Shown here: positions 1 through 64,000 of the stretch, piece after piece
Layout: each line of letters begins with the position of its first letter
Position numbering within the stretch: the stretch's first letter is position 1
DNA from: Dermabacteraceae bacterium TAE3-ERU27
Lineage (GTDB): Bacteria; Actinomycetota; Actinomycetes; Actinomycetales; Dermabacteraceae
Assembly (NCBI GenBank): GCA_019218415.1
Contig: JAHUUL010000001.1
Location: 186,001-250,000 of the forward strand
Length of the DNA stretch: 64,000 nt
Reading direction: 5' to 3'
The notes under the pieces: model-generated
The model's database searches: none
Told to the model about the DNA's origin: nothing
The model's input: only the letters and a program-made list of their open reading frames with translations
Program-made: the position numbers and the translations under genes

Positions 1-407
1 TCCGTGAGCAGCTCGCCTGGCCTGCGCGGGCCGTAGTAACCGATAGCGCTGGCCTGTACGTAGGTGGGAACTTCGGCGCGGGTGACGGCGTCGGCCAGCA
101 AAGCTGCGCTGCTTAGGCGGGAGCGCAGCATTTCCCGTTTGGCGGCGCGCGTAAAGCGGGTGCCGATGCTGCGCCCGGCCAGATTTATCACCGCATCTAC
201 CCCGGCGAGCGATCCCGGATCGAGCTTTCCCTGCGCGGGGTCCCAGGGAATGTTCGGGCCGACGTCTGCGCCGCTGCCGCGCACCAGTCGCCGCACCTCG
301 TGGCCGTCCGTGCGCAGCAGCGAACAGACCTCGCTGCCGATCATGCCGGATGCTCCGGCGACGGCGACGGTCAGCTTGGGTGTGGGCGAAGTTTCCTGGA
401 CTGCCAT
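1..407 (-). CDS. TIGR01777-type NAD(P)-dependent epimerase (partial)
   Basis: This reading frame is open from the ATG at 407 to the left window edge, so only about the first 135 codons are present (the family is usually about 300 residues or longer). The visible protein has an N-terminal Rossmann nucleotide-binding motif GASGMIG (about residues 18-24), then WDP, NLAGRSI and the catalytic-region motif SAIGYYG (about 121-127). All are typical of the short-chain dehydrogenase-like 'TIGR01777' (YfcH/SDR39U1) family of predicted sugar or nucleotide-sugar epimerases. Substrates of this family are not established. It is transcribed divergently from gdhA. No recognised function beyond the family can be given. 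Confidence 0.85.
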   Translation of the reverse strand, partial: MAVQETSPTPKLTVAVAGASGMIGSEVCSLLRTDGHEVRRLVRGSGADVGPNIPWDPAQGKLDPGSLAGVDAVINLAGRSIGTRFTRAAKREMLRSRLSSAALLADAVTRAEVPTYVQASAIGYYGPRRPGELLT

Positions 408-1885
<1,478 letters not shown>

Positions 1886-1921
1886 AAACCGCTTTCGCGC
1901 GGGCCGTGTCCGGTCCGCGAT

Positions 1922-1967
1922 GGGGGAGCCTCGCACCTTTCGGTGCGGGGCTCCCCGTTTTCGTTTT
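1922..1967 (+). terminator. Rho-independent terminator of gdhA
   Basis: GGGAGCC-T-CGCACC pairs with GGTGCG-G-GGCTCCC around a short TTTC loop (1923-1956), followed by the T-rich run GTTTTCGTTTT. Confidence 0.9.
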
Positions 1968-2057
1968 GGGGTGAGCGCGCGAGGGACGTTCCTCCCTGAG
2001 TAACTCCCAGAAAAGAGGAAAAGTGACCCGGCTCACCGGCTATCGGGTGGGGCGCAA

Positions 2058-2094
2058 TTGCCAACACAGGTGAGGCTTATCTAAAGTTTTCGGC
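2058..2094 (+). promoter_or_regulatory. Leaderless promoter with DtxR/MntR box for the Mn/Fe ABC operon
   Basis: A -35 element TTGCCA (2058-2063) and a -10 element TAAAGT (2082-2087) are separated by 18 bases, and the ATG at 2095 starts 7 bases after the -10, where transcription should begin. No Shine-Dalgarno sequence is present, so the mRNA is probably leaderless. The 19-mer at 2066-2084 (ACAGGTGAGGCTTATCTAA) agrees at 14 of 19 positions with the DtxR/IdeR consensus TTAGGTTAGGCTAACCTAA and covers the spacer and part of the -10. A bound metallorepressor would block polymerase. The likely repressor is the DtxR-family gene at the end of the same operon. Confidence 0.75.
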
Positions 2095-3030
2095 ATGCTG
2101 AAAAATATTTCTCGTCGTTTCGCCATGCGCGCCGTTAGCGCGCTGGCAGTGCTCTCTCTTGCGACCGCTTGCGGCACCGCCTCGACCGAGCCGACCAAGC
2201 AGGCCGATTCCGACAAGAAACCCGTCGTGCTGACCTCGTTCTCGATCCTGGAGGACATGGCGAGCAACGTCGGTGGTGAGTACGTGGAGGTTCACTCGAT
2301 CGTGCCGCGCGGCTACGAGATCCACGAGTTCGAGCCGACCCCGGAACAGGCCAACGCGGTCGCGAAAGCAGACCTCATCCTCTCCAACGGCCTCGGGCTT
2401 GAGCACTGGCTTGAGAAGCTGACCCAGCGCTCCAAGGCTCCGACCGTCGTCGTTTCCGAGGGCGTGGAGCCCATGCCGATCGAGGGCGACGCCAACCACC
2501 CGAACCCGCATGCCTGGATGAGCCCGGACGCCTCCATGGTTTACGTGGACAACATCAAGACCCAGTTCGTGAAGCTCGATCCGAAGCACAAGGACGAGTA
2601 CGAAAAGAACGCCGAGGAATACAAGAAGAAGATTTCCTCGGTGAAAGAGGGCCTGATGGCCAAGCTCGGTTCCCTGCCCGAGAAGCACCGCGCGCTCGTC
2701 TCCTGCGAGGGAGCGTTCTCTTACCTGACCCGCGACGCGAAGATGACCGAGTACTACATCTGGCCGGTGAACTCCGACGCGGAGGCCACGCCGCAGCAGA
2801 TTAAGAACGCCATCGAAAACGTTAAGAAAGACCAGGTCCCGGCGGTATTCTGCGAATCGACCGTTACCGACAAGCCGATGCAGAAGGTAGCGGACGCTAC
2901 CGGTGCGCGCTTCGGGGGCGTTCTCTACGTGGACAGCCTCACCCCGGAGGGCGGGGAAGCTCCCACCTTCCTGGACCTGCTGAAGCACGACGCAGAAACC
3001 ATCGCCAACGGTCTCACCAACAACCAATGA
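2095..3030 (+). CDS. Manganese/iron ABC transporter substrate-binding lipoprotein
   Basis: This is the extracytoplasmic metal-binding subunit (cluster A-I, ZnuA/MntC/SitA fold, 311 residues). A lipoprotein signal peptide ends in the lipobox LATAC, so the protein is lipid-anchored outside the membrane. Metal ligands of the Mn/Fe subgroup can be read: His in GYEIHEFEP, His in NPHAWMSP, Glu in SCEGAFSYL (where zinc binders have His) and Asp in YVDSLTPEGG. The segment IWPVNSDAEATPQQI also matches the SitA/PsaA/MntC type. The gene overlaps the ATPase gene by 4 bases (ATGA). The DtxR box upstream and the regulator downstream support Mn(II)/Fe(II) control. Mn is preferred by ligand set but is not proven. 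Confidence 0.92.
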   Translation: MLKNISRRFAMRAVSALAVLSLATACGTASTEPTKQADSDKKPVVLTSFSILEDMASNVGGEYVEVHSIVPRGYEIHEFEPTPEQANAVAKADLILSNGLGLEHWLEKLTQRSKAPTVVVSEGVEPMPIEGDANHPNPHAWMSPDASMVYVDNIKTQFVKLDPKHKDEYEKNAEEYKKKISSVKEGLMAKLGSLPEKHRALVSCEGAFSYLTRDAKMTEYYIWPVNSDAEATPQQIKNAIENVKKDQVPAVFCESTVTDKPMQKVADATGARFGGVLYVDSLTPEGGEAPTFLDLLKHDAETIANGLTNNQ

Positions 3031-3779
3031 GCCATCCCGCTCTAGAGACTAAAAATGTCACCGTGCGCTACCGGGAGGTGCTGGCGCTAGACGACGTCAG
3101 CCTCACGGTGGAGCACGGCAAGGTGACCGGCCTAATCGGTATGAACGGGGCGGGCAAGTCCACCCTGCTCAACTCCATCGTTGGGGCGGTCACCCCCACC
3201 AGCGGACAAATCAAACTGGAGGGAGGCGATCCCGCAGCCGCGCGGCGCGCGGGGCGGGTCGCCTTCGTTCCGCAGTCCTCCGCGATCGGCCGTCACGCTC
3301 CCGTGACCGCCTGGGACATCGTGGCTACCGGGCGCTATCCGCACCTGCCGGTGTCTCGCCGTCTGCACGCGAAAGACCGCGACATCGTGCGGGACTCCCT
3401 GGAAGCCGTGAACATGCTGGAACTGGCTAAGCGTCCGCTGGCGAACCTTTCCGGTGGTCAGCGGCAGCGTGTGCTGGTGGCGAGGGCGATGGCTCAGGAA
3501 GCCACCCTGGTACTGCTCGATGAACCCTTCGCCGGGCTAGACGCCGGCAGCGAAGACCTGCTCATGGAACAGCTGCGCAAAATGGCTGAGCGGGGGGCCG
3601 CAATCATCGTTTCCACCCACCACCTGGAGGGTGCGCGTGTGCTGTGCGACGACGCGATCCTGCTGCGTACACGCGTGCTGCGCCACGGCAGGGCGGACGA
3701 AGTGCTCACCACCGAGGCTCTCGCAGAGGCGCTGGGATTGACCGATAAATCCGTTTCGACGCTACCGAAGGGGGAATGA
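3027..3779 (+). CDS. Manganese/iron ABC transporter ATP-binding protein
   Basis: This 250-residue cytoplasmic ATPase energises metal import. It shows Walker A GMNGAGKST, the ABC signature LSGGQRQRV, Walker B LVLLDEP, and the switch His in STHHLEG. Its start codon overlaps the stop of the binding-protein gene (ATGA), and the permease gene begins one base after its stop, indicating translational coupling in one operon. Membership of the MntB/SitB/ZnuC class comes from its neighbours and its short length. Confidence 0.93.
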   Translation: MSHPALETKNVTVRYREVLALDDVSLTVEHGKVTGLIGMNGAGKSTLLNSIVGAVTPTSGQIKLEGGDPAAARRAGRVAFVPQSSAIGRHAPVTAWDIVATGRYPHLPVSRRLHAKDRDIVRDSLEAVNMLELAKRPLANLSGGQRQRVLVARAMAQEATLVLLDEPFAGLDAGSEDLLMEQLRKMAERGAAIIVSTHHLEGARVLCDDAILLRTRVLRHGRADEVLTTEALAEALGLTDKSVSTLPKGE

Positions 3780-3780
3780 C

Positions 3781-4602
3781 GTGTACGACTTCCTGGTCTC
3801 CCCCTTCGAGTACGAATACATGCAGATCGCGCTGCTAGTCGGCATCATCGTGGCGGTTGCCTGCGCCCTGCTGTCCTGTCTGCTTAACCAGCTCGGCTGG
3901 TCCCTGATCGGTGACGGCGTATCCCACGCCGTCCTGCCGGGCGTGGTGCTGGCCTACATTCTGGGACTGCCGTTCGTGGTGGGGGCGCTCGCGTTCGCGC
4001 TGCTCGCCGTCGGCCTGATAGGTAGCGTGCGGCGGGCCGGGACGGTGCGTGACGACGCTGCCATCGGCATCGTGTTCACCACCCTGTTCTCGTTCGGCCT
4101 GGTACTTATCACCTGGACGCCCTCGTCCGTGGACCTCGGACACATCCTGTTCGGTAACCTGCTGGGTGCCTCCAACCAGGACGTCATCCAAGTGACCGTG
4201 CTGGCCGTCATCGTGATCGTGGCGCTCGCCTGGCGCTGGCGGGACTTCCTGCTGCTCGCGGTAGACCCCTCCCACGCCCACGCGATCGGCCTCAACGTTG
4301 GCCGCCTCACCGCCGCTGTGCTGGTGCTGCTCGCGCTCACCACCGTTGCCGGTATGCAGGCGGCGGGCGTGATCCTGGTGGTGGCCCTGCTGATCATCCC
4401 AGGCGCGGCAGCCGCCCAGCTCACCTGGTCGTTCGGCCACATGATGCTGTGGGCCGCGCTGCTTTCCTCCTGCGCCACGGTAATGGGCATACTCTGCGCC
4501 TACCATTTCAACAGCTCGCTGGGCGGCATGATCGTGCTCTGCCAGTCGGCGCTCTTCGTGGTTTGCCTGCTGGTCGGCAAGCGGGGAGTGATCCGCCGCT
4601 AG
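3781..4602 (+). CDS. Manganese/iron ABC transporter permease
   Basis: This is a 273-residue polytopic membrane protein of the ABC-3 (ZnuB/MntC/SitC) permease family. Several hydrophobic helices are evident. Family motifs include GDGVSHAVLPGVVLAY near residue 45 and the conserved GMQAAGVILVVALLIIPGAAA segment in the C-terminal third. GTG is the start, one base after the ATPase stop, with GGGGG upstream. The DtxR-family regulator follows after 9 bases. Confidence 0.93.
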   Translation: MYDFLVSPFEYEYMQIALLVGIIVAVACALLSCLLNQLGWSLIGDGVSHAVLPGVVLAYILGLPFVVGALAFALLAVGLIGSVRRAGTVRDDAAIGIVFTTLFSFGLVLITWTPSSVDLGHILFGNLLGASNQDVIQVTVLAVIVIVALAWRWRDFLLLAVDPSHAHAIGLNVGRLTAAVLVLLALTTVAGMQAAGVILVVALLIIPGAAAAQLTWSFGHMMLWAALLSSCATVMGILCAYHFNSSLGGMIVLCQSALFVVCLLVGKRGVIRR

Positions 4603-4611
4603 AGTGGGGGC

Positions 4612-5316
4612 ATGGCGAACGCAGCACCCGTATCCGCGATTTTCGAGAACTATCTGAAAGTCATCTTGAGCCTTAACGAGTGGGGCGGTGGCGAGGTTTC
4701 GGCAAAAGTGCTTGCCGAACGCCTCGGCGCCGCCCCCTCGTCCGTTTCCGAGACCGTCAAGAAGCTGGCCGCCGCGGGCCTGGTCGTGCACACCCCCTAC
4801 CGGGGTGTTTCCCTCACTGAAGAGGGGCGACGAATAGCGGTAGCCACCGTGCGCAGGCACCGGGTGGTGGAGACGTTCCTGGTCGAGTACGCCGGCTATG
4901 GCTGGGACGAGGTAGACGAGGAAGCGGAGGTGTTGGAGCACGCCGTATCGGAACGCCTGGTGAACGCCCTCTGGGAACGCCTGGGGCGGCCCCTGGCAGA
5001 CCCGCACGGAGACCCCATCCCGCTGCCCGACGGAACCCTGCCGGGGACACCGGGAGCGGGCGAAGCGGTGCCGCTGACCACCCTGCCCGAAGGCAGCCGC
5101 GCCAGCGTTGTGCAGGTGAGTGATCGCTCCAGCGAAATACTGCGCTACCTGGAGGACCTCGGCCTGCTGCCGGGGGCGGAGGTCGAGGTAGGCGCGCAGC
5201 GCCCGTTCGCCGGGACCCAGAACCTGCGTGTCACCGGTGCCGACGAGGCGGGGCAGTGGCGCGAGGTTGAGGTGGGCCGGGTGGCGGCAGAAGCCGTGCG
5301 GGTCAGGCCGCTTTAA
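4612..5316 (+). CDS. DtxR/MntR-family metal-dependent transcriptional repressor
   Basis: This 234-residue protein has an N-terminal winged helix (about 1-70), a dimerisation/metal domain (70-140) and a C-terminal SH3-like (FeoA) domain (about 160-234), as in full-length DtxR/IdeR. Aligned by eye to known regulators, the metal site has His83, Glu106, Glu109 and His110. Glu106 replaces DtxR Cys102 and matches the Glu of B. subtilis MntR, which favours manganese sensing. The MntR residues Asp8 and Glu11 are replaced by Asn13 and Lys16. The second DtxR site is His83, Glu87 and Asp102. It is the last gene of the metal transporter operon and probably binds the box upstream of that operon (autoregulation) and perhaps the fepB box. 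Its stop overlaps that of the convergent GH42 gene. Confidence 0.92.
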   Translation: MANAAPVSAIFENYLKVILSLNEWGGGEVSAKVLAERLGAAPSSVSETVKKLAAAGLVVHTPYRGVSLTEEGRRIAVATVRRHRVVETFLVEYAGYGWDEVDEEAEVLEHAVSERLVNALWERLGRPLADPHGDPIPLPDGTLPGTPGAGEAVPLTTLPEGSRASVVQVSDRSSEILRYLEDLGLLPGAEVEVGAQRPFAGTQNLRVTGADEAGQWREVEVGRVAAEAVRVRPL

Positions 5317-7436
5317 GCGCGTTCAGGGCGGCGGAAAATGCCGCTTGCTCCCGCGGCCAGGCGTACCGGGTCGGGCCAGCCCGCCGGGGTCACCTCGGCC
5401 TCTTTAGGCGTGTGGTTAATCAGCACCGCCCATTCGCTGCCGTCCTGGCCCAGGCGCGGCAGCACCTCCACACCCTCCGGGTAATCGGGCAGGACGATGC
5501 CTGCTTCGGCGTAAACGTCGGCCATGAGCGGGGCCAGGTCTGCGGGGGCGAGCACGCACCCCACATGCCAGGCCGTGCCCGCGCCGAAACTATTCCGCAC
5601 CACGGCCGCGCCGCCCGGCACCGGGCCGTCCATGAACTCGGCCAGTACCTCGCCGGTGGTGACGCGCAAATCGTCGCACCAGATCGGGGCGCGCGCGGCC
5701 GCACCAGCGCCGACGCCCGCTGTCCAGGAAATCCCTGCGTCGGCACCCTCCGGCAGCGGGCAGAACTCCTCCACGCTCACCCCGCAAACGTCGGCCAGGG
5801 CCGCGTTCAGGCCGCCCGGCCTCACCGTATCGTTGCCGTCCACGATGCCGCAGAACGGGCCGACAACCAGCTTGCCGCCGCCCTCCACGTAAGCGCGCAG
5901 GTTTGCCGCCGCCGCGTCCGTGAGCAGGTACGACGACGGTGCCAACACCAGGTCATAGCCGGAAAGATCGAACTCGGGATGGGCGAAGTCCACGCCGACG
6001 TGATCGCGCCAAAGCCGCTCGTACCAGGCGCGGATCTGTTCCCTGAACCCCAGGTCTACGGTGGGCCGCCACGGCAGGTGCTGCGCCCACAGCGATTCGT
6101 AATCCCACAGGATCGCCACCCGGTTACGCACCCTGCTGCCCGCGGCGTCGGCCGCACCCGACAGGGCGCTGCCGAGCGCGCACACCTCACGGAACACGCG
6201 CGAATCGCGGCCCGCGTGCGGCACCATCGCGGAGTGGAACTTTTCCGCCCCGAAGCAGGAGGCCCGCCACTGGAAGAACATGATCCCGTCCGCGCCCCGG
6301 CCGAAGTGCGAGAGCGAGTTGCGGGCCATCTCTCCCGGTGTTTTGGCCACGTTGCGGGGCCGCCAGTTCACGCCCGACGTGGAATGTTCTAGCAGGATCC
6401 ACGGTCCGCCGTCTCCCAGGCTGCGGGTCAGATCGGCCGCCATCGCCAGCTCGATGTGCCGGGACGGGTCTTCCGGCAGCAGATAGTGGTCGTTGGTGGA
6501 GACGTCCACCTCGCGGCCCCAGCGCCACAGGTCGCTCGTGTCGCAGTTGTGCGCCATGAAGTTCGTGGTGATCGGCAGGTTCGGCGAGTATTCGCGCAGA
6601 ATGTCGCGTTCGTGAATGAAGCAGCGTAGCTGCGCGTCGGAACTGAACCGCTTCCAGTCAAGCTGCAGCGCCGGGTTTGGTTCGGTGCCCGTGACGAGCG
6701 GCGGAATGATCTCCTCCCAATCGCCGTAGATCTGGCCCCAGAACGTCGTGCCCCAGGCGGTATTCAGCGCCTCCAGGGTGCCGTAGCGGGCCTGTAGCCA
6801 GGAGCGGAAGTCGGCCTGCGCGTAATCGCTGAAGCTCTCCGTGATCGGCGCGCCGTATTCGTTGTGCACGTGCCACATCGCCACCGCCGGATGTGCGCTG
6901 TAGCGCTCGCCGAGCGCGTGCGTGATACGGGCGGTCGCCTCCCGGTACTCGGGGGAGGACGGGCAGGGGATACCGCGCGAGCCGTGGCTGACCGGGGTGC
7001 CGTCGGCCAGCACCGCGCGGGCCTGCGGGTTCGCCCGATAGAACCAGGCGGGCGGCACCACCGTGGGGGTGGCTAGATCCACCGAGATGCCGTTTTCGTG
7101 CAGCAGGTCGAGCAGTTCGTCCAGCCACTCGAAGTCGAACACGCCCGGGCTCGGCTCCAGCCGCGCCCAGGAGAAGATGCCGACGCTGACCAGGTTCACC
7201 CCGGCCTCACGCATCAGCGCGACGTCCTCCCGCCACACCTCGCGCGGCCACTGCTCCGGGTTGTAGTCCGCGCCGTAGGCCACGCCGCCCAGCCGCTTAA
7301 TCAGGGCCGATACGCGTTCGCGCGCCCCGTCCGGGCAGGTGCGCTGGCGTGGGGCTGGCGGGGAGTCCGGGGAGGGGGAACCTGGTGCCGCTGCGGTGGC
7401 GGAGGGGTCGAGCGGGTTGAAGGAAGAAACAGCCAT
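5313..7436 (-). CDS. GH42 beta-galactosidase
   Basis: This is a 707-residue cytoplasmic glycoside hydrolase of family 42, cleaving terminal beta-galactosides. Family motifs are YGADYNPEQWP (about 54-64), FSWARLEPSPG (88-98), the acid/base Glu193 in HVHNEYG, and the nucleophile Glu350 in LLEHSTSGVNW. A low-complexity Pro/Ala/Ser-rich extension of about 30 residues precedes the catalytic domain. ATG at 7436 has GGAG upstream. No signal peptide is visible. Its stop overlaps the stop of the convergent DtxR-family gene by 4 bases (TTAA). It is one of three different beta-galactosidase families in this window. Confidence 0.94.
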   Translation of the reverse strand: MAVSSFNPLDPSATAAAPGSPSPDSPPAPRQRTCPDGARERVSALIKRLGGVAYGADYNPEQWPREVWREDVALMREAGVNLVSVGIFSWARLEPSPGVFDFEWLDELLDLLHENGISVDLATPTVVPPAWFYRANPQARAVLADGTPVSHGSRGIPCPSSPEYREATARITHALGERYSAHPAVAMWHVHNEYGAPITESFSDYAQADFRSWLQARYGTLEALNTAWGTTFWGQIYGDWEEIIPPLVTGTEPNPALQLDWKRFSSDAQLRCFIHERDILREYSPNLPITTNFMAHNCDTSDLWRWGREVDVSTNDHYLLPEDPSRHIELAMAADLTRSLGDGGPWILLEHSTSGVNWRPRNVAKTPGEMARNSLSHFGRGADGIMFFQWRASCFGAEKFHSAMVPHAGRDSRVFREVCALGSALSGAADAAGSRVRNRVAILWDYESLWAQHLPWRPTVDLGFREQIRAWYERLWRDHVGVDFAHPEFDLSGYDLVLAPSSYLLTDAAAANLRAYVEGGGKLVVGPFCGIVDGNDTVRPGGLNAALADVCGVSVEEFCPLPEGADAGISWTAGVGAGAAARAPIWCDDLRVTTGEVLAEFMDGPVPGGAAVVRNSFGAGTAWHVGCVLAPADLAPLMADVYAEAGIVLPDYPEGVEVLPRLGQDGSEWAVLINHTPKEAEVTPAGWPDPVRLAAGASGIFRRPERA

Positions 7437-7612
7437 TGTTGCTCCTGGTCGCGTCGGTTTTGCGTGCCGATACCAGTAAGTCTATGAGCGAAAGGCCGGG
7501 CTGGGCAGGGGGTGGCTAATGATTGGAGTAAGTCTTATTTAAGATTTTTAGCGCCGTGCGTCAGGTAGGGGTGTGCCTTGCGTAACCAGTGCCAGGGCGA
7601 TGGTGCAGGTGC

Positions 7613-8170
7613 TTACTCCCCGAAGTAATCTGCGCATGTCACTCCCTTCTCATACCTGGCATATTCAGCTATTTTCCAGGGGCTAGATGTGTTCTCGCGT
7701 ACCAGCGTGTAGCGATTTACAGCTTCATCCCGTACATCTGATTCGGGCTTTCCAAGGTCTTTGCCGTTCTTGTCGAGTAGGCGCAGAGTCGGTACTTTTT
7801 CGCAGAATTCGACAACGGCCTTGGTGTCGGTGCTGCTTTCCTTGTCGAGGGTCAGATTTGATACCTCTGTGATGATGTCGAGGTGGCGTCCGTACTTACC
7901 TTGCTTCTCGTAGTTCTCGGCCGCGGTCTCGTGGTAGTCCTTAACGCCTTCCGGGACTAGAAGATCATCGACTAGGCCGGGGTCTTTCCAGCCTCCGCGG
8001 GCTACCTTGTCATCCTGCTTGAAGTATTCCTTAACGGTTTCTTCTGCGGTGAGTTTTGGCTTGGGGGCTGCTGTTTTTGTGGCGGCCGCGGGCGCGGTGG
8101 TTCCGCAGCCGGCGAGGGGAAGCAAGAGGAGCGCCGCGGCTAGTGCTGGGTAGATTTTTCTGGTTTTCAT
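7613..8170 (-). CDS. Putative lipoprotein of unknown function
   Basis: This 185-residue secreted protein has a signal peptide and lipobox LAGC (about residues 19-22), an Ala/Pro/Lys-rich linker, then a small globular domain beginning near TAEETVKEYF. I do not recognise the domain. The overall pattern of a short linker plus an alpha/beta domain resembles NTF2-like or DUF-type actinobacterial lipoproteins, but this is only an impression. It starts 7 bases after the phosphotransferase gene ends and is likely co-transcribed with it. Confidence 0.8.
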   Translation of the reverse strand: MKTRKIYPALAAALLLLPLAGCGTTAPAAATKTAAPKPKLTAEETVKEYFKQDDKVARGGWKDPGLVDDLLVPEGVKDYHETAAENYEKQGKYGRHLDIITEVSNLTLDKESSTDTKAVVEFCEKVPTLRLLDKNGKDLGKPESDVRDEAVNRYTLVRENTSSPWKIAEYARYEKGVTCADYFGE

Positions 8171-8177
8171 TGCTTCC

Positions 8178-9422
8178 TCAGATCGCTAGGCGGGTGGTGG
8201 TTTTGTCGGTGAAGGCTACTTGCTCCACATCGTAGGAGATGTCGTAGTCCTCCTGCTCGGCTAGCCAGCTATAGAGGGTCCGCCGCAAAGTTATTAACGC
8301 GGGGTTAGCGGGGCTTTCTGCTTTGGCCGACAGGTGCAGCAGCATGTCGGTACGCTCCAGTGCCAGGCGGCCCCGGATGCGTGCCATGAGTGCGGCGGCA
8401 TCTTCCGGCTCATCATCCGGGCGTAGCCTGCGGGACTCGGCCACGTAAACCCCTACCAGTTCGGCCAAAGATTCCCACGGCAGCGGTACGTACCAGGGGC
8501 CGCCGTAGACAGGCCCGGCCAGGATCGCTAGATCCCGCGCCACATCGTCAAACATGGCCCACTCGAAATCGATCAGCGCGGGCGTACAGGGTGGGACGTG
8601 ATCAGCCTGTTCGGGAACGGACACGGAAGAAAGCGTGGTTTCGGCCGGTGTCGGATCGGGCCAGAGCACGTTGGTAGCGCAGGCGTCACCGTGGCACAGC
8701 GCGATCCGGGGCAGCGGGCCGCGCTCGCCAGTGAAATACGGTTCGCTGCTCGCAATAACCCATTTGGCGGTGGAAATTATCGGGGCGTTTTCCCGCAGCA
8801 CCTGCGGGTGCGTGCTTTCCCAATAGGTCAGGGATTCGGCGAACGCGGCAGCCAGGCTATACGGCTGGTGCTCAGGTGCCGGGGGAGCGTCGGCGGCAAC
8901 GTCGGCCCCACCGCGCGGCGCGCCGGTTATGTGGTGCAGCGCGGCCAGCATACGCATGTAGGCGGCGAGCATTTCCCGGTTCCAGCTTTGCGGCGGCAGC
9001 ACGCGGCCGGGCACGTAGTCCAGGCGCAGGTAGGGGAGTCCGATCTCGGATGTGGCCGACGTTTCCCGGTACTCGTGTAGGGCGGGCGCACCCTTGCCGT
9101 CTAACAGTTTCAGGGCGGCGGCCTCTGCGGTGAGTGGGCAGCGGCCCTCCCCGGCTTGTACGCGCAGCACCTGCCCGGTGGGGCGGTTTCCGGGGGAGGG
9201 GCTAGCGTTGGGGTAGGGGGCTCGCGCGGCGGTCGGTTGGTTATTTGGTTGATTGGTTGTTTGGTTTCGGGGCGTGGGTGCCAGCAGCCAGGCCGCGAAC
9301 GCTTCGCCCGCCCCTAGCAGGCTGGGGGAGGTGCCGGGAAAGGCTGCCGCGATGGTGCGGGTGAACTCGGGCGAGGTGGGCGGCGGCGTGACGGCGCGGG
9401 AGGGCTGCGTGTGGGGATTCAT
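8178..9422 (-). CDS. APH-fold phosphotransferase (aminoglycoside/choline kinase-like)
   Basis: This 414-residue protein has the C-terminal kinase lobe of the APH superfamily: Brenner motif LCHGDACATNVLW (catalytic Asp246) and the metal-binding IDFEWA (Asp285). The small-molecule substrate cannot be predicted; homologues include aminoglycoside, choline and homoserine kinases. The start at 9422 has a perfect AGGAGG 5 bases upstream. Residues about 52-80 form an Asn/Gln/Pro-rich low-complexity insert coded by TTGGTT-type repeats on the plus strand. The lipoprotein gene follows closely. Resistance should not be inferred from the family alone. Confidence 0.82.
   Translation of the reverse strand: MNPHTQPSRAVTPPPTSPEFTRTIAAAFPGTSPSLLGAGEAFAAWLLAPTPRNQTTNQPNNQPTAARAPYPNASPSPGNRPTGQVLRVQAGEGRCPLTAEAAALKLLDGKGAPALHEYRETSATSEIGLPYLRLDYVPGRVLPPQSWNREMLAAYMRMLAALHHITGAPRGGADVAADAPPAPEHQPYSLAAAFAESLTYWESTHPQVLRENAPIISTAKWVIASSEPYFTGERGPLPRIALCHGDACATNVLWPDPTPAETTLSSVSVPEQADHVPPCTPALIDFEWAMFDDVARDLAILAGPVYGGPWYVPLPWESLAELVGVYVAESRRLRPDDEPEDAAALMARIRGRLALERTDMLLHLSAKAESPANPALITLRRTLYSWLAEQEDYDISYDVEQVAFTDKTTTRLAI
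9233..9274. repeat. TTGGTT-type simple repeat inside the phosphotransferase gene
   Basis: Degenerate tandem units of TTGGTT/TGGTTG encode an Asn-Gln-Thr-Pro-rich stretch (residues about 52-63) in the protein. Units are not a multiple of one exact period, but slippage here could change length in 6-base, in-frame steps. Confidence 0.6.
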
Positions 9423-9815
9423 TGCGGCCTCCTGGTGGTGGATGGTTGTGCGCTGGGCGGCTTGATGGCTGGGCGGCTTGGCGGGATTAGGGCTGGAGGG
9501 TCGGGGTGGTTCAGTTAGAGGGAGGTGATCTGGAGGGTGTGGGACGGATAGACAGGGCGCAGATGCTGCTTTGCGGGGCTAGTGGGGCGTTGGCGGCCGG
9601 GGGCGTACGTTCGCGTGCAGTTTTGGTTGTTTCGCCTTGTGTTCCTTAACGATCGCGTGCACTTTCTGCTGTTTTGCCCCACCCCCTAACGCCTGGGTGC
9701 ACTAACTGCTGCGAAAACGGGGTTTAACCGGCAGAAAGTGCACCTGAACGTAAGGGCCAACCAAAAGTGCACCCAATCGTAACGAGGCATTGGGACTCCT
9801 GGGACTGCCCTTCGG
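9423..9815. other. 390-bp gap without genes
   Basis: No open reading frame with a plausible start is seen. The left part (9423-9640) is G-rich and should contain the promoter of the phosphotransferase gene reading left; no clear -35/-10 was found. The right part (9644-9787) holds four related ~25-bp repeats listed separately. No convincing terminator for the gene ending at 9816 was found. Confidence 0.6.
9644..9787. repeat. Four copies of a ~25-bp palindrome-centred repeat
   Basis: Copies lie at 9644-9671 and 9682-9711 in one orientation, and at 9730-9758 and 9761-9787 in the other. In the second orientation the consensus is close to GCAGAAAGTGCACC, then about five loose bases, then CGTWAGG; each copy is centred on the palindrome GTGCAC. 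The outer parts of copies 1 and 3 form a 13-base perfect inverted repeat (9657-9669 with 9731-9743). Confidence 0.75.
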
Positions 9816-10715
9816 TTAGGGTTCCGGCTGGGGCGGGTAGACGATGGTGACCATTTTGTGCAGCGCCTTGAACAGCTTTTTGCTGGGTACCAGATATTCG
9901 ATTTTCATGGCCCCGCTCAGCCGCGGCTGGGTGGCACTCTTCGCCTTCTTGCCCTTCTTCTTTTTGCCTTTCGCTTTGCCTTTTTTGCCGGCCTTTTCTG
10001 GCTGGCCGACGCTACCGGTGGCGGTTTCGGAGGTGAGGGCAAGCAGGGAGTCGGCGTCGTGGCCGATGGTTTCGAGCATGGCCTGCAGCGCGGCGTCGAG
10101 GCGAGCGGCCTCTGCCGAATCGAACGCAGGATTTTCTGCGGTAGCCGGTACCGGGGAAGCGTCTACCTGGGGGGCTGCTACCGGAGCGTTGCTGGTGCCG
10201 GGGTGGGCCTGCTGCGCAGTGGTTTCAGGGGTGGCATTTTCGGAATCGCCGACCGACTTGCCGTCCACCAGGCGCAGCGTTTCGGCGGTTTTGGCGACCG
10301 ATGCACTGAGCTGCTTCTTATTTTTCTTACCGGGCTTCTTGGCTTCTTTTTCTTTGGTCTTTTCCGTTACCTGGGCAGCGGTGATCTGTTTCGGGTCCAG
10401 GTAGGCGGTGACGTGCAGGTTTTTGCCGCGCGAGACGTCCTCGTCGCTGCCTGGTTTGCGGATCTGCAACTTCAGGCCGACGCCCATAGGGTCCAGGTAG
10501 AGCGGCACGTTGGGGCCGCCCCGGTAGATCGCCCCCATAGCGGCTAGCAGGTTCTGGGTTAGCTGCTCCCGATCCACCCGGAACTCGTGTACCAGGGTGG
10601 CGTGCGGCATGGTGAGCACCTGCTCGCCGACGACGCTAGAGGTGGTCACCTCGCGCAGCACCAGGGCGGTGCCTACGGCCCCTGACACGGAGGGCCATCC
10701 TAACTTATGCGTCAT
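9816..10715 (-). CDS. Hypothetical lysine-rich protein
   Basis: This 299-residue protein is not recognised. The first ~115 residues look globular. After about residue 118 it has a strongly basic stretch (KEKEAKKPGKKNKKQ), an Ala/Thr/Pro-rich acidic linker, and near the C-terminus a second poly-Lys/Gly segment (KGKAKGKKKKGKKAK) before a short conserved-looking tail. No signal peptide or membrane span is seen. The basic runs suggest nucleic-acid, polyphosphate or membrane-surface binding, which is inference. It overlaps the preceding membrane-protein gene by 11 bases. Its base composition is closer to the chromosome average than that of its two upstream partners. Confidence 0.7.
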   Translation of the reverse strand: MTHKLGWPSVSGAVGTALVLREVTTSSVVGEQVLTMPHATLVHEFRVDREQLTQNLLAAMGAIYRGGPNVPLYLDPMGVGLKLQIRKPGSDEDVSRGKNLHVTAYLDPKQITAAQVTEKTKEKEAKKPGKKNKKQLSASVAKTAETLRLVDGKSVGDSENATPETTAQQAHPGTSNAPVAAPQVDASPVPATAENPAFDSAEAARLDAALQAMLETIGHDADSLLALTSETATGSVGQPEKAGKKGKAKGKKKKGKKAKSATQPRLSGAMKIEYLVPSKKLFKALHKMVTIVYPPQPEP

Positions 10716-11382
10716 TTCGGTGTTGTCCCTTTATATATTTACGAATACTAGTCCAGATCCCGGTCTTTTCCCTAGATTCTAGATGCTCCTTTATTATGCG
10801 GACATCTTTGCTGAGGGTTTCGAGAGACTCAAGTGCAGGATCTTCGGTGTTTAAAGAGGCGATCTTTCCGTCTAGTTCGGAAATTCTCGCCTTCGCTCTA
10901 GTTTTTGTTTCCTCAAGCTGATCCAATAAGTCAGCGTTTAAATAAAAGGGAATTGGTGGCAGTGGACGGTAATGCCTAGTTTTAATTTCCGCTACCATCG
11001 AAGTCCACAGCTTTGTTTTGTCTGAGTGGCATAGGTCAAGCAAAGGCAGTCGCGCAACAAGAGGGGGGAGCCAAAGTATAAACAATCCCGCGCATATATC
11101 GCCCAGCTTTCCGGGGTAGATTAGATTCAATGCAGCTAGAGGTACAAAAAAGAGCAAATAACCTATAATTCTTCTCGGGGTTAATTTGTAAGAAGTGTAT
11201 AGCAAGCATGTGTATACGACCAGCAGTATAAGCGTAACTATGGCGATAGTGTAGGCCCCATTCTGCATGTCGTAATATGCCGCAATAGCTGGGATCAATG
11301 CCGATGGAGCAAAGGTAGTAAATTTGACTAATCTGAACGCCGCATTGACTGGAAATATGTTTACGATTAGGTATGCCACCAT
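10705..11382 (-). CDS. Hypothetical membrane protein with C-terminal coiled coil
   Basis: This 225-residue protein has about four hydrophobic helices in its first half (for example around FTTFAPSALIPAIAAYY, YTIAIVTLILLVVYTCLLY, RIIGYLLFFVPLAALNLIY and ICAGLFILWLPPLVARL). A cytoplasmic-type C-terminal half follows, with a heptad-like charged segment from about 148 to 205. I recognise no family. The ATG lies one base after the stop of the upstream membrane-protein gene and the end overlaps the next gene by 11 bases, so the three are translated as a unit. The DNA is clearly AT-richer than its surroundings, a sign of transfer. Confidence 0.72.
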   Translation of the reverse strand: MVAYLIVNIFPVNAAFRLVKFTTFAPSALIPAIAAYYDMQNGAYTIAIVTLILLVVYTCLLYTSYKLTPRRIIGYLLFFVPLAALNLIYPGKLGDICAGLFILWLPPLVARLPLLDLCHSDKTKLWTSMVAEIKTRHYRPLPPIPFYLNADLLDQLEETKTRAKARISELDGKIASLNTEDPALESLETLSKDVRIIKEHLESREKTGIWTSIRKYIKGQHRNDA

Positions 11383-11383
11383 G

Positions 11384-12166
11384 CTAGATAATTGAGGATG
11401 TCTTGAAGAAGGCTTTTAAATACCCCTGAAGGGGCGCTTGGGAGGGAATTAGATCAGGAATATAACGGGATGAAATAAATCCGATAAATAGTAGAAATAC
11501 GGCACTTTCCACCCCCAGATTATAGTCCCTCATAATTCTTCTGGTGATGGGTGAGTAAATATTGATCGACTTCAGTTTTTTCAGCTTATCTTCTGTGTCT
11601 TGCAGGAGTTCTTTTCCTCTAGCCATGTTTATGTGGTGCACAGCTGGCCCTAGGCTATGTGCATGTATTACAAGTTCTAGGATAGTTAAAGCTGCTGTAG
11701 CTTGCGCAAAGTCTACCAGCTGGGGTATTAAATTCTCCAGAATTAAGCTTTTATCCCAATACCTTTTGAGTAGGGCAAAGAGTGGTGCTACTGCTGTCAG
11801 ATAGACAAAAATGTTGGTGACTTGAAGGGCGCGTGTGGAGGTTTTTATTGCATTATATTCAAAATTGCTATTTGGGGATTTTATATAGCCTAATACAGTC
11901 ATTGAGAGCGGTATTGAAATTCCTATAACAACCCCAAGGTTTATATTATATCTTGTGATGGAGGCTATTGTTGATGCGATGTCTAAGGTGTGAGAGAAGC
12001 ATGTGCCGTAGTCCGCTTTTTGCTGTCTGAAAATCGCGTCACAGTTTGGCGATCCTATAGTCGCTATAAATGCCATTAATAATATCAGCAATGTGTATGC
12101 GAAGAGTTTGAATGTGGCCCTGGCAAATATAAATTTAGGCTTTAAATAATCTTTGGAGTCAGCCAT
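11384..12166 (-). CDS. Hypothetical polytopic membrane protein
   Basis: This 260-residue protein has about five predicted transmembrane helices: near residues 15-38, 73-92, 113-133, 150-170 and 218-236. A charged linker (RGKELLQDTEDKLKKLK) precedes the last one. I recognise no family. It is the first gene of the AT-rich three-gene cassette, starting only 15 bases after the isochorismatase-like gene, so it may be transcribed from the NCS1 permease promoter. Codon choice (many AT-ending codons, AUA Ile) differs from the neighbouring genes. Confidence 0.72.
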   Translation of the reverse strand: MADSKDYLKPKFIFARATFKLFAYTLLILLMAFIATIGSPNCDAIFRQQKADYGTCFSHTLDIASTIASITRYNINLGVVIGISIPLSMTVLGYIKSPNSNFEYNAIKTSTRALQVTNIFVYLTAVAPLFALLKRYWDKSLILENLIPQLVDFAQATAALTILELVIHAHSLGPAVHHINMARGKELLQDTEDKLKKLKSINIYSPITRRIMRDYNLGVESAVFLLFIGFISSRYIPDLIPSQAPLQGYLKAFFKTSSII

Positions 12167-12181
12167 GCGTATTTCTCGTTC

Positions 12182-12850
12182 TTACCTAACCCTCACCTGC
12201 GGCTCGAACAGCCCCATCACGTGTAGCGCCGCCGCGTGGTTTTCCGCCGTTGAGCCCGCGCAGGCGTCGGCCGCCACCGTGACGCGCATGCCCGCGTCGC
12301 CCGCCGCCAGGGCCGTCGCAACCACGCAGCAGTCCGTCGAGACCCCGGCCAGCACGATCGGCGGCAGCTCCGCCACCGGCACGTCCCCGTCCGGCCCGGC
12401 CGCAATACCGCAGCCGTCGGCCAGCGCCCGCCGCAGCTCCGGCCCCCACTTGCCGAAAGTCGCCACGTCCACACACGGGTACTGCGAAAGCCCCTCCGCC
12501 CCGTCCACCAGGTCAAACATGCGATCATCCGGTGCTTTATCGGCGAACGGCCAGGCCTTAAAGTACTCCCCCCAAGAGGTCGCCCTGTCGGCGGTAGGCA
12601 GCCAGCGGGTCACCAGCACCCGCCCCTCAAACTCGGCCGCCATCTCCCGAATCCGCGCGAATGCCGCCGGGAAAAACGGCGAACCCCACTCCGAGGCAGG
12701 GTCGGCGAACACCACCTGGGGGTCGATCACCACCAGCCAAGGCTCACGCGCCCGGCCCTCGCCCCGCCCGGTGTCACCGCCGCCAGCCATTCCGTCTACC
12801 CAGTCGGCCCGGTAGCCCGCCGCATCGGTCCCTACCTCCGGGCCGCTCAC
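12182..12850 (-). CDS. Isochorismatase-family cysteine hydrolase
   Basis: This 222-residue amidohydrolase-fold protein carries the family triad: Asp43 in LVVIDPQ, Lys134 in FGKW, and Cys175 in GVSTDCCVVATA. Members include nicotinamidases, N-carbamoylsarcosine and ureidoacrylate/biuret hydrolases. The start is GTG at 12850, overlapping the stop of the NCS1 permease gene by 4 bases (GTGA), so transporter and hydrolase are probably one operon. This suggests hydrolysis of an imported nitrogenous compound such as a pyrimidine, purine or nicotinamide-like amide; the substrate is not determined. Confidence 0.87.
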   Translation of the reverse strand: MSGPEVGTDAAGYRADWVDGMAGGGDTGRGEGRAREPWLVVIDPQVVFADPASEWGSPFFPAAFARIREMAAEFEGRVLVTRWLPTADRATSWGEYFKAWPFADKAPDDRMFDLVDGAEGLSQYPCVDVATFGKWGPELRRALADGCGIAAGPDGDVPVAELPPIVLAGVSTDCCVVATALAAGDAGMRVTVAADACAGSTAENHAAALHVMGLFEPQVRVR

Positions 12851-14337
12851 GCCCGGCCCTCCTGCCGCTTCACCTTGCCGCCGCGCAGCACTAGCGCCGC
12901 CAGGAAGCTGAACACCAGCGCGAACAGCACGCCCAGGTTCGCGTACGCCCAGGCGCTGTCCTTACCGCCGACGGTCCACAGCAGGTAGCCCTGCCAGTTG
13001 TTCCAGCTGGCAGCCTTCGCAAACTGGTTCACCACGTAGCCCCAGCCGATGCCGGATGCGACCGCCATGATGCCGAGCGAGGCCCAGTCCCACGCCCCGT
13101 ACAGGCCGCGCGGGTCGAACAGCGCCTGCTCGTCGTAGTCGCGCCTGCGGCTGACGATGTCTGCGATCATGATGCCCGCCCACGAAGCTAGCGGCACGCC
13201 CAGCGTGATCAGGAAGCTCTGGAACGGCTCCAGGAAGCTGGTCGCAAAGAACACCACCCAGATGGTGCCGGCGGTCAGGATCAGGCCGTCGATCCCGGCA
13301 GCGGCCGCGCGCGGGATACGGATGCCGAGGCTCAGCAGGGTCAGGCCCGACGAATAAATGCCCAGCACGGCCCCGGATACCAGGGCCAGCACGGCGGTCA
13401 GCCAGAACGGGATCAGCACCCACACCGGCAGCACCGCAGCCAGCGCACCGATCGGGTCGTTCTCGATAGCCTTGCTCAGCTTCTCATCGCTCGCGGAAAG
13501 GAACAGGCCGAAAATAACCAGCAGCACGGGAGCGATGGCCCCGCCGAAGGTGTTCCAGAAAACAATCGCGCCGGTGCTGGCATCACGCTTCTGGTAGCGG
13601 GACCAGTCGGCCGCAATGTTGATCCAGCCCAGCCCGAAACCGGTCATCACCATCACCAGCGCGCCGGTCACCTGCTGCCAGGAACCGCTCGGCAGTGCCG
13701 ACACCTTGCCCCAGTCGATGCTGGGGATTGTGAGCAGCACGTAAAGAATGGTGACTGTGCCGGTAAGCCAGGTCAGCAGCGACTGCATCCGCATGATCGT
13801 GTGGTAACCGGCCACCGACGCCGCCACGATCAGCGCCGCCACGGCGGCGGTCGCCGCGATCTTTACGCCGGTCGCATTGCCACTAACCCAGCCGAGCTGT
13901 TTGAACACGGTGGCGGTTGCTAGGGTCGCCATGATCGCCAGGAAGGTTTCCCAGCCGATGGAGGTCAGCCAGGAGACGATTCCCGGCACTTTCTGGCCGT
14001 GGAAACCGAACGCGGCGCGCGAAAGCACCATCGTCGGTGCGCTGCCACGCTTGCCCGCCACCGCGATGATGCCGCAGAGCAGGAACGATAGGGTGACGCC
14101 GACTAGCGCCACCAACGCGCCCTGGGTGACGGAAACCCCGAAGCCGAGCACGAACGCGCCGTAGGACATGCCGAACACGGAAACGTTGGCGGCGAACCAG
14201 GGCCAGAACAGATCGCGGGGTTTCGCGGTGCGCTCACCCTCCGCGATGATTTCGATGCCGGTCTTTTCGATCCCCACCCTTCTACTGTTTTCGGCGGGAG
14301 CCGGGGGAATGGGGAAACTGGGCGGTGTGGCGGTCAT
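12847..14337 (-). CDS. NCS1-family purine/cytosine-type permease
   Basis: This 496-residue, about 12-helix membrane transporter belongs to the nucleobase:cation symporter-1 family (cytosine, purines, uracil, thiamine, allantoin or hydantoin). The segment RDLFWPWFAANVSVFGMSYGAFVLG and the conserved GWINIAADWSRY motif support this. Three in-frame ATGs are possible; I chose 14337 because GGAG sits 6 bases upstream, whereas the ATG at 14343 is directly adjacent to it. It overlaps the isochorismatase-type gene and is divergent from lacZ. Confidence 0.9.
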   Translation of the reverse strand: MTATPPSFPIPPAPAENSRRVGIEKTGIEIIAEGERTAKPRDLFWPWFAANVSVFGMSYGAFVLGFGVSVTQGALVALVGVTLSFLLCGIIAVAGKRGSAPTMVLSRAAFGFHGQKVPGIVSWLTSIGWETFLAIMATLATATVFKQLGWVSGNATGVKIAATAAVAALIVAASVAGYHTIMRMQSLLTWLTGTVTILYVLLTIPSIDWGKVSALPSGSWQQVTGALVMVMTGFGLGWINIAADWSRYQKRDASTGAIVFWNTFGGAIAPVLLVIFGLFLSASDEKLSKAIENDPIGALAAVLPVWVLIPFWLTAVLALVSGAVLGIYSSGLTLLSLGIRIPRAAAAGIDGLILTAGTIWVVFFATSFLEPFQSFLITLGVPLASWAGIMIADIVSRRRDYDEQALFDPRGLYGAWDWASLGIMAVASGIGWGYVVNQFAKAASWNNWQGYLLWTVGGKDSAWAYANLGVLFALVFSFLAALVLRGGKVKRQEGRA

Positions 14338-14448
14338 GGCCATCTCCAAAGGGGGTGTGAGTGACGTGGGGGAACGCACTGCTGTGCCTATCTTAAGTAT
14401 GCCAGCCGCCCCTAGTGGAGGTATGGGCCCTAGGGCGGGTACGGTTTA

Positions 14449-14464
14449 GGCAACACAACTTGCC
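14449..14464. promoter_or_regulatory. Inverted repeat upstream of lacZ
   Basis: GGCAA-CACAAC-TTGCC lies about 25 bases before the lacZ start in the 151-bp divergent gap shared with the NCS1 gene. A GGAG ribosome site (14475-14478) precedes the ATG at 14489. It could be an operator; the binding protein is unknown. Confidence 0.35.
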
Positions 14465-14488
14465 AAGATACGACGGAGTGAACGTTTT

Positions 14489-17400
14489 ATGGCTACAGAT
14501 GCGCGCCCCCAGACCTTCCGCCCAGAGCCCGGAAACGACCCGGTAAACACGGTCGCCCCCTCCACCGGGCGGGTCAGCGAACCCGTTTCCTGGTGCGCTC
14601 CGGCCGATACGACTGCCCGCCACCTTGACCTGAGCGGTGACGACTGGCAGTTCCGCCTGTTCGCATCGGCCCGCAGCGCCCAGGCCGCCGCGCCGCTGCC
14701 GTTCACCGACGGGCACGAATCGAGCCGTAAGGCCCCGTCCTGGAGCCAGATCAGGGTGCCGAGCCACTGGGCGCTCACGGGCGGACCGTCCTGGCTGCGG
14801 GGCCGCCCCGCCTACACGAACGTGCAGTTCCCGTTCCCGACCAACCCGCCGTTCGCGCCCGACGAGAACCCGACCGCCGACTACCGCCGCACCTTCGAGG
14901 TTTCCGGCGACAAGCTGCGCGGCAGCTCCCGCGTGCTGCTGCGCGTGGCGGGCATCGAATCGATCGGAATCATCTCGCTCAACTCCCGCGAGGTAGGCGT
15001 GTTCCGTGGCTCCCGCCTGCAGCAGGATTTCGACGTCACCGAACTGCTGCGCCGGGGCAAGAACACCCTGGACATTCGCGTGCACCAGTTCTCCGCCATG
15101 AGCTACGCCGAGGACCAGGATCAGTGGTGGCTGCCCGGCATTTTCCGCGAGATCGAGCTGGTGTTCTGCCCGCGCGGTGGCATCGATGACGTGCGCGTTA
15201 CGCCGTCGTTTAATCACCTCACCGGCTCCGGCGAGGCCCTGGTGGAGGTGCGTGCCGATGCGTCGGCGTTCCCCCTCACGGTGACCCTGCCGGAACTGAA
15301 GCTGCGTAAGCGCATCGCCGGCACCGACGCCGACGGTGTGGGCCGTGCGGTGCTGCGTGCCGACAGCGTGGAGCCGTGGAGCGCCGAGGTGCCGCGCCTA
15401 TACGAAATCAAGGTTTCCTCCAAGGGAGAAACCCGCCGGGTGCGCACCGGTTTCCGCACGGTCACCATCACCTCTTCCGCGCTGGGCGAACCGCAGCTGA
15501 CGGTGAACGGCCGCAAGGTTGTCTTCCTCGGCGTAAACAAGCACGAAACCCACCCCGATCTGGGGCGCGTTTTCGATGAGGCGCAGACGAAGTCTGACCT
15601 GCAGCTGATGAAGCAGCACAACATCAACGCGATCCGCACCTCCCACTACCCGCCGCACCCGCGCCTGCTGGAAATGTGCGACGAACTGGGCTTCTGGGTA
15701 ATCGACGAATGTGACCTGGAGACGCACGGCTTCGAGCTGCACGACTGGCGCGGCAACCCGAGCGACGATCCGACCTGGCGCGAAACCCTGGTCGATCGCG
15801 CCGAACGCATGGTGCGCCGCGACTACAACCACCCCTCCATCGTGATGTGGTCGCTCGGCAACGAATCGGGCACCGGCGCGAACCTGGCGGCGATGGCGCA
15901 GCTGATCCGTCGGCTCGATCCGGAGCGCCCCATCCACTACGAGGGCGACTACGACGGCCGCTATACCGATGTTTATTCGCGCATGTACGCCCGCCTGCAC
16001 GAGATGGAATCGATCCTTTCCCCCGAAGGCCCCTTCACCTTCGCGGAACCGATCAACCGCGCCCATCTGCGCAGCAAGCCGTTCATGCAGTGCGAATACC
16101 TGCACACCATGGGCAACGGGCCGGGCGCGCTGCGCGAACACGTGGCGCAGTTCTTTAGCCACCCGCGCCACCACGGCGGTTTCCTGTGGGAGTGGCGCGA
16201 TCACGGCATCCGTTCCTGGACGCGCGACGGCCGCGAATTCTTCGCCTACGGCGGCGATTTCGGGGAAGAGGTGCACGACGGCAACTTTGTGATGGACGGT
16301 CTGCTGCTGCCCGACGGCACGCCGTCGCCCGCGATGGCGGAGGTCAAACAGGCCTACGCCCCCGTCAAGCTCACCATCACGCAGGGAGAGGACGGCCCGC
16401 TGCTGCACGCCGTCTCCCGCCTGCACAGCCGCCGCAGCGACTTCCTGAACTGCAGCGTCAGCCTGGTCTCCGATGCTCCCCACGGCCACGGCAGCACGGT
16501 GGCGAAGCCCGCCATCGCGACCGAGGTGCGGGTGCCGCTGGATCTGGCTCCCGGCGAGGAAACCACGGTCAAGCTGGCCGACCTCACCGATAGCCCGATC
16601 GGGCCCGACACGATCGTGACCGCCGTGCTGACCCTGGCTGGCGACGAACCCTGGGCCAAGGCCGGCAGCCACGTTGCCAGCGCCCAGTACGTGCCCGCGC
16701 CGCAGCGTGCGCTCTGGCGCGACGCGGCGGGCGTGGGCGGGCCGCAGGCCAGCCGCAAGCCGCGCACCCGCCGGGGCCGTGGCCGTAACCAGCAGGCGCT
16801 CGAATTCAACGCCGAGGGCCGTCTGGTGAAACTGTTCGGTCAGGAGGTGCGCGACGCGCGCGCCACGTTCTGGCGCGCACCCACGGATAACGACGAGGGC
16901 GCGCCGCGCTTCGGCTACCGCAGCGTGGACCCGGCAGAAAACGAATCGGGCGCCATGGAGGAATCCTCCGCAGCCTTCTGGCGCGGCATGGGCCTGGACC
17001 GCATGCACGCCCGGATCGAGGAACTGCGCGAGGAACGCGGCAGCCTCTACCGCCGCCTGCGCTTCGCCGCCGCGGACGCGGAACGCGCCATCACGGTTAG
17101 CGAAACCTGGAGCTGGGACGAGGAATGTGCCGACTTCCGCCTGGAGATCCAGCCCGATGCGAACTGGAACGGCACCTGGCCGCGCGCGGGCTACCTGCTG
17201 GCTCTGCCGGCCGACTACCGCCGCGCCCACTGGTTCGGCTACGGCCCGGACGAGGCCTACCCGGATTCGCGTGACGCCGCCGCGCTGGGCGTGTGGGACG
17301 CCGAGGAGGACGAACTGTTCTTCCCGTACTCCAGCCCGCAGGAAACCGGTCACCGGCCCGGCCTGCGCACCCTGCTGGTGCGGGGCGCGCGCGTGCCCGG

Positions 17401-17665
17401 CCTGCGCGTGGATACCTTCCCCGACCGTAGCCTGGACGCCCGTTTCGATTACCGGCCCGGCTTTAGCCTGCTGCCGTGGAGCGAGCACGAACTGACCCGC
17501 GCCCAGCACCCGTACGAGCTGCCTACGCCGCGTTCGTCGTACCTGGTGTTCGACGCGGCCCAGCACGGCCTGGGCTCGCGCTCCTGCGGTCAGGACGTGC
17601 TGCCGCAGTACGCGCTCACGCCGCGCGCCCTGACGGTGCTGCTGCGCCTGCGCCGGGAGCGTTAA
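14489..17665 (+). CDS. lacZ: GH2 beta-galactosidase (LacZ type)
   Basis: This 1058-residue enzyme hydrolyses lactose and related beta-galactosides. Length and domain order match E. coli LacZ: sugar-binding jelly-roll, Ig-like domains, TIM barrel and the large C-terminal beta-galactosidase small-chain domain. The acid/base is Glu459 in SLGNESGTG and the nucleophile is Glu536 in MQCEYLHTMGNG (E. coli 461 and 537). GTNKHETHPDLGRVF-like and WEWRDHGI motifs are present. An Arg-rich insert near residues 752-768 is unusual but in frame. No signal peptide is present, so it is cytoplasmic. A terminator follows. Confidence 0.95.
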   Translation: MATDARPQTFRPEPGNDPVNTVAPSTGRVSEPVSWCAPADTTARHLDLSGDDWQFRLFASARSAQAAAPLPFTDGHESSRKAPSWSQIRVPSHWALTGGPSWLRGRPAYTNVQFPFPTNPPFAPDENPTADYRRTFEVSGDKLRGSSRVLLRVAGIESIGIISLNSREVGVFRGSRLQQDFDVTELLRRGKNTLDIRVHQFSAMSYAEDQDQWWLPGIFREIELVFCPRGGIDDVRVTPSFNHLTGSGEALVEVRADASAFPLTVTLPELKLRKRIAGTDADGVGRAVLRADSVEPWSAEVPRLYEIKVSSKGETRRVRTGFRTVTITSSALGEPQLTVNGRKVVFLGVNKHETHPDLGRVFDEAQTKSDLQLMKQHNINAIRTSHYPPHPRLLEMCDELGFWVIDECDLETHGFELHDWRGNPSDDPTWRETLVDRAERMVRRDYNHPSIVMWSLGNESGTGANLAAMAQLIRRLDPERPIHYEGDYDGRYTDVYSRMYARLHEMESILSPEGPFTFAEPINRAHLRSKPFMQCEYLHTMGNGPGALREHVAQFFSHPRHHGGFLWEWRDHGIRSWTRDGREFFAYGGDFGEEVHDGNFVMDGLLLPDGTPSPAMAEVKQAYAPVKLTITQGEDGPLLHAVSRLHSRRSDFLNCSVSLVSDAPHGHGSTVAKPAIATEVRVPLDLAPGEETTVKLADLTDSPIGPDTIVTAVLTLAGDEPWAKAGSHVASAQYVPAPQRALWRDAAGVGGPQASRKPRTRRGRGRNQQALEFNAEGRLVKLFGQEVRDARATFWRAPTDNDEGAPRFGYRSVDPAENESGAMEESSAAFWRGMGLDRMHARIEELREERGSLYRRLRFAAADAERAITVSETWSWDEECADFRLEIQPDANWNGTWPRAGYLLALPADYRRAHWFGYGPDEAYPDSRDAAALGVWDAEEDELFFPYSSPQETGHRPGLRTLLVRGARVPGLRVDTFPDRSLDARFDYRPGFSLLPWSEHELTRAQHPYELPTPRSSYLVFDAAQHGLGSRSCGQDVLPQYALTPRALTVLLRLRRER

Positions 17666-17681
17666 AAGAGGCTTAAAGAGA

Positions 17682-17736
17682 GGGCCGAACAGGGTGGTAC
17701 GGTTGCGCGCCAAGCCGCCCTGTTCGGGCCTCGTTT
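17682..17736 (+). terminator. Terminator downstream of lacZ
   Basis: GGCCGAACAGGG pairs with CCCTGTTCGGGCC (one bulged G) around a 23-base loop and is followed by TCGTTTT. Confidence 0.75.
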
Positions 17737-17799
17737 TGGGCCATTTGCGCTGTACACGGCCTTTTCAGGTTGAGTGTCTAACATGACACATAGGGTCGC

Positions 17800-17821
17800 T
17801 AAGGGCAGGCTCTCCTAATAT
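17800..17821 (+). promoter_or_regulatory. DtxR/IdeR iron box and -10 element of the fep operon
   Basis: TAAGGGCAGGCTCTCCTAA (17800-17818) matches the DtxR/IdeR consensus at 14 of 19 positions. A good -10 hexamer TAATAT (17816-17821) overlaps its right end, so a bound repressor would block initiation. The transcript would begin near 17828, leaving a ~34-base leader with AGGAG before the ATG at 17862. The -35 is weak. Confidence 0.75.
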
Positions 17822-17861
17822 CGTTGGTGCCGTTCCGCATAACCAACATAGGAGTTCTGTA

Positions 17862-18878
17862 ATGGCGCATATTTCCCGTCGCGCATTCGGAGTGTCGGCA
17901 CTTTCCGCTTCCCTGCTGGGCCTGAGCGCCTGCGGTGGTGAGAAGAAGGACGACAAGAAGATGGCAGCCGAGGGTGGCGCCGACAACCAGTCGTCGGGCA
18001 GCTGGCCGCGCACCATCAAGCACGAAAAGGGCGAACTGACCCTCAAGGCGCAGCCCAAGCGCATCGTAAGCACCGCGATCACCGCCACCGGCACCCTGCT
18101 CGCGATTGGCGCGCCCGTGGTCGCCTCCGCAGCGACCACCGTTTCGCCGCTCACCAACGACAAGGGCTTCTTCAAGCAGTGGGCGAAGGTGGCCGAGGAA
18201 CGCAAGGTTGAGGTGCTGTACCCGAACCTCGAGTTCAACATGGAGGCCCTCATCGCGGCCGACCCGGACCTGGTTATCGTCTCCAAGACCGGCCGCGACT
18301 CCGTGGCCGATCACTTCGATGAGATCGCCGCTAAGTTCCCCGCCGTGCTGATCGACTACACCCCGCTCACCTGGCAGGAACTGGCAGGCAAGCTGGCTGA
18401 GATGACCGGTCACGAGGAGGGTGCAAAGAAGGCCTTGGAAACCTACGATGCGCGTGTCAAGGAGGTTTCCAGCCAGATCACCGTTCCCGCGGGCGGCGCC
18501 AGCGTTGTTTCCTTCAACGGCGCGGGCAAGGAAGAGGGCATCGGCAAGCCGACCGGTCCCCACGCGCAGCTGCTGAAGGGGCTCGGCATCGAGGTCAAGG
18601 GCGCCCCGGAAGAGCTAGATAAGAACTCCCGCCGTCAGCGCAAGGACTTCGCTTTCGTTTCCTTCGAAAACCTGAGCAAGGCGATCCAGGGCGAGACGGT
18701 GTTCCTGATCGCGGCCAACGAAAAGAAGGCGGAGAAGTTCGTTTCCGAACCGACGCTCGCCAACCTGCCCGCGGTGCAGAAGAAGCAGGTGTACCCCCTC
18801 GGCATCACCTCCTTCCGTATCGACTACTACTCGGGCCTGCTGATGGTCGATGCTGTCGGTAAGGCGCTCAAAAAGTAA
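17862..18878 (+). CDS. fepB: Fe(III)-catecholate siderophore-binding lipoprotein (FepB-like)
   Basis: This 338-residue extracytoplasmic binding protein captures ferric enterobactin-type siderophores. It has an SRRAFG motif like a twin-arginine signal and a lipobox LSAC, so it is lipid-anchored. The mature part begins with a Gly/Lys/Asp-rich linker, then the Fe siderophore-binding fold with QPKRIVSTAITATGTLLAIGAPVV, as in FepB. The context is decisive: two permease genes, an ATPase and an enterochelin esterase follow in the FepBDGC-Fes order. A DtxR-type box lies upstream, so expression should rise when iron is low. Confidence 0.92.
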   Translation: MAHISRRAFGVSALSASLLGLSACGGEKKDDKKMAAEGGADNQSSGSWPRTIKHEKGELTLKAQPKRIVSTAITATGTLLAIGAPVVASAATTVSPLTNDKGFFKQWAKVAEERKVEVLYPNLEFNMEALIAADPDLVIVSKTGRDSVADHFDEIAAKFPAVLIDYTPLTWQELAGKLAEMTGHEEGAKKALETYDARVKEVSSQITVPAGGASVVSFNGAGKEEGIGKPTGPHAQLLKGLGIEVKGAPEELDKNSRRQRKDFAFVSFENLSKAIQGETVFLIAANEKKAEKFVSEPTLANLPAVQKKQVYPLGITSFRIDYYSGLLMVDAVGKALKK

Positions 18879-18881
18879 CCT

Positions 18882-19919
18882 GTGACCCCTGCTGAAACGC
18901 CCCGGCCGGTGCGCCGCGCCGGGGCGCTTAAGCTGAGCATCGTGCTCGCGGCGCTGCTTAGCCTGCTGCCGCTGGCGCTGCTCAGCGTCGCGGTGGGATC
19001 GCGCACCATCGCCCCCGCCGAAACCTGGGCTGCGCTGACGGCGTACGATCCCACGAACGACGCCCACCTGGTGATCAGGGAACTGCGCATCCCCCGCACC
19101 ATGATCGGCATTCTCGCGGGGGCCGCGCTCGGCTTGGCGGGCTGCCTCATGCAATCACTGACCCGCAACACCCTGGCGGAACCCGGCACGCTCGGCGTGA
19201 ACGCGGGAGCCGCCGCGGGCGTAGTGATCGGCCTGCTGATACTGGGAGACGCGAGCATCACGATCTACGTCTGGTTCGCTTTCTGCGGCGCGGGCCTGGC
19301 CGCATTCGCGGTGCACCGGCTGGGGCGCGCGGGGGAGCGAGGGGTGAACCCGGTGCGCCTGGTCCTCGCGGGCGCGGGCCTGTCGGTGCTGCTCGGCTCC
19401 CTCACCTCCATGGTGCTGGTTTCCTTTCCCGAAACCGTCTAAGAATCCTTCCGCTCCTGGGCCACCGGCTCCCTGCAGGGACGCGGCTGGGACGTGGTTC
19501 CCGTGGCCGCCGCCTGCCTGCTTTGCGGCGCTCTGATAGCGGTTTTCCTCGCGGGCTCCCTGAACGCCGTCGCCCTGGGCAGCGATATGAGCGCGGCACT
19601 CGGCGTGCACGTCTCGCGCACCTGGTCGCTCACCAACCTGGCGGTTTTGGTGCTGGCAGGCGGGGCCACCGCCGCCGTCGGCCCCATCGCGTTCGTGGGC
19701 CTTGCGGCCCCGCACGTGGCGCGCGCGCTGGTCGGGGTGGACCACCGCTGGACCCTGCCCACCTCCGCCCTGTTCGCAGCCATCGCGCTGCTGGCGGCGG
19801 ACATCCTGGGCCGCGTGGTGGATCATCCGAACGAGATCGGGGCGGGAGTCATGACCGCCTTCCTGGGGGCACCGTTCTTCGTGTTCCTGGTGCGGCGCGG
19901 AAAGCTGCGTGACCTATGA
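18882..19919 (+). pseudogene. fepD: fepD-like siderophore permease interrupted by an in-frame TAA
   Basis: The FecCD-type permease frame starts at GTG 18882, reads to a TAA at 19440-19442, then continues in the same frame without any other stop to TGA at 19917-19919 (345 codons, the normal length). The stop falls between FPETV and ESFRSWATGSLQGRGW. In homologous permeases this region reads like ETFDRFRFWIVGSLAGRDW, so the stop replaces one ordinary residue, most simply a CAA Gln changed to TAA. Both halves are well conserved, and the end overlaps fepG (ATGA). It could be a recent nonsense mutation, a sequencing error or a read-through site. If real, the FepDG channel is truncated after about 186 residues. 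Confidence 0.85.
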
Positions 19920-20956
19920 GCCACGCCAAGGGAATATCGCGTATCAGCCTGGGCACGGCCCGGCTGGAACTGCACCCGCGCACCCTGTGGGTGGGGGCCG
20001 CGCTGGTGCTGCTGCTTCTGGTCGGCACCCTGGCCCAGCTAGCCTCCGGCACCATCCGCATCCCCCTGCCGGACATCCTGCTCACCCTGCTCGGGGAGTC
20101 TTCCTCCAACCGCAACAACCTGGTTGTGTGGGAACTACGCGCGCCACGCGCCGTCACCGGCATCGCGGTCGGGTTGGCCCTCGGCGCGGCGGGCAGCGTA
20201 TTTCAGTCCGTCTCCCGCAACGCCCTCGGCTCGCCCGACATCATCGGGTTCACGCGCGGCGCGGCGGCCGGGGCGGTTGTGCAGATCGTTTTCTTCAACG
20301 CCGGACCGGTCGCCACCGCTGTCAGCGCGGTGCTGGCAGGGCTGCTCACGGCGCTCGTCGTCTATGCGCTGGCCCGCCGCGGCCGCACCACCGGCGGTAG
20401 CCGCCTGATCCTGGTGGGTATCGGCGTGGGGGCGTTCCTTGCGGCCATGAATACGCTCCTGTTGGCCAGGGCCGACATCGACCTGGCTACGAAGGCCCGC
20501 GTCTGGCTATCCGGCTCCCTCAACGCTCGTACCTGGGACGACGCCGTGCCCGTGGTGATCGCCGTGATCCTGCTGCTGCCCCTGCTGGCCTACTACTCCC
20601 GCGGCCTAGACATCCTCGAGATGGGCGATGATCAGGCGCTCCAGCTGGGTATCAACCCCGAGAAGGTGCGGCGGGTGGTGCTGGTAGCCGGAACCGTGCT
20701 TACCGCCGCCTCGGTCGCCGCCGCAGGGCCGATCGCGTTCGTCGCGCTCGCCGCTCCCCACATCACCGGCGATCTGGTGCGTCACGCCCGCGTGCACGTC
20801 GTTACCTCCGCCCTGATGGGGGCCGTGCTACTGGTCGCGGCCGATCTGCTGGCCATCTACATTCCCGTGCGCCTGGCAACCCCGGTAGGGCTGGTCACCG
20901 GCACCCTGGGCGGCGCCTATCTGCTGTGGATCCTGACCCGCAGCCGCAACGTTTAA
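19916..20956 (+). CDS. fepG: Fe(III)-siderophore ABC permease (FepG-like)
   Basis: This 346-residue FecCD-family permease has about nine to ten helices and forms the import channel with FepD. Family motifs include VVWELRAPRAVTGIAVGLALGAAGSVFQSVSRNALGSP-type text near residues 70-105 (in part) and AAAGPIAFVALAAPHI in the C-terminal third. Its ATG overlaps the fepD stop. Codon use matches its neighbours. Assigned as FepG by gene order (B-D-G-C). Confidence 0.92.
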   Translation: MSHAKGISRISLGTARLELHPRTLWVGAALVLLLLVGTLAQLASGTIRIPLPDILLTLLGESSSNRNNLVVWELRAPRAVTGIAVGLALGAAGSVFQSVSRNALGSPDIIGFTRGAAAGAVVQIVFFNAGPVATAVSAVLAGLLTALVVYALARRGRTTGGSRLILVGIGVGAFLAAMNTLLLARADIDLATKARVWLSGSLNARTWDDAVPVVIAVILLLPLLAYYSRGLDILEMGDDQALQLGINPEKVRRVVLVAGTVLTAASVAAAGPIAFVALAAPHITGDLVRHARVHVVTSALMGAVLLVAADLLAIYIPVRLATPVGLVTGTLGGAYLLWILTRSRNV

Positions 20957-20997
20957 CCACCGCATCAGCCATTCGAGAGCAAGACGGAAGGAAAGCA

Positions 20998-21828
20998 ATG
21001 AGCCACCCCACTGCGCCGCTGGTCGGGGAAAACCTGACCCTGCGCTACGGCGACTTCCCCGTCAGCGAAAACCTGAACGTCAGCATCCCCGACGGCTCTT
21101 TTACCGTGGTGATCGGCCCCAATGCCTGCGGCAAATCCACCCTGCTGCGCGCGCTCTCGCGGCTGCTGCAACCCGCCGCGGGCCGCGTGGTGCTGGACGG
21201 CAAGGACATCCGCGACTACCCGAGCGTCACCGTGGCCAGGCGCCTCGGTTTGCTGCCCCAAAGCTCCGCCAGCCCCGCCGGAATCACCGTGCGCGAACTG
21301 GTCGCCAGGGGCCGCTATCCCTATCAGTCCCTGCTTCGGCAGTGGTCCAGCGAGGACGACGCCGCGGTGGAAAAGGCCATGCGGGACACGGGGGTGAGTG
21401 ATTTCGCGGATAGGCAGGTGGACGAGCTATCGGGAGGGCAGCGCCAGCGCGTCTGGCTTTCCCTCGTGCTCGCCCAGCAAACCCCGCTGGTGCTGCTGGA
21501 CGAACCCACCACGTTCCTCGACATCACCCACCAGCTTGACGTGCTCAACCTCTGCCAGGAACTGCACGAAAGCGGAAACTACACGTTCGTGGCGGTGCTA
21601 CATGATCTGAACCTGGCGTTCCGCTATGCGGACCACCTGATCGTGATGCGCGACGGCAAGATCGTGGCCGAGGGCGCGCCGCGCGAGATCGTCACCGAAA
21701 AGCTTATCGCCGACGTCTACGACATCCCATGCCTCTGCATTCCCGACCCGGTGACGGGAGATCCGATGGTGGTGCCGCTGCACAGGGGGCGCAGGCAGAA
21801 TCAGACGGGGGAGGAGGCAGCGCGATGA
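20998..21828 (+). CDS. fepC: Fe(III)-siderophore ABC ATPase (FepC-like)
   Basis: This 276-residue cytoplasmic ATPase has Walker A GPNACGKST, signature LSGGQRQRVWL, Walker B LVLLDEP and the FepC/FhuC-typical TTFLDITHQLDVL stretch, with switch His in LHDLN. I chose the ATG at 20998 because AAGGAAAG sits just before it; an upstream in-frame ATG at 20926 lies inside fepG and adds non-homologous residues. The stop overlaps the fes start (ATGA). Confidence 0.94.
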   Translation: MSHPTAPLVGENLTLRYGDFPVSENLNVSIPDGSFTVVIGPNACGKSTLLRALSRLLQPAAGRVVLDGKDIRDYPSVTVARRLGLLPQSSASPAGITVRELVARGRYPYQSLLRQWSSEDDAAVEKAMRDTGVSDFADRQVDELSGGQRQRVWLSLVLAQQTPLVLLDEPTTFLDITHQLDVLNLCQELHESGNYTFVAVLHDLNLAFRYADHLIVMRDGKIVAEGAPREIVTEKLIADVYDIPCLCIPDPVTGDPMVVPLHRGRRQNQTGEEAAR

Positions 21829-23087
21829 CTCTCTGGCAAGACCGCAAAGGCAACCAGTACAGGGAAACCCATCGCCGCGCCCCCGACGCGGGCAGCAAAC
21901 ACCGGCGCATCGTCGGCAGCCACGAATACGCCTGGAAAAACGCCTCCCCGCAGGAACGCGAAAGCCTGCGCGCCGACTATGCCCGCCTGGGAATGCCGCT
22001 CACCACTTCGCCCGACGCGGACGGCAACAGCGAATACACCTGGTTCCTGTTCGAGGCGGCCGGAGAGGAAGCCGTCCTCTGGGTAAACGGTCTGTTCAGC
22101 GCCGATAACATCGCCGATTTCAGCTTTGCTCCCGTAGACGATGCGGGAACCCTCGCGCTCACGCTGCGCCAGAAAGCCGACTGGGTGTCCTCCTACCGGA
22201 TCGCCCGCCACGCGGGCAGCGCACCCGCGCCCTGGCGCAGCGCCGCGCCCGGTCGGCCCACCGTCCTCGCTCTCCTGAAAGCCGGAAAACCAGACCCGCT
22301 CTGCAAGCTGAGCAGCAGCGGCAGCATGGGCGAAGTATCCCTGCTGCGCGGCCCGTCGGCACCTGAAACCCCCTGGCAGCACACCCTGACCGCCGGGGCC
22401 GCAGACTCTCCGCACGGCACCGTCACCGCGCTGCCCGACACCGAAAAGGGAGAACGCGCCTGGGTGTATTCCCCTCCCGGCAACGCCGCGAACACGCCCT
22501 TGCTGGTACTTTTCGACGGCCAGGTGTGGCACGAAAAACTGAACCTGGCCGCCCAGCTAGACCACGCGATCAACGCCGGAACAATCGCGCCCCTGCACGT
22601 GCTGCTGCTGGATTCTGGAGATCAGGAACACCGCACCAACCACCTGGGCGTACCCGGCGGGCAGGTAGAAACCGTCATTGACGCACTGCTGCCGCACGTG
22701 CGCGCTAACTGGCCCGTCTCTCCCCTCGGCAGTGACACCATCGTCTCCGGGCAGAGCTTCGGCGGCATCGCCAGCCTGTGGACGCTGGCGCTCGCCGACG
22801 GCCAGGTTCGCCACGCCCTCGCACAGTCCCCCTCCCTCTGGCGCTTCCGCCTCACCGACGCGCTCGTGCGCGCGCTGGGAGACTGGGACACCCTGGTGCT
22901 CAGCGCCGGCCACTACGAGGGCAACCAGCTAGAGATGGCCGAGGAACTGTCGGCCGAGCTGTTGGCGGAAAAGGCTGACCTGGACATCGCCCTGACCCCG
23001 GTTACCGGCGGGCACGATTGGGCCTGGTGGCGCGAGGAACTGCTGCACTACCTGGCTAGGTGGAGCAGGGCGCGCGGCGCGGTTTAG
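21825..23087 (+). CDS. fes: Enterochelin esterase (Fes-like)
   Basis: This 420-residue cytoplasmic esterase hydrolyses ferric enterobactin-type trilactones so that iron can be released after import. An N-terminal domain precedes an alpha/beta-hydrolase with LLVLFDGQVWHE, LLLDSGDQEHRTNHLG, the nucleophile Ser311 in SGQSFGGIASL, and His397 in TGGHDWAWW near the C-terminus. The start at 21825 overlaps the fepC stop (ATGA) and has GGAGGAGG upstream. A Fes-type enzyme next to the importer supports a catecholate triester substrate. No biosynthesis genes are nearby, so the siderophore probably comes from other organisms. Confidence 0.92.
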   Translation: MTLWQDRKGNQYRETHRRAPDAGSKHRRIVGSHEYAWKNASPQERESLRADYARLGMPLTTSPDADGNSEYTWFLFEAAGEEAVLWVNGLFSADNIADFSFAPVDDAGTLALTLRQKADWVSSYRIARHAGSAPAPWRSAAPGRPTVLALLKAGKPDPLCKLSSSGSMGEVSLLRGPSAPETPWQHTLTAGAADSPHGTVTALPDTEKGERAWVYSPPGNAANTPLLVLFDGQVWHEKLNLAAQLDHAINAGTIAPLHVLLLDSGDQEHRTNHLGVPGGQVETVIDALLPHVRANWPVSPLGSDTIVSGQSFGGIASLWTLALADGQVRHALAQSPSLWRFRLTDALVRALGDWDTLVLSAGHYEGNQLEMAEELSAELLAEKADLDIALTPVTGGHDWAWWREELLHYLARWSRARGAV

Positions 23088-23133
23088 ACCACGCCTTCGC
23101 CGCCTCGTTACCAAAACGTGACACAATGACGCC

Positions 23134-24051
23134 ATGAAGCTTGGTCGTTTCCGTACCTTTACGGCCTGCGCCCTCGGCGTGGCCGCCCTCAGCCTGTCAG
23201 GCTGCATGCACAAAGCGGACTACAGCGCTCCCGCCCCAAAGCCGGTCGCTCCGAGCGGGGAAAACCAGACGATCGCCCCGATTGCCCCTGCCAAAAAGGG
23301 TGAGAGCGGCACAGAAGCGGAGAAGCCGAAGCCGAGCCAGGCTCCCAAGGAAAGCGAAAAGCCCTCCCAGGACCCGGCAAAGACCGATCCGGCAAAGACC
23401 GATCCTGCCGTTGCGGAGCCCGAGGGAGACGCGGCCGGGAACGTGATCGAGGAGCCCGGCATTTGGGCGCTGCCCGACGGCGGCGAGGTCATGCAGCGTT
23501 CCGAAAAGTATCTTTTCCTGCCCGTTTATGCTGCCCCCGGGAAGGTTTCCGGGCAGCAGGTTGCGGAATCTCTTGCGGAAGCCGTAGACCAGGCGCAGGA
23601 CATGGACTGCGCGGCTGCGGCCCCCGGCAAGGTAAGCGAATGCACCGGTAGCGACGGTAAATGGGAAGCTACGGTGGTGCCGACCGCGAACGGTAATTCG
23701 GCGCTCCTGATGCGTAAACCGGGTGCTCATTCCGCGCCGCTGGACGTGCCCGCAGGCCGCTACCAGGTGGCCTATTCCGGCGCCGTGGGAGCAGAGGGGC
23801 CGACAGAAACCGAGCTTGCGGCAACCCTGGCCAACGGTTTCTTACAGACCCTCAAGCCGGACGGCGAGGCCCCCTTCACCCCTTCCGCTAAATGCGAGCT
23901 GGACGGCGAGAATTCCAGCTATGCCCAGTGCGAGGTGAGCGGAACTCCCGACGGTGACGGCACCTGGTACGGGGTGATCCACCTCGATCCGTCTGGCCGT
24001 TACCTGTTCCTGCTGCACCAGAACGAGCTGCAGCAGAAAAAGCAGGCCTAA
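23134..24051 (+). CDS. Putative lipoprotein of unknown function
   Basis: This 305-residue protein has a lipoprotein signal (lipobox LSGC, about residues 21-24). A long disordered Pro/Lys/Glu/Ser-rich linker to about residue 100 includes a tandem PAKTDPAKTDPA repeat. A C-terminal domain with four cysteines in DCAAAA, ECTGS, KCELD and QCEVS could form two disulphides. The domain is not recognised. It starts 47 bases after fes without a clear Shine-Dalgarno sequence and is followed by a strong terminator. It may be part of the iron operon or separate. Confidence 0.8.
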   Translation: MKLGRFRTFTACALGVAALSLSGCMHKADYSAPAPKPVAPSGENQTIAPIAPAKKGESGTEAEKPKPSQAPKESEKPSQDPAKTDPAKTDPAVAEPEGDAAGNVIEEPGIWALPDGGEVMQRSEKYLFLPVYAAPGKVSGQQVAESLAEAVDQAQDMDCAAAAPGKVSECTGSDGKWEATVVPTANGNSALLMRKPGAHSAPLDVPAGRYQVAYSGAVGAEGPTETELAATLANGFLQTLKPDGEAPFTPSAKCELDGENSSYAQCEVSGTPDGDGTWYGVIHLDPSGRYLFLLHQNELQQKKQA

Positions 24052-24059
24052 AACGCAAA

Positions 24060-24115
24060 ACGTGAGGGGCGGGGAGTTATCTCCCCGCCCCTCACGTGCT
24101 TTGACCTTTTTACTG
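24060..24115. terminator. Strong bidirectional terminator
   Basis: A perfect 16-base stem (24061-24076 with 24081-24096, loop TTAT, plus one further A-T pair) is followed on the plus strand by GCTTTGACCTTTTT. A-rich sequence upstream gives a T run on the minus strand, so it can serve both the lipoprotein gene and the convergent glutaredoxin gene. Confidence 0.92.
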
Positions 24116-24610
24116 CCCCTGGATTTTGCCGGGGGTTTTCTGCTGCGCTAAATCCAGTGTGCGGTTGATATCGCTAAATGCCGGATTAACCAGCACCTGT
24201 TCTCCCACGAGCGCGGTGGGTACGGTTTCGTTACCGTCGTTTAAGGTACGCAAAAATTCTGCGGCGTCCTTATCCCGCCAGATATTAACCCAGGTAATAT
24301 GCGGTTTTTCGCCGCGAATTGCGGTCTGGAGACGCGCACAGTACGGGCAGCCGGGGCGCCAAAAAATAATTGCGTGATCCGCCGAACGGCGCTTAATCGC
24401 TTCCGCAAACGGGGTATGGTTGCCGCCGCGATAGGGGGAATTCCAGTAGGCCAAGCCGCCGCCCACGATGGCCAGCATGACGCCGAGCGGCCACTGCGAC
24501 CCCTGGAAGAGCATCATGATGCCGACCGCCGCCACGCCTATGTAGAGGCTGGATGACATCCAGCGTTCGTGCCCGGCCTGGGAAAGTTTTTCGTCCTTAG
24601 GATTCTTCAC
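24110..24610 (-). CDS. Membrane-tethered glutaredoxin/mycoredoxin-like protein
   Basis: This 166-residue protein has two N-terminal transmembrane helices (about 20-36 and 39-56) followed by a glutaredoxin fold. The redox motif is CPYC (Cys88-Cys91) in FWRPGCPYC, with the cis-Pro loop ETVPTALV. The text WVNIWRDKDAAEFLRTLNDGNETVPT resembles actinobacterial mycoredoxin-1, which reduces mycothiol mixed disulphides. The membrane anchor is the unusual part. Its start overlaps the end of the LysR-type gene by 14 bases, indicating co-expression. Confidence 0.85.
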   Translation of the reverse strand: MKNPKDEKLSQAGHERWMSSSLYIGVAAVGIMMLFQGSQWPLGVMLAIVGGGLAYWNSPYRGGNHTPFAEAIKRRSADHAIIFWRPGCPYCARLQTAIRGEKPHITWVNIWRDKDAAEFLRTLNDGNETVPTALVGEQVLVNPAFSDINRTLDLAQQKTPGKIQGQ

Positions 24611-25532
24611 GGCAGGGTTCCTCTTTCTCGCGTTCAGCCACGCGTACCTTCGCTTCTTCGGTCAGGGCGGATACGAGCGCCGCCACGGCGGGAATCCGCA
24701 GTGCGCCCGGGCGCGCGAGAAGGCCGATGGTGCGCTTTTCCAGTTCGGGAACGCTGCGGAAAGCGACGGAGGTGCAGCAGTAGGCCTCCCTGGCGATGCC
24801 GGGGAGTAGCGCTACTCCGGCACCGTGCGAGATCAGGCGCTGAATCACATGGTAGTCGTCGGTGCTGTGCCTAATGTTGGGCTCAAAACCGGCCTTGACC
24901 GCGCTCTTTAACAGGTGGGAGCGGCAGCGCGCGCAGCCCGCGATCCAGGGGTCGTTTGCGAAGGCCGACAGTTCCAAGTTGCAGGAGGCGGCGCGCGGAT
25001 CGTCGGCGGGGAGCACCAGCATGACCTCGTCCTCGAACAGGGGGATCCATTCGAGCGTGCCCTCGGTCGAAATGTCCGTATCCGTGTAACGGAAGATCAT
25101 GGCGACGTCTATGTCCCCCGCCAGGAGAGCGGAGATGGCTTCCGCCGGCTCTAGCTCGTCGAAGCTGACCTCAACGCCGGGTGCGGTTTTAGCGATGTGC
25201 TGGATTGCGGGGGGTAGCAGCACGGCGGCGGCGGAGGGGAACGTGGCGAAACGGACGGTGCCGCGGCAGAGCGCGGTGATGTCGGCCAGTTCGTCCTGGG
25301 CGGCCCGCAGCGTGGCGGCGATGGTCTCTGCGTGGTGGAACAGGCACTGCCCGGCCTCGGTCGGGGTAATACCGCTCGAACTGCGCAGCAGGAGCTGGGT
25401 GTCCACCTCTTTCTCCAGCGCCGCCAGGTGCTGCGACACGGCGGGCTGGGTCAGCCCCAGCTCGCGGGCACCGGCACCGATCGAGCCTTGCCTGACGACG
25501 GTACGGAAGATAAGAAGACGACGCGGATCCAT
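24597..25532 (-). CDS. LysR-family transcriptional regulator
   Basis: This 311-residue regulator has an N-terminal winged helix-turn-helix (FRTVVRQGSIGAGARELGLTQPAVSQHLAALEKE-type, about 8-40) and a periplasmic-binding-like effector domain starting near GTVRFATFPSAAAVLLP. I chose the ATG at 25532 (MDPRRLL) because AGGA is 9 bases upstream and LysR proteins begin this way; longer frames exist upstream. It is divergent from the YclQ-like iron transporter operon and coupled to the glutaredoxin gene, so it may respond to redox state or iron, which is inference. Confidence 0.9.
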   Translation of the reverse strand: MDPRRLLIFRTVVRQGSIGAGARELGLTQPAVSQHLAALEKEVDTQLLLRSSSGITPTEAGQCLFHHAETIAATLRAAQDELADITALCRGTVRFATFPSAAAVLLPPAIQHIAKTAPGVEVSFDELEPAEAISALLAGDIDVAMIFRYTDTDISTEGTLEWIPLFEDEVMLVLPADDPRAASCNLELSAFANDPWIAGCARCRSHLLKSAVKAGFEPNIRHSTDDYHVIQRLISHGAGVALLPGIAREAYCCTSVAFRSVPELEKRTIGLLARPGALRIPAVAALVSALTEEAKVRVAEREKEEPCREES

Positions 25533-25644
25533 GGGGAACATCCTACGGGAAGCACAAAAGATTTTCTTATGGCACACTCTCAGGCAAAGCCAAAAAGTAT
25601 GTTGATACGTCAGAAAAGCGGTATTTATCAGGGGTTTAGCGATA

Positions 25645-25666
25645 TACGCAACGTAAAAGTTGCGTA
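25645..25666. promoter_or_regulatory. 8-base inverted repeat in the LysR / siderophore-operon gap
   Basis: TACGCAAC-GTAAAA-GTTGCGTA is a perfect 8-base inverted repeat with a 6-base spacer, midway between the two divergent genes. It is a strong candidate operator for the LysR-type protein. Confidence 0.55.
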
Positions 25667-25691
25667 AAAAGAAAAGGTAGGCCACACTGGC

Positions 25692-25720
25692 TTTGCTCAG
25701 GGTGCATTTTTCTGAGCGAA
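25692..25720. promoter_or_regulatory. Second inverted repeat upstream of the YclQ-like gene
   Basis: TTTGCTCAG and CTGAGCGAA form 8 pairs plus one G:T around an 11-base spacer (GCTCAG at 25695-25700, CTGAGC at 25712-25717). It lies 34 bases before the GTG start and may be an operator or an RNA hairpin in the leader. Confidence 0.45.
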
Positions 25721-25753
25721 ATCCTTAACCATCAGCTAAACGGAGTAATACAC

Positions 25754-26755
25754 GTGACGACACGCCACCTTTCCCGCCGCGCCATGCTGCTCGGCACCAC
25801 CGGTATTGCCGCCACTCTGCTCGCTTCCTGCGGCAGTGATAAGAAGGCTTCCGATTCCAAGGACGCAAAGGGAACCGAAAAAGCCGCCGCAAGCGCTGGC
25901 TCCGGTAAGACCATCGAACACAACAAGGGCACCTACGAGGTCCCCGCAGAGGCCCCCAAGAAGGTAGTCCTCATGGACTACGCCTGGGTGGACACCTTCG
26001 AAACCCTCGGCATTCCCTTCGGCGCGCTGCCGAAGAAGCACCTGCGCGGCCCGGCGGAGGAGAAGTACAAGGCTGACCAGTGGGTTGACGCGGGCGCTTT
26101 CCGCGAGCCGAACCTGGACGCCATCGCCTCCTACGGCCCCGACCTGATCATCGTTTCGGGTCGCAGCGCCAGCCAGTACGACGCCCTCAAGAAGATCACC
26201 CCGAACGTGATCGACGTGACCCCGGACGCGAAGGACTTCATCCCCTCGCTGAACAAGCACGTCACCAACGTGGCCTCCATCTTCGGCAAGGAGAAGGAAG
26301 CCAAGGAGAAGCTCGACGCGCTGAACAAGAACGTTGAGGACACCAAGCAGCTCATCGCTTCCAAGCCCGGCAAGGGCTTGCTGCTCATGACCAGCGGCGG
26401 CAAGGCCACCGCGTTCGGCCCCGGCGCTCGCTTCGGCGGCCTGGTCCACACCACCCTGGGTGTGCCCGCCGTCAACGAGACCTTCGCCGATGCCCGCCAC
26501 GGCGACGCAGTTTCCTTCGAGTACATCGCCGAGGCCAACCCGCAGTACCTGTTCGTGGTTGACCGCGACGCCGCCATCGGCAAGGACGGCCAGAGCGCCA
26601 AGCAGATCCTGGACAACCCGCTGGTCAACAAGACCGACGCGTGGAAGAACAACAAGGTCGGCTACCTGGACGGTCGCCGCTGGTACGTCAATGGCAACGG
26701 CCTGACCGCTGTCAACGACATGGTTAACGAAGTCAAGGCTGTTTACTCCGCGTGA
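25754..26755 (+). CDS. Siderophore ABC transporter binding lipoprotein (YclQ/CeuE-like)
   Basis: This 333-residue exported lipoprotein (SRRAMLLG plus lipobox LASC) has the class III periplasmic binding fold of YclQ, FatB and CeuE, which bind petrobactin- or catecholate-type siderophores. Typical text is GPDLIIVSGRSASQYDALKKI and ATAFGPGARFGGLVHTTLGV. GTG at 25754 has CGGAG 8 bases upstream. It heads a four-gene operon whose genes overlap by 4 to 11 bases. No DtxR box was found upstream, unlike the fep operon. Confidence 0.92.
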   Translation: MTTRHLSRRAMLLGTTGIAATLLASCGSDKKASDSKDAKGTEKAAASAGSGKTIEHNKGTYEVPAEAPKKVVLMDYAWVDTFETLGIPFGALPKKHLRGPAEEKYKADQWVDAGAFREPNLDAIASYGPDLIIVSGRSASQYDALKKITPNVIDVTPDAKDFIPSLNKHVTNVASIFGKEKEAKEKLDALNKNVEDTKQLIASKPGKGLLLMTSGGKATAFGPGARFGGLVHTTLGVPAVNETFADARHGDAVSFEYIAEANPQYLFVVDRDAAIGKDGQSAKQILDNPLVNKTDAWKNNKVGYLDGRRWYVNGNGLTAVNDMVNEVKAVYSA

Positions 26756-27732
26756 GCAAAGCGCCTGTAGCGGCGCGCCCCCACCTGCTGCCCTGGTTTA
26801 TCGCCAGCGTGGTGGGTGTGGGCGCGCTCGCCTATTTTTCCATCGTCACCGGCGTAGCTGACCTGGATCTTTCCAACCCCGGGCAGGTATGGGAGCTGCT
26901 GCGGATATCCCGCGGCCCCCGCACCGCCGCCCTCATTTTGGCGGGAAGCTCCCTGGCAGTAGCCGGCATGATCATGCAGATGCTGACCCGCAACCGTTTT
27001 GTCGAGCCCTCTACCGCGGGCACCACCGACTTCGCCACCCTGGGCCTGCTGCTGATCACTCTGTTCGCCCCCGCCACGCCGCAGATTGGCAAGATGGTGG
27101 CGGGCGCCGTGACGGCCCTGCTGGGCACCGCCCTCTTCCTGCTGCTACTGAAATCGCTGCGCGTGCGTGGCGTGCTGGTGGTGCCGCTGATGGGCCTCAT
27201 GCTCGGCGGGATCGTCTCCTCCATCGTCACCTTCATCGCCTACCAGGAGCAACTGTCGCAGTCACTTTCGGCGTGGACTAGCGCCGACCTATCTGGCGTG
27301 ATCGAGGGGCGCTACGAGCTGCTCTGGCTGATGGTCGTGGTGCTGGCCGTCACCGTCATCATGGCCGACAGGTTCACCGTCGCCGGGCTGGGGGAGGAAT
27401 TCACCACCAACCTGGGGATGGACCCGCGCCGAGTCATGTTCGTCGGCCTGAGCGTGGTGGCGGTGACCACCTCGATCGTGGTCGTCACCGTCGGCTCCAT
27501 TCCGTTCCTCGGCCTCATCGTCCCGAACCTGGTATCGCTGTTCATCGGCGATCACCTGCGCCGCGCCATCCCCTGGGTGGCTGTGCTCGGTGCCGGACTG
27601 CTGCTCGCCTGCGACACCGTCGGCAGGATCATCAACTTCCCCTACGAGATCCCGCTCGGCGTCATGATGGGCGTTATCGGTTCGCTGCTGTTCCTGGTCC
27701 TGCTGCTGAAAAGGAGTCGGCGTGTCGGCTGA
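26752..27732 (+). CDS. Siderophore ABC permease (YclN-like)
   Basis: This 326-residue FecCD-family permease has multiple hydrophobic helices. ILAGSSLAVAGMIMQMLTRNRFVEPSTAG is the typical family region (seen near residues 62-90, quoted only in part by motif RNRFVEPST), and VGSIPFLGLIVPN is the C-terminal motif. It starts at GTG overlapping the stop of the binding-protein gene (GTGA). With the next gene it forms a heterodimeric channel. Confidence 0.91.
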   Translation: MSKAPVAARPHLLPWFIASVVGVGALAYFSIVTGVADLDLSNPGQVWELLRISRGPRTAALILAGSSLAVAGMIMQMLTRNRFVEPSTAGTTDFATLGLLLITLFAPATPQIGKMVAGAVTALLGTALFLLLLKSLRVRGVLVVPLMGLMLGGIVSSIVTFIAYQEQLSQSLSAWTSADLSGVIEGRYELLWLMVVVLAVTVIMADRFTVAGLGEEFTTNLGMDPRRVMFVGLSVVAVTTSIVVVTVGSIPFLGLIVPNLVSLFIGDHLRRAIPWVAVLGAGLLLACDTVGRIINFPYEIPLGVMMGVIGSLLFLVLLLKRSRRVG

Positions 27733-28726
27733 AACCACCCTGGCCCGCAGCCTCCCCAAGGCGAACCTGCGGGAAAAACTCACCCCCGGCTGGCGGCTGG
27801 TGCTGCTCGCGGCCCTCTCCCTGGTGCTGGTCGGCTTCTTCATCTTCTTCAACGTGGGCAGCGCCTGGGAATACATCGTTAATCGCCGCATCATGACGGT
27901 GGCCACGATGGGAGTCGCCGCCGTCGGCATCGGTATCTCCACGGTCGCGTTCCAGACGATTTCCGCGAACCGCATCCTGACGCCGTCGGTGATGGGCTTC
28001 GATGCCCTCTACGTGCTGATCATGACGCTGTTCGTCTACCTGCTGGGATCGTCCGTGCTGTTCGGGCAAAACCGCACCATCATGTTCCTGTCCCAGACCA
28101 CCGTGATGGTGCTGTTCTCTCTGGCCCTGTACGGCTGGCTGCTGATAGGCGCGGGCAGGCCCCTGCACGTACTGCTGCTGGTCGGCATCATCCTGGGAGT
28201 GCTGTTCCGTTCCATCGTCACCTTCCTCTATCGGCTGCTGGACCCGAATGAATACCTGATCCTCGAAGACCTTTCGTTCGCGTCATTTACGCAGACCGAC
28301 GAGGTATCGCTGTGGGTGGCGGTGTGCCTGTTGCTGGTCGGCGTTGGGATGATCTGTCGCCGCGCGCGCCACCTGGACGTAATGGCGCTTGGCCGGGACG
28401 CCTCCATCAGCCTGGGGCTGCCCTACCGGAGGATCCAGCTGGAGGTGCTCGTTTCGGTATCCCTGCTGGTTTCCGCGGCGACTGCCCTCACCGGCCCGAC
28501 CCTATTCTTCGGGTTGCTGATAGCGCATCTCGGCTACCTGGCAATGGGCACCAATCGGCACGTTTACACGCTGCCCGCAGCCGCTCTGTGCGGCCTGATA
28601 TCGCTGGTCGGTGGCCAGCTCATTCTGGAACAGCTGCTCGACTTCGCGACCCTGCTCAGCGTCGTCATCAACTTTGCGGGCGGAGTCCTGTTCATTACCC
28701 TGCTACTGCGAAGGAGCACCCTGTGA
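27722..28726 (+). CDS. Siderophore ABC permease (YclO-like)
   Basis: This 334-residue second FecCD-type permease starts at GTG 27722 with AAAAGGAG immediately upstream, overlapping the previous gene by 11 bases. Motifs include TISANRILTPSVMGFDALY (YclO-like) and TGPTLFFGLLIAHLGY. It lacks the usual RNPLA sequence, as expected of the YclO/FatC subgroup. Confidence 0.91.
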   Translation: MSAETTLARSLPKANLREKLTPGWRLVLLAALSLVLVGFFIFFNVGSAWEYIVNRRIMTVATMGVAAVGIGISTVAFQTISANRILTPSVMGFDALYVLIMTLFVYLLGSSVLFGQNRTIMFLSQTTVMVLFSLALYGWLLIGAGRPLHVLLLVGIILGVLFRSIVTFLYRLLDPNEYLILEDLSFASFTQTDEVSLWVAVCLLLVGVGMICRRARHLDVMALGRDASISLGLPYRRIQLEVLVSVSLLVSAATALTGPTLFFGLLIAHLGYLAMGTNRHVYTLPAAALCGLISLVGGQLILEQLLDFATLLSVVINFAGGVLFITLLLRRSTL

Positions 28727-29496
28727 TCGTCTGCGACAAGGTCTCTAAGGCCTACGGCGAAGCCGTCGTGGTGAATGAGGTCGAACTGACCATCCCCGCA
28801 GGGGGCGTTACCAGCGTGATCGGCCCCAACGGTGCCGGGAAATCTACCCTGCTGTCCCTGATCGCAAGGTTGAAGAACCTGAGCGGAGGCAGCGTCAGCG
28901 TAGACGGGATGGACGTCACCAAGGTTGCTTCCGAGACCCTGGCAAAACGGCTCGCCATCCTCAAACAGGACAACCACCTGGACATTCGCCTCACGGTGGA
29001 GGACCTGGTGACGTTCGGTCGGTTCCCGCACTGCCAGGGCCGCCCGACCACCGAGGACCGTGAATACGTGGAGCGGGCCATCGCCTACCTGGATTTGGGG
29101 GAGCTGCGCAGCCGTTTCCTGGACGAGCTTTCCGGAGGCCAGCGTCAGCGCGCGTTCGTGGCGATGGTGCTGGCGCAGGACACCGACTACGTGCTGCTAG
29201 ACGAGCCCCTGAACAACCTGGACATGAAGCATTCGGTGGCCATGATGCGCATGGTGCGCCGTGCCGCCGAAGAACTCGGCAAGACGATTGTGGTGGTTAT
29301 CCACGACATCAACTTTGCCTCGTTCTATTCGGACCGGATCGTCGCCATGCGCGACGGCAAGGTGGTCGCGCAGGGCACCCCCGAGGAAATCATGACCGAA
29401 CGGGTGCTGGAGGAGATCTACTCCATGCGTATGCACGTCACCCGTAGCCAGCAGGGCAAGCCGGTGGCGATGTTCTTCGACGCCGAACTGCTCTAA
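28723..29496 (+). CDS. Siderophore ABC ATPase (YclP-like)
   Basis: This 257-residue ATPase has Walker A GPNGAGKST, signature LSGGQRQRAFVA, Walker B YVLLDEP followed by LNNLDMKHSV (characteristic of YclP), and IHDINFAS. I chose GTG at 28723 because AAGGAG is 7 bases upstream and it overlaps the YclO-like stop (GTGA); the longer open frame upstream is out of the family pattern. A strong terminator follows. Confidence 0.93.
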   Translation: MIVCDKVSKAYGEAVVVNEVELTIPAGGVTSVIGPNGAGKSTLLSLIARLKNLSGGSVSVDGMDVTKVASETLAKRLAILKQDNHLDIRLTVEDLVTFGRFPHCQGRPTTEDREYVERAIAYLDLGELRSRFLDELSGGQRQRAFVAMVLAQDTDYVLLDEPLNNLDMKHSVAMMRMVRRAAEELGKTIVVVIHDINFASFYSDRIVAMRDGKVVAQGTPEEIMTERVLEEIYSMRMHVTRSQQGKPVAMFFDAELL

Positions 29497-29516
29497 CCGC
29501 AGGGTCGGCACAAAAC

Positions 29517-29560
29517 AAGGGGGAGGGAGTCGCGTTGCGATTCCCTCCCCCTTACATATT
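29517..29560. terminator. Bidirectional terminator between convergent operons
   Basis: A ~17-base stem (AAGGGGGAGGGA paired with TCCCTCCCCCTT, extended by GTCGC/GCGAT with one G:T) closes a short loop (29517-29553). T-rich sequence follows on both strands. Confidence 0.88.
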
Positions 29561-29592
29561 TGTTGCTGCCCGCAGGTGCGGGTGGGCTGAGG

Positions 29593-30465
29593 TTATTCGA
29601 CGTTGGCCAGGGCCTTCGGGCGCAGCAGCCGCAGCAGGCCGTGGCGCGGCCCGAGCAGCCAGGCCAGCAGGAATACGGCGGTCACCACCAGCACGATCGT
29701 GGCACCGGTGGGTACATCCCAGGCCCAGGACAGGTACAGCCCCATAAAAGCGCTTACCGCGCCGATGAGTGCGGCCATGGCCATCATCGGTACCAGCCGG
29801 TCGGTCAGCATTCGCGCCGCCGCAGCCGGGGTGACCAGCAGCGCCAGCACCAGGATGTTGCCGATCGTCTGAATGCTCATCACCACGCTCAGGGTGACCA
29901 GCACGTACAGCGCCACGTCCAGCAGTAGCACCGGCAGACCGAGCGCCGACGCCATTTCGCGGTCCAGGGTCACCGCCACCAGTTCCTTGTTAAGTAGGGT
30001 GATGACGGTCAGCACGATGGCGGTGAAGAGGAACGTGTACGCCACCGTCTCGTCCGGAATGCCGGTGATCGAACCGAACAGGAACGACTGCAGCGAACCG
30101 GTATAGCCGGGGGTCAGCGAAATGATTACGACGCCCAGCGCGAACGCGGCCACGAAGAACACGCCGATCACACTGTCCTCTTTCAGGCGGCGGGTCTGGC
30201 TGAACAGTGCGATCAGCACTGCCGTCACCACGCCCGCCACGATGCCGCCCAGCACCAGGGAACCCTGGAGCACGAATGCAAGGGCGATGCCGGGAAACAC
30301 CGAGTGGGCGACCGCGTCGCCGATGAACGTCATGCCGCGCAACACCACGTGGCTACCCACCACGCCGCAAACCACGGCGGCCAGCACCGACACAATGAGT
30401 GCCTTCGGCAGGAAGGAAAGCATCGGGTTGGTGAGGTCGGAAAGAAAATCGAGGGGAGTCAGCAT
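29593..30465 (-). CDS. Anchored-repeat-type metal ABC transporter permease
   Basis: This 290-residue ABC-3 permease has about eight helices. GSHVVLRGMTFIGDAVAHSVFPG and GNILVLALLVTPAAAARMLTDR are conserved in Zn/Mn importers. It corresponds to the subunit named 'anchored repeat-type ABC transporter, permease' in family databases. I chose the ATG at 30465 (MLTPLDFL), which overlaps the ATPase end by 7 bases; the longer upstream frame is inside the ATPase gene. It is the last gene of the five-gene operon. Confidence 0.9.
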   Translation of the reverse strand: MLTPLDFLSDLTNPMLSFLPKALIVSVLAAVVCGVVGSHVVLRGMTFIGDAVAHSVFPGIALAFVLQGSLVLGGIVAGVVTAVLIALFSQTRRLKEDSVIGVFFVAAFALGVVIISLTPGYTGSLQSFLFGSITGIPDETVAYTFLFTAIVLTVITLLNKELVAVTLDREMASALGLPVLLLDVALYVLVTLSVVMSIQTIGNILVLALLVTPAAAARMLTDRLVPMMAMAALIGAVSAFMGLYLSWAWDVPTGATIVLVVTAVFLLAWLLGPRHGLLRLLRPKALANVE

Positions 30466-31181
30466 GTCAGGGCGCCCACCTGTTTCAGAAGGGGAGAGTT
30501 CTCGGTTACCTGGAACGTGCGCATCCAAATCTCCGGGTTGCGCAGCGCCTCGGGTGCGTCGGATGCGATCACGGTGCGATTCAACATCGTGATCTGATCG
30601 CACACCACCATCGCGTGCGTGAGGTCGTGCGTGGTCATCACCAGGGCGGTACCTTCGTCGGCCAGGTGCTTAAACAGCTCGGTGAGCAGTTCCTGGGTCG
30701 GCATGTCCAGCCCCGTAAAAGGCTCGTCGAGCAGCAGTAGTGACGGGTCCACGGCCAGCGCGCGGGCGATCAGCACGCGCTGGCGCTGCCCGCCCGACAT
30801 CTCCCCGATGGGGCGATTACGCAGGTGTGCCATCTGCACCCGTTCCAGGGCACGCGCCACCGCGCGCACGTGCTGCGGCTTGGGTCTGCGCAAGAAACCG
30901 ATGTCGCGCACCAGGCCGGTCATCACCACTTCCTGCGCGGTGATGGGAAAGTCCCAGGCCACGTCGTGACGCTGCGGCACGTAACCCACGCGGCCGTCCA
31001 GCTCCACTTTTCCGGCGGACACGGGGATCAGCCCCATGATGGCGCGCAGCAGGGTGGTCTTTCCCGCCCCGTTCGGGCCGAGCAGACCGTGCACCGTGCC
31101 GGCGGCGACTTTGAGCGCAACGTCATCTAGGACCGGCCTGCCGCCCAGGCTGACCCGGACCCCAGCAACGCGTAGGGTCAC
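30459..31181 (-). CDS. Anchored-repeat-type metal ABC transporter ATPase
   Basis: This 240-residue ATPase has Walker A GPNGAGKTT, signature MSGGQRQRVLIA, Walker B LLLLDEP and switch His in TTHDLTHAM. It starts at GTG 31181, overlapping the stop of the membrane-anchored surface protein gene (GTGA). It powers the permease encoded next. Confidence 0.92.
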   Translation of the reverse strand: MTLRVAGVRVSLGGRPVLDDVALKVAAGTVHGLLGPNGAGKTTLLRAIMGLIPVSAGKVELDGRVGYVPQRHDVAWDFPITAQEVVMTGLVRDIGFLRRPKPQHVRAVARALERVQMAHLRNRPIGEMSGGQRQRVLIARALAVDPSLLLLDEPFTGLDMPTQELLTELFKHLADEGTALVMTTHDLTHAMVVCDQITMLNRTVIASDAPEALRNPEIWMRTFQVTENSPLLKQVGALTC

Positions 31182-32233
31182 TTTTCGTCCTCCCAGATCT
31201 GGGCCTCGATAGCCTTCGTGCGCCGGTGCGAACGGTAGGCGAGCACGCCCAAGGCGGCCAGCACCAGGACGCTCGCGCCAGAAACCAGCGCCACCGTGCT
31301 CAGCGAGACCATGCTCGCGTCTTTTCCGTCGGTGGGCTTATCGGCCTGAGCGGACTTGTGCGCGCCGTCGGCCTTACCCTGGGCGGGCTGCTTTTCGCCA
31401 GCGTCCTTTTGCGCGGCATCCTTGCCCTGTGCCTCCCCGGCCTCTGCGGGGCCGCGGCCCGGATCCCAGGCGGCGGAGAAAGCGTCGTCGGTATTGGTGG
31501 CATCGCCCACCGCGAAGCGCAGCGTCTTGGTGGAAACGTACTTTTGGCCGTTGATTCCCTGCGCGGTGACCTCGACCGCCACCAGGTAGATACCCGGCTT
31601 GGTGAACACCCAGTTGGCGTGGGTGTGCGTGTTCAGATCAACCCACAGATCGCGGTGGTCGTTGCCCTCGTCGCTCCACAGCAGCTGCGGGGGAGCGAAG
31701 TTACCCGGCTGCAGGAACACGCTGAACTTCCCCGGCCCCTGCACGTCGAGCATGCGCATGGTGATGCCGCGATCCACGGCCTTCGTCATCGGCGGATCCT
31801 GGGTGCTCCAGCCAAGCCAGACCACGCCGGGCTGTTCCACCTGCGGCACCGCGTAGACGGTTTCCCCGCTCTTGGCGCCGGTGAAGTCGTAGCTGTCTCC
31901 CTCCGGCAACTGCAGCGCGGCGGCGTCATGCACCTGGAACACCACGTCCTCCAGGTCACGCCAAACCGGCGGGGCCTTCGAATCGTCTCGCACCTGCAGG
32001 TGGAAGTCGCCGTCACGCAGGCGCGGACCTAGGTCAGCGTGGCCGTGATCGAGGACGGTCTTAACGCCCTTAACGTACTGTTCGTTGTCGGAAACCGTCT
32101 GCTGCAGGGTGGGATCGTCCGACCCCTGCTGGCCGTCGTCCTCGGGGGCGGCAAAGCCCGGCACAGCGGTGGCCCACACCAGCAGCAGCGCGGCCAGAGC
32201 CGCGAGCGGGCGAGGCAGGGAACGTGAACTCAT
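31178..32233 (-). CDS. Choice-of-anchor M surface protein, membrane-anchored
   Basis: This 351-residue exported protein has a signal peptide ending near PGFA-AP and one choice-of-anchor M domain (about 60-245) that ends in the signature LNTHTHANWVFTKPGIY. An Ala/Lys/Gln-rich linker (about 260-300) and a C-terminal transmembrane helix (about 305-330) with a short basic tail follow. There is no LPxTG, so it stays in the membrane while the giant proteins are wall-bound. Start and stop overlap both neighbours (ATGA and GTGA). It may dock substrate between wall protein and binding subunit, which is inference. Confidence 0.88.
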   Translation of the reverse strand: MSSRSLPRPLAALAALLLVWATAVPGFAAPEDDGQQGSDDPTLQQTVSDNEQYVKGVKTVLDHGHADLGPRLRDGDFHLQVRDDSKAPPVWRDLEDVVFQVHDAAALQLPEGDSYDFTGAKSGETVYAVPQVEQPGVVWLGWSTQDPPMTKAVDRGITMRMLDVQGPGKFSVFLQPGNFAPPQLLWSDEGNDHRDLWVDLNTHTHANWVFTKPGIYLVAVEVTAQGINGQKYVSTKTLRFAVGDATNTDDAFSAAWDPGRGPAEAGEAQGKDAAQKDAGEKQPAQGKADGAHKSAQADKPTDGKDASMVSLSTVALVSGASVLVLAALGVLAYRSHRRTKAIEAQIWEDEK

Positions 32234-33981
32234 TTGTTGCCCTTCTTCGTAGGATTAAGGCACGATGCGAGCGAATCCGCGTTGTAACGCATCATGTCTA
32301 TGTAGGTCGTGACATCTTTCGTGAAAGCGTCCCCGTAAAGCCGACACACGCGAATGTCGGCCCTATCCGCGGCCTCCAATAGCGCGCGGGAAGCCTGGGG
32401 AGCGTTCGGTTCCAGAAATACGGCGGGAACCTTCAGATCGTTCAGGGTGAGCGCCAGCCTGCGACGATCCACGATGGACGGTTCCGAACCGGGGGTGGGG
32501 GCCACGAAACCGGCGATATCCAGGCCGTAGGCGTGCCCCAGGTAGCCGTAGGCGTCGTGCGTGGTCACCAGGTGCCGGTTCTGCTTCGGAATGCCGTTAA
32601 TCTTCGCCTTCAGGTACTGATCGGTTTCGTCCAGCTTCTTCAGGTAAGCATCGGCGTTAGCCCGATAGTCGGCCGCGTGCTGCGGATCAAGACGGATCAG
32701 CTGATCCCTGATTACCTCCACATAAGCCTGGGCGTTACCGACGTCCTGCCACAGGTGCGGATCGATCTCACCGTGCACGTGCTTGCCGAGGACTGCCTGC
32801 GGTAGCTGGTAAACATCGCTGCCGGGGCGGCCGATGAAACGATACGACGGCTCGGCCGGAATCGGCATGAGGGCCTTGGGCGGCACCGAAATCACCGTGT
32901 TTGCCAGGGGGAGGGCCGCCTGTAGGGGGTCGTCATCGTCGCTCGCGTGGCGATGTCCGGCGCGCGGATCGTGCCCGTGGCCGCCATGCTCGTGTGATGC
33001 GCCCTCCTGCTTTTCCTGGGGCCCGCGTGCCTCCCTATCCGCGTACAGGTAGAGATCGCCCTTGCCGGAAAGGTCGGCCGCAATATCCACGTGTCCGGAG
33101 GAAAGCACGCGCGGGGAGCCAGGTAGGGCCTTGCTCGGATCGGTGCCCACCGCGATCGTGAGCGTGCCGGTCGAAATGTCGCGCGGCCGGGCGGTGGCGT
33201 TCGCCAGGTACTGCGCCTTAAAAGTCAGCTTGTAAATGCCGGGCTTGGTAAACGCCCAGCTCAAATGGGTGTGTGCGTCTATCGGCAGGGTGGTCGAATC
33301 GTCGCGGTAACCGTTGCTCGGATCTACCCCGTCGGCCGACGAAAACACCTGGATAGGCTTGCCGAAAGTACCGGTGACGTAGGCAAAGGCCGCTCCCGGC
33401 CCCTGCGCGTCAACCATCATCAGGCGCACCTGGGAGAGCCTGTCGGCCCCCGGCACGTCCTCGCCGCCGCGCACCCGCAGCCCCAGCCAGACCGTATCCA
33501 GCGCGTGGTTTTCCACCAGCGGGATGATTTCCGCGCCGTAACCGGAGGCTTCCTCTGCGAGGGCCACGTGCGGGGTGCCCTTCGGCAGGTTCGCGTCGAT
33601 GGTACGAATCAGAGACTGCTCCTCCAGCATCATGTAGTTAGAGAGGGCCAGATCGGAGCGCACGATCTCACGCACGTCGCGCAGTCTCGGTTCGTAGGTG
33701 TGCGGATCGCCGCCCTCCGGCACCAGGGAAAACACCTTCGCATGTTCCCCGGCCACGTTCCGGGCCAGGTCGGCAATGATGCCGGTCGTGGCGACGACCG
33801 TCAGCCGATCCTTATTCTGCGCAGAATCGGCGCTCCTACCCGGTAGGACTATCAGCGCTGTGACGACGGCGAGGGCCGCCAGGGCTTTTAACCACCGGCG
33901 GCCACGCGCGGGGAGGGCGCCCCCACCCAGCCCGGAGGCTGGACGGGGACGCCCGCTGTTAGTCGGATGGTTATCCGTCAC
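32230..33981 (-). CDS. Anchored-repeat-type metal-binding subunit with inserted surface domain
   Basis: This 583-residue protein is a ZnuA-type metal-binding protein split by an insertion. After a signal/anchor helix (about 30-48), the N-terminal lobe (55-150) carries EGGDPHTYEP. A choice-of-anchor M domain follows (about 150-290; DAHTHLSWAFTKPGIY). A His/Asp-rich loop (HEHGGHGHDPRAGHRH) comes next, and then the C-terminal lobe with GEIDPHLWQDVGNAQ, TTHDAYGYLGHAYGL and VFLEPNAPQ. The three lobe histidines fit zinc-type ligands. GTG at 33981 overlaps the wall-protein stop (GTGA). No lipobox Cys is seen, so it is probably held by its N-terminal helix. Confidence 0.9.
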   Translation of the reverse strand: MTDNHPTNSGRPRPASGLGGGALPARGRRWLKALAALAVVTALIVLPGRSADSAQNKDRLTVVATTGIIADLARNVAGEHAKVFSLVPEGGDPHTYEPRLRDVREIVRSDLALSNYMMLEEQSLIRTIDANLPKGTPHVALAEEASGYGAEIIPLVENHALDTVWLGLRVRGGEDVPGADRLSQVRLMMVDAQGPGAAFAYVTGTFGKPIQVFSSADGVDPSNGYRDDSTTLPIDAHTHLSWAFTKPGIYKLTFKAQYLANATARPRDISTGTLTIAVGTDPSKALPGSPRVLSSGHVDIAADLSGKGDLYLYADREARGPQEKQEGASHEHGGHGHDPRAGHRHASDDDDPLQAALPLANTVISVPPKALMPIPAEPSYRFIGRPGSDVYQLPQAVLGKHVHGEIDPHLWQDVGNAQAYVEVIRDQLIRLDPQHAADYRANADAYLKKLDETDQYLKAKINGIPKQNRHLVTTHDAYGYLGHAYGLDIAGFVAPTPGSEPSIVDRRRLALTLNDLKVPAVFLEPNAPQASRALLEAADRADIRVCRLYGDAFTKDVTTYIDMMRYNADSLASCLNPTKKGNK

Positions 33982-36900
33982 GACTGGTCAGTGGCCCCTT
34001 CCTGCGGCTGGAACCGACGACGCAGTGCCAGTGCGCCCGCGCCCGCAACCAGCAGGCCAAGAGCCACGCCGAGGGGAGCCAGCGGTTCACCACCCGTACG
34101 GGGCAGCTTCGCACGGTCGGCGGAGGTCAGCACGCAGGGCTTGCCCTCGGGGGTGCGTCCCTGCATCTCCTTGACCATCACCTTGCCGTCCTTCATGAAC
34201 AGCTCGCCTACCTTGGCGTCGGCCTGGCTGCGCTTCTTGAAGTCAGCCACAGTGTTTGCCTTCGGTGCGGCGGCAGGTTTCGCGGCGCTGCCGCTGCTGG
34301 AGCCGAACCAGCGCTGACCAACTACCTTGCCGAAGTTACCGGACTCGAACACGGCCACGTTGCCGGGGCCCGCAACCGAGGTCAGGGTCCAGGTGACGGG
34401 GCCGGTCGTGCCGGACAGCAGCGACTCGTGCATGGTGTTCGCGCCCAGCCACGGCACACCGGGGATCTGCGAAGACGGCACCATGTAGATGGTCTCTCCC
34501 GGCTGAGCGATGAACTCGATGCCTGCCGGGGCGGTCGCCTTCGCACGGTCGTTCAGGGCGAAGGTGAGGCTGGAGGGCGAAACCCACTTGGCCGGGGCCG
34601 AGCGGTCATCCTTCAGCGCCGCCTGCAGCACGCCACCCTGGAACTGAGAGCCGAGGTCGAAGTGACCGTCGGTTACGCCCTGGGCGTTCGGGCCGACCGA
34701 GAAGCGCAGGGTTGCGTTCGCGGTGACACGCTGGCCCGAGCTGGTGGTAGCGCTCTGGCGGATACCCACCGTGTAGTTACCCGGCTTGGTGAATACCCAG
34801 TTCGGGTGCACGTGGCTGTTTGCCGGAATGGTGTGCGATCCGGCGATACGCACCACGCTGCTGTTAGCCGCGGGCGCTGCCGGAGCCTCGCCGCGCGAAG
34901 CCCGTGCGACCTCTTCCTTAGTTGCCTCGCGGACAACCTCGGCCGGGGTACACATCGGCGACTTCTCCGCGGGAGCGCTGCCCTTGCCGTTACCGCCGCG
35001 TCCAGCGATCAGGCCGGTGATGTCGCGGGAACCGGCGTAGGTGCCGGACTGCTTCTTACCCTTGGGGGAGCCCTGCTTGTCAGCGGAGTCTCCCTGCGGA
35101 GCCGGGCTGGACGGGGTGCCGGACTGCGGGGCCTTGCCCTGCGGCTGGTCACCCTTGGGGGCGTCAGTGCCGGGCTTGGCCGGAGCCGGCTGCGTGGCTG
35201 CTGCCGCGTAGCCCTTGCCCTTGAACTCATCGCCTACGGTCCAGGTGTAGACGGCCTCGTTTGAGACGGACTGCTTGCCGTCCTTCTTCCCGACCGCGCG
35301 TACCTTCACCTTGTAGACACCCGGCTTGGTGAACACCCAGTTAGCGTGGGTGTGGGCCGGGAATGCCTGCTCGCGTACGGCACCGCTCTTGAGCTCGGTT
35401 GCGCCGCCCTTCAGCAGGGGAGTGGTGCCGGAGAAACCGGTGCCGAACAGGAAGATCTGGCCGGGTCCGGAAACCTCGGTGAACTCAAGGTTGATGCCGG
35501 GGGCGAAACCGGAGTTAGCCGTGCTCATGGTGTCCCAACCGGGCCAGAGCAGTCGCTGATCCTGGGTCTGGGGCAGGAAGAAACGATCCTTGCCAGCGCC
35601 GGGGAATCCGGCGGGGACATCAACCTTGGCAGCCGACTTAACGTGCAGCTCCACGGTTTCCGGAGCGCGCAGCACGTGATGTCCGGTGACATCCTCCTTC
35701 AGCACCAGGTGCAGCTTGCCGTCCTTGACCGTCACGTTAAATGCGTCCAGGTGGCCCTTTTCTAGCACCAGATGATCGGCCTTCGGCTTCACCGGCTTAG
35801 CGGGCGCGGGGGTAGCCGGCTCGCTGGGCTTGCTCGGCTGTGCCGGAGCGGGCTGTTCATCGCCCGGCTTAGCGGGTTCGGTCGGAGCGGGTTCGCTCGG
35901 GTCGGTGGGCTGCGCCGGTTCCTCTACGGGATCAGCGGGAGCGGGCTCGCTCGGCTCGGTCGGTGCCGGGTTCGGCTGGATCGGATCTGCCGGTTCCTCC
36001 GGGGCGGGAGCAGCCTTGCCTTCGCGCTCGCAAGCGTTAGCGATCGCGTCATCACCCACGGCGTAGAACACGGTGTAGAAGTCGTAGCCGCGCTTGCCGG
36101 TGGTCTTGGCGTAAGAGATCGTGTATTCGACGCGGTAGAAACCGGGATCGGAGAACACGATCGACGGGTGTACGTGAGTCGGCTCGTTTACTCGCCACAC
36201 CTGGTTGGTGCGCTTCGAGTTCAGGTCTACCTCGTACTTGTTCACCAGGCTGTCGTAGTGGCCGAGGGCCATGGAGGAACCCTTGGGGCCGGTGAAGGAT
36301 TCGATGATGATCGAGGTTTCCTTGTTATCGGTGTAGTCGAGGTCCTCGGTGGAGAAACCGGGCCAGGGAACCCCGGCCTTTTGCACCTCGGGAAGCTCCC
36401 ACCTGTCGCCGGTGCCGACGATCTTGGCGAGATCGGCAAAACGCTTGTCGCTGCCGACGTTCACCTTGGCTGCGTTCGGCACCTCGATGACGACGCTGGA
36501 GCTGCCGTGCTCCACCTGCTTACCGTTCGGCAGGTCCTGGCGCATGAAGGCCGCCAGCCAACCGTCGGACCCGATCTTGGCACGCAGATCCAGGTGCCCC
36601 TCGGAGACGTGGGTGCACTTGGGCAGGTTCTTGGTCGGGTTGTAGGCGAGCGGATCCACCTTTTCCGGGGTGTTGTCCTTGGGGGTTTCGGCGGGCGGTT
36701 CGCCGATGTCGAAGTTATCTGCGGAAAGCAGGATGTTGGCACCCTTGTAGGTGCCCTCCGGGATACCCAGATCCTTATCCTCGCCCACCAGCCAGGTGAT
36801 GGTGTTGATGTCGGAAACTACCTCTTTGCCGTCGCTGGTCTTGCCGTGCGCACGCCACTTGGTGTCGTAGCGGCCCGGCTTAGTGAATGCCCAGTTGGTG

Positions 36901-37490
36901 TGGGTGTGAGCGCCGGGAGGCATCGGGAAGCGTGAGTGTTCCTTGTCCTTGGAGGAGAACAGGCGGGTCGGGTTCTTGCCATTGTTGAGGGTGAACACCT
37001 CAACGTCGCCGGGGCCGCCGGACTCCACCAACTCAAGCTCGATCGACTCGGGGTAGAACTTCTCGGGGATGTTGTGGCTAGCGCCGAAACCTGCCCAGAC
37101 GGGAGACCAGCCCTGCAGGTACTGCTGCGGGGAGCTCCAGACGACGTCGCCCGGCTTACCGAGGAAGGCCATGTCCGGGTCGTAGGGAACCTTAGTGCGG
37201 GAGGTTTCGATGCCCCGGGTGTCCGCGTCGGGGCCGAGGCGAACAAATACCTCGTCGGCCGGGCGGGGGGTGGAGCCATCGATGACCTTGAAGACGAAGT
37301 GTCCGTTGTCGGCGTCGCCCTCCCAATCGATATGGGCGGCGTCAACATGCTTGCGGTAGAGGAGGTCGCGTCCCTCGAAGGTATCTGCGGCGTAGGCGAG
37401 CGGGGCGCTCGCGAATCCGGCTAGCACCACGGCGAGGGTCGTGACCAGCGCGAGGGCACGTTCCGCGTGCCTGCGTGCCGGTTTCAGCAT
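33978..37490 (-). CDS. Giant LPxTG wall protein with choice-of-anchor M repeats
   Basis: This 1170-residue cell-wall protein has a signal peptide (MLKPARRHAERALALV...AYA) and three full choice-of-anchor M domains (about 40-245, 300-490, 585-765), then two half-domains (about 900-985 and 985-1095). Pro/Glu linkers separate them, and the end is LPRTG (1129-1133), a hydrophobic helix and a basic tail, the classical sortase signal. Four copies of the H-x-H...F(T/S)xPGxY signature are present. I chose ATG 37490 because AAAGGGAAA precedes it. It leads an operon with four overlapping genes. A Fur/Zur-like palindrome lies upstream. It matches the 'anchored repeat wall' family found beside this ABC system. 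Confidence 0.92.
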   Translation of the reverse strand: MLKPARRHAERALALVTTLAVVLAGFASAPLAYAADTFEGRDLLYRKHVDAAHIDWEGDADNGHFVFKVIDGSTPRPADEVFVRLGPDADTRGIETSRTKVPYDPDMAFLGKPGDVVWSSPQQYLQGWSPVWAGFGASHNIPEKFYPESIELELVESGGPGDVEVFTLNNGKNPTRLFSSKDKEHSRFPMPPGAHTHTNWAFTKPGRYDTKWRAHGKTSDGKEVVSDINTITWLVGEDKDLGIPEGTYKGANILLSADNFDIGEPPAETPKDNTPEKVDPLAYNPTKNLPKCTHVSEGHLDLRAKIGSDGWLAAFMRQDLPNGKQVEHGSSSVVIEVPNAAKVNVGSDKRFADLAKIVGTGDRWELPEVQKAGVPWPGFSTEDLDYTDNKETSIIIESFTGPKGSSMALGHYDSLVNKYEVDLNSKRTNQVWRVNEPTHVHPSIVFSDPGFYRVEYTISYAKTTGKRGYDFYTVFYAVGDDAIANACEREGKAAPAPEEPADPIQPNPAPTEPSEPAPADPVEEPAQPTDPSEPAPTEPAKPGDEQPAPAQPSKPSEPATPAPAKPVKPKADHLVLEKGHLDAFNVTVKDGKLHLVLKEDVTGHHVLRAPETVELHVKSAAKVDVPAGFPGAGKDRFFLPQTQDQRLLWPGWDTMSTANSGFAPGINLEFTEVSGPGQIFLFGTGFSGTTPLLKGGATELKSGAVREQAFPAHTHANWVFTKPGVYKVKVRAVGKKDGKQSVSNEAVYTWTVGDEFKGKGYAAAATQPAPAKPGTDAPKGDQPQGKAPQSGTPSSPAPQGDSADKQGSPKGKKQSGTYAGSRDITGLIAGRGGNGKGSAPAEKSPMCTPAEVVREATKEEVARASRGEAPAAPAANSSVVRIAGSHTIPANSHVHPNWVFTKPGNYTVGIRQSATTSSGQRVTANATLRFSVGPNAQGVTDGHFDLGSQFQGGVLQAALKDDRSAPAKWVSPSSLTFALNDRAKATAPAGIEFIAQPGETIYMVPSSQIPGVPWLGANTMHESLLSGTTGPVTWTLTSVAGPGNVAVFESGNFGKVVGQRWFGSSSGSAAKPAAAPKANTVADFKKRSQADAKVGELFMKDGKVMVKEMQGRTPEGKPCVLTSADRAKLPRTGGEPLAPLGVALGLLVAGAGALALRRRFQPQEGATDQS

Positions 37491-37569
37491 GGATTTCCCT
37501 TTCCAAGCAGCCCGGCAGGTGAGCAAGGCACCGTGTGTGCCTAGGGGGGAACACCCGGACGGGCGTGCA

Positions 37570-37590
37570 GATAATGACAACGGTTATCAT
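37570..37590. promoter_or_regulatory. Fur/Zur-type box upstream of the five-gene metal operon
   Basis: GATAATGACAACGGTTATC (37570-37588) agrees at 15 of 19 positions with the classical Fur-box GATAATGATAATCATTATC and contains a near-perfect palindrome ATGACAACGGTTATCAT (37574-37590, one mismatched pair). It lies about 80 bases before the wall-protein start. Considering the zinc-type binding protein, Zur is the likely ligand-responsive repressor, but Fur cannot be excluded. Confidence 0.7.
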
Positions 37591-37629
37591 ACACATCTTC
37601 TCTTGTCAGCACACCGTTTTCTCTCGGTA

Positions 37630-37673
37630 AAAGAAAAAGGAAGGGGGGCTCACGCTTTGCGCAAGCCCCCCTT
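37630..37673 (-). terminator. Terminator of the second wall-protein gene
   Basis: Read on the minus strand, AAGGGGGGCT pairs with AGCCCCCCTT around a 13-base loop (37641-37673) and is followed by CCTTTTTCTTTT. It separates the upstream monocistronic wall-protein gene from the five-gene operon. Confidence 0.88.
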
Positions 37674-37700
37674 GTTAGTTGCTAACCCTTACGGGATCCA

Positions 37701-40589
37701 TCAGGAGTTATCTCGCTGGGAATCCTGCTGCTGGAACCGGCGACGGAGCAGGAGCGCCCCGCTACCGCCGGCCAGTAGCATCAGGGCCACACCCAGGGGC
37801 ACCGCCGCGTCGCTGCCCGTGCGGGGAAGCTTGGTGCGGGCCGCATCGGAGGAGTCGCCCCCCTGGGAAAGGCTCGGCGACTTTTCCGGTGCGGAGGTAT
37901 CGGCGCGCGGCGCTTTCTTGGCCTTGTCCACTTCCTGCGCTTTAACCTGCTTGCCCTCCTTTGTGGGGGAGGCGGAAACCGGCGACTTTTCCGGTGCCGG
38001 AGCCTCTTCCTTTTCGGGCGTGGCGGGAGTCTCCGGCTGCGCTGCACCTTCCGGGGTGGCAGGCTGAGACGGCTTCACCGGTATGACTGGTGCGCCATCA
38101 GCAGGCTCTGCAGGTTTGGTGGGATCCTCTGCGGGCTTTGCGGGAGCGGTCGGCTCCGCGTGAGTGGCCGGTTCCTCTGCCGGTTCACCGGGCTGGGTGG
38201 GCTCCTCTACCGGTTCTGCAGGGGTTTCCGGTTCCGCAGGAGTGGTGGGTTCCGCCGGAGTGGCCGGTTCCGCCGAGGTTTCCGGTTCTGCGGGGGCCGT
38301 CGGCTCCGCAGGAGTGGTCGGTTCCGTAACCGGATCCGCCGGGGCGGGAGTTTCCTCCTCCGGCTTGGCCGGGGCCACGTAGCCCTTGCCGCGGAACTCA
38401 TCGCCCACGGTCCAGGTGTAAACGGCCTCGTTGGAAACTTCCCGCTGGCCGTCCTTTGCGCCAACCGCGCGAACCTTCACGGTGTAGACGCCGGGCTTGG
38501 TGAACACCCAGTTTGCGTGCGTGTGGGCCGGGAAGGTCTGCTCGCGTACGGCACCGGTCTTGAGTTCGGTGGCGCCGTCCTTGAGGAGAGGGGTCATGCC
38601 GGTGAAGCCGGTGCCGAACAGGAAGATCTGGCCGGGTCCGGAAACCTCGGTGAACTCGATGTCGATGCCGGGTGCAAATCCCGTACCGCCCGTGCTCAGG
38701 GTGTCCCAGCCGGGCCAGAGCAGGTTGTGATCCTGGGTCTGGGGCAGGAAGAAACGATCCTTGCCCTCGCCGGGGAATCCGGTGGGGATGTCCATCTTGG
38801 CGGCCGATTTCACGTGCAGTTCCACCGTTTCCGGGGCGCGCAGCACGTGGCTGCCGGTGACATCCTCCTTGAGGGTGAGGCGCAGCTTGCCGTCCTGCAC
38901 ATCGACGTTAAAGGCGTCCATGTGGCCGTGGTCGAACACCAGCCTTTCCGTAGCGCTGTCCTCGTTCGGATTTTCCGGATTCGCGGGTTCCGTGACCGGC
39001 TTTGCGGGCTCCTCCACGGGGGTGGCGGGGGTCGGTTCTACCGGCGCGGGCTCCGGCGCCGGAGCCGGGTTCGGCTGGATCGGCTCGGCGGGAGAAGTGG
39101 CCACCGGCGTTTCCGCGTTTTCCCGCTCGCAGGAGTTGGCGATCGCCTTGCTGCCTACCGCGTAGAACACGGTGTAGAAATCGTAGTTGCGCTCACCCGT
39201 GGTCTTTTCGTAGGAGATCGTGTATTCGACCTGGTAGAAGCCGGGGTGAGAGAACACGAGCGACGGGTGTACGTGGGTCGGTTCATTGATGCGCCACACC
39301 TGGTTTTGGTCGCGCGACTGCAGATCCACCTCGTACGTGCCGGTGAGGCTGTCGTAGTGGCCGAGGGCGAAGGATGCGCCCGCGGGCCCCTCGAAAGACT
39401 CCAGCTTTACCTTGGTGTCCTTGTTGTTCGTGTAGTCCAGATCTTCGGTGGAGAATCCCGGCCAGGGGATGCCCGCCTTTTGCACCTCGGGAAGCTCCCA
39501 CTTCTCGCCTGTGCCGACGGCGCTCGCCAACTTCGCGAAGCGCTTGTCCTTGCCCACCTTCACCTTGGCCTTGTCGGGCACCTCGATGACGACGCTGGAG
39601 CTGCCGTGATCGACCTGCTTACCGCCGGGGAGGTCCTGGCGCATGAAGGCGGCCAGCCAACCGTCGTCGCCCATTTTGGTGCGCAGGTCCAGGTGCCCCT
39701 CGGAAACATGGGTGCACTTGGGCAGTTCTTTGGTCGGGTTGAAGGCCAGCGGATCGAAAGGCTGCGGGGTATTAGGGGAGTCCTCTTCCGCCGGGGGGTT
39801 GCCGATATCGAACTGCTCCGCCGGGGTGGTTATCCTGGCGCCCTTGTAGGTGCCCGCGGGGATACCTAGTTCTTCGTCGGTGCCGACAAGCCAGGTTACG
39901 GTCTGCACGTCGGAAGTAACTTCCTTGCCCTCGCGGGTCTTGGCGTGGACCCGCCACTTGGTGTCGTAGCGGCCCGGCTTGGTGAATGCCCAGTTGGTGT
40001 GCGCGTGGGCACCCGGCTCCATCGGGAAGATGGAAAACTGCTTGTCTTTCGAGGAGAAGAGGCGATCGGCCAGCTCTCCCTTGTTGGTGTTGTAAACCTC
40101 TACGTCACCGGGGCCACCCGAAGCGATCAATTCCAGCTTCACGGACTCCGGGAAGAACTTTTCCGGGATGTCGTGGCTGGCGCCAAAACCCGCCCAAACC
40201 GGGCTCCAGCCGTAGATGTAGTCCTGCGGGGAGGCCCAGATGACGTCCCCCGGCTTGCCGAGGAAGGCCAGGTCCTTACGGTGGGGCACCTTTATGCGCG
40301 AGGTTTCGATGCCTCGCGTGTCGGCGTCGGGGCCGAGGCGAACGAACACCTCGTCGGCCGGGCGCGGGCGGGAACCGTCCACCACTTTCACCGTGAAGTG
40401 CCCGTCCTTTTCGTCTCCCTCCCAGGAAATGTGGGCGGCATCGACGTGCCTGCGGTAGAGGAGGTCGCGTCCCTCGAAGGTATCTGCGGCGTAGGCGAGC
40501 GGGGCGCTCGCGAATCCGACCAGCACCACGGCGAGGGCCGTGACCAGCGCGAGGGCACGTTCCGCGTGCCTTTGTGCCGGTTTCAGCAT
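37701..40589 (-). CDS. Second LPxTG wall protein with choice-of-anchor M domains (paralogue)
   Basis: This 962-residue wall protein is a close paralogue of the 1170-residue neighbour: the signal peptide and first ~500 residues are nearly identical. It has three choice-of-anchor M domains (about 40-245, 300-490, 560-745), each with an H-x-H...PGxY signature. A long Pro/Glu/Thr-rich repeat region (about 745-900, units like TPAEPT) follows, then LPRTG (921-925), a transmembrane helix and a basic tail. The start ATG 40589 has GGAAAGG upstream. It has its own Fur/Zur-like box and terminator, so it is an independent transcription unit. It probably serves as an alternative or additional wall receptor for the same importer. 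Confidence 0.92.
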   Translation of the reverse strand: MLKPAQRHAERALALVTALAVVLVGFASAPLAYAADTFEGRDLLYRRHVDAAHISWEGDEKDGHFTVKVVDGSRPRPADEVFVRLGPDADTRGIETSRIKVPHRKDLAFLGKPGDVIWASPQDYIYGWSPVWAGFGASHDIPEKFFPESVKLELIASGGPGDVEVYNTNKGELADRLFSSKDKQFSIFPMEPGAHAHTNWAFTKPGRYDTKWRVHAKTREGKEVTSDVQTVTWLVGTDEELGIPAGTYKGARITTPAEQFDIGNPPAEEDSPNTPQPFDPLAFNPTKELPKCTHVSEGHLDLRTKMGDDGWLAAFMRQDLPGGKQVDHGSSSVVIEVPDKAKVKVGKDKRFAKLASAVGTGEKWELPEVQKAGIPWPGFSTEDLDYTNNKDTKVKLESFEGPAGASFALGHYDSLTGTYEVDLQSRDQNQVWRINEPTHVHPSLVFSHPGFYQVEYTISYEKTTGERNYDFYTVFYAVGSKAIANSCERENAETPVATSPAEPIQPNPAPAPEPAPVEPTPATPVEEPAKPVTEPANPENPNEDSATERLVFDHGHMDAFNVDVQDGKLRLTLKEDVTGSHVLRAPETVELHVKSAAKMDIPTGFPGEGKDRFFLPQTQDHNLLWPGWDTLSTGGTGFAPGIDIEFTEVSGPGQIFLFGTGFTGMTPLLKDGATELKTGAVREQTFPAHTHANWVFTKPGVYTVKVRAVGAKDGQREVSNEAVYTWTVGDEFRGKGYVAPAKPEEETPAPADPVTEPTTPAEPTAPAEPETSAEPATPAEPTTPAEPETPAEPVEEPTQPGEPAEEPATHAEPTAPAKPAEDPTKPAEPADGAPVIPVKPSQPATPEGAAQPETPATPEKEEAPAPEKSPVSASPTKEGKQVKAQEVDKAKKAPRADTSAPEKSPSLSQGGDSSDAARTKLPRTGSDAAVPLGVALMLLAGGSGALLLRRRFQQQDSQRDNS
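38095..38350 (-). repeat. Pro/Glu/Thr repeat region in the second wall protein
   Basis: Tandem degenerate 18-base units encode six-residue repeats such as TPAEPT, APAEPE and TPAEPV. It is the wall-spanning spacer. Repeat number could vary by recombination. Confidence 0.8.
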
Positions 40590-40662
40590 GGTTTTCCTTT
40601 CCAAGCGGGTCGGCCTGCGGGCAGGAAATGAGCGCCTGGTGCGGCAGGTTACCGACCATATA

Positions 40663-40683
40663 GATAACAAGAATGATTATCAT
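40663..40683. promoter_or_regulatory. Fur/Zur-type box upstream of the second wall-protein gene
   Basis: The minus-strand 19-mer GATAATCATTCTTGTTATC (40681-40663) matches the Fur-box consensus at 14 of 19 positions. It contains the exact palindrome ATGATTATCAT (40673-40683, odd centre). It lies about 75 bases before the start codon, at the same distance as the box of the paralogous operon. Confidence 0.65.
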
Positions 40684-40729
40684 ATACGGCTGTGCTGGGA
40701 AAAAGATCCATGCCGGGCTCGGACTGCGG

Positions 40730-41431
40730 TTAGCGCCGTTGCAGCAGCCTGGCCGCGAGCGGGGAACTCGCATAAATAGCGAGGGCCGACAGTGGCACCG
40801 TGCTTGCTATCGCTAGGACGCCTGCCGCCTGCCCGTACCCGGAGGGAGCAAAAAGTATCGTCGCGAACCCGTAGATAACCGGCCCCTGGGAGAGCAGGAC
40901 GAACATGGTTAGCAGGCAAAATGCGGTGATGAAGAATCTGTGCCAGCCGGCGTAGGTGACCAAGAATGCTACGGCCGCACACAGGTTGCAGACGCTCCAG
41001 AGTATGCAAACGGTTATCAGGGCAAAGGCCGTGTAGCCGCCTAACAGGAAATCTACGAGGCCTAGGTTTGGTTGCGCAGCATCGCTAAACGGGTCGTTAA
41101 AGATGTAGTAAGAGATGGCCGAAACCACCTGCATCAATATGCAACAGGCCCCAATCAGTCCCAGGAAGCGTATCAGTGAGAGCGCGCGCATCCTTGCCTG
41201 CGTGGAGCGGGATATTCCCTGGGCGCGGAAAAAATACGCGACATCCGGGGTGCGGGAAGTGTCCTGGTGCAGCATTTGCACCACTCCCCATACCCCGAGG
41301 CCCATACCCAAGACGCTGGTTATCCATCCAATTGCGGGGATGCACGAGAGGAGTAGCAGGAGTGCGACGAAAATTGCCGTACCCAGGTTGAGGTCGCGCT
41401 GCGTGGTCCTATCTAGTTTGCGGGCGTTCAT
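40730..41431 (-). CDS. ABC-2-like membrane protein of a YtrA-type operon
   Basis: This 233-residue integral membrane protein has about six helices. It has no recognised permease motif, but it is translationally coupled (ATGA) to an ABC ATPase gene and a GntR-type repressor, the layout of B. subtilis ytrABC-like and other bacteriocin- or envelope-stress-induced exporters. It is probably the transmembrane partner of that ATPase. No terminator was recognised downstream. Confidence 0.72.
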   Translation of the reverse strand: MNARKLDRTTQRDLNLGTAIFVALLLLLSCIPAIGWITSVLGMGLGVWGVVQMLHQDTSRTPDVAYFFRAQGISRSTQARMRALSLIRFLGLIGACCILMQVVSAISYYIFNDPFSDAAQPNLGLVDFLLGGYTAFALITVCILWSVCNLCAAVAFLVTYAGWHRFFITAFCLLTMFVLLSQGPVIYGFATILFAPSGYGQAAGVLAIASTVPLSALAIYASSPLAARLLQRR

Positions 41432-42270
41432 AGCGTGCTCCTCAGGGTGTGGATTACTAGTTCGCTGCGGCTGGGACGGCTAAGTTTGCTGCCGGGTGGG
41501 AGGCCGGGGGCGTCGTCGGCTGCACAAAGGCCGACCTGCCAGCCGCCGCGCGTGCGGGCTCCGAATAAAAGGGAGGCGTCTTCTCCCTCGGGGACGTGAG
41601 CGAGCAGGAAATCGTCGGCCAAGGATTCGAGATCGCCGGTCAGCACGACGCGCCCGCGCGAGAGCAGAATTAGGTGATCCGCGAAGTTTTCCGCCTCGGA
41701 AATATCGTGGCTAGAAATGAGTATCGTGCGGTCCTCTTTAAGTAGGTATTCGCGTAGCTCGTCCACGAGCGTGTCTCGGGCTAGCGGGTCCAGGCGGGAG
41801 AGGGGTTCGTCTAGCAACAGGAAGCGGGAGGGGGTTGCCAGGGCTACCGACAGCATCGCCTGCGTGGCCTGGCCTGCCGAGAGTTCAGCGAATCCCTTGT
41901 TCGGTTTTACGTGGTAGCGCTCTAGGCGCGACAGCGCCGCCTCTATGTCGCAGTTAGGTATGTTGCGCATCAGCGCCAGGGTGTCCCATGAGGCGGGATA
42001 GAAAGGGGCGTCCGGCACCACGACTATTCCCGGCGGGGGAACGTCCTGGGTGGGGGAGAGGCGCTTGCCCAGGACCTCGACCGTGCCCGTTAATGGCAGC
42101 TGATCTCCCACCAGTGAGCGAATCAGGGTGCTTTTGCCCGCGCCGTTATCTCCTGCCAGCAGCGTCACGTATCCGGTGGGAATGGTGCAGGTGACGTTTG
42201 TGAGGGCGAGTGTGTTGCCGCGTTTGATGGTGATTTCGGTTAGCTGAGCTGCCGGTGGCGGGGTGTTCAT
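41428..42270 (-). CDS. ABC transporter ATPase
   Basis: This 280-residue ATPase has Walker A GDNGAGKST, a degenerate signature FAELSAGQATQAM (SAGQ instead of SGGQ), Walker B FLLLDEP followed by LSRLDPLARDTLVDEL, and switch His in SSHDISEAE. The Ala for Gly in the signature is seen in other exporter ATPases of this type. It sits between the GntR regulator and the membrane protein, overlapping both by 4 bases (ATGA). Confidence 0.9.
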   Translation of the reverse strand: MNTPPPAAQLTEITIKRGNTLALTNVTCTIPTGYVTLLAGDNGAGKSTLIRSLVGDQLPLTGTVEVLGKRLSPTQDVPPPGIVVVPDAPFYPASWDTLALMRNIPNCDIEAALSRLERYHVKPNKGFAELSAGQATQAMLSVALATPSRFLLLDEPLSRLDPLARDTLVDELREYLLKEDRTILISSHDISEAENFADHLILLSRGRVVLTGDLESLADDFLLAHVPEGEDASLLFGARTRGGWQVGLCAADDAPGLPPGSKLSRPSRSELVIHTLRSTL

Positions 42271-42686
42271 CGCGCCCTTCCTTCTCGGTAGTGGGACAGG
42301 GTTTGGTCGAGTAGGGCGTGCAGCTCTGTTTCTGCGAGGCCCACCCCGTCTGCGCGTTCCGCTACTTCGCGAAACGTTTCGCGAATGTCGGCTATCGCGC
42401 GGGTGCGCAGTTTCTGGGGGTCTTGGGAGCTAACGAAGTTGCCCTTGCCCTGCACGCTATAAAGGAAGCCTGCCGCGGCCAGATCCGAATAGGCGCGAGT
42501 GGTGGTTATGACCGACACCCCGAGCTCTTTTGCGAGCAGACGGATTGAGGGAAGCGGCGTGTGTGCGGGCAGTTTACCCGCCACTATCAATGCCTTTAGC
42601 TGCGAAAAAATCTGTTCGTAGAGCGGCTGCGGCTGCGCGGGGTCTACCTGTATAGGCGGTAGCGGAGCGCTTGTGTTTCCTCCCAT
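42267..42686 (-). CDS. GntR-family regulator, YtrA subfamily
   Basis: This 139-residue protein has an N-terminal winged helix with PLYEQIFSQLKALIVAGKL and LGVSVITTTRAYSDLAAAGFL, and a short C-terminal helical dimerisation segment instead of an effector domain, which defines the YtrA subgroup. It is the first gene of the operon and should repress it. The promoter is leaderless and overlaps a palindrome (separate entry). Confidence 0.9.
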   Translation of the reverse strand: MGGNTSAPLPPIQVDPAQPQPLYEQIFSQLKALIVAGKLPAHTPLPSIRLLAKELGVSVITTTRAYSDLAAAGFLYSVQGKGNFVSSQDPQKLRTRAIADIRETFREVAERADGVGLAETELHALLDQTLSHYREGRAR

Positions 42687-42692
42687 GGCAGG

Positions 42693-42729
42693 AGATTAGC
42701 CGTTATGGTGTCTATATGCAATAGGTACA
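42693..42729 (-). promoter_or_regulatory. Leaderless promoter and operator of the GntR-ABC operon
   Basis: On the minus strand, -35 TTGCAT (42721-42716), a 17-base spacer and -10 TAATCT (42698-42693) are followed after 6 bases by the ATG at 42686, with no Shine-Dalgarno. The imperfect palindrome TGTACCTAT-TGCAT-ATAGACA (42729-42709) overlaps the -35, which is ideal for autorepression by the GntR-type protein. Confidence 0.65.
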
Positions 42730-42789
42730 GATGGTGTGATTTTTGTTGGCGCGAACATGTGAACGTTCCCCTCTTTTGGGCAAAAGAGT

Positions 42790-42830
42790 GCCCCGGCCGA
42801 TTCCCATCGGCCGGGGCGTTATCCCTTTTC
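42790..42830 (-). terminator. Terminator of the glycosyltransferase-like gene
   Basis: GCCCCGGCCGA and TCGGCCGGGGC form an 11-base perfect stem (42790-42817). The minus strand continues ACTCTTTTG; the plus strand has ATCCCTTTT, so it may act in both directions. Confidence 0.75.
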
Positions 42831-42908
42831 CCCCTCATCGCGAGTCCTCCGCGCCTTAGGCTGCGGGTGTCGTTCGCGATGCGTTATCAGAATGTTACCT
42901 TAGTTTTC

Positions 42909-43973
42909 TTAACCGTCCCAGTCTTGTGGAGGAGTTGTTGAGTCTTTTATTAGGTTCTGGCGGGCTGTGGCGATGACTGCTTCGTGGGAGTCCTTTGCCT
43001 GTGTGGTGTCCAGGCCCAGGTCTCTGGCTACTTGCGTTGCATGTCGACGCCAGTCGAGGTTCTCGGCGGCATGTAGCTGCAACTTGCGGGATAGCTCAGG
43101 GGTCCATTCGGACAAGGCCGAGTGTAGCTCCGAGAGGGAGCCGTGTACATCCGTGGTGGATAGCCTGACCTGGGTCCAGTCTGGGAGCAGTTTCTTTGTC
43201 GTTGGACTCTCGGGAGGAATACCTGCTGTAAGAGCACCGTAGGCACAGGAATCTGTCCAGCGAGCGGTCAGATAGCTTCTCTCGTGGTGGGTGTAGTTTG
43301 CCGGGCTTACGAGGTTATTGAACGCTAATACCGCCTTCGTGTGGGCGTAGGCCTGATAGAGAGCGGTGGTGTCGTCATGATCTTTCCCGAACGGGGGACG
43401 CCCGGAAAAAGCTAGGGAGTGTTTGGCTGCCGCTTCTCCGGTTGCAAGGTCATCGTCCCATGCTGCAGGTTGGCGGCCTATGCGGGTGAGGTCAGTATTC
43501 TTCTTCAGTTCCTCAGTAACCGAAAGGGCTGTCTTTACGTCAGCACCCCAGGGTAGGCAGGATACGCTTACCCCTGTGCGTGATTCCCAGGCGGAGACAT
43601 CCTGGCCATCGGAGACGTAGATATGATCGAAAAACTGCCAGGTCTTAAGCGGTGGATTGACAATACGCGGGATGCGGTCCCACCAAAAACTATCTATGAC
43701 CCACCCATAGACTTGTGCGGCATGCCTATCGAGCATTTCCGCAGCGGCGTAGAGACCAGACGGGACAGGGGAAATTAGAAGCGCGTTATACCTTTTCCCT
43801 CGAATCCTGGGGAGTGTCGATCGAAGCTTTGTTTTGCGCGAATAGTTATGATTTAGAGGAAAGCGATAAAGCTCTCCTTCTAGGGTTGTGGCTAATACTT
43901 TTGCAGCTTGCGTGATAGGTGCCCATCCAGGGCCGCCGTCATCGATTAGTATGATGCGGAGAGGAGTCTCCAA
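42909..43973 (-). CDS. Glycosyltransferase-like protein (CgeB/GT1-type), orphan
   Basis: This 354-residue cytoplasmic protein has a GT-B-like appearance: an N-terminal Rossmann-like start (LRIILIDDGGPGWAP), a middle CgeB-like segment (FDHIYVSDGQDVSAWESRTGVSVSCLPWGADVK), and a C-terminal part with FNNLVSPANYTHHERSYLTARWTDSCAYGALTAG, resembling the nucleotide-sugar side of CgeB or DUF3880-type proteins. The start is the rare TTG at 43973, supported by AGGAGG 6-8 bases upstream. The gene is alone, AT-richer than its neighbours and flanked by a terminator, suggesting acquisition. The substrate is unknown. Confidence 0.6.
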   Translation of the reverse strand: METPLRIILIDDGGPGWAPITQAAKVLATTLEGELYRFPLNHNYSRKTKLRSTLPRIRGKRYNALLISPVPSGLYAAAEMLDRHAAQVYGWVIDSFWWDRIPRIVNPPLKTWQFFDHIYVSDGQDVSAWESRTGVSVSCLPWGADVKTALSVTEELKKNTDLTRIGRQPAAWDDDLATGEAAAKHSLAFSGRPPFGKDHDDTTALYQAYAHTKAVLAFNNLVSPANYTHHERSYLTARWTDSCAYGALTAGIPPESPTTKKLLPDWTQVRLSTTDVHGSLSELHSALSEWTPELSRKLQLHAAENLDWRRHATQVARDLGLDTTQAKDSHEAVIATARQNLIKDSTTPPQDWDG

Positions 43974-44159
43974 ATGTGTCCTCCTGACTTTTGAGGTAGC
44001 GAGAACCTTCTACGGAGCCTGCAACCTGTCTAAACAGCAAACTTTTTACTCCCTAAACTTAGCAGCCGGAAATATTTTGTGCGTGAAGTGTTTTAGAAAG
44101 TCAAGCCTGTTATACCAGAGGCGAGACGTAAAGGGGGGCTGTATGGGATTATCGAGGGC

Positions 44160-45233
44160 ATGAGCGATCCGATCTTTGCCCCGCACCCGCCGTACGTTCC
44201 CGCGCCCGACAGGTTTGAGAAGATGCCGCTGCGTTCCTGCGGCAATTCGGGTGTAAAGCTCCCCGCGATAGCCCTCGGTCTATGGCACAACTTCGGGGAC
44301 GACAAGCCCTTCCAGACCCAGCGCGACATAATCCGCCGCGCCATCGATCTGGGTGTCTCCCATATCGACCTGGCCAACAACTACGGGCCTCCGTACGGAG
44401 CGGCGGAAGAAAACTTCGGGCGGCTGATGGATAAGGATCTGCGCCCCTACCGAAACGAACTGGTGCTTTCCAGCAAGGCGGGATGGGACATGTGGCCCGG
44501 GCCTCACGGCTTCGGAGGCTCCCGTAAGTACCTGCTGACCAGCCTGGAAGAGTCCCTGCAGCGGATGCGCACCGATTACGTGGACATCTTTTACCACCAC
44601 CGCCCGGACCCGGACACGCCGCTGGAGGAAACCATGCTGGCGCTGCACCAGGCGGTTACTTCCGGCAAGGCGCTCTACGCCGGCGTTTCCTCCTACAGCC
44701 CAGAACTGACCCGCAAAGCCGCCGCGATCATGCGTGATCTCGGCACCCCGCTGCTGATCCACCAGCCCTCTTATTCGCTGCTGAACCGCTGGGTCGAAGA
44801 GGGGGAAGATTCACTGCTCAAAACCGCCCACGAAGAGGGCATGGGCGTGATCGGATTCTCGCCCCTGGCGCAGGGAATGCTGACCAATAAATACCTGGAC
44901 GGGGTGCCCGCGCAGTCCCGCGTCGCGAGCGGGAAAATGGACCGTGAGTTCCTGCGCGAAGAAACCCTCACCCACATCCGCGCCCTCGCGAAGATCGCCG
45001 AGGAACGCGGCCAGAGCCTCGCCCAAATGGCGATCTCGTGGGTGCTGCGCGGTCAGGGAGACGCCTCCCTCACCACCGCGCTGATCGGGGCTTCCTCCGT
45101 GGCCCAGCTGGAGGACTCCCTGGCTGCCGCGCAGAACCTCGATTTCACCGCCCAGGAACTTGCCGCCATCGACGAGCACGCGGTCGAATCCGGCATCAAC
45201 CTGTGGCAGCGCGCCACCGCATCGAAGAACTGA
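44160..45233 (+). CDS. Aldo/keto reductase (YghZ-like)
   Basis: This 357-residue NADPH-dependent reductase belongs to the AKR superfamily. The catalytic tetrad can be read as Asp70, Tyr75 (HIDLANNYG), Lys106 (LSSKAGW) and His146/147 (YHHRPDPD). PYGAAEENFG and the segment around residues 110-125 match the YghZ/L-glyceraldehyde-3-phosphate reductase subgroup (AKR14). It starts an operon with a nucleotidyltransferase, a GHMP kinase, an MFS transporter and a methyltransferase. Confidence 0.92.
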   Translation: MSDPIFAPHPPYVPAPDRFEKMPLRSCGNSGVKLPAIALGLWHNFGDDKPFQTQRDIIRRAIDLGVSHIDLANNYGPPYGAAEENFGRLMDKDLRPYRNELVLSSKAGWDMWPGPHGFGGSRKYLLTSLEESLQRMRTDYVDIFYHHRPDPDTPLEETMLALHQAVTSGKALYAGVSSYSPELTRKAAAIMRDLGTPLLIHQPSYSLLNRWVEEGEDSLLKTAHEEGMGVIGFSPLAQGMLTNKYLDGVPAQSRVASGKMDREFLREETLTHIRALAKIAEERGQSLAQMAISWVLRGQGDASLTTALIGASSVAQLEDSLAAAQNLDFTAQELAAIDEHAVESGINLWQRATASKN

Positions 45234-45265
45234 AACAGCCAGAAAACCTTTAGAGGAGCAACACG

Positions 45266-46087
45266 ATGGCAGCAACCGCGCCGGTAACCAAGGCGGTGAT
45301 CCTGGCCCGCGGGCTGGGAACCCGGATGCGTAAGGCCGACGAAGGCGCCGTGCTGGATGAAAAACAGAGCCGGGTGGCTGCCAGCGGCGTCAAGTCCATG
45401 ATCGACGTCGGTCGTCCGTTCGTGGAGTTCCTCTTCTCGGCGCTCGCCGATGCCGGCATCAGCGAAGTCTGCCTGGTTATCGGTCCGGAACACGACATGA
45501 TCCGGGACTACGTGGCGGGCCTGGAGACTAGCCGTGTGCGCGTGAGCACCGCGATCCAGGAAGAACCGCGCGGCACCGCCGACGCGGTGGCTGCGGCGCG
45601 CGAGTTCGCGGGAAATGACCGCTTCGTGGTCATCAACTCCGATAACTACTATCCCGTGTCGGCGCTGCGTTCCCTGGTGCAGGCCCCCGGCGCGGCGGTG
45701 GTGGGCTTCGATCGCGCCGCGCTGGTAGCGGGATCAAACATCCCCGCTGAACGCGTACGCGCCTTCGCGCTGCTGGACGTGGCAGACGACGGCACGCTGC
45801 GCGATATCGTGGAAAAACCCAGCGAACAGCAGCTTGCGCAGTACGGGGACGTCGCCCCCGTCAGTATGAACCTGTGGCTGTTCACCCCGGACATCTTCGC
45901 GGCGTGCGATAAGACAGTTCCCTCCGTGCGCGGGGAGCTTGAGATCGTTGACTCCGTAAGAATCGCCAGCGCCGACGGTTGCCCCTTCACGGTGGTACCT
46001 GCCGCTGCGGGTGTGCTGGATATGTCTTCGCGCTCCGACGTCGCCGCCGTGGCGGAAGCGCTCGCCGGGGTGGACGTTAGCCTGTAA
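45266..46087 (+). CDS. Sugar-phosphate nucleotidyltransferase
   Basis: This 273-residue enzyme of the GT-A-like NTP-transferase family transfers an NMP to a sugar 1-phosphate. The signature is AVILARGLGTRMR (residues about 9-22), with Lys in VKSMIDVG, then EEPRGTADAVAAA and VINSDNYYP for metal binding. It lacks the C-terminal hexapeptide domain of GlgC or GlmU. An SD (AGAGGAG) lies at 45251-45257. It overlaps the kinase gene by one base (TAATG), implying joint action: kinase, then activation to an NDP-sugar. Confidence 0.85.
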   Translation: MAATAPVTKAVILARGLGTRMRKADEGAVLDEKQSRVAASGVKSMIDVGRPFVEFLFSALADAGISEVCLVIGPEHDMIRDYVAGLETSRVRVSTAIQEEPRGTADAVAAAREFAGNDRFVVINSDNYYPVSALRSLVQAPGAAVVGFDRAALVAGSNIPAERVRAFALLDVADDGTLRDIVEKPSEQQLAQYGDVAPVSMNLWLFTPDIFAACDKTVPSVRGELEIVDSVRIASADGCPFTVVPAAAGVLDMSSRSDVAAVAEALAGVDVSL

Positions 46088-47295
46088 TGAGTGAAGAAAT
46101 CTCCTGGTTTGTTCCGGGACGCATAGAGGTTCTTGGCAAGCACACTGACTACGCGGGCGGCCGCAGCCTGCTCGCCGCGGTGGATCGAGGGCATACCGTA
46201 CGCGTTCGCCCCTGGAACGGTAACGGGCTGCGGGTCACCTCCAGCATCGTGCGAGAAACGGTAGATGTTCCGTTCGCCGACGAGGTGCCGCGGCGAGGCG
46301 GCGGGCACTGGTCGGGATACGTGGCCACCGTAGTGGAACGTCTGCAGCAAAACTTTCCCGGCATGTTGCGGCCAGCGGAGGTCACCATCGAGTCCGACCT
46401 CCCGCTGGCGGCGGGCATGTCTAGTTCTAGCGCGCTCGTGGTGGGTCTTGCGATGGCACTGCTGGACCATTCCGGAATCACCGCCCACAGCGCCTTTACC
46501 TCGGTCGTAAAAAATCGTGAAACGCTAAGCGAGTACCTGGGTTGCGTAGAAAACGGGCAGAGCTATGGAAACCTGGTGGGTAGGCGCGGCGTCGGCACTT
46601 TTGGCGGCAGCGAAGACCACACCGCGATGCTGTGCGGCAAAGAACGCTCCCTCGTGCAGTACTCCTTCTGCCCCGTAACCTTCGAGCGGGAAGTTCCGTT
46701 CCCGCGCGGATATGCCCTGGTGGTAGGCGTTTCCGGGGTAGCGGCCGAAAAGACCGGGGCCGCGATGGAACTGTATAACCGGGCGAGCCTTTCCACCAGG
46801 GAGATCCTGGGCCGATGGAATCAAGCAACGGGCAGGTCCGATGCCACGCTGGCGGAGGCCGCCCATTCGGATACGCGCGCACCCTCCCGGCTGCGCGAGC
46901 TGGTGCGGGGAGACGACTACCTGACGCGCAGACTGCGCCAGTTCCTGAGCGAATCGGACATGATCATTCCCGCCGCCTCCGACGCGCTTTCGCGCGGGGA
47001 CCTGGCGACGTTCGCCAGCCTGGTGGACGAATCGCAGCGGCTCACCACGGAGGATCTCGGTAACCAGGTTCCCGAAACCGTCTCGCTCCAGCGTCTGGCA
47101 AGGGAAAACGGTGCCGTAGCAGCCTCCGCTTTCGGGGCCGGTTTCGGCGGCAGCGTCTGGGCGATGGTGCCGGAAGATGGGGCGCACGAATTCGCGCAGG
47201 AATGGCTGGATGCCTACGGCAGGCAGTACCCGGACACCGCGAATGCCAGCACCTGGCTGGTGACGCGCCCCGGACCGGCGGCGCACCGGCAATGA
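46087..47295 (+). CDS. Galactokinase-like GHMP sugar kinase
   Basis: This 402-residue kinase has the galactokinase-type substrate motif VPGRIEVLGKHTDYAGG (residues about 9-25), the ATP-binding loop PLAAGMSSSSAL (about 107-118) and the C-terminal GHMP motif GAGFGGSVWAM. It phosphorylates C1 of a sugar. Unlike GalK it shows no flanking galT/galE, and a dedicated nucleotidyltransferase precedes it, so a sugar other than galactose is possible. It overlaps the MFS gene (ATGA). Confidence 0.87.
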   Translation: MSEEISWFVPGRIEVLGKHTDYAGGRSLLAAVDRGHTVRVRPWNGNGLRVTSSIVRETVDVPFADEVPRRGGGHWSGYVATVVERLQQNFPGMLRPAEVTIESDLPLAAGMSSSSALVVGLAMALLDHSGITAHSAFTSVVKNRETLSEYLGCVENGQSYGNLVGRRGVGTFGGSEDHTAMLCGKERSLVQYSFCPVTFEREVPFPRGYALVVGVSGVAAEKTGAAMELYNRASLSTREILGRWNQATGRSDATLAEAAHSDTRAPSRLRELVRGDDYLTRRLRQFLSESDMIIPAASDALSRGDLATFASLVDESQRLTTEDLGNQVPETVSLQRLARENGAVAASAFGAGFGGSVWAMVPEDGAHEFAQEWLDAYGRQYPDTANASTWLVTRPGPAAHRQ

Positions 47296-48509
47296 CGGGC
47301 GAACAAGAGACCACCGCCCCGGCCCCCTGGCGCCGCGTAGCACCGGCGGTGTTCGCGGTTGCCTGGGGAGGTAACGAATTTACGCCCCTGCTTGGCCTGT
47401 ACCGGGCAGAGGGTGGACTTTCCGGTGTGGCGGTAAACATTTTGCTGGGCAGCTACGTGCTCGGAATCATCCCCGCGATGCTGGTGGGCGGTCCGCTATC
47501 GGACCGCTACGGCAGGCGCCCTCTCATGTTGCTGGCCCCGGTGGTGGCCTCCTGCGGCTCCTTCATGCTCGCGGTCGGCTCCCGCTCTTTCACCGAAATG
47601 ATCGCCGGGCGGGTGCTTTCCGGGATAGCGCTCGGGCTGGTAATGACCGTCGGCTCCGCCTGGCTGAAAGAACTCAGCGAGGCCCCCTACGAAGCGAGGC
47701 CGGAGGAGGTCAGCGGCGCGCGCCGCGCCTCCCTCTCCCTAACCGCGGGGTTTGGCCTCGGCGCAGCCGTGGCGGCCGTGCTAGCGCAATTTTTCCCTTA
47801 CCCGACTGTCCTTGCCTACAGCGTGAACATCGCAATCACCCTGCCCACGCTGCTTCCCCTGCTGCGCGCGCCCGAAACCTCGCGGGGAGGGAACGGTGGC
47901 AGCCTGCTGGACGATCTGCGCATCCCCGCGGCGAAGAAGCGTCGCTTCTGGCTGGTAGTGGCCCCTGCCTCTCCCTGGATATTCGGCTGCGCGGCAGCCG
48001 CTTACGCGGTGCTGCCAGCCCTGATGGAAGAACGAATCGGGCATTACACGATCGGGTTCTCCGGGCTGATGTGCATGATCGCGCTCGGTTGCGGCTTTGC
48101 CGTGCAGACCTTCAGCAAGGTGCTCGATAAACGCGGTGGAGTGACCGCCCTGACCGCCGCGCTGGCGGTGGTGGCGGCAGGGCTGACGCTCGGCGCGCTC
48201 GCCATCTGGACCCTCAACCTCGCGCTCATCATGCTGGCGGCCGCGTTGCTCGGCTGCGGTTACGGCCTGGTGCTGGTGGGAGGCCTGACGGAGATCCAGA
48301 GGATCGCCACCCCGGACGACCTCGCCGGACTCACCGGCGTCTACTATTCGATCGCCTACCTCGGTTTCTTCACCCCGATGGTGCTTAGCCTGCTGGAGTT
48401 GCACCTCAGCTATCCGACCATGTTCCTGGGCGGCGCGGTACTCTCCTTGGGGTGCCTGGCGCTGATACACGCGGCACGCGGCGTGGACTGCCCGGAGGCG
48501 GCGGCGTAG
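47292..48509 (+). CDS. MFS transporter
   Basis: This 405-residue transporter has about 12 helices. The loop 2-3 motif GGPLSDRYGRRP and the second-half loop text (VLDKRGG) are typical of the major facilitator superfamily. I chose the ATG at 47292 (MTGEQETT) because it overlaps the kinase stop (ATGA). It probably imports the sugar handled by the operon, or exports a product; direction is not predictable. Confidence 0.9.
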   Translation: MTGEQETTAPAPWRRVAPAVFAVAWGGNEFTPLLGLYRAEGGLSGVAVNILLGSYVLGIIPAMLVGGPLSDRYGRRPLMLLAPVVASCGSFMLAVGSRSFTEMIAGRVLSGIALGLVMTVGSAWLKELSEAPYEARPEEVSGARRASLSLTAGFGLGAAVAAVLAQFFPYPTVLAYSVNIAITLPTLLPLLRAPETSRGGNGGSLLDDLRIPAAKKRRFWLVVAPASPWIFGCAAAAYAVLPALMEERIGHYTIGFSGLMCMIALGCGFAVQTFSKVLDKRGGVTALTAALAVVAAGLTLGALAIWTLNLALIMLAAALLGCGYGLVLVGGLTEIQRIATPDDLAGLTGVYYSIAYLGFFTPMVLSLLELHLSYPTMFLGGAVLSLGCLALIHAARGVDCPEAAA

Positions 48510-48519
48510 CCTTTCCGGT

Positions 48520-49200
48520 ATGGAAAACCTCTCCAGTGCGCAGGAAGAACTTTCGCGCCGACTCGCAGACCCCACCCGCCCCGCTTCTTTCTGGGAACAG
48601 AAAGTAGAGGCCCAGCCGGGACATTCCGACTGGTACATCCAGCGGTTCGAGGGCATGCGCGAGATGGGTAAGGACCTGCTGGGGGAGGCACGCGCGGCGG
48701 ATGCGCTCGTGGACCGCGGCGCCAGCATTCTGGACGCGGGCTGCGGCCCCGGCCGCATTGCCCTGCGCCTGGCCGCCCTGGGGCATCGCGTGACGGGGGT
48801 GGATATCGACGAAAAATTGCTTGCGGCAGCGCGCGCAGACCTCCCCGTGTTCGCTCCCGAGGCCCCGCACGAACCCGTTTTCTTGCACGGCGACATCTGC
48901 ACGCTCAGCCCCGATGCCATCCCCACCGCACCCTTTGACCTGATTGTTTGCGCCGGTAACGTCATCACCTTCCTGGCACCGGGAACCCAGGCGCAGGCGC
49001 TCGCCGCGTTCGCCTCCCTGCTTGCCCCCAAGGGGCGCGTCATCATCGGGTTCGGTCTCCAGCGGGGCTATTCGCGGGAACAGTTCCTGGCCGACATCGA
49101 GGCCGCCGGGCTGAAAGCCGATGCGCACTTCGCTACCTGGGACTTCCGCCCGGCGGAGGAAGACGAAGGCTTCACCGTCAGCCTGCTCTCGCGGGCCTAA
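48520..49200 (+). CDS. SAM-dependent class I methyltransferase
   Basis: This 226-residue cytoplasmic methyltransferase has motif I ILDAGCGPGRIAL (residues about 70-82), the acidic post-I residue in VTGVDIDEKLL, and motif IV-like FDLIVCAGN. The substrate is unknown. It starts 10 bases after the MFS gene and ends the operon. Confidence 0.9.
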   Translation: MENLSSAQEELSRRLADPTRPASFWEQKVEAQPGHSDWYIQRFEGMREMGKDLLGEARAADALVDRGASILDAGCGPGRIALRLAALGHRVTGVDIDEKLLAAARADLPVFAPEAPHEPVFLHGDICTLSPDAIPTAPFDLIVCAGNVITFLAPGTQAQALAAFASLLAPKGRVIIGFGLQRGYSREQFLADIEAAGLKADAHFATWDFRPAEEDEGFTVSLLSRA

Positions 49201-49232
49201 ATAGCGCCGGTCCCGCCACGGGCAGTGCCCCG

Positions 49233-50210
49233 CTAGCCCTGCGCCTGCTCTTTACCGCGGGCGAGCACGTTACGCGCGAGGTCGGCGTCCACGATCAGCC
49301 GGTTAATCACCCCTGAACGCAGCACGCCGGTCACGCCCGCCGCTTTTTCGCTGCCCGCGGCGATGCCCAGCACACACGGGATACGCCGCAGGGCGTTAAA
49401 GCTGACGCTGATCACCCGGCGGGAAGTGGGTGGGCCGACCGGTTCTCCCTGGGCGTTTACGAAGCGCCCGCAGATGTCGCCTACCGGGCGCTGCGCCAGG
49501 AAACGAGCGAGATCGTCCTCGCTGAGGTCCATCCCCTGCAGCAGGTGTGGGGAGGAGTGCATGCCGAAGCTGCCGATCCCCACCAGCGCCAGATCTACCT
49601 TGGACGCCGCATCCAGCACCTGTGAGATGCTGTTTTCGGCGAGTAGCGCGGCGTGCGCGGCCGCCGACTTCACCACCGCCGGAGCATAGAGGCGTTCTGT
49701 GCGCGCGCCCAGGCGATCGCCCAGCACGCTTACGACGGTATCGCCGGATTCCAGAGTGTCCAGCACCCCCATGCCGCCGACCAGGGGCAGTACGTTTAGG
49801 GGCAGCTTGCGCCCCACCGGCTCTATCTGGGAGACGACCTCCTGCACGCTTTGCCCCCAGCTCACCCCGATGCTGCGGCAACGCGGGGCGCGGGAACGCA
49901 CAAAGTCGGCTCCGGCACGTGACACCGTGTCTAGGGGGCGCGCAAGATCGCGCGGCTGCACCACGATCGCTTCCGTTAGGTGGAAGCGTTTCTTTAGCTG
50001 CTGTTCCAGGTTTCGCTCCCGGCTAAGCGGCGCGTCAGGGTCGTGGATAGTGATTTCTACGATGCCGCGTTCGCGTGCCGACGTCAGTATGCGCGACACG
50101 TTGGAGCGGGAAACCCCCAGTTCGCGGGCCACTTCAGACTGGCTCATGCCGCGCACGTAGTAGAGGGTAGCGGCCGTTACCAGCATGTCGGTTTCCCTCA
50201 TGGCGGGCAT
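49233..50210 (-). CDS. SorC-family transcriptional regulator
   Basis: This 325-residue sugar-responsive regulator has an N-terminal helix-turn-helix (YYVRGMSQSEVARELGVSRSNVSRIL-type, about 14-42) and a SorC/DeoR-like sugar-phosphate-binding domain (SIGVSWGQSVQEVV, LPLVGGMG, and LALVGIGS near residue 215). I chose the ATG at 50210 because AGGA precedes it by 6 bases; the longer upstream frame has no family match. It is divergent from the PTS IIB/IIA genes and probably controls them. Confidence 0.91.
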   Translation of the reverse strand: MPAMRETDMLVTAATLYYVRGMSQSEVARELGVSRSNVSRILTSARERGIVEITIHDPDAPLSRERNLEQQLKKRFHLTEAIVVQPRDLARPLDTVSRAGADFVRSRAPRCRSIGVSWGQSVQEVVSQIEPVGRKLPLNVLPLVGGMGVLDTLESGDTVVSVLGDRLGARTERLYAPAVVKSAAAHAALLAENSISQVLDAASKVDLALVGIGSFGMHSSPHLLQGMDLSEDDLARFLAQRPVGDICGRFVNAQGEPVGPPTSRRVISVSFNALRRIPCVLGIAAGSEKAAGVTGVLRSGVINRLIVDADLARNVLARGKEQAQG

Positions 50211-50292
50211 GGTTTTTCCTCTCGCTATAAGCTGCGGGGCACTATGGTGGACTTTACGCCACGCGTACACGTTCGCGGGCGCAGGAGGAAAA
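50211..50292. promoter_or_regulatory. Divergent promoter/operator region of SorC gene and PTS genes
   Basis: In the 82-bp gap, a CTATAA-like -10 (about 50225-50230) and the inverted repeat GTGG-ACTTTACG-CCAC (50247-50262) are visible. AGGAGG (50283-50288) is the ribosome-binding site of the IIB gene. Assignments are weak. Confidence 0.35.
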
Positions 50293-50571
50293 GTGAAGCG
50301 GATTTTGGTTATTTGCGGTGCCGGGGTGGCTACCGCGACTGTGGTTGCTAGCAAGATCAAGGACCACCTGGAGGCCACTGGGCAGGAAGCCCTGGTCAGC
50401 CAGGCCAAAGTGAGTGACATAGTGGCGGCAGACCCCGCCGCCGACGTCGTCGTCTCCACCTCCCCGCTATCCGAAGAACTGGGCGTTCCCGTGGTGCGGG
50501 CGCTACCCCTGATCATCGGGCACGGTGAGGAAGAGGTGTTCGCCCAGCTTGACGCGGCGCTGGCGGAGTGA
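50293..50571 (+). CDS. PTS galactitol-type IIB component
   Basis: This 92-residue phosphocarrier begins VKRILVICGAGVATATVV; Cys8 is the predicted phosphorylated cysteine of the lactose/galactitol IIB fold. GTG start with AGGAGG 5 bases upstream. It overlaps the IIA gene (GTGA). It accepts phosphate from IIA and passes it to sugar in the IIC channel, but no IIC gene is present nearby. Confidence 0.9.
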   Translation: MKRILVICGAGVATATVVASKIKDHLEATGQEALVSQAKVSDIVAADPAADVVVSTSPLSEELGVPVVRALPLIIGHGEEEVFAQLDAALAE

Positions 50572-51026
50572 GCCTGCCGCTGCTGCCCGAGGCCTGCGTA
50601 GCCGGCCTGCGGGCGGAAGACGCTAGGGACGTGCTGGCGCAGCTTGCAGCGCGTCTGCTGGCGGCGGGGGCCGTCGCGGAGACTTTTCCCGCCGCGCTGT
50701 TGCAGCGGGAACAGGAGTACCCGACGGGGCTGCCGCTGCCCGTGCCCTGCGTTATCGCGCATACCGATCCGCAGCATGTGAAGCGGGACTGCCTGGCGCT
50801 GGCTACCTTGGCGCAGCCGGTCGCTTTTCAGCAAATGGGCAGCCCGGAAATAACGCTTGCCGCGCGCCTGGTGCTGGTGCTTGCGGTGCGTGACGGAGCA
50901 GGACAGGCCGAGCGCCTGCGAGATTTGCTGGGGATTCTTAGCGGAGATACCTCGCCGCTTTTAAGGGAAACCTCCGACGCGGGATTGCTGGAGACCGCGC
51001 GAAGCCTCTTCGCGGCCAAAAACTAG
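50568..51026 (+). CDS. PTS IIA component (fructose/galactitol type)
   Basis: This 152-residue IIA of the fructose-mannitol/galactitol fold has REQEYPTGLPL and the phospho-histidine His65 in CVIAHTDP. It starts at GTG, overlapping the IIB stop. With IIB it makes the cytoplasmic part of a sugar phosphotransferase permease. The GH35 beta-galactosidase follows after 91 bases, suggesting that the sugar is a galactoside or galactitol-like compound. Confidence 0.9.
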   Translation: MSLPLLPEACVAGLRAEDARDVLAQLAARLLAAGAVAETFPAALLQREQEYPTGLPLPVPCVIAHTDPQHVKRDCLALATLAQPVAFQQMGSPEITLAARLVLVLAVRDGAGQAERLRDLLGILSGDTSPLLRETSDAGLLETARSLFAAKN

Positions 51027-51117
51027 CCGCAGCTACGGGAGCCGAGCGGTACCGTCGGGGCGCGGTCCGTATAAGAATGGACGTTAAGACCAGTGATGTT
51101 CATTCCGGGAGGGCGCC

Positions 51118-52982
51118 GTGAAGCAAACGCTAACCACCACAGAAACAGGGTTCCTGCGCAACGGAGCGGAGCACACCATAATCTCTGGTGCCCTGCACTA
51201 TTTCCGAGTGCAGCCGCAGCAGTGGCGCGATCGCTTGCGCAGGCTCGTGGCGATGGGATGCAACACGGTAGAAACCTACGTGGCCTGGAATTGGCACGCT
51301 CCGAGCGAAGGCCGAGTTAATTTTTCGGGCCCGGCTGACCTGGGCAGATTTCTGGATATAGCCGCGCAGGAGGGGCTGGACGCGATAGTGCGCCCCGGCC
51401 CGTACATCTGCGCAGAATGGGAGAACGGGGGCTTTCCCGGCTGGCTACTTCGCGATAGAAACATGCGCCTGCGCTGCATGGACGAGCGCTATCTGAAAGC
51501 GGTGGATAGCTGGTTTGGTCGGCTTATCCCGATCATCGCGCAGCGCCAGGCATGCCGGGGCGGCAACGTGGTGATGGTGCAGGTGGAAAACGAATACGGC
51601 TCCTACGGGGACGACCGCGCCTACCTGCAACACCTGCGCAACCTGCTGCTGCGCCTGGGCATCGAGGAAATGCTGGTGACGAGCGACGGGCCGGGGCGCG
51701 GCTGGTTAAGCGGCGGCACCGTGGACGGCGTGCTCGCCACGATCAACTTCGGTTCGCGCGCCCGCGAATACGTGACGATGGCGGAAACGGAACTGCCCGG
51801 CCAGCCGCTCATGTGCATGGAGTTTTGGAACGGCTGGTTTGATCACTGGGGAGAACAGCACACCACGCGCAGCCCGGAATCTGCGGCTGCCGAACTGGCC
51901 GACATGCTCGATGCGGGAATGAGCGTCAATTTCTACATGGCTCACGGTGGCAGCAACACCCAGCTCTACGCGGGTGCCAACCACAACGGGACGCTGCAGC
52001 CGACCGTCACCAGCTATGACTACGACGCGCCGATCGCCGAAAACGGCGCGCTCACCCCGAAGTTTCACGCTTTCCGGCAGGTGATCTCCCGCTACCGTGA
52101 GCTACCGCAGCTGGATAGCGAACTCACCCGGTTGGGCCTGGCGGAAAATCCGAAGACCCTGCCCGCGCAGGCGCTGCCGCTGGGCCCCGTGCTGCCGCTC
52201 AGTTCCCTGGCGTGTTGGCGTGACGGAGAAAAACGTATCCGCAGGTACCGGCCTTTGAGGACATCGGCTTGGAGCGCGGGGCCTACCTGCTGCGCCGCGA
52301 ACTGGAACTGGTGGTGCACGAGGGGGAGTACGCACCGCTGGTGCTGCACGGCCTGGCCGACAGGGCGCTGGTGCTGATCGACGGCAAGCCCGTGGCCGAC
52401 GTCTCCGGCCGCGCGGGCGGCCCCGTAACCGTCCCCCTGGCCGGGATCTGGGATGGCGCGCCAGCGCCGCGCAGCGTGTTGCTGGAGGTCTGGGTGGAGA
52501 GCGAAGGCAGGGTTAATTTCGGCCCCTACCTCGGCTCCCGTAAGGGGGTGCTGGGCGGGATCTGGAACGGTTACCGTTTCCTCAATAACGTGGGGGTGAG
52601 CGCGTTCCCGCTGCCCGACATGGGCGAGGAGCTGGAATCCCAGGCAAAGAATGCGATGCGCGCAGAGAATGGGGAAAGCCCGCTGCCCGGAGAGCCGGTG
52701 CTCGCGTCGACCACCTTGCACTGCAAAGACGTGGCCGACGCCTACGTGGACACTTCCGGGCTGGGGCGTGGCTTCCTGTATGTGAACGGCTACCTGCTCG
52801 GCCGCTATTCGGACGAAGGACCGCAGCGCACGCTTTACCTGCCCGCACCGCTGCTACGCGAGGGCGATAACACCCTGACCGTGCTGGAAACGACGCGTGT
52901 GGCGGAGCTGCGCCTGGCACTGAGCGAGCGGCCCCTGCTGGGGAGCGAACGGGAGGAAGGCAACCCCGGAGGGCTCGGCTAG
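51118..52982 (+). pseudogene. GH35 beta-galactosidase with a frameshift
   Basis: The frame from GTG 51118 encodes the GH35 catalytic domain: acid/base Glu159 in VQVENEYGSYG and nucleophile Glu235 in MCMEFWNGWF. At 52229-52233 (five A in GAGAAAAACG) the homology moves to the -1 frame: from there TYPQVPAFEDIGLERGAYLLRR continues the family pattern to TAG at 52980-52982. One more A (six in total) would restore a single 622-residue enzyme. Read without correction, translation ends at 52377 after 419 residues, losing the beta-sandwich domains. Causes may be mutation, sequencing error in a homopolymer, or slippage. Its stop overlaps the convergent FGE stop (CTAG). Confidence 0.88.
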
Positions 52983-53944
52983 GCTCGCGGGCTGGCGTCG
53001 GCGGCCAGGCGGAACCCCTTGTTTCCGGAGGCGTCCTCTATGGCCGATGAGGTACGTGCGGCAACCCGGTAGCGGTTGCAGTAGGAATCGTGGCAGAGGT
53101 AGGAACCGCCCCGGATCACGTTCACTTTGCCCTGCAGACTGGGAGAGGGGGAGGCGTTCCAGGCATCGCTGCACCATTCCCAGACGTTGCCGGCCATGTC
53201 GTATAGGCCGTAGCCGTTAGCCGGGTAAGTGGCGACGGGGGAGGTACCGACGTATCCGTCCTCGCGGGTGTTATGCGTCGGGAAGTTTCCCTGCCAGATG
53301 TTGCACTGGTGCTTGCCGTCCGGCATGAACTCGTTGCCCCAGGCGTAGCGCGCCTGCACGAGCCCGCCGCGGGCGGCCTTCTCCCACTCCGCCTCCGTGG
53401 GCAGACGCATCCCGCACCAGCTCGCAAAAGCTTCCGCGTCCCGTAGGGAAATATGCGTGACCGGGTGATCCAGGCGATCGTCCACCGTGCTGCCTGGCCC
53501 CTCCGGGTGCGCCCACATCGCGCCCTGCACGGCGCACCACCAGGGGGTCTGCGGCGGGCGCGGCGAGGACTTGCGTATCTCGGCGCTGCACAGGGAGGCG
53601 AAAACGTAGCTCCACCCGAACTCCTCGGCCTCGCTGACGTAGCCGGTGTCGGTCACGAAAGCGGCGAACTCGCCCACGGTGACGGGGGCGCGGTCGATGT
53701 AGAAATCGTCCACCTGGACCTCGCGGACGGGGCCCTCCGCATCGAGCGGGTTCGCGTCGGGGTCGGTGCCGCCCATTAGGAACGGTCCGCCGGGGATGAA
53801 CGCCGCGCGGGTCAGACGGTGGCTGACCTGCACCAAATCGTCTATCGGTGGCAGCGAAAAGGTGGCGGCGCCGCACTGTGCGCCAGCGCTCTGCGCAGCG
53901 GGTTTTTCTGATGAGGCGCGTCCGGGACTGCAGCATGAAGACAT
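52979..53944 (-). CDS. Formylglycine-generating enzyme (sulfatase maturase, SUMF1/FGE-like)
   Basis: This 321-residue copper-dependent oxidase converts the active-site Cys of sulfatases to formylglycine. C-type-lectin-like FGE motifs are FIPGGPFLMGG (about 48-58), RLPTEAEWEKAARGG and WEWCSDAW, and the active-site cysteine pair Cys284 and Cys289 in GGSYLCHDSYCNRYR has the spacing of S. coelicolor Cys272/Cys277. The target is probably the CTPSR sulfatase at 57778. No Shine-Dalgarno is seen; TAGACT (53956-53951) lies 6 bases before the ATG, so it may be leaderless. Confidence 0.93.
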   Translation of the reverse strand: MSSCCSPGRASSEKPAAQSAGAQCGAATFSLPPIDDLVQVSHRLTRAAFIPGGPFLMGGTDPDANPLDAEGPVREVQVDDFYIDRAPVTVGEFAAFVTDTGYVSEAEEFGWSYVFASLCSAEIRKSSPRPPQTPWWCAVQGAMWAHPEGPGSTVDDRLDHPVTHISLRDAEAFASWCGMRLPTEAEWEKAARGGLVQARYAWGNEFMPDGKHQCNIWQGNFPTHNTREDGYVGTSPVATYPANGYGLYDMAGNVWEWCSDAWNASPSPSLQGKVNVIRGGSYLCHDSYCNRYRVAARTSSAIEDASGNKGFRLAADASPRA

Positions 53945-53989
53945 AGCGAAAGTCTATGTACTTACCGTCCCGCGCGAATCCCCCAGGGA

Positions 53990-54027
53990 AAAGAAAACCG
54001 GGGCCGCACGTGAACGTGCGACCCCGG
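53990..54027 (-). terminator. Terminator of dps
   Basis: CCGGGG-C-CGCACGT pairs with ACGTGCG-A-CCCCGG (53998-54027). On the minus strand it is followed by TTTTCTTTTCCC. Confidence 0.85.
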
Positions 54028-54041
54028 AGAAGTTTTCCGAA

Positions 54042-54542
54042 TCAGGCGATCTTGCCGGCGGAATCCTCGAGGTGGGCGCGCAGGAACCACTGGAACTGCT
54101 CCAGCTCGCGGGCCTCACCGATCAGGAGGTCCTCGGTGATCGGGTCGATGTCGCCCGCCAGGGCGATAGCGTCGCGGTGCGAACCGATGACGCCGTCGTA
54201 GACCTTGTCGAGAGCGGCCAGGTGCTCCTGGGTCGGGGCGCGGTCTACCGCGTAGTCGCCCCAGGGGCGGTCGTGGGCGAGGCGACCGGGAACGCCGATC
54301 GGTACGCCGCCGAGGGTAGCGATGCGCTCAGCGAGTTCGTCCGCGAAGCCGCGCACCAGTTCGATCTGCGGATCGAGCATCTCGTGTACGGCGATGAAGT
54401 CTCGGCCGATGACGTTCCAGTGCGCGTGCTTGAGGGTCAGGTGCAGGTCGTTCATCGAGTGCAGGCGATCCTGCAGGGCCTCGCAAAGCTGCTCGGCCTG
54501 TTCGGTGGTGAGGCCGGCTACGGTGTAGGGAAACTTGCTCAT
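54042..54542 (-). CDS. dps: Dps-family DNA-protecting ferritin-like protein
   Basis: This 166-residue dodecameric mini-ferritin oxidises and stores iron and protects DNA. The ferroxidase motif KHAHWNVIGRDFIAVHEMLDPQIE is visible by its parts HAHWN and HEMLD, and a C-terminal helix ends in ARELEQFQWFLRAHLED. Two adjacent ATGs are possible; I chose the second (54542) because AAGGAG is then 5 bases away. An inverted repeat and its own terminator suggest a separate, stress-regulated gene. Confidence 0.94.
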   Translation of the reverse strand: MSKFPYTVAGLTTEQAEQLCEALQDRLHSMNDLHLTLKHAHWNVIGRDFIAVHEMLDPQIELVRGFADELAERIATLGGVPIGVPGRLAHDRPWGDYAVDRAPTQEHLAALDKVYDGVIGSHRDAIALAGDIDPITEDLLIGEARELEQFQWFLRAHLEDSAGKIA

Positions 54543-55081
54543 CATGACTCCTTAAAATCCTTGGCTTTTGCTGTTGCTATGAAGCTACCACCGGGCAGCG
54601 ACGCCCGAAAGGAAGTTATGCCGAACAGCCCGGAGATTGGGTGTCCTAAATAAATTGGTTTAGTCCAATCTTTGGCTGAGTGGAAAAAGGTGCCTAGAAC
54701 ATGGGGTGACGTGCCGGCGTGGCTTACGAATGTGCCTCCACGGTCGAGGGGGTGGCGCTTGAGTGGGTGTGGCGCTGTTCGCTTTGGGCGAACGGGGGCG
54801 TTTGCGCCGGCTCCCGAGGGGCATACGCTCCGTTCGTGCCGTTAATTATCCTGTGCAGCCAGGCCCTATGGCACCGCTTTGGAAGGGGCGGGCGGGACCG
54901 TCGGGGCAAGCCGAAACCGTTTACCTGTGGTTATTGGTGTGAACGAATGACATAATGATCCAGATCACCCCTGCTGCGGGGGATCGAAGAGTGGACGGCG
55001 CTGTCCAGCTCAGAGCTGAGCGTTTCAGCGCCGGATATTTCAACGACGAGTATCTGTGCAACCTCAAGGAAGGTTACCTAC
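54543..55081. other. 540-bp gap between dps and the sulfonate-type ABC operon
   Basis: No credible gene is seen. Near dps, the inverted repeat ATTGG-TTTAGT-CCAAT (54654-54669) may be a dps operator. A hairpin GTTCGC-TTTGG-GCGAAC (54777-54793) lies in the middle. The right end holds a promoter-like CATAAT (54951-54956) and a structured leader (separate entry). The rest shows nothing recognised. Confidence 0.55.
54957..55081 (+). ncRNA. Putative structured leader RNA of the sulfonate-type ABC operon
   Basis: The leader contains hairpin 1 (GATC-A-CCCC paired with GGGG-GATC, 54963-54985) and two mutually exclusive hairpins. One is GGAC/GTCC (54993-55006). The other is a longer one closing GGCGCTG (54997-55003) with CAGCGCC (55026-55032) around an inner GCTCAG-AG-CTGAGC (55008-55021). 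AACCT (55060-55064) can pair with AGGTT (55071-55075), hiding part of the ribosome site AAGGAAGG. This is the pattern of a regulatory RNA. I do not recognise a known riboswitch class. Confidence 0.5.
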
Positions 55082-55888
55082 ATGTCTGCAGTGACGGCCG
55101 CGAAGTCGCCGCCGAGTTCGGTTAGCGCGCAGCGCGCACGCCGGGATCGGTTTGCCCTGGGCCTTAACGTTCTTTCCGTCTTGGGCGGGATAGGCCTCTG
55201 GTGGCTGCTTTCGATCTTTAACTCCACGACCCTGCCCAGCCCGCTGGCGGTGCTGGAAGCCTTTGGGGCGCTGATTTCCGACGGCACCCTGCTAAGCGAC
55301 CTGCTGGCATCCCTGCGGCGCGTGCTAACCGGGTTCGTGCTCGGCGCGGGCTTGGCCATCCCCCTCGGCTTCGCAATGGGTTGGTACTGGATTGCGCGTG
55401 CGGTTGTCGAGCCGTGGACCCAGTTCTTCCGCACCATCCCGCCGCTGGCCATCATTCCGCTGGCGATCGTGCTGATGGGTATCGGTGAGGTGCCCAAGGT
55501 ATTCGTGATCACCCTGGCCAGCTTCCTGGTCGCCATCGTGGCTACCTTCCAGGGCGTGCTGAATGTGGATAAAACGCTGATCAATGCGGGGCGCGTGCTG
55601 GGTGCTAGTGACTGGGTGATCTTCCGCCGTATCGCGGTACCCGCATCGATCCCGTTCATCATGGTCGGTCTGCGCCAGGCGCTCGGTGCCTCCTGGGCGA
55701 CCCTGGTGGCCGCGGAGCTGATCGCGGCAGATGCGGGCATTGGCTATCGCATGCAGAACGCGCAGATCTACTACGACCTGCCGACCATCTTCGTCGGCCT
55801 AATTACCATCGGCGTGTTCGGCCTCCTGATGGACCGACTGCTGCTGTTCGCCGACAAGAAACTGACTAGCTGGCAGGAGCGACGATGA
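55082..55888 (+). CDS. NitT/TauT-type ABC permease (sulfonate/taurine-like)
   Basis: This 268-residue permease has about six helices of the BPD_transp_1 family. The EAA-type loop is seen as [30 protein letters not shown] (near residues 180-210; motif GASDW...VP..IP). [18 protein letters not shown] matches SsuC/TauC. It overlaps the ATPase gene (ATGA). The cargo is probably a sulfonate or sulfate ester in view of the downstream sulfatase; nitrate or thiamine precursors are formal alternatives. Confidence 0.9.
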
Positions 55889-56646
55889 CCACCAAGATTC
55901 ACTTCGATCACGTCCGGGCCGAATTTGAGCTAAACGGAAAGCCGTTTGTGGCGGTGGAAGACGTCGATCTCAAGATCAACGACAACGAGTTCGTTACCGT
56001 CGTCGGCCCCTCCGGCTGCGGCAAGTCCACCATTATGAACATGGCCGCCGGGCTATTGCAGCCCTCGTCCGGGCAGGTGCTGGTAGACGGGGAGGCTGTT
56101 CACGGACCGGGCCCCGAGCGTGGCGTGATCTTCCAGCAGTACGCGCTTTTCCCTTGGATGACGGTGCGCCAGAACGTGGAGTTCGGGCTGGAACTGCAGA
56201 AGATTTCCAAGGCGGAACGCAAACGGATCGTTGACGAACAACTGGAGCTGACCGGCCTCAGCAACTTTGCCGACGCACTGCCCAAGAATCTTTCGGGTGG
56301 CATGAAGCAGCGCTGCGCGATTGCTCGCGCCTACGCGGCGAACCCGAAGATTCTGCTGATGGATGAGCCTTTCGGCGCGCTCGATGCCCTGACCCGCGTG
56401 CACATGCAGGTGCAGCTGCTGGAAACCTGGGCTAAGGAAAAGCGCACCGTCATGTTTATTACCCACGATGTAGACGAGGCTGTCTACCTAGCCAATCGTG
56501 TGATCGTAATGGCTGCCCGGCCGGGACGAATTCACAAGATTATCGATGTCGATCTGCCCTACCCGCGCAGCGAAGACATCCGCATGACCCCTGAGTTCAC
56601 GGCCCTGCGCAACGAAGTGTGGAACGCCGTTTACCACCAGGACTAA
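55885..56646 (+). CDS. NitT/TauT-type ABC ATPase
   Basis: This 253-residue ATPase has Walker [11 protein letters not shown]-loop [12 protein letters not shown], signature LSGGMKQR, Walker [17 protein letters not shown] and [15 protein letters not shown], all typical of SsuB/TauB. Its ATG overlaps the permease stop. It ends 36 bases before the binding-protein gene. Confidence 0.93.
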
Positions 56647-56682
56647 CCCTCGTATTCCCCTCTGAAACCCAAGGAGAAAATC

Positions 56683-57693
56683 ATGAACGCGTTTACTCGT
56701 CGCAGCGTACTGGCAGCGGCCCTGACCGGCGCGGGCACCGTTGCCCTGACCGCCTGCGGTGGCGAAAAGAAGAGCTCCGCGACTGCCGGTGGCGCTACCA
56801 CCGACGATCTGAAGACGATCGTCGTCGGCTACATTGCGGACGGCAACGGTGCCACCATCACCACGGTTGCGGAAAAGCTCGGCCTCTGGAAGAAACACGG
56901 CCTTGAGGTGCAGCTGAAGTCGTTTAACAACGGCCCGCTGCAGATCCAGGCGCTCGGCACCGGCGATCTAGATTTCGGTTACATCGGTTCGGGTGCCATG
57001 TGGCTGCCGATGCAGGGCAAGGCGAAGATCGTCTCCCTTAACAGCCTCGGCACCGCCGACCGAGTGGTTGCGCAGCCCGGCATCACCACCTTCAAGGATC
57101 TGAAGGGCAAGAAGGTCGGCGTTCCGGAAGGCACCAGCGGCGACATGCTGCTCAACATGGCACTGGAAAAGAACGGTATGACCGTGAACGACATCCAGCG
57201 TGTGCCGATGGATCCGCCCACCGTGATCAGCGCGTTCTCTTCCGGGCAGATTGAGGGCGCTGCCATTTGGTACCCGCACGTTGCCACCATGAAGAAGCAG
57301 GTGCCGGATCTGGTAGAGGTAGTGAAATCTACCGACTTCCCCGATCTGGCCTTCCCGGCGGCGGAGGTCGCGGGCGCGAATATCCTCGAAGACCCGGAAA
57401 AGCTCAAGCGCTTCCAGGCGGTGGTGAAGGAGGCCCTGGCCTGGGCCGCAGCTAACCGTGAGGAACTGGTGAAGGAGCTTGCGAAGGCGCTCAAGCAGCC
57501 CGAGGAATCCCTCAAGACGGAGCAGCAGTTCGTGGAGATCCTTTCCCCGGACGAACTGACCGCGAAGATCAAGGACGGCACCGCGGATGCCTGGCTGAAG
57601 AACCTGAACGCGCAGTTCGTGAAGTCTGGCAAACTGAAGGAAGAGGCCGATCCCAAGAGCTACTTCCTTTCGCAGGAATACATCGACGCCTAA
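56683..57693 (+). CDS. NitT/TauT-type ABC substrate-binding lipoprotein
   Basis: This 336-residue exported lipoprotein (FTRRSVLAAAL signal, lipobox LTAC) has the SsuA/TauA-like fold: TIVVGYIADGNGATITTVAEKLGLWKKHGLEV-type start, DLDFGYIGSGAM, LKGKKVGVPEGTSGD and FSSGQIEGAAIWYPH. AAGGAG precedes the ATG. It captures the small anion for the two preceding subunits. The ligand cannot be named. Confidence 0.92.
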   Translation: MNAFTRRSVLAAALTGAGTVALTACGGEKKSSATAGGATTDDLKTIVVGYIADGNGATITTVAEKLGLWKKHGLEVQLKSFNNGPLQIQALGTGDLDFGYIGSGAMWLPMQGKAKIVSLNSLGTADRVVAQPGITTFKDLKGKKVGVPEGTSGDMLLNMALEKNGMTVNDIQRVPMDPPTVISAFSSGQIEGAAIWYPHVATMKKQVPDLVEVVKSTDFPDLAFPAAEVAGANILEDPEKLKRFQAVVKEALAWAAANREELVKELAKALKQPEESLKTEQQFVEILSPDELTAKIKDGTADAWLKNLNAQFVKSGKLKEEADPKSYFLSQEYIDA

Positions 57694-57716
57694 GCCCTAC
57701 AAGGCAACCGGTGTAG

Positions 57717-57758
57717 TACGCGGCCTCCGCCATAAAACGGGGGCCGCGTAGCCCGTTT
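57717..57758 (+). terminator. Intercistronic hairpin before the sulfatase gene
   Basis: TACGCGGCCTCCG pairs with CGGGGGCCGCGTA (13 pairs, one G:U) around an 8-base loop (57717-57750). Only a weak T run (GTTTA) follows, so it probably attenuates transcription or stabilises the upstream mRNA rather than fully stopping it. Confidence 0.6.
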
Positions 57759-57777
57759 ACTCAGGAAGAAGGCAGCT

Positions 57778-59259
57778 GTGAACAAGCGCCCCAACATAGT
57801 TTTCATCATGTCCGACGACCACGCGGCCCACGCCATATCGGCCTACGGCAGCAAGGTTAATTCGACTCCCAACCTGGATAGGATCGCGCAAGATGGCGTG
57901 CGTATGGACGCCGTTTACTGCACGAACTCCGTTTGCACCCCGTCGCGTGCCAGCATCTTGACCGGCACCTACAGTCACGTGAACGGCTGCGCGACCATCT
58001 TTGCGGAGTTCGACCACCGGGTCCCCACCTATTCTCAGGTGCTCCAGAACGCCGGCTATAAGACGGCCATCTTTGGTAAGTGGCACCTCGGTGAATCCGA
58101 AGTGGCGCAGCCGCGCGGTTTCGATGACTGGAAGATCTTCCCCGGCCAGGGCGTGTACATTGATCCTCCGATGATTTCTGCGGAGGGAGAAAGTCAGGAA
58201 AAGGGGTACGCGACGGACATCGTTACCGACCTCTCCCTGAACTGGCTCAATAAGCAGCGGGAAGAAGCGCCCGATGCGCCGTTCTGCCTGATGATCCACC
58301 ATAAGGCACCTCACCGCCCCTGGGTTCCCGACGAAAAGCACAAGCACCTTTACCCCGTCGGCACCATTCCGGAGCCGGATACCCTGTTCGACGATCACTC
58401 CACCATGTCGCGTGCCGTGCAGGCCGTGCGCATGACGATCGCGGACGACCTCACCGCGACCGATACCAAAGAGGAGCTACCGGAAGAGCTCAAGGGGGAG
58501 GACGCACGGGTGGAGCGCACCCGCTGGAACTACCAGCGTTACATGCGCGACTACCTGCAAACCATCCAGTCGATCGACGACAACGTGGGCCGGGTGCTCG
58601 ACTACCTAGATGAGCAGGGCCTTAGCGAGAACACCGTGGTGGTTTACACCTCCGACCAGGGATTCTTCCTGGGCGATCACGGTTGGTACGACAAGCGCCT
58701 GATGTTCGATCAGTCCCTGCTGATGCCCATGCTGATCCGCTGGCCCGAAGAAATCGCGGCCGGGTCCCGCTGCGGGGCGATGGTCACGAACGTGGACTTC
58801 GCGGCCACCTTCCTGGACATGTGCGGTATCGACTATAAGAAAGAGCTGCCGAGCCAGCAGGGGGAGAGCTTCCGGCCGCTGCTGCGCGGTGAAGACGTGA
58901 CGGGCTGGCAGGAGAGCGTCTACTACCGCTACTGGGAGCATGACGATCCGAACCATCACGTGCCGGCTCACTACGGGGTGCGCACCCAGCGCTACAAGTA
59001 CATCGACTACTACGGTGACGGACTGGGGGCGCCGGGGGCGTCGGATCGCATCTTCGAGCGCGAATACGAACTCTACGATCTGGAAAAGGATCCGGAAGAG
59101 CTGACCAACGTGGTGGATGACCCGGCGTATGCCGAGGTACTCACCATGATGCGTGCGGAGCTAGCCAGGCTGCAGGAAAAGGTGGGGGACTACCCCTACA
59201 CAGGCCCCGGCAGCGGCCACCCGGAATGGAACGAAGAGGCTACACAACAGTTCTCATAA
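57778..59259 (+). CDS. Cys-type (formylglycine) sulfatase, S1 family
   Basis: This 493-residue hydrolase of the alkaline-phosphatase fold has NIVFIMSDDHAAHA (metal Asp pair), the sulfatase signature Cys53 in CTPSRASILTGTY, GKWHLGE, DQGFFLGDHGWYDKR and a C-terminal subdomain ending in GDYPYTGPGSGHP. Cys53 needs conversion to formylglycine by the FGE encoded at 52979. No signal peptide is seen, so it acts in the cytoplasm on an imported sulfate ester, which fits the preceding ABC importer. It resembles sugar/GlcNAc-6- or aryl-sulfatases; exact substrate unknown. GTG start with AGGAAGAAGG upstream. Confidence 0.92.
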   Translation: MNKRPNIVFIMSDDHAAHAISAYGSKVNSTPNLDRIAQDGVRMDAVYCTNSVCTPSRASILTGTYSHVNGCATIFAEFDHRVPTYSQVLQNAGYKTAIFGKWHLGESEVAQPRGFDDWKIFPGQGVYIDPPMISAEGESQEKGYATDIVTDLSLNWLNKQREEAPDAPFCLMIHHKAPHRPWVPDEKHKHLYPVGTIPEPDTLFDDHSTMSRAVQAVRMTIADDLTATDTKEELPEELKGEDARVERTRWNYQRYMRDYLQTIQSIDDNVGRVLDYLDEQGLSENTVVVYTSDQGFFLGDHGWYDKRLMFDQSLLMPMLIRWPEEIAAGSRCGAMVTNVDFAATFLDMCGIDYKKELPSQQGESFRPLLRGEDVTGWQESVYYRYWEHDDPNHHVPAHYGVRTQRYKYIDYYGDGLGAPGASDRIFEREYELYDLEKDPEELTNVVDDPAYAEVLTMMRAELARLQEKVGDYPYTGPGSGHPEWNEEATQQFS

Positions 59260-59272
59260 ATCGTTTTAATAA

Positions 59273-59291
59273 TTACCGCGCGGTAAGTGAG
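59273..59291. promoter_or_regulatory. Palindrome, candidate LacI operator
   Basis: TTACCGCGCGGTAA (59273-59286) is a perfect 14-base palindrome with a central CG pair, the style of LacI-family operators. The following bases make CGGTAAGTGAG, which recurs at 59356-59366 as a half-site, closer to the lacI-type gene. Confidence 0.5.
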
Positions 59292-59345
59292 AAGCCGGGC
59301 ACTAACCCCCTTTTTGGGCGGGGCGAGTGCCCGGCTTCTATTCGT
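59290..59345 (+). terminator. Terminator of the sulfatase operon
   Basis: AGAAGCCGGGCACT (59290-59303) pairs perfectly with AGTGCCCGGCTTCT (59326-59339); the loop contains a further CCCC/GGGG hairpin. A short T/A-rich tail follows. Confidence 0.8.
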
Positions 59346-59516
59346 GTAAAACGGCCGGTAAGTGAGCGCTTTTCCCCTGGTTAGATACTACTTTTAGCTT
59401 TTGTGTTCGGGTTTTCGAGAGGGTGACGAGATTCCCTTTTTACTTCTAGCGTGGGGGTTACCGGCGGTATAGAGTTTGGTGGAAAGTTCCTGTGAAAAGT
59501 TGGAAGGCGGAACTGT

Positions 59517-60563
59517 ATGGCAAGGGCCACCAGGGCCGATGTAGCTCGCGCTGCAGGTGTCTCTCCCTCTACTGTTTCGGTAGTTCTAAACGGGCAGTCC
59601 GAAGCCATCAAAATATCCGTCGCCACCCAGAAAAAGGTGCGCGAGGCCGCGAAGGCGCTGAAGTACATTCCCCACGCATCGGCCCGTGCTCTGCGCAGGC
59701 AGCGCTCTAACGTGATCGGTCTGGTTCTCGGAAAACTCCCCAGAGATCCCTTCGTTCCGGTGGTACACCAGGTTCTGATCTCGGCTGTGAAAGCAGCGCA
59801 GGAACGAGGCTTCCTCGTGGTTCCTGTGCCGGAGCCGCAGGAGGCCGACGGCACCTATAACTACACGCACAAGCTGCTGTCAGAAATCAATCTGTCGGGC
59901 CTGGTTTTCGAGACAACCTCCCGGCAGCAGTTCGTGGGCACCCTATTGAGCGATATTGATGTCCCCGTAATGTGGATGTCTCTGGTAGACACCCAGGATC
60001 GCTACCCCGGCGTCGGACACATGCGCATCAAGGAACAGAGCGGCGTAAAAGAGCTGGTTGATGGGCTGGGAATATCTGCGGAAAGCAGCGTTTTACTGCT
60101 TACCGGGCCGGGTGGAAAACATTCCCGGCAAAACCCCGTAATCGAATACTTCGGGATTAACTGCCGACAGGTGTCCCTCGAAGATTGGTCCGTTGCCACC
60201 GCGCGCACGGCGGTGGGGAAGATGCTCTCCAAGGGGGAGCGTCCCCGCGTGATCTGGTGCGCCGACGACATGCTGGCAATCGGTGCGCGGGAAGCCTGCC
60301 AAGCGGCGGGTGTGAACGTTCCTGACGAGATCATGGTGATCGGGTTCGGGGATTATTCGGAATCCTCGTTCGGGTCGCAAGGCATTACTTCCGCGCACTG
60401 GCCGCTGCAGCAGCTAACCGAGGGGGCAGTAAACGGCCTTATCGATTACATAGAGCAGCAGCAGAATCCGGATGCGGGAAATGGTGCCGAGGAATGGCCT
60501 CGCTACCGCGACTACCCGACTACCGCCGTTTGGCGCGAAAGCGCGTCGCGCGCAGCAGACTGA
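59517..60563 (+). CDS. LacI-family transcriptional regulator
   Basis: This 348-residue repressor has an N-terminal helix-turn-helix with hinge (RADVARAAGVSPSTVSVVLNG, about 5-26; AKALKYIPHASARALR) and a periplasmic-binding-like effector domain (SNVIGLVLGKLP ... VIWCADDMLAIGA ... MVIGFGDY). GGAAGG lies upstream of the ATG at 59517. It follows the sulfatase operon and probably controls it in response to a sugar ligand. Confidence 0.92.
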   Translation: MARATRADVARAAGVSPSTVSVVLNGQSEAIKISVATQKKVREAAKALKYIPHASARALRRQRSNVIGLVLGKLPRDPFVPVVHQVLISAVKAAQERGFLVVPVPEPQEADGTYNYTHKLLSEINLSGLVFETTSRQQFVGTLLSDIDVPVMWMSLVDTQDRYPGVGHMRIKEQSGVKELVDGLGISAESSVLLLTGPGGKHSRQNPVIEYFGINCRQVSLEDWSVATARTAVGKMLSKGERPRVIWCADDMLAIGAREACQAAGVNVPDEIMVIGFGDYSESSFGSQGITSAHWPLQQLTEGAVNGLIDYIEQQQNPDAGNGAEEWPRYRDYPTTAVWRESASRAAD

Positions 60564-60583
60564 CGGGCCGTATGCCGAGGGCC

Positions 60584-60811
60584 TCAGCGCCGCCGGTAGT
60601 CAGAGAAATCGCGTGCCGCAGAAGCAAGCATTGCGGCGCCGAGCAGTACAGTTACCGCACCCAGTAGCCAGTTTTGGTAGATGGTCGCGAACCCGATGTT
60701 GAGATCAGCGAACATTACATACAGCCCACAAAACGTGACAAGCAGGGATTTCAGCAACGACTCGGATACGTCTAGGGCAGTGATTTTTCGAGGCCACTTT
60801 TCTCGGCTCAT
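60584..60811 (-). CDS. Small two-helix membrane protein
   Basis: This 75-residue protein has two hydrophobic segments (about 20-37 and 47-65) between charged ends. AAAGGT lies 7 bases before the ATG at 60811. No family recognised. It is probably real because the Shine-Dalgarno and membrane pattern agree and nothing else is coded there. It stands between two oppositely transcribed genes. Confidence 0.6.
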   Translation of the reverse strand: MSREKWPRKITALDVSESLLKSLLVTFCGLYVMFADLNIGFATIYQNWLLGAVTVLLGAAMLASAARDFSDYRRR

Positions 60812-60943
60812 CCGTTTACCTTTCGTCTATTCCGGCGGCGCGGAAAGCCGGCCATGGTGGGAGCTTGAAACATATTTATCCCGCTCCACTAGGCCGGTCA
60901 ATACGACTAAAGGCTAGGCGTAAAAACGCCGTAAAAGCCCCCG

Positions 60944-63900
60944 TTAGGGAAGATCTACACCAACCACCAGTCCGCGCAGCGGCAGGTGTACCAGCACCGT
61001 GACGGGCTTATCCTGCGTTTGCGCGAGTGCCTGCCGGTAGCAGGCGAGCTGCCCCAGGTATTTGTCTTTCACCTGCTGTAACGGGTTTTCTCCCGGATAG
61101 CTCTTATGATCTACCACCACCAGGGAACCGTCTGGCAGGGTGAGCAGAGCATCTATCCAGCCCTCCATCAGGCTGCCGTCGCTGCGCCGCCAGGAGAGCG
61201 GAACTTCCGTTTCTAGCCTGGCTCCGGGGAAGCGCGTGGCGAGGAATGCATACCAGCGTTCGCCCGCAGCCACGATCACGTCGGGAGAAACAAGCCCACC
61301 CCAGCGCTGTGAGATTTGTGCGGCTAGTTCCGTGCGTTGCGCTGTGCTCAGCCCCGCGTAAGGGGTGGCCAAGTAGGCGTGTACTGCATCGCCCACCAGA
61401 TCCCAGTTTCGGCCGCCCTTAGCCACCAGCGGCTCGCCCAGCTGCGCAAAGACATCGACCTCGGCGTTAATCCCCGTGACGGGCGTTTGGCTTGCGGTGA
61501 AGCGGGCGGGGGCGTGCGCGGCAAAGGCCGCCTGTGCAGGGAGTGGATCGGTAAACCGCCAGGTAGAAGCTGCCGGGGGAAGAACTTCCTCCGGTAGAGG
61601 GGAGGTGCCCGGATAGGTGTGGAGGACGGCGGGAACTACCGGTCCGTCGGGGATACGGATTTCCGCCTCCGTGTACACCACCGGCTGCGGATCGGTTTCC
61701 CCCGGCTTTGCGAGCAGTACATCGAGCGCGCTAGGTTTGTTCGGGTAGCCGTTTACCAGTACGTTTACATTTTTTGCGCGAGTCAGTGCCACGTAGTAGA
61801 GGCAGCGGGAATCCTGCCGGTGCGTCTGCGTGAAAAGCTCCGCCAGGCCGGTTCCCGAGAACATCTCCAGATAGGGCGGGAACTTGGCGAGGAGCTTCGG
61901 AATGTAGCGCAGCCGCCTGCCCGCCAACGGATGGGTCAGGTCTATGTGCTCGGGAATGGTGAGTGCCAGCCCGTGGCTGTATTCGTCCTCGCGCGAGCGG
62001 CCGATATCGGTCACAACCAACGGCCATTCCAGGCCTTTTGCCTGATGGATAGTGCCGACGAAGACCCGTCCTGCGCCGGGAAGGGATCGGGATGTCTCGT
62101 CATGGTTTTCGAGGAAGGTAGCGAAACCGGCCAGGGTGACGGGTCTGTTGCCGCCCTCGTTGTCTTCCGTGTATTCGAGCGCTAGCCTGCCCAGCTCGCC
62201 CAGCGATGAACGCGTGGTGGCCGGATCGGTGGCGATGCGTTCCGGAAGGCGGAGCGCGGCCACCGCTGCCTCCACCGCCTCGTGCGGGGTAAGCAGGTTC
62301 GCCCGTTTGCGCAGTTCACCGAGGGCTGCCAGAGATGGGTCTTCCCACCACTGTTCGTACAGGCGCAGTAGTCCCGCGGTGTCCCCGGCGCGTTCTGCCA
62401 GCTGAGAAAGCCAATCTTCTTGTGCAGTGTGTTCTGGGAGGGAGGAGATTAGGCGGGTAAGCGCCAGTGTGTCTGTCGGGTCCGTAAGCGCACGTAAAGC
62501 CTGCAAAACCAGGTTTCCCTCCGGGGTTTGCGCCACCGGTAGAGGCGCGCAACTCGCGGGAAGCCCGATCTCGCGCAGCGCCTGCGCGATTTCGCGGGCG
62601 CGATCGTTGCTGCGCACCAAAACCGCAGCCTGTTCCGGCTGCAGTTCGTAGCGCGAAAGCGCGTCTTTTAGACCGTGCGCTAGCGAATAGCAAAAAGCCT
62701 TGGCCGTGCGGCGGCCACCGCCCGACGTAAGCCAAACCTCGGTCTGACCTGCACCTGCGGAAGCCTCGCGCTCCGGAGGTATCTGCAAGCGCACGTTTTC
62801 CGTGCGCATCTGCGAAAACACCGGGGTGAAAAGTTCGTTACTTAACCGCACCACGGCTTGGCTGGAGCGCCAGGAAAACCCGAGAGTTTCCGTTTCGGCG
62901 CCGCTAAACAGACCGTCCTGAATCCCCTGCACTACCGCGTTAAGCAGCGCGGGATCGGTATCGCGGAAACCGTAGATCGATTGCTTTGGATCGCCCACCC
63001 ACACCGTGTCCGGGATAAGCTCGCGCAGCGCCAGGAATAGCTCTAGCTGCAGGGGAGAGGTGTCCTGGAACTCGTCTACCGCCAGGAAACGGAAACGCTG
63101 GCGCAAAGCTTCACGCACCCGCTCATTTCCGCGCACCAGCTCTAGCGCCTTCACCTCCTGATCCACGAAGTCGATCGCACCCAGCGCCCGCTTGTGTTCC
63201 TCATATAGTTCCAGTGCGTTAGCGGCGGTGTCGGCCACCAAACCGATCAGCGCCTCCAGGTCGGCTGCCAGGGCGGGGCAGCTCAGTAGGTTATCTGTGA
63301 TCTCCGCGGACAGTTCCGCGAATACCTGCTGCGGGTAACTACCCGGCTTCTTTGCCTCCGGCAGCTTGCTTTCGGGGAAAGAAAATGTGGCCAGCCGCGC
63401 CCAGTCGTCCCAGCGTGTGGTCTCAGCAGTGGTCAGGCGCGTGCGGCGAAACTCCTCCAGGGTTACCAGGGAGCCCGCAACGTTGCCGGCGCTGCGCTTG
63501 GGGACTTCTCCCTGGCGCAGCTGATCGCGCAGCTCCTGCACGCAGGCGTCGTAATCTGCGAGCCATTTTGCGCGCAGGTCCTCCCCTGCGGGCGGCAAGA
63601 GTTTTGCCAGTTCCCGCCAGCTTTCCCGTGCCTGTTCACGCAGCGCTGGCGCAGCGATCAGATTCGTGCGAGCGCGATTAACCAGGCTCTGCACGCTTTT
63701 GCGCCAGTCCACGACCGTGCTGTTAGGGGACGCGTATTCCGCATCGTGACCGGTGCGCCGCAGCAGGGCCGCGTGTTGCCGGTAGGCGCTCGCGCAGACG
63801 CCGTCCACCGCGGTATGGAACGCCTCGCTCTGCGCGGCCTCCGGCAATAGCCGCAGGTCAGGAGAGAGGCCACCGTCGACCGCGTATTCCCGCAGGAGCT

Positions 63901-64000
63901 GTTCCGCAACGGAATTGACGGTGCCGATCAGCGCGGCGGGGAGCGAAGCGGCTTCTTCTAGCCGCCCCTCGTCCAAAAGCTTCCGGTTGATGCGGCCGCG
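60944..64000 (-). CDS. UvrD/RecB-like helicase-nuclease (AddA-type), 5' end outside window
   Basis: The open frame continues to the right edge without a true start; the N-terminal Walker A region is missing, so at least 1018 residues are seen. SF1 helicase motifs visible are FLAVDEFQDTSPLQLELF (II), VGDPKQSIYGFRDTD (III), GTIHQAKGLEWPLV (V) and YVALTRAKNVN (VI). The C-terminal part has a PD-(D/E)XK nuclease core (TLPDGSLVVVDHKSY). It acts in double-strand break resection as RecB/AddA do. A partner (AddB/RecC-like) is expected beyond the edge. A TTG at 63976 is an artefactual start. Confidence 0.88.
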   Translation of the reverse strand, partial: RGRINRKLLDEGRLEEAASLPAALIGTVNSVAEQLLREYAVDGGLSPDLRLLPEAAQSEAFHTAVDGVCASAYRQHAALLRRTGHDAEYASPNSTVVDWRKSVQSLVNRARTNLIAAPALREQARESWRELAKLLPPAGEDLRAKWLADYDACVQELRDQLRQGEVPKRSAGNVAGSLVTLEEFRRTRLTTAETTRWDDWARLATFSFPESKLPEAKKPGSYPQQVFAELSAEITDNLLSCPALAADLEALIGLVADTAANALELYEEHKRALGAIDFVDQEVKALELVRGNERVREALRQRFRFLAVDEFQDTSPLQLELFLALRELIPDTVWVGDPKQSIYGFRDTDPALLNAVVQGIQDGLFSGAETETLGFSWRSSQAVVRLSNELFTPVFSQMRTENVRLQIPPEREASAGAGQTEVWLTSGGGRRTAKAFCYSLAHGLKDALSRYELQPEQAAVLVRSNDRAREIAQALREIGLPASCAPLPVAQTPEGNLVLQALRALTDPTDTLALTRLISSLPEHTAQEDWLSQLAERAGDTAGLLRLYEQWWEDPSLAALGELRKRANLLTPHEAVEAAVAALRLPERIATDPATTRSSLGELGRLALEYTEDNEGGNRPVTLAGFATFLENHDETSRSLPGAGRVFVGTIHQAKGLEWPLVVTDIGRSREDEYSHGLALTIPEHIDLTHPLAGRRLRYIPKLLAKFPPYLEMFSGTGLAELFTQTHRQDSRCLYYVALTRAKNVNVLVNGYPNKPSALDVLLAKPGETDPQPVVYTEAEIRIPDGPVVPAVLHTYPGTSPLPEEVLPPAASTWRFTDPLPAQAAFAAHAPARFTASQTPVTGINAEVDVFAQLGEPLVAKGGRNWDLVGDAVHAYLATPYAGLSTAQRTELAAQISQRWGGLVSPDVIVAAGERWYAFLATRFPGARLETEVPLSWRRSDGSLMEGWIDALLTLPDGSLVVVDHKSYPGENPLQQVKDKYLGQLACYRQALAQTQDKPVTVLVHLPLRGLVVGVDLP

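Follow-up and report, generated by a model that had tools for sequence, protein, structure and literature searches.

In the 64-kb window analysed here, a stretch of a 2.0-Mb draft genome of 37 contigs, the membrane-protein position of a tightly packed operon has been replaced relative to a sister species. The replacement has sharp edges, the soluble protein gene that follows it is conserved, and the genes overlap in both species. The comparison genome is one other species of the genus, Dermabacteraceae bacterium TAE3-ERU5 (contig JAHUUK010000003.1), and the locus is carried by these two genomes only.

The locus comprises three open reading frames (ORFs) on the minus strand. The first membrane ORF, g1 (11384-12166; 783 bp, 260 aa), is followed after a single base (TAG C ATG) by the second, g2 (10705-11382; 678 bp, 225 aa), which in turn overlaps the start of g3 (9816-10715; 299 aa) by 11 bases. 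The first-pass annotation of this DNA had called all three, with the 1-base gap and the 11-base overlap, and they lie where it placed them; its description of two polytopic membrane proteins, borne out by hydropathy, and one soluble, Lys-rich protein is also right. The g1 protein has about four transmembrane (TM) helices, then a basic helical stretch of cytoplasmic type and a fifth TM helix, and g2 is hydrophobic from residue 1, with about four TM helices and then a charged helical tail of 110 aa. The three ORFs extend an upstream operon, also on the minus strand. Its first gene encodes a permease, assigned by profile search to the NCS1 type (12847-14379), and overlaps by 4 bases the gene for a hydrolase of the isochorismatase fold family (12182-12850), which is conserved family-wide and precedes g1.

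The two genomes are colinear over the window, in long blocks of about 87-97% DNA identity. Outside a duplicated region near 35-40 kb, just three stretches of more than 500 bp lack a match: 7525-8315, 10698-12194, and 42909-44143. The second of these is the replaced segment (1497 bp, 42% GC), which has no DNA homology to the sister species. Homology runs out inside both neighbours: at 12195, among the final codons of the hydrolase gene, and at 10697, among the opening codons of g3. Between the species the flanks are 92% and 97% identical. At the same place TAE3-ERU5 has one polytopic membrane ORF of 472 aa and 41.8% GC. As read from the sequence, this ORF starts at an ATG within an ATGA that it has in common with the hydrolase stop codon, and at its far end it runs 14 bases into g3, compared with 11 for g2 in the window. 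The sequence differs but overlaps are found in both species; the tight packing of the genes has therefore been preserved. Conserved flanks enclose content that is non-homologous between relatives, as at variable chromosomal spots.

Base composition sets the same segment apart. The GC content of g1 is 0.402 and that of g2 is 0.437 (0.41 and 0.44 at third codon positions), against a background of about 64% and third-position values of 0.76-0.86 in neighbouring genes; g3 has 0.620 (0.77). The bin 11001-12000 is the sole 1-kb bin below 0.5 in the GC profile of the window (0.419), in keeping with the earlier remark that g1 and g2 are much AT-richer than their surroundings. Only these two genes belong to the foreign-looking patch, and g3 is outside it. 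The idea of a transferred patch agrees with the foreign look and the variable position of g1 and g2 and does not extend to g3. The window contains no tRNA, the locus gave no Rfam match, and no mobile-element gene was seen in the patch.

Judging from its pattern of change, g3 is a real gene, because the substitutions that separate it from its ortholog in TAE3-ERU5 (91% amino acid identity) favour codon position 3 (15, 14, and 39 changes at positions 1, 2, and 3) and dN/dS is 0.28. It is preceded by a Shine-Dalgarno motif (AAGG/AAGGA). The protein has a conserved N-terminal part of about 110 aa and a conserved C-terminal part of about 32 aa, with a linker rich in Lys, Ala, and Pro between them. 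In the first 110 codons dN is 0.049 and dS 0.335, and over the last 32 codons dN is zero; the linker is nearly neutral (dN 0.063, dS 0.082). Outside the genus, g3 is absent from the 47 family, 297 order, and 396 phylum genomes searched (order and phylum were sampled, and scans of public collections detect close relatives only), and it has no match in plasmids, phages, or viral contigs. Two weak matches to g3 in the phylum fell mainly within the low-complexity linker and were rejected.

Elsewhere in the family, the hydrolase is present in 45 of 47 genomes and adjoins the permease in 9 of the 10 loci examined. None of these ten loci, all from other family members, has g1, g2, or g3 after the hydrolase; unrelated genes occupy the site. 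In genome L065 the permease and hydrolase are still followed, beyond some other genes, by the phosphotransferase and the DtxR-type gene in the same order; the intervening genes are short-chain-dehydrogenase-like and lipoprotein-like. The site after the hydrolase is variable across the family, since genes other than g1-g3 follow it in the examined loci, and this genus is the only one in which the g3 locus was seen. Within the genus the trio is not a fixed unit, because TAE3-ERU5 has g3 but neither g1 nor g2. The "fixed small operon" of the first-pass annotation, which had proposed a survey for the trio and named its absence as a unit as grounds for dropping the idea, does not survive this comparison: the only other g3-bearing genome has one different membrane ORF in place of g1-g2, and the trio does not recur. 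The locus is a warning against inferring a conserved trio from a single genome.

Profile searches covered g1, g2, g3, the joined g1-g2 protein, and the 472-aa ORF, with not every protein run against every library. None of the five matched PADLOC, and in Pfam, NCBIfam, PHROGs, and PDB sequences nothing rose above the curated cut-off; the best matches were marginal and far below it. That g1 and g2 resemble no known family was claimed at the outset, and these searches, without a credible match, bear it out. No relatives of g1 or g2 were found in the genomes searched, in plasmids, or in phages, and neither of the two genomes holds a paralog of g2 or of the 472-aa ORF. A weak genome match to the 472-aa ORF was rejected because it falls among ATP-synthase-like membrane genes. 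AlphaFold2 gave poor models (mean pLDDT 40 for g3 from two sequences, 44 for the 472-aa protein from one sequence). None of the profile, sequence, or structure results points to a particular function, defence included. A search of the literature for a comparable case returned only general ORFan papers.

Most likely, g1 and g2 act as one split membrane gene, because g2 has no Shine-Dalgarno motif and starts 1 base past the g1 stop. Several further features argue for the same reading: the joined protein would have 486 aa, close to the 472 aa of the sister-species ORF; g2 is hydrophobic from its start; the two frames have a common open stretch of only about 33 bases; and the hydropathy order corresponds. 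In a hydropathy alignment, g1 plus g2 scored 0.407 against the 472-aa protein and 0.166 against its reverse, and the real order beat all 46 circular shifts, while 300 segment shuffles gave a single score as good. This topology test is suggestive only, with cut points chosen by the analyst, few controls, and a small decoy set. The lone ORF of the sister species resembles g1-g2 in length and topology, but sequence similarity between them is undetectable: alignments of g1, g2, and the join with the 472-aa protein were no better than locally shuffled ones (z about 0 or below). The g1/g2 junction may also contain a sequencing error. The join was read through for searches only.

Our preferred reading, held tentatively and with somewhat less than even confidence, is that a variable membrane unit is partnered with the constant g3. 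The genes would be coupled in translation as one operon (permease, hydrolase, membrane gene, g3). Its membrane-gene position has been swapped wholesale between the sister species, with g3 and the hydrolase left in place. In the window, g1 and g2 in series could yield one membrane unit through stop and restart, or they could be one gene recently split by a frameshift. The soluble, polybasic g3 may then work at the inner membrane face with this unit as its variable partner; the overlap of the genes is the one feature that suggests such a functional coupling. Rapid turnover, a high AT content, and the lack of relatives would fit a component whose diversity is favoured by selection; that this selection comes from phages, mobile elements, or competitors, and that the component is of the surface receptor, exclusion, or immunity type, is a guess. 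The locus could have a role in defence, exclusion, antagonism, competition, or secretion. More specifically, and by analogy with immunity or receptor loci under diversifying selection, one may picture a genus-specific two-part system: its constant part would be the soluble, polybasic g3 and its exchangeable part a membrane protein built as four TM, coil, four TM, coil, whose gene moves as a cassette bounded by the coding ends of the adjoining operon genes; in this specific form we think it unlikely.

Other explanations have to be weighed against a selected partnership. The exchange could be a neutral displacement of the membrane gene within the operon. The main rival, to which we give somewhat less weight than to the preferred reading, is that the segment is decayed cargo, a recently acquired ORFan from a phage or mobile element that is already frameshifted into g1 and g2 and being lost, has no function with g3, and happens to sit at an insertion-tolerant site. 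A GC content of 40-44%, the lack of relatives anywhere searched, and the unrelated genes found after the hydrolase in ten other family members would all fit such an origin, as would adjacent ORFs in different frames with a region of about 33 bp open in both and a g2 without a Shine-Dalgarno motif; a genome survey traces many ORFans to integrative elements (PMC2718499), which we count on the same side. However, g1 and g2 both keep long reading frames (783 and 678 bp) that no further stop interrupts, and the sister species has an intact ORF of similar topology in place with the overlap of g3 kept, which is unexpected for random cargo. If the segment is nonetheless decaying cargo, the locus is an instance of ordinary ORFan turnover; should selection instead maintain the membrane gene as an exchangeable partner of g3, the locus would be a compact pair of constant and variable genes at the level of the genus.

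The common position, similar length, similar GC, and similar hydropathy order of g1-g2 and the 472-aa gene could also mean that the two are true orthologs that diverged in place under diversifying selection. We consider this highly improbable: the flanks differ by only 3-8%, homology ends abruptly, and zero similarity beside 97% identical DNA is implausible, so that exchange by recombination is simpler. Little better are the prospects of a three-component defence or competition system of g1, g2, and g3, which was the reading of the first-pass annotation and which we regard as quite doubtful. Small overlapping genes, an AT-rich variable membrane part, and the lack of catalogued relatives are what such a system might show, but PADLOC gave no match, the neighbours are metabolic genes and not a defence island, and the trio is not a unit.

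Set beside known phenomena, the g1-g2 segment is like short AT-rich ORFans in its composition, its lack of detectable relatives, and its sharp edges in colinear DNA. It differs from them in being longer (about 1.5 kb), in encoding polytopic membrane protein within a tightly packed operon, and in having a topologically similar counterpart gene in the sister species. With variable chromosomal spots it has in common the conserved flanks, the non-homologous content, and a corresponding site that is filled by other genes in the rest of the family. Unlike at those spots, only one gene position is exchanged here, the boundaries lie within the terminal codons of the two adjoining genes, and neither a tRNA nor a mobile-element gene was seen in the patch.

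The cassette had also been described as lying next to repeats. These exist, as a cluster at 9602-9782 with a consensus of about ACGTTTGGGTGCACTAACTGC, but they lie outside the cassette and are dispersed, genus-specific, and genome-wide, and do not mark it; as cassette borders they were rejected on account of that distribution. At no more than one mismatch, the repeat has 54 copies in this genome and 66 in that of the sister species, compared with 5 and 4 for the reversed control. The repeat ACGTTTGGGTGCACTAACTGC has a palindromic GTGCAC core and often appears as direct copies about 40 bp apart that face inverted copies. Its appearance is that of a genus-specific REP- or MITE-like element.

Some other differences between the two species fall within the window. 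At 42909-44143 there is a second swapped spot, where the DNA is unalignable and the GC content in the window is 54%; the gene at 42909-43973 and its counterpart in the sister species (L011, 5915-7009) nevertheless have recognisably similar protein sequences in both species, and the difference looks like an allelic exchange. The stretch 7525-8315 (55% GC) holds a lipoprotein-like gene (7613-8170) that is missing between the same neighbours in the sister species and has a weak match to DUF4829 only. Finally, the region 35192-40606 contains blocks, near 35-37 kb and near 38-40 kb, that have two counterparts each in the sister species (the second match at 77-84%), which points to a duplicated unit of about 2 kb.
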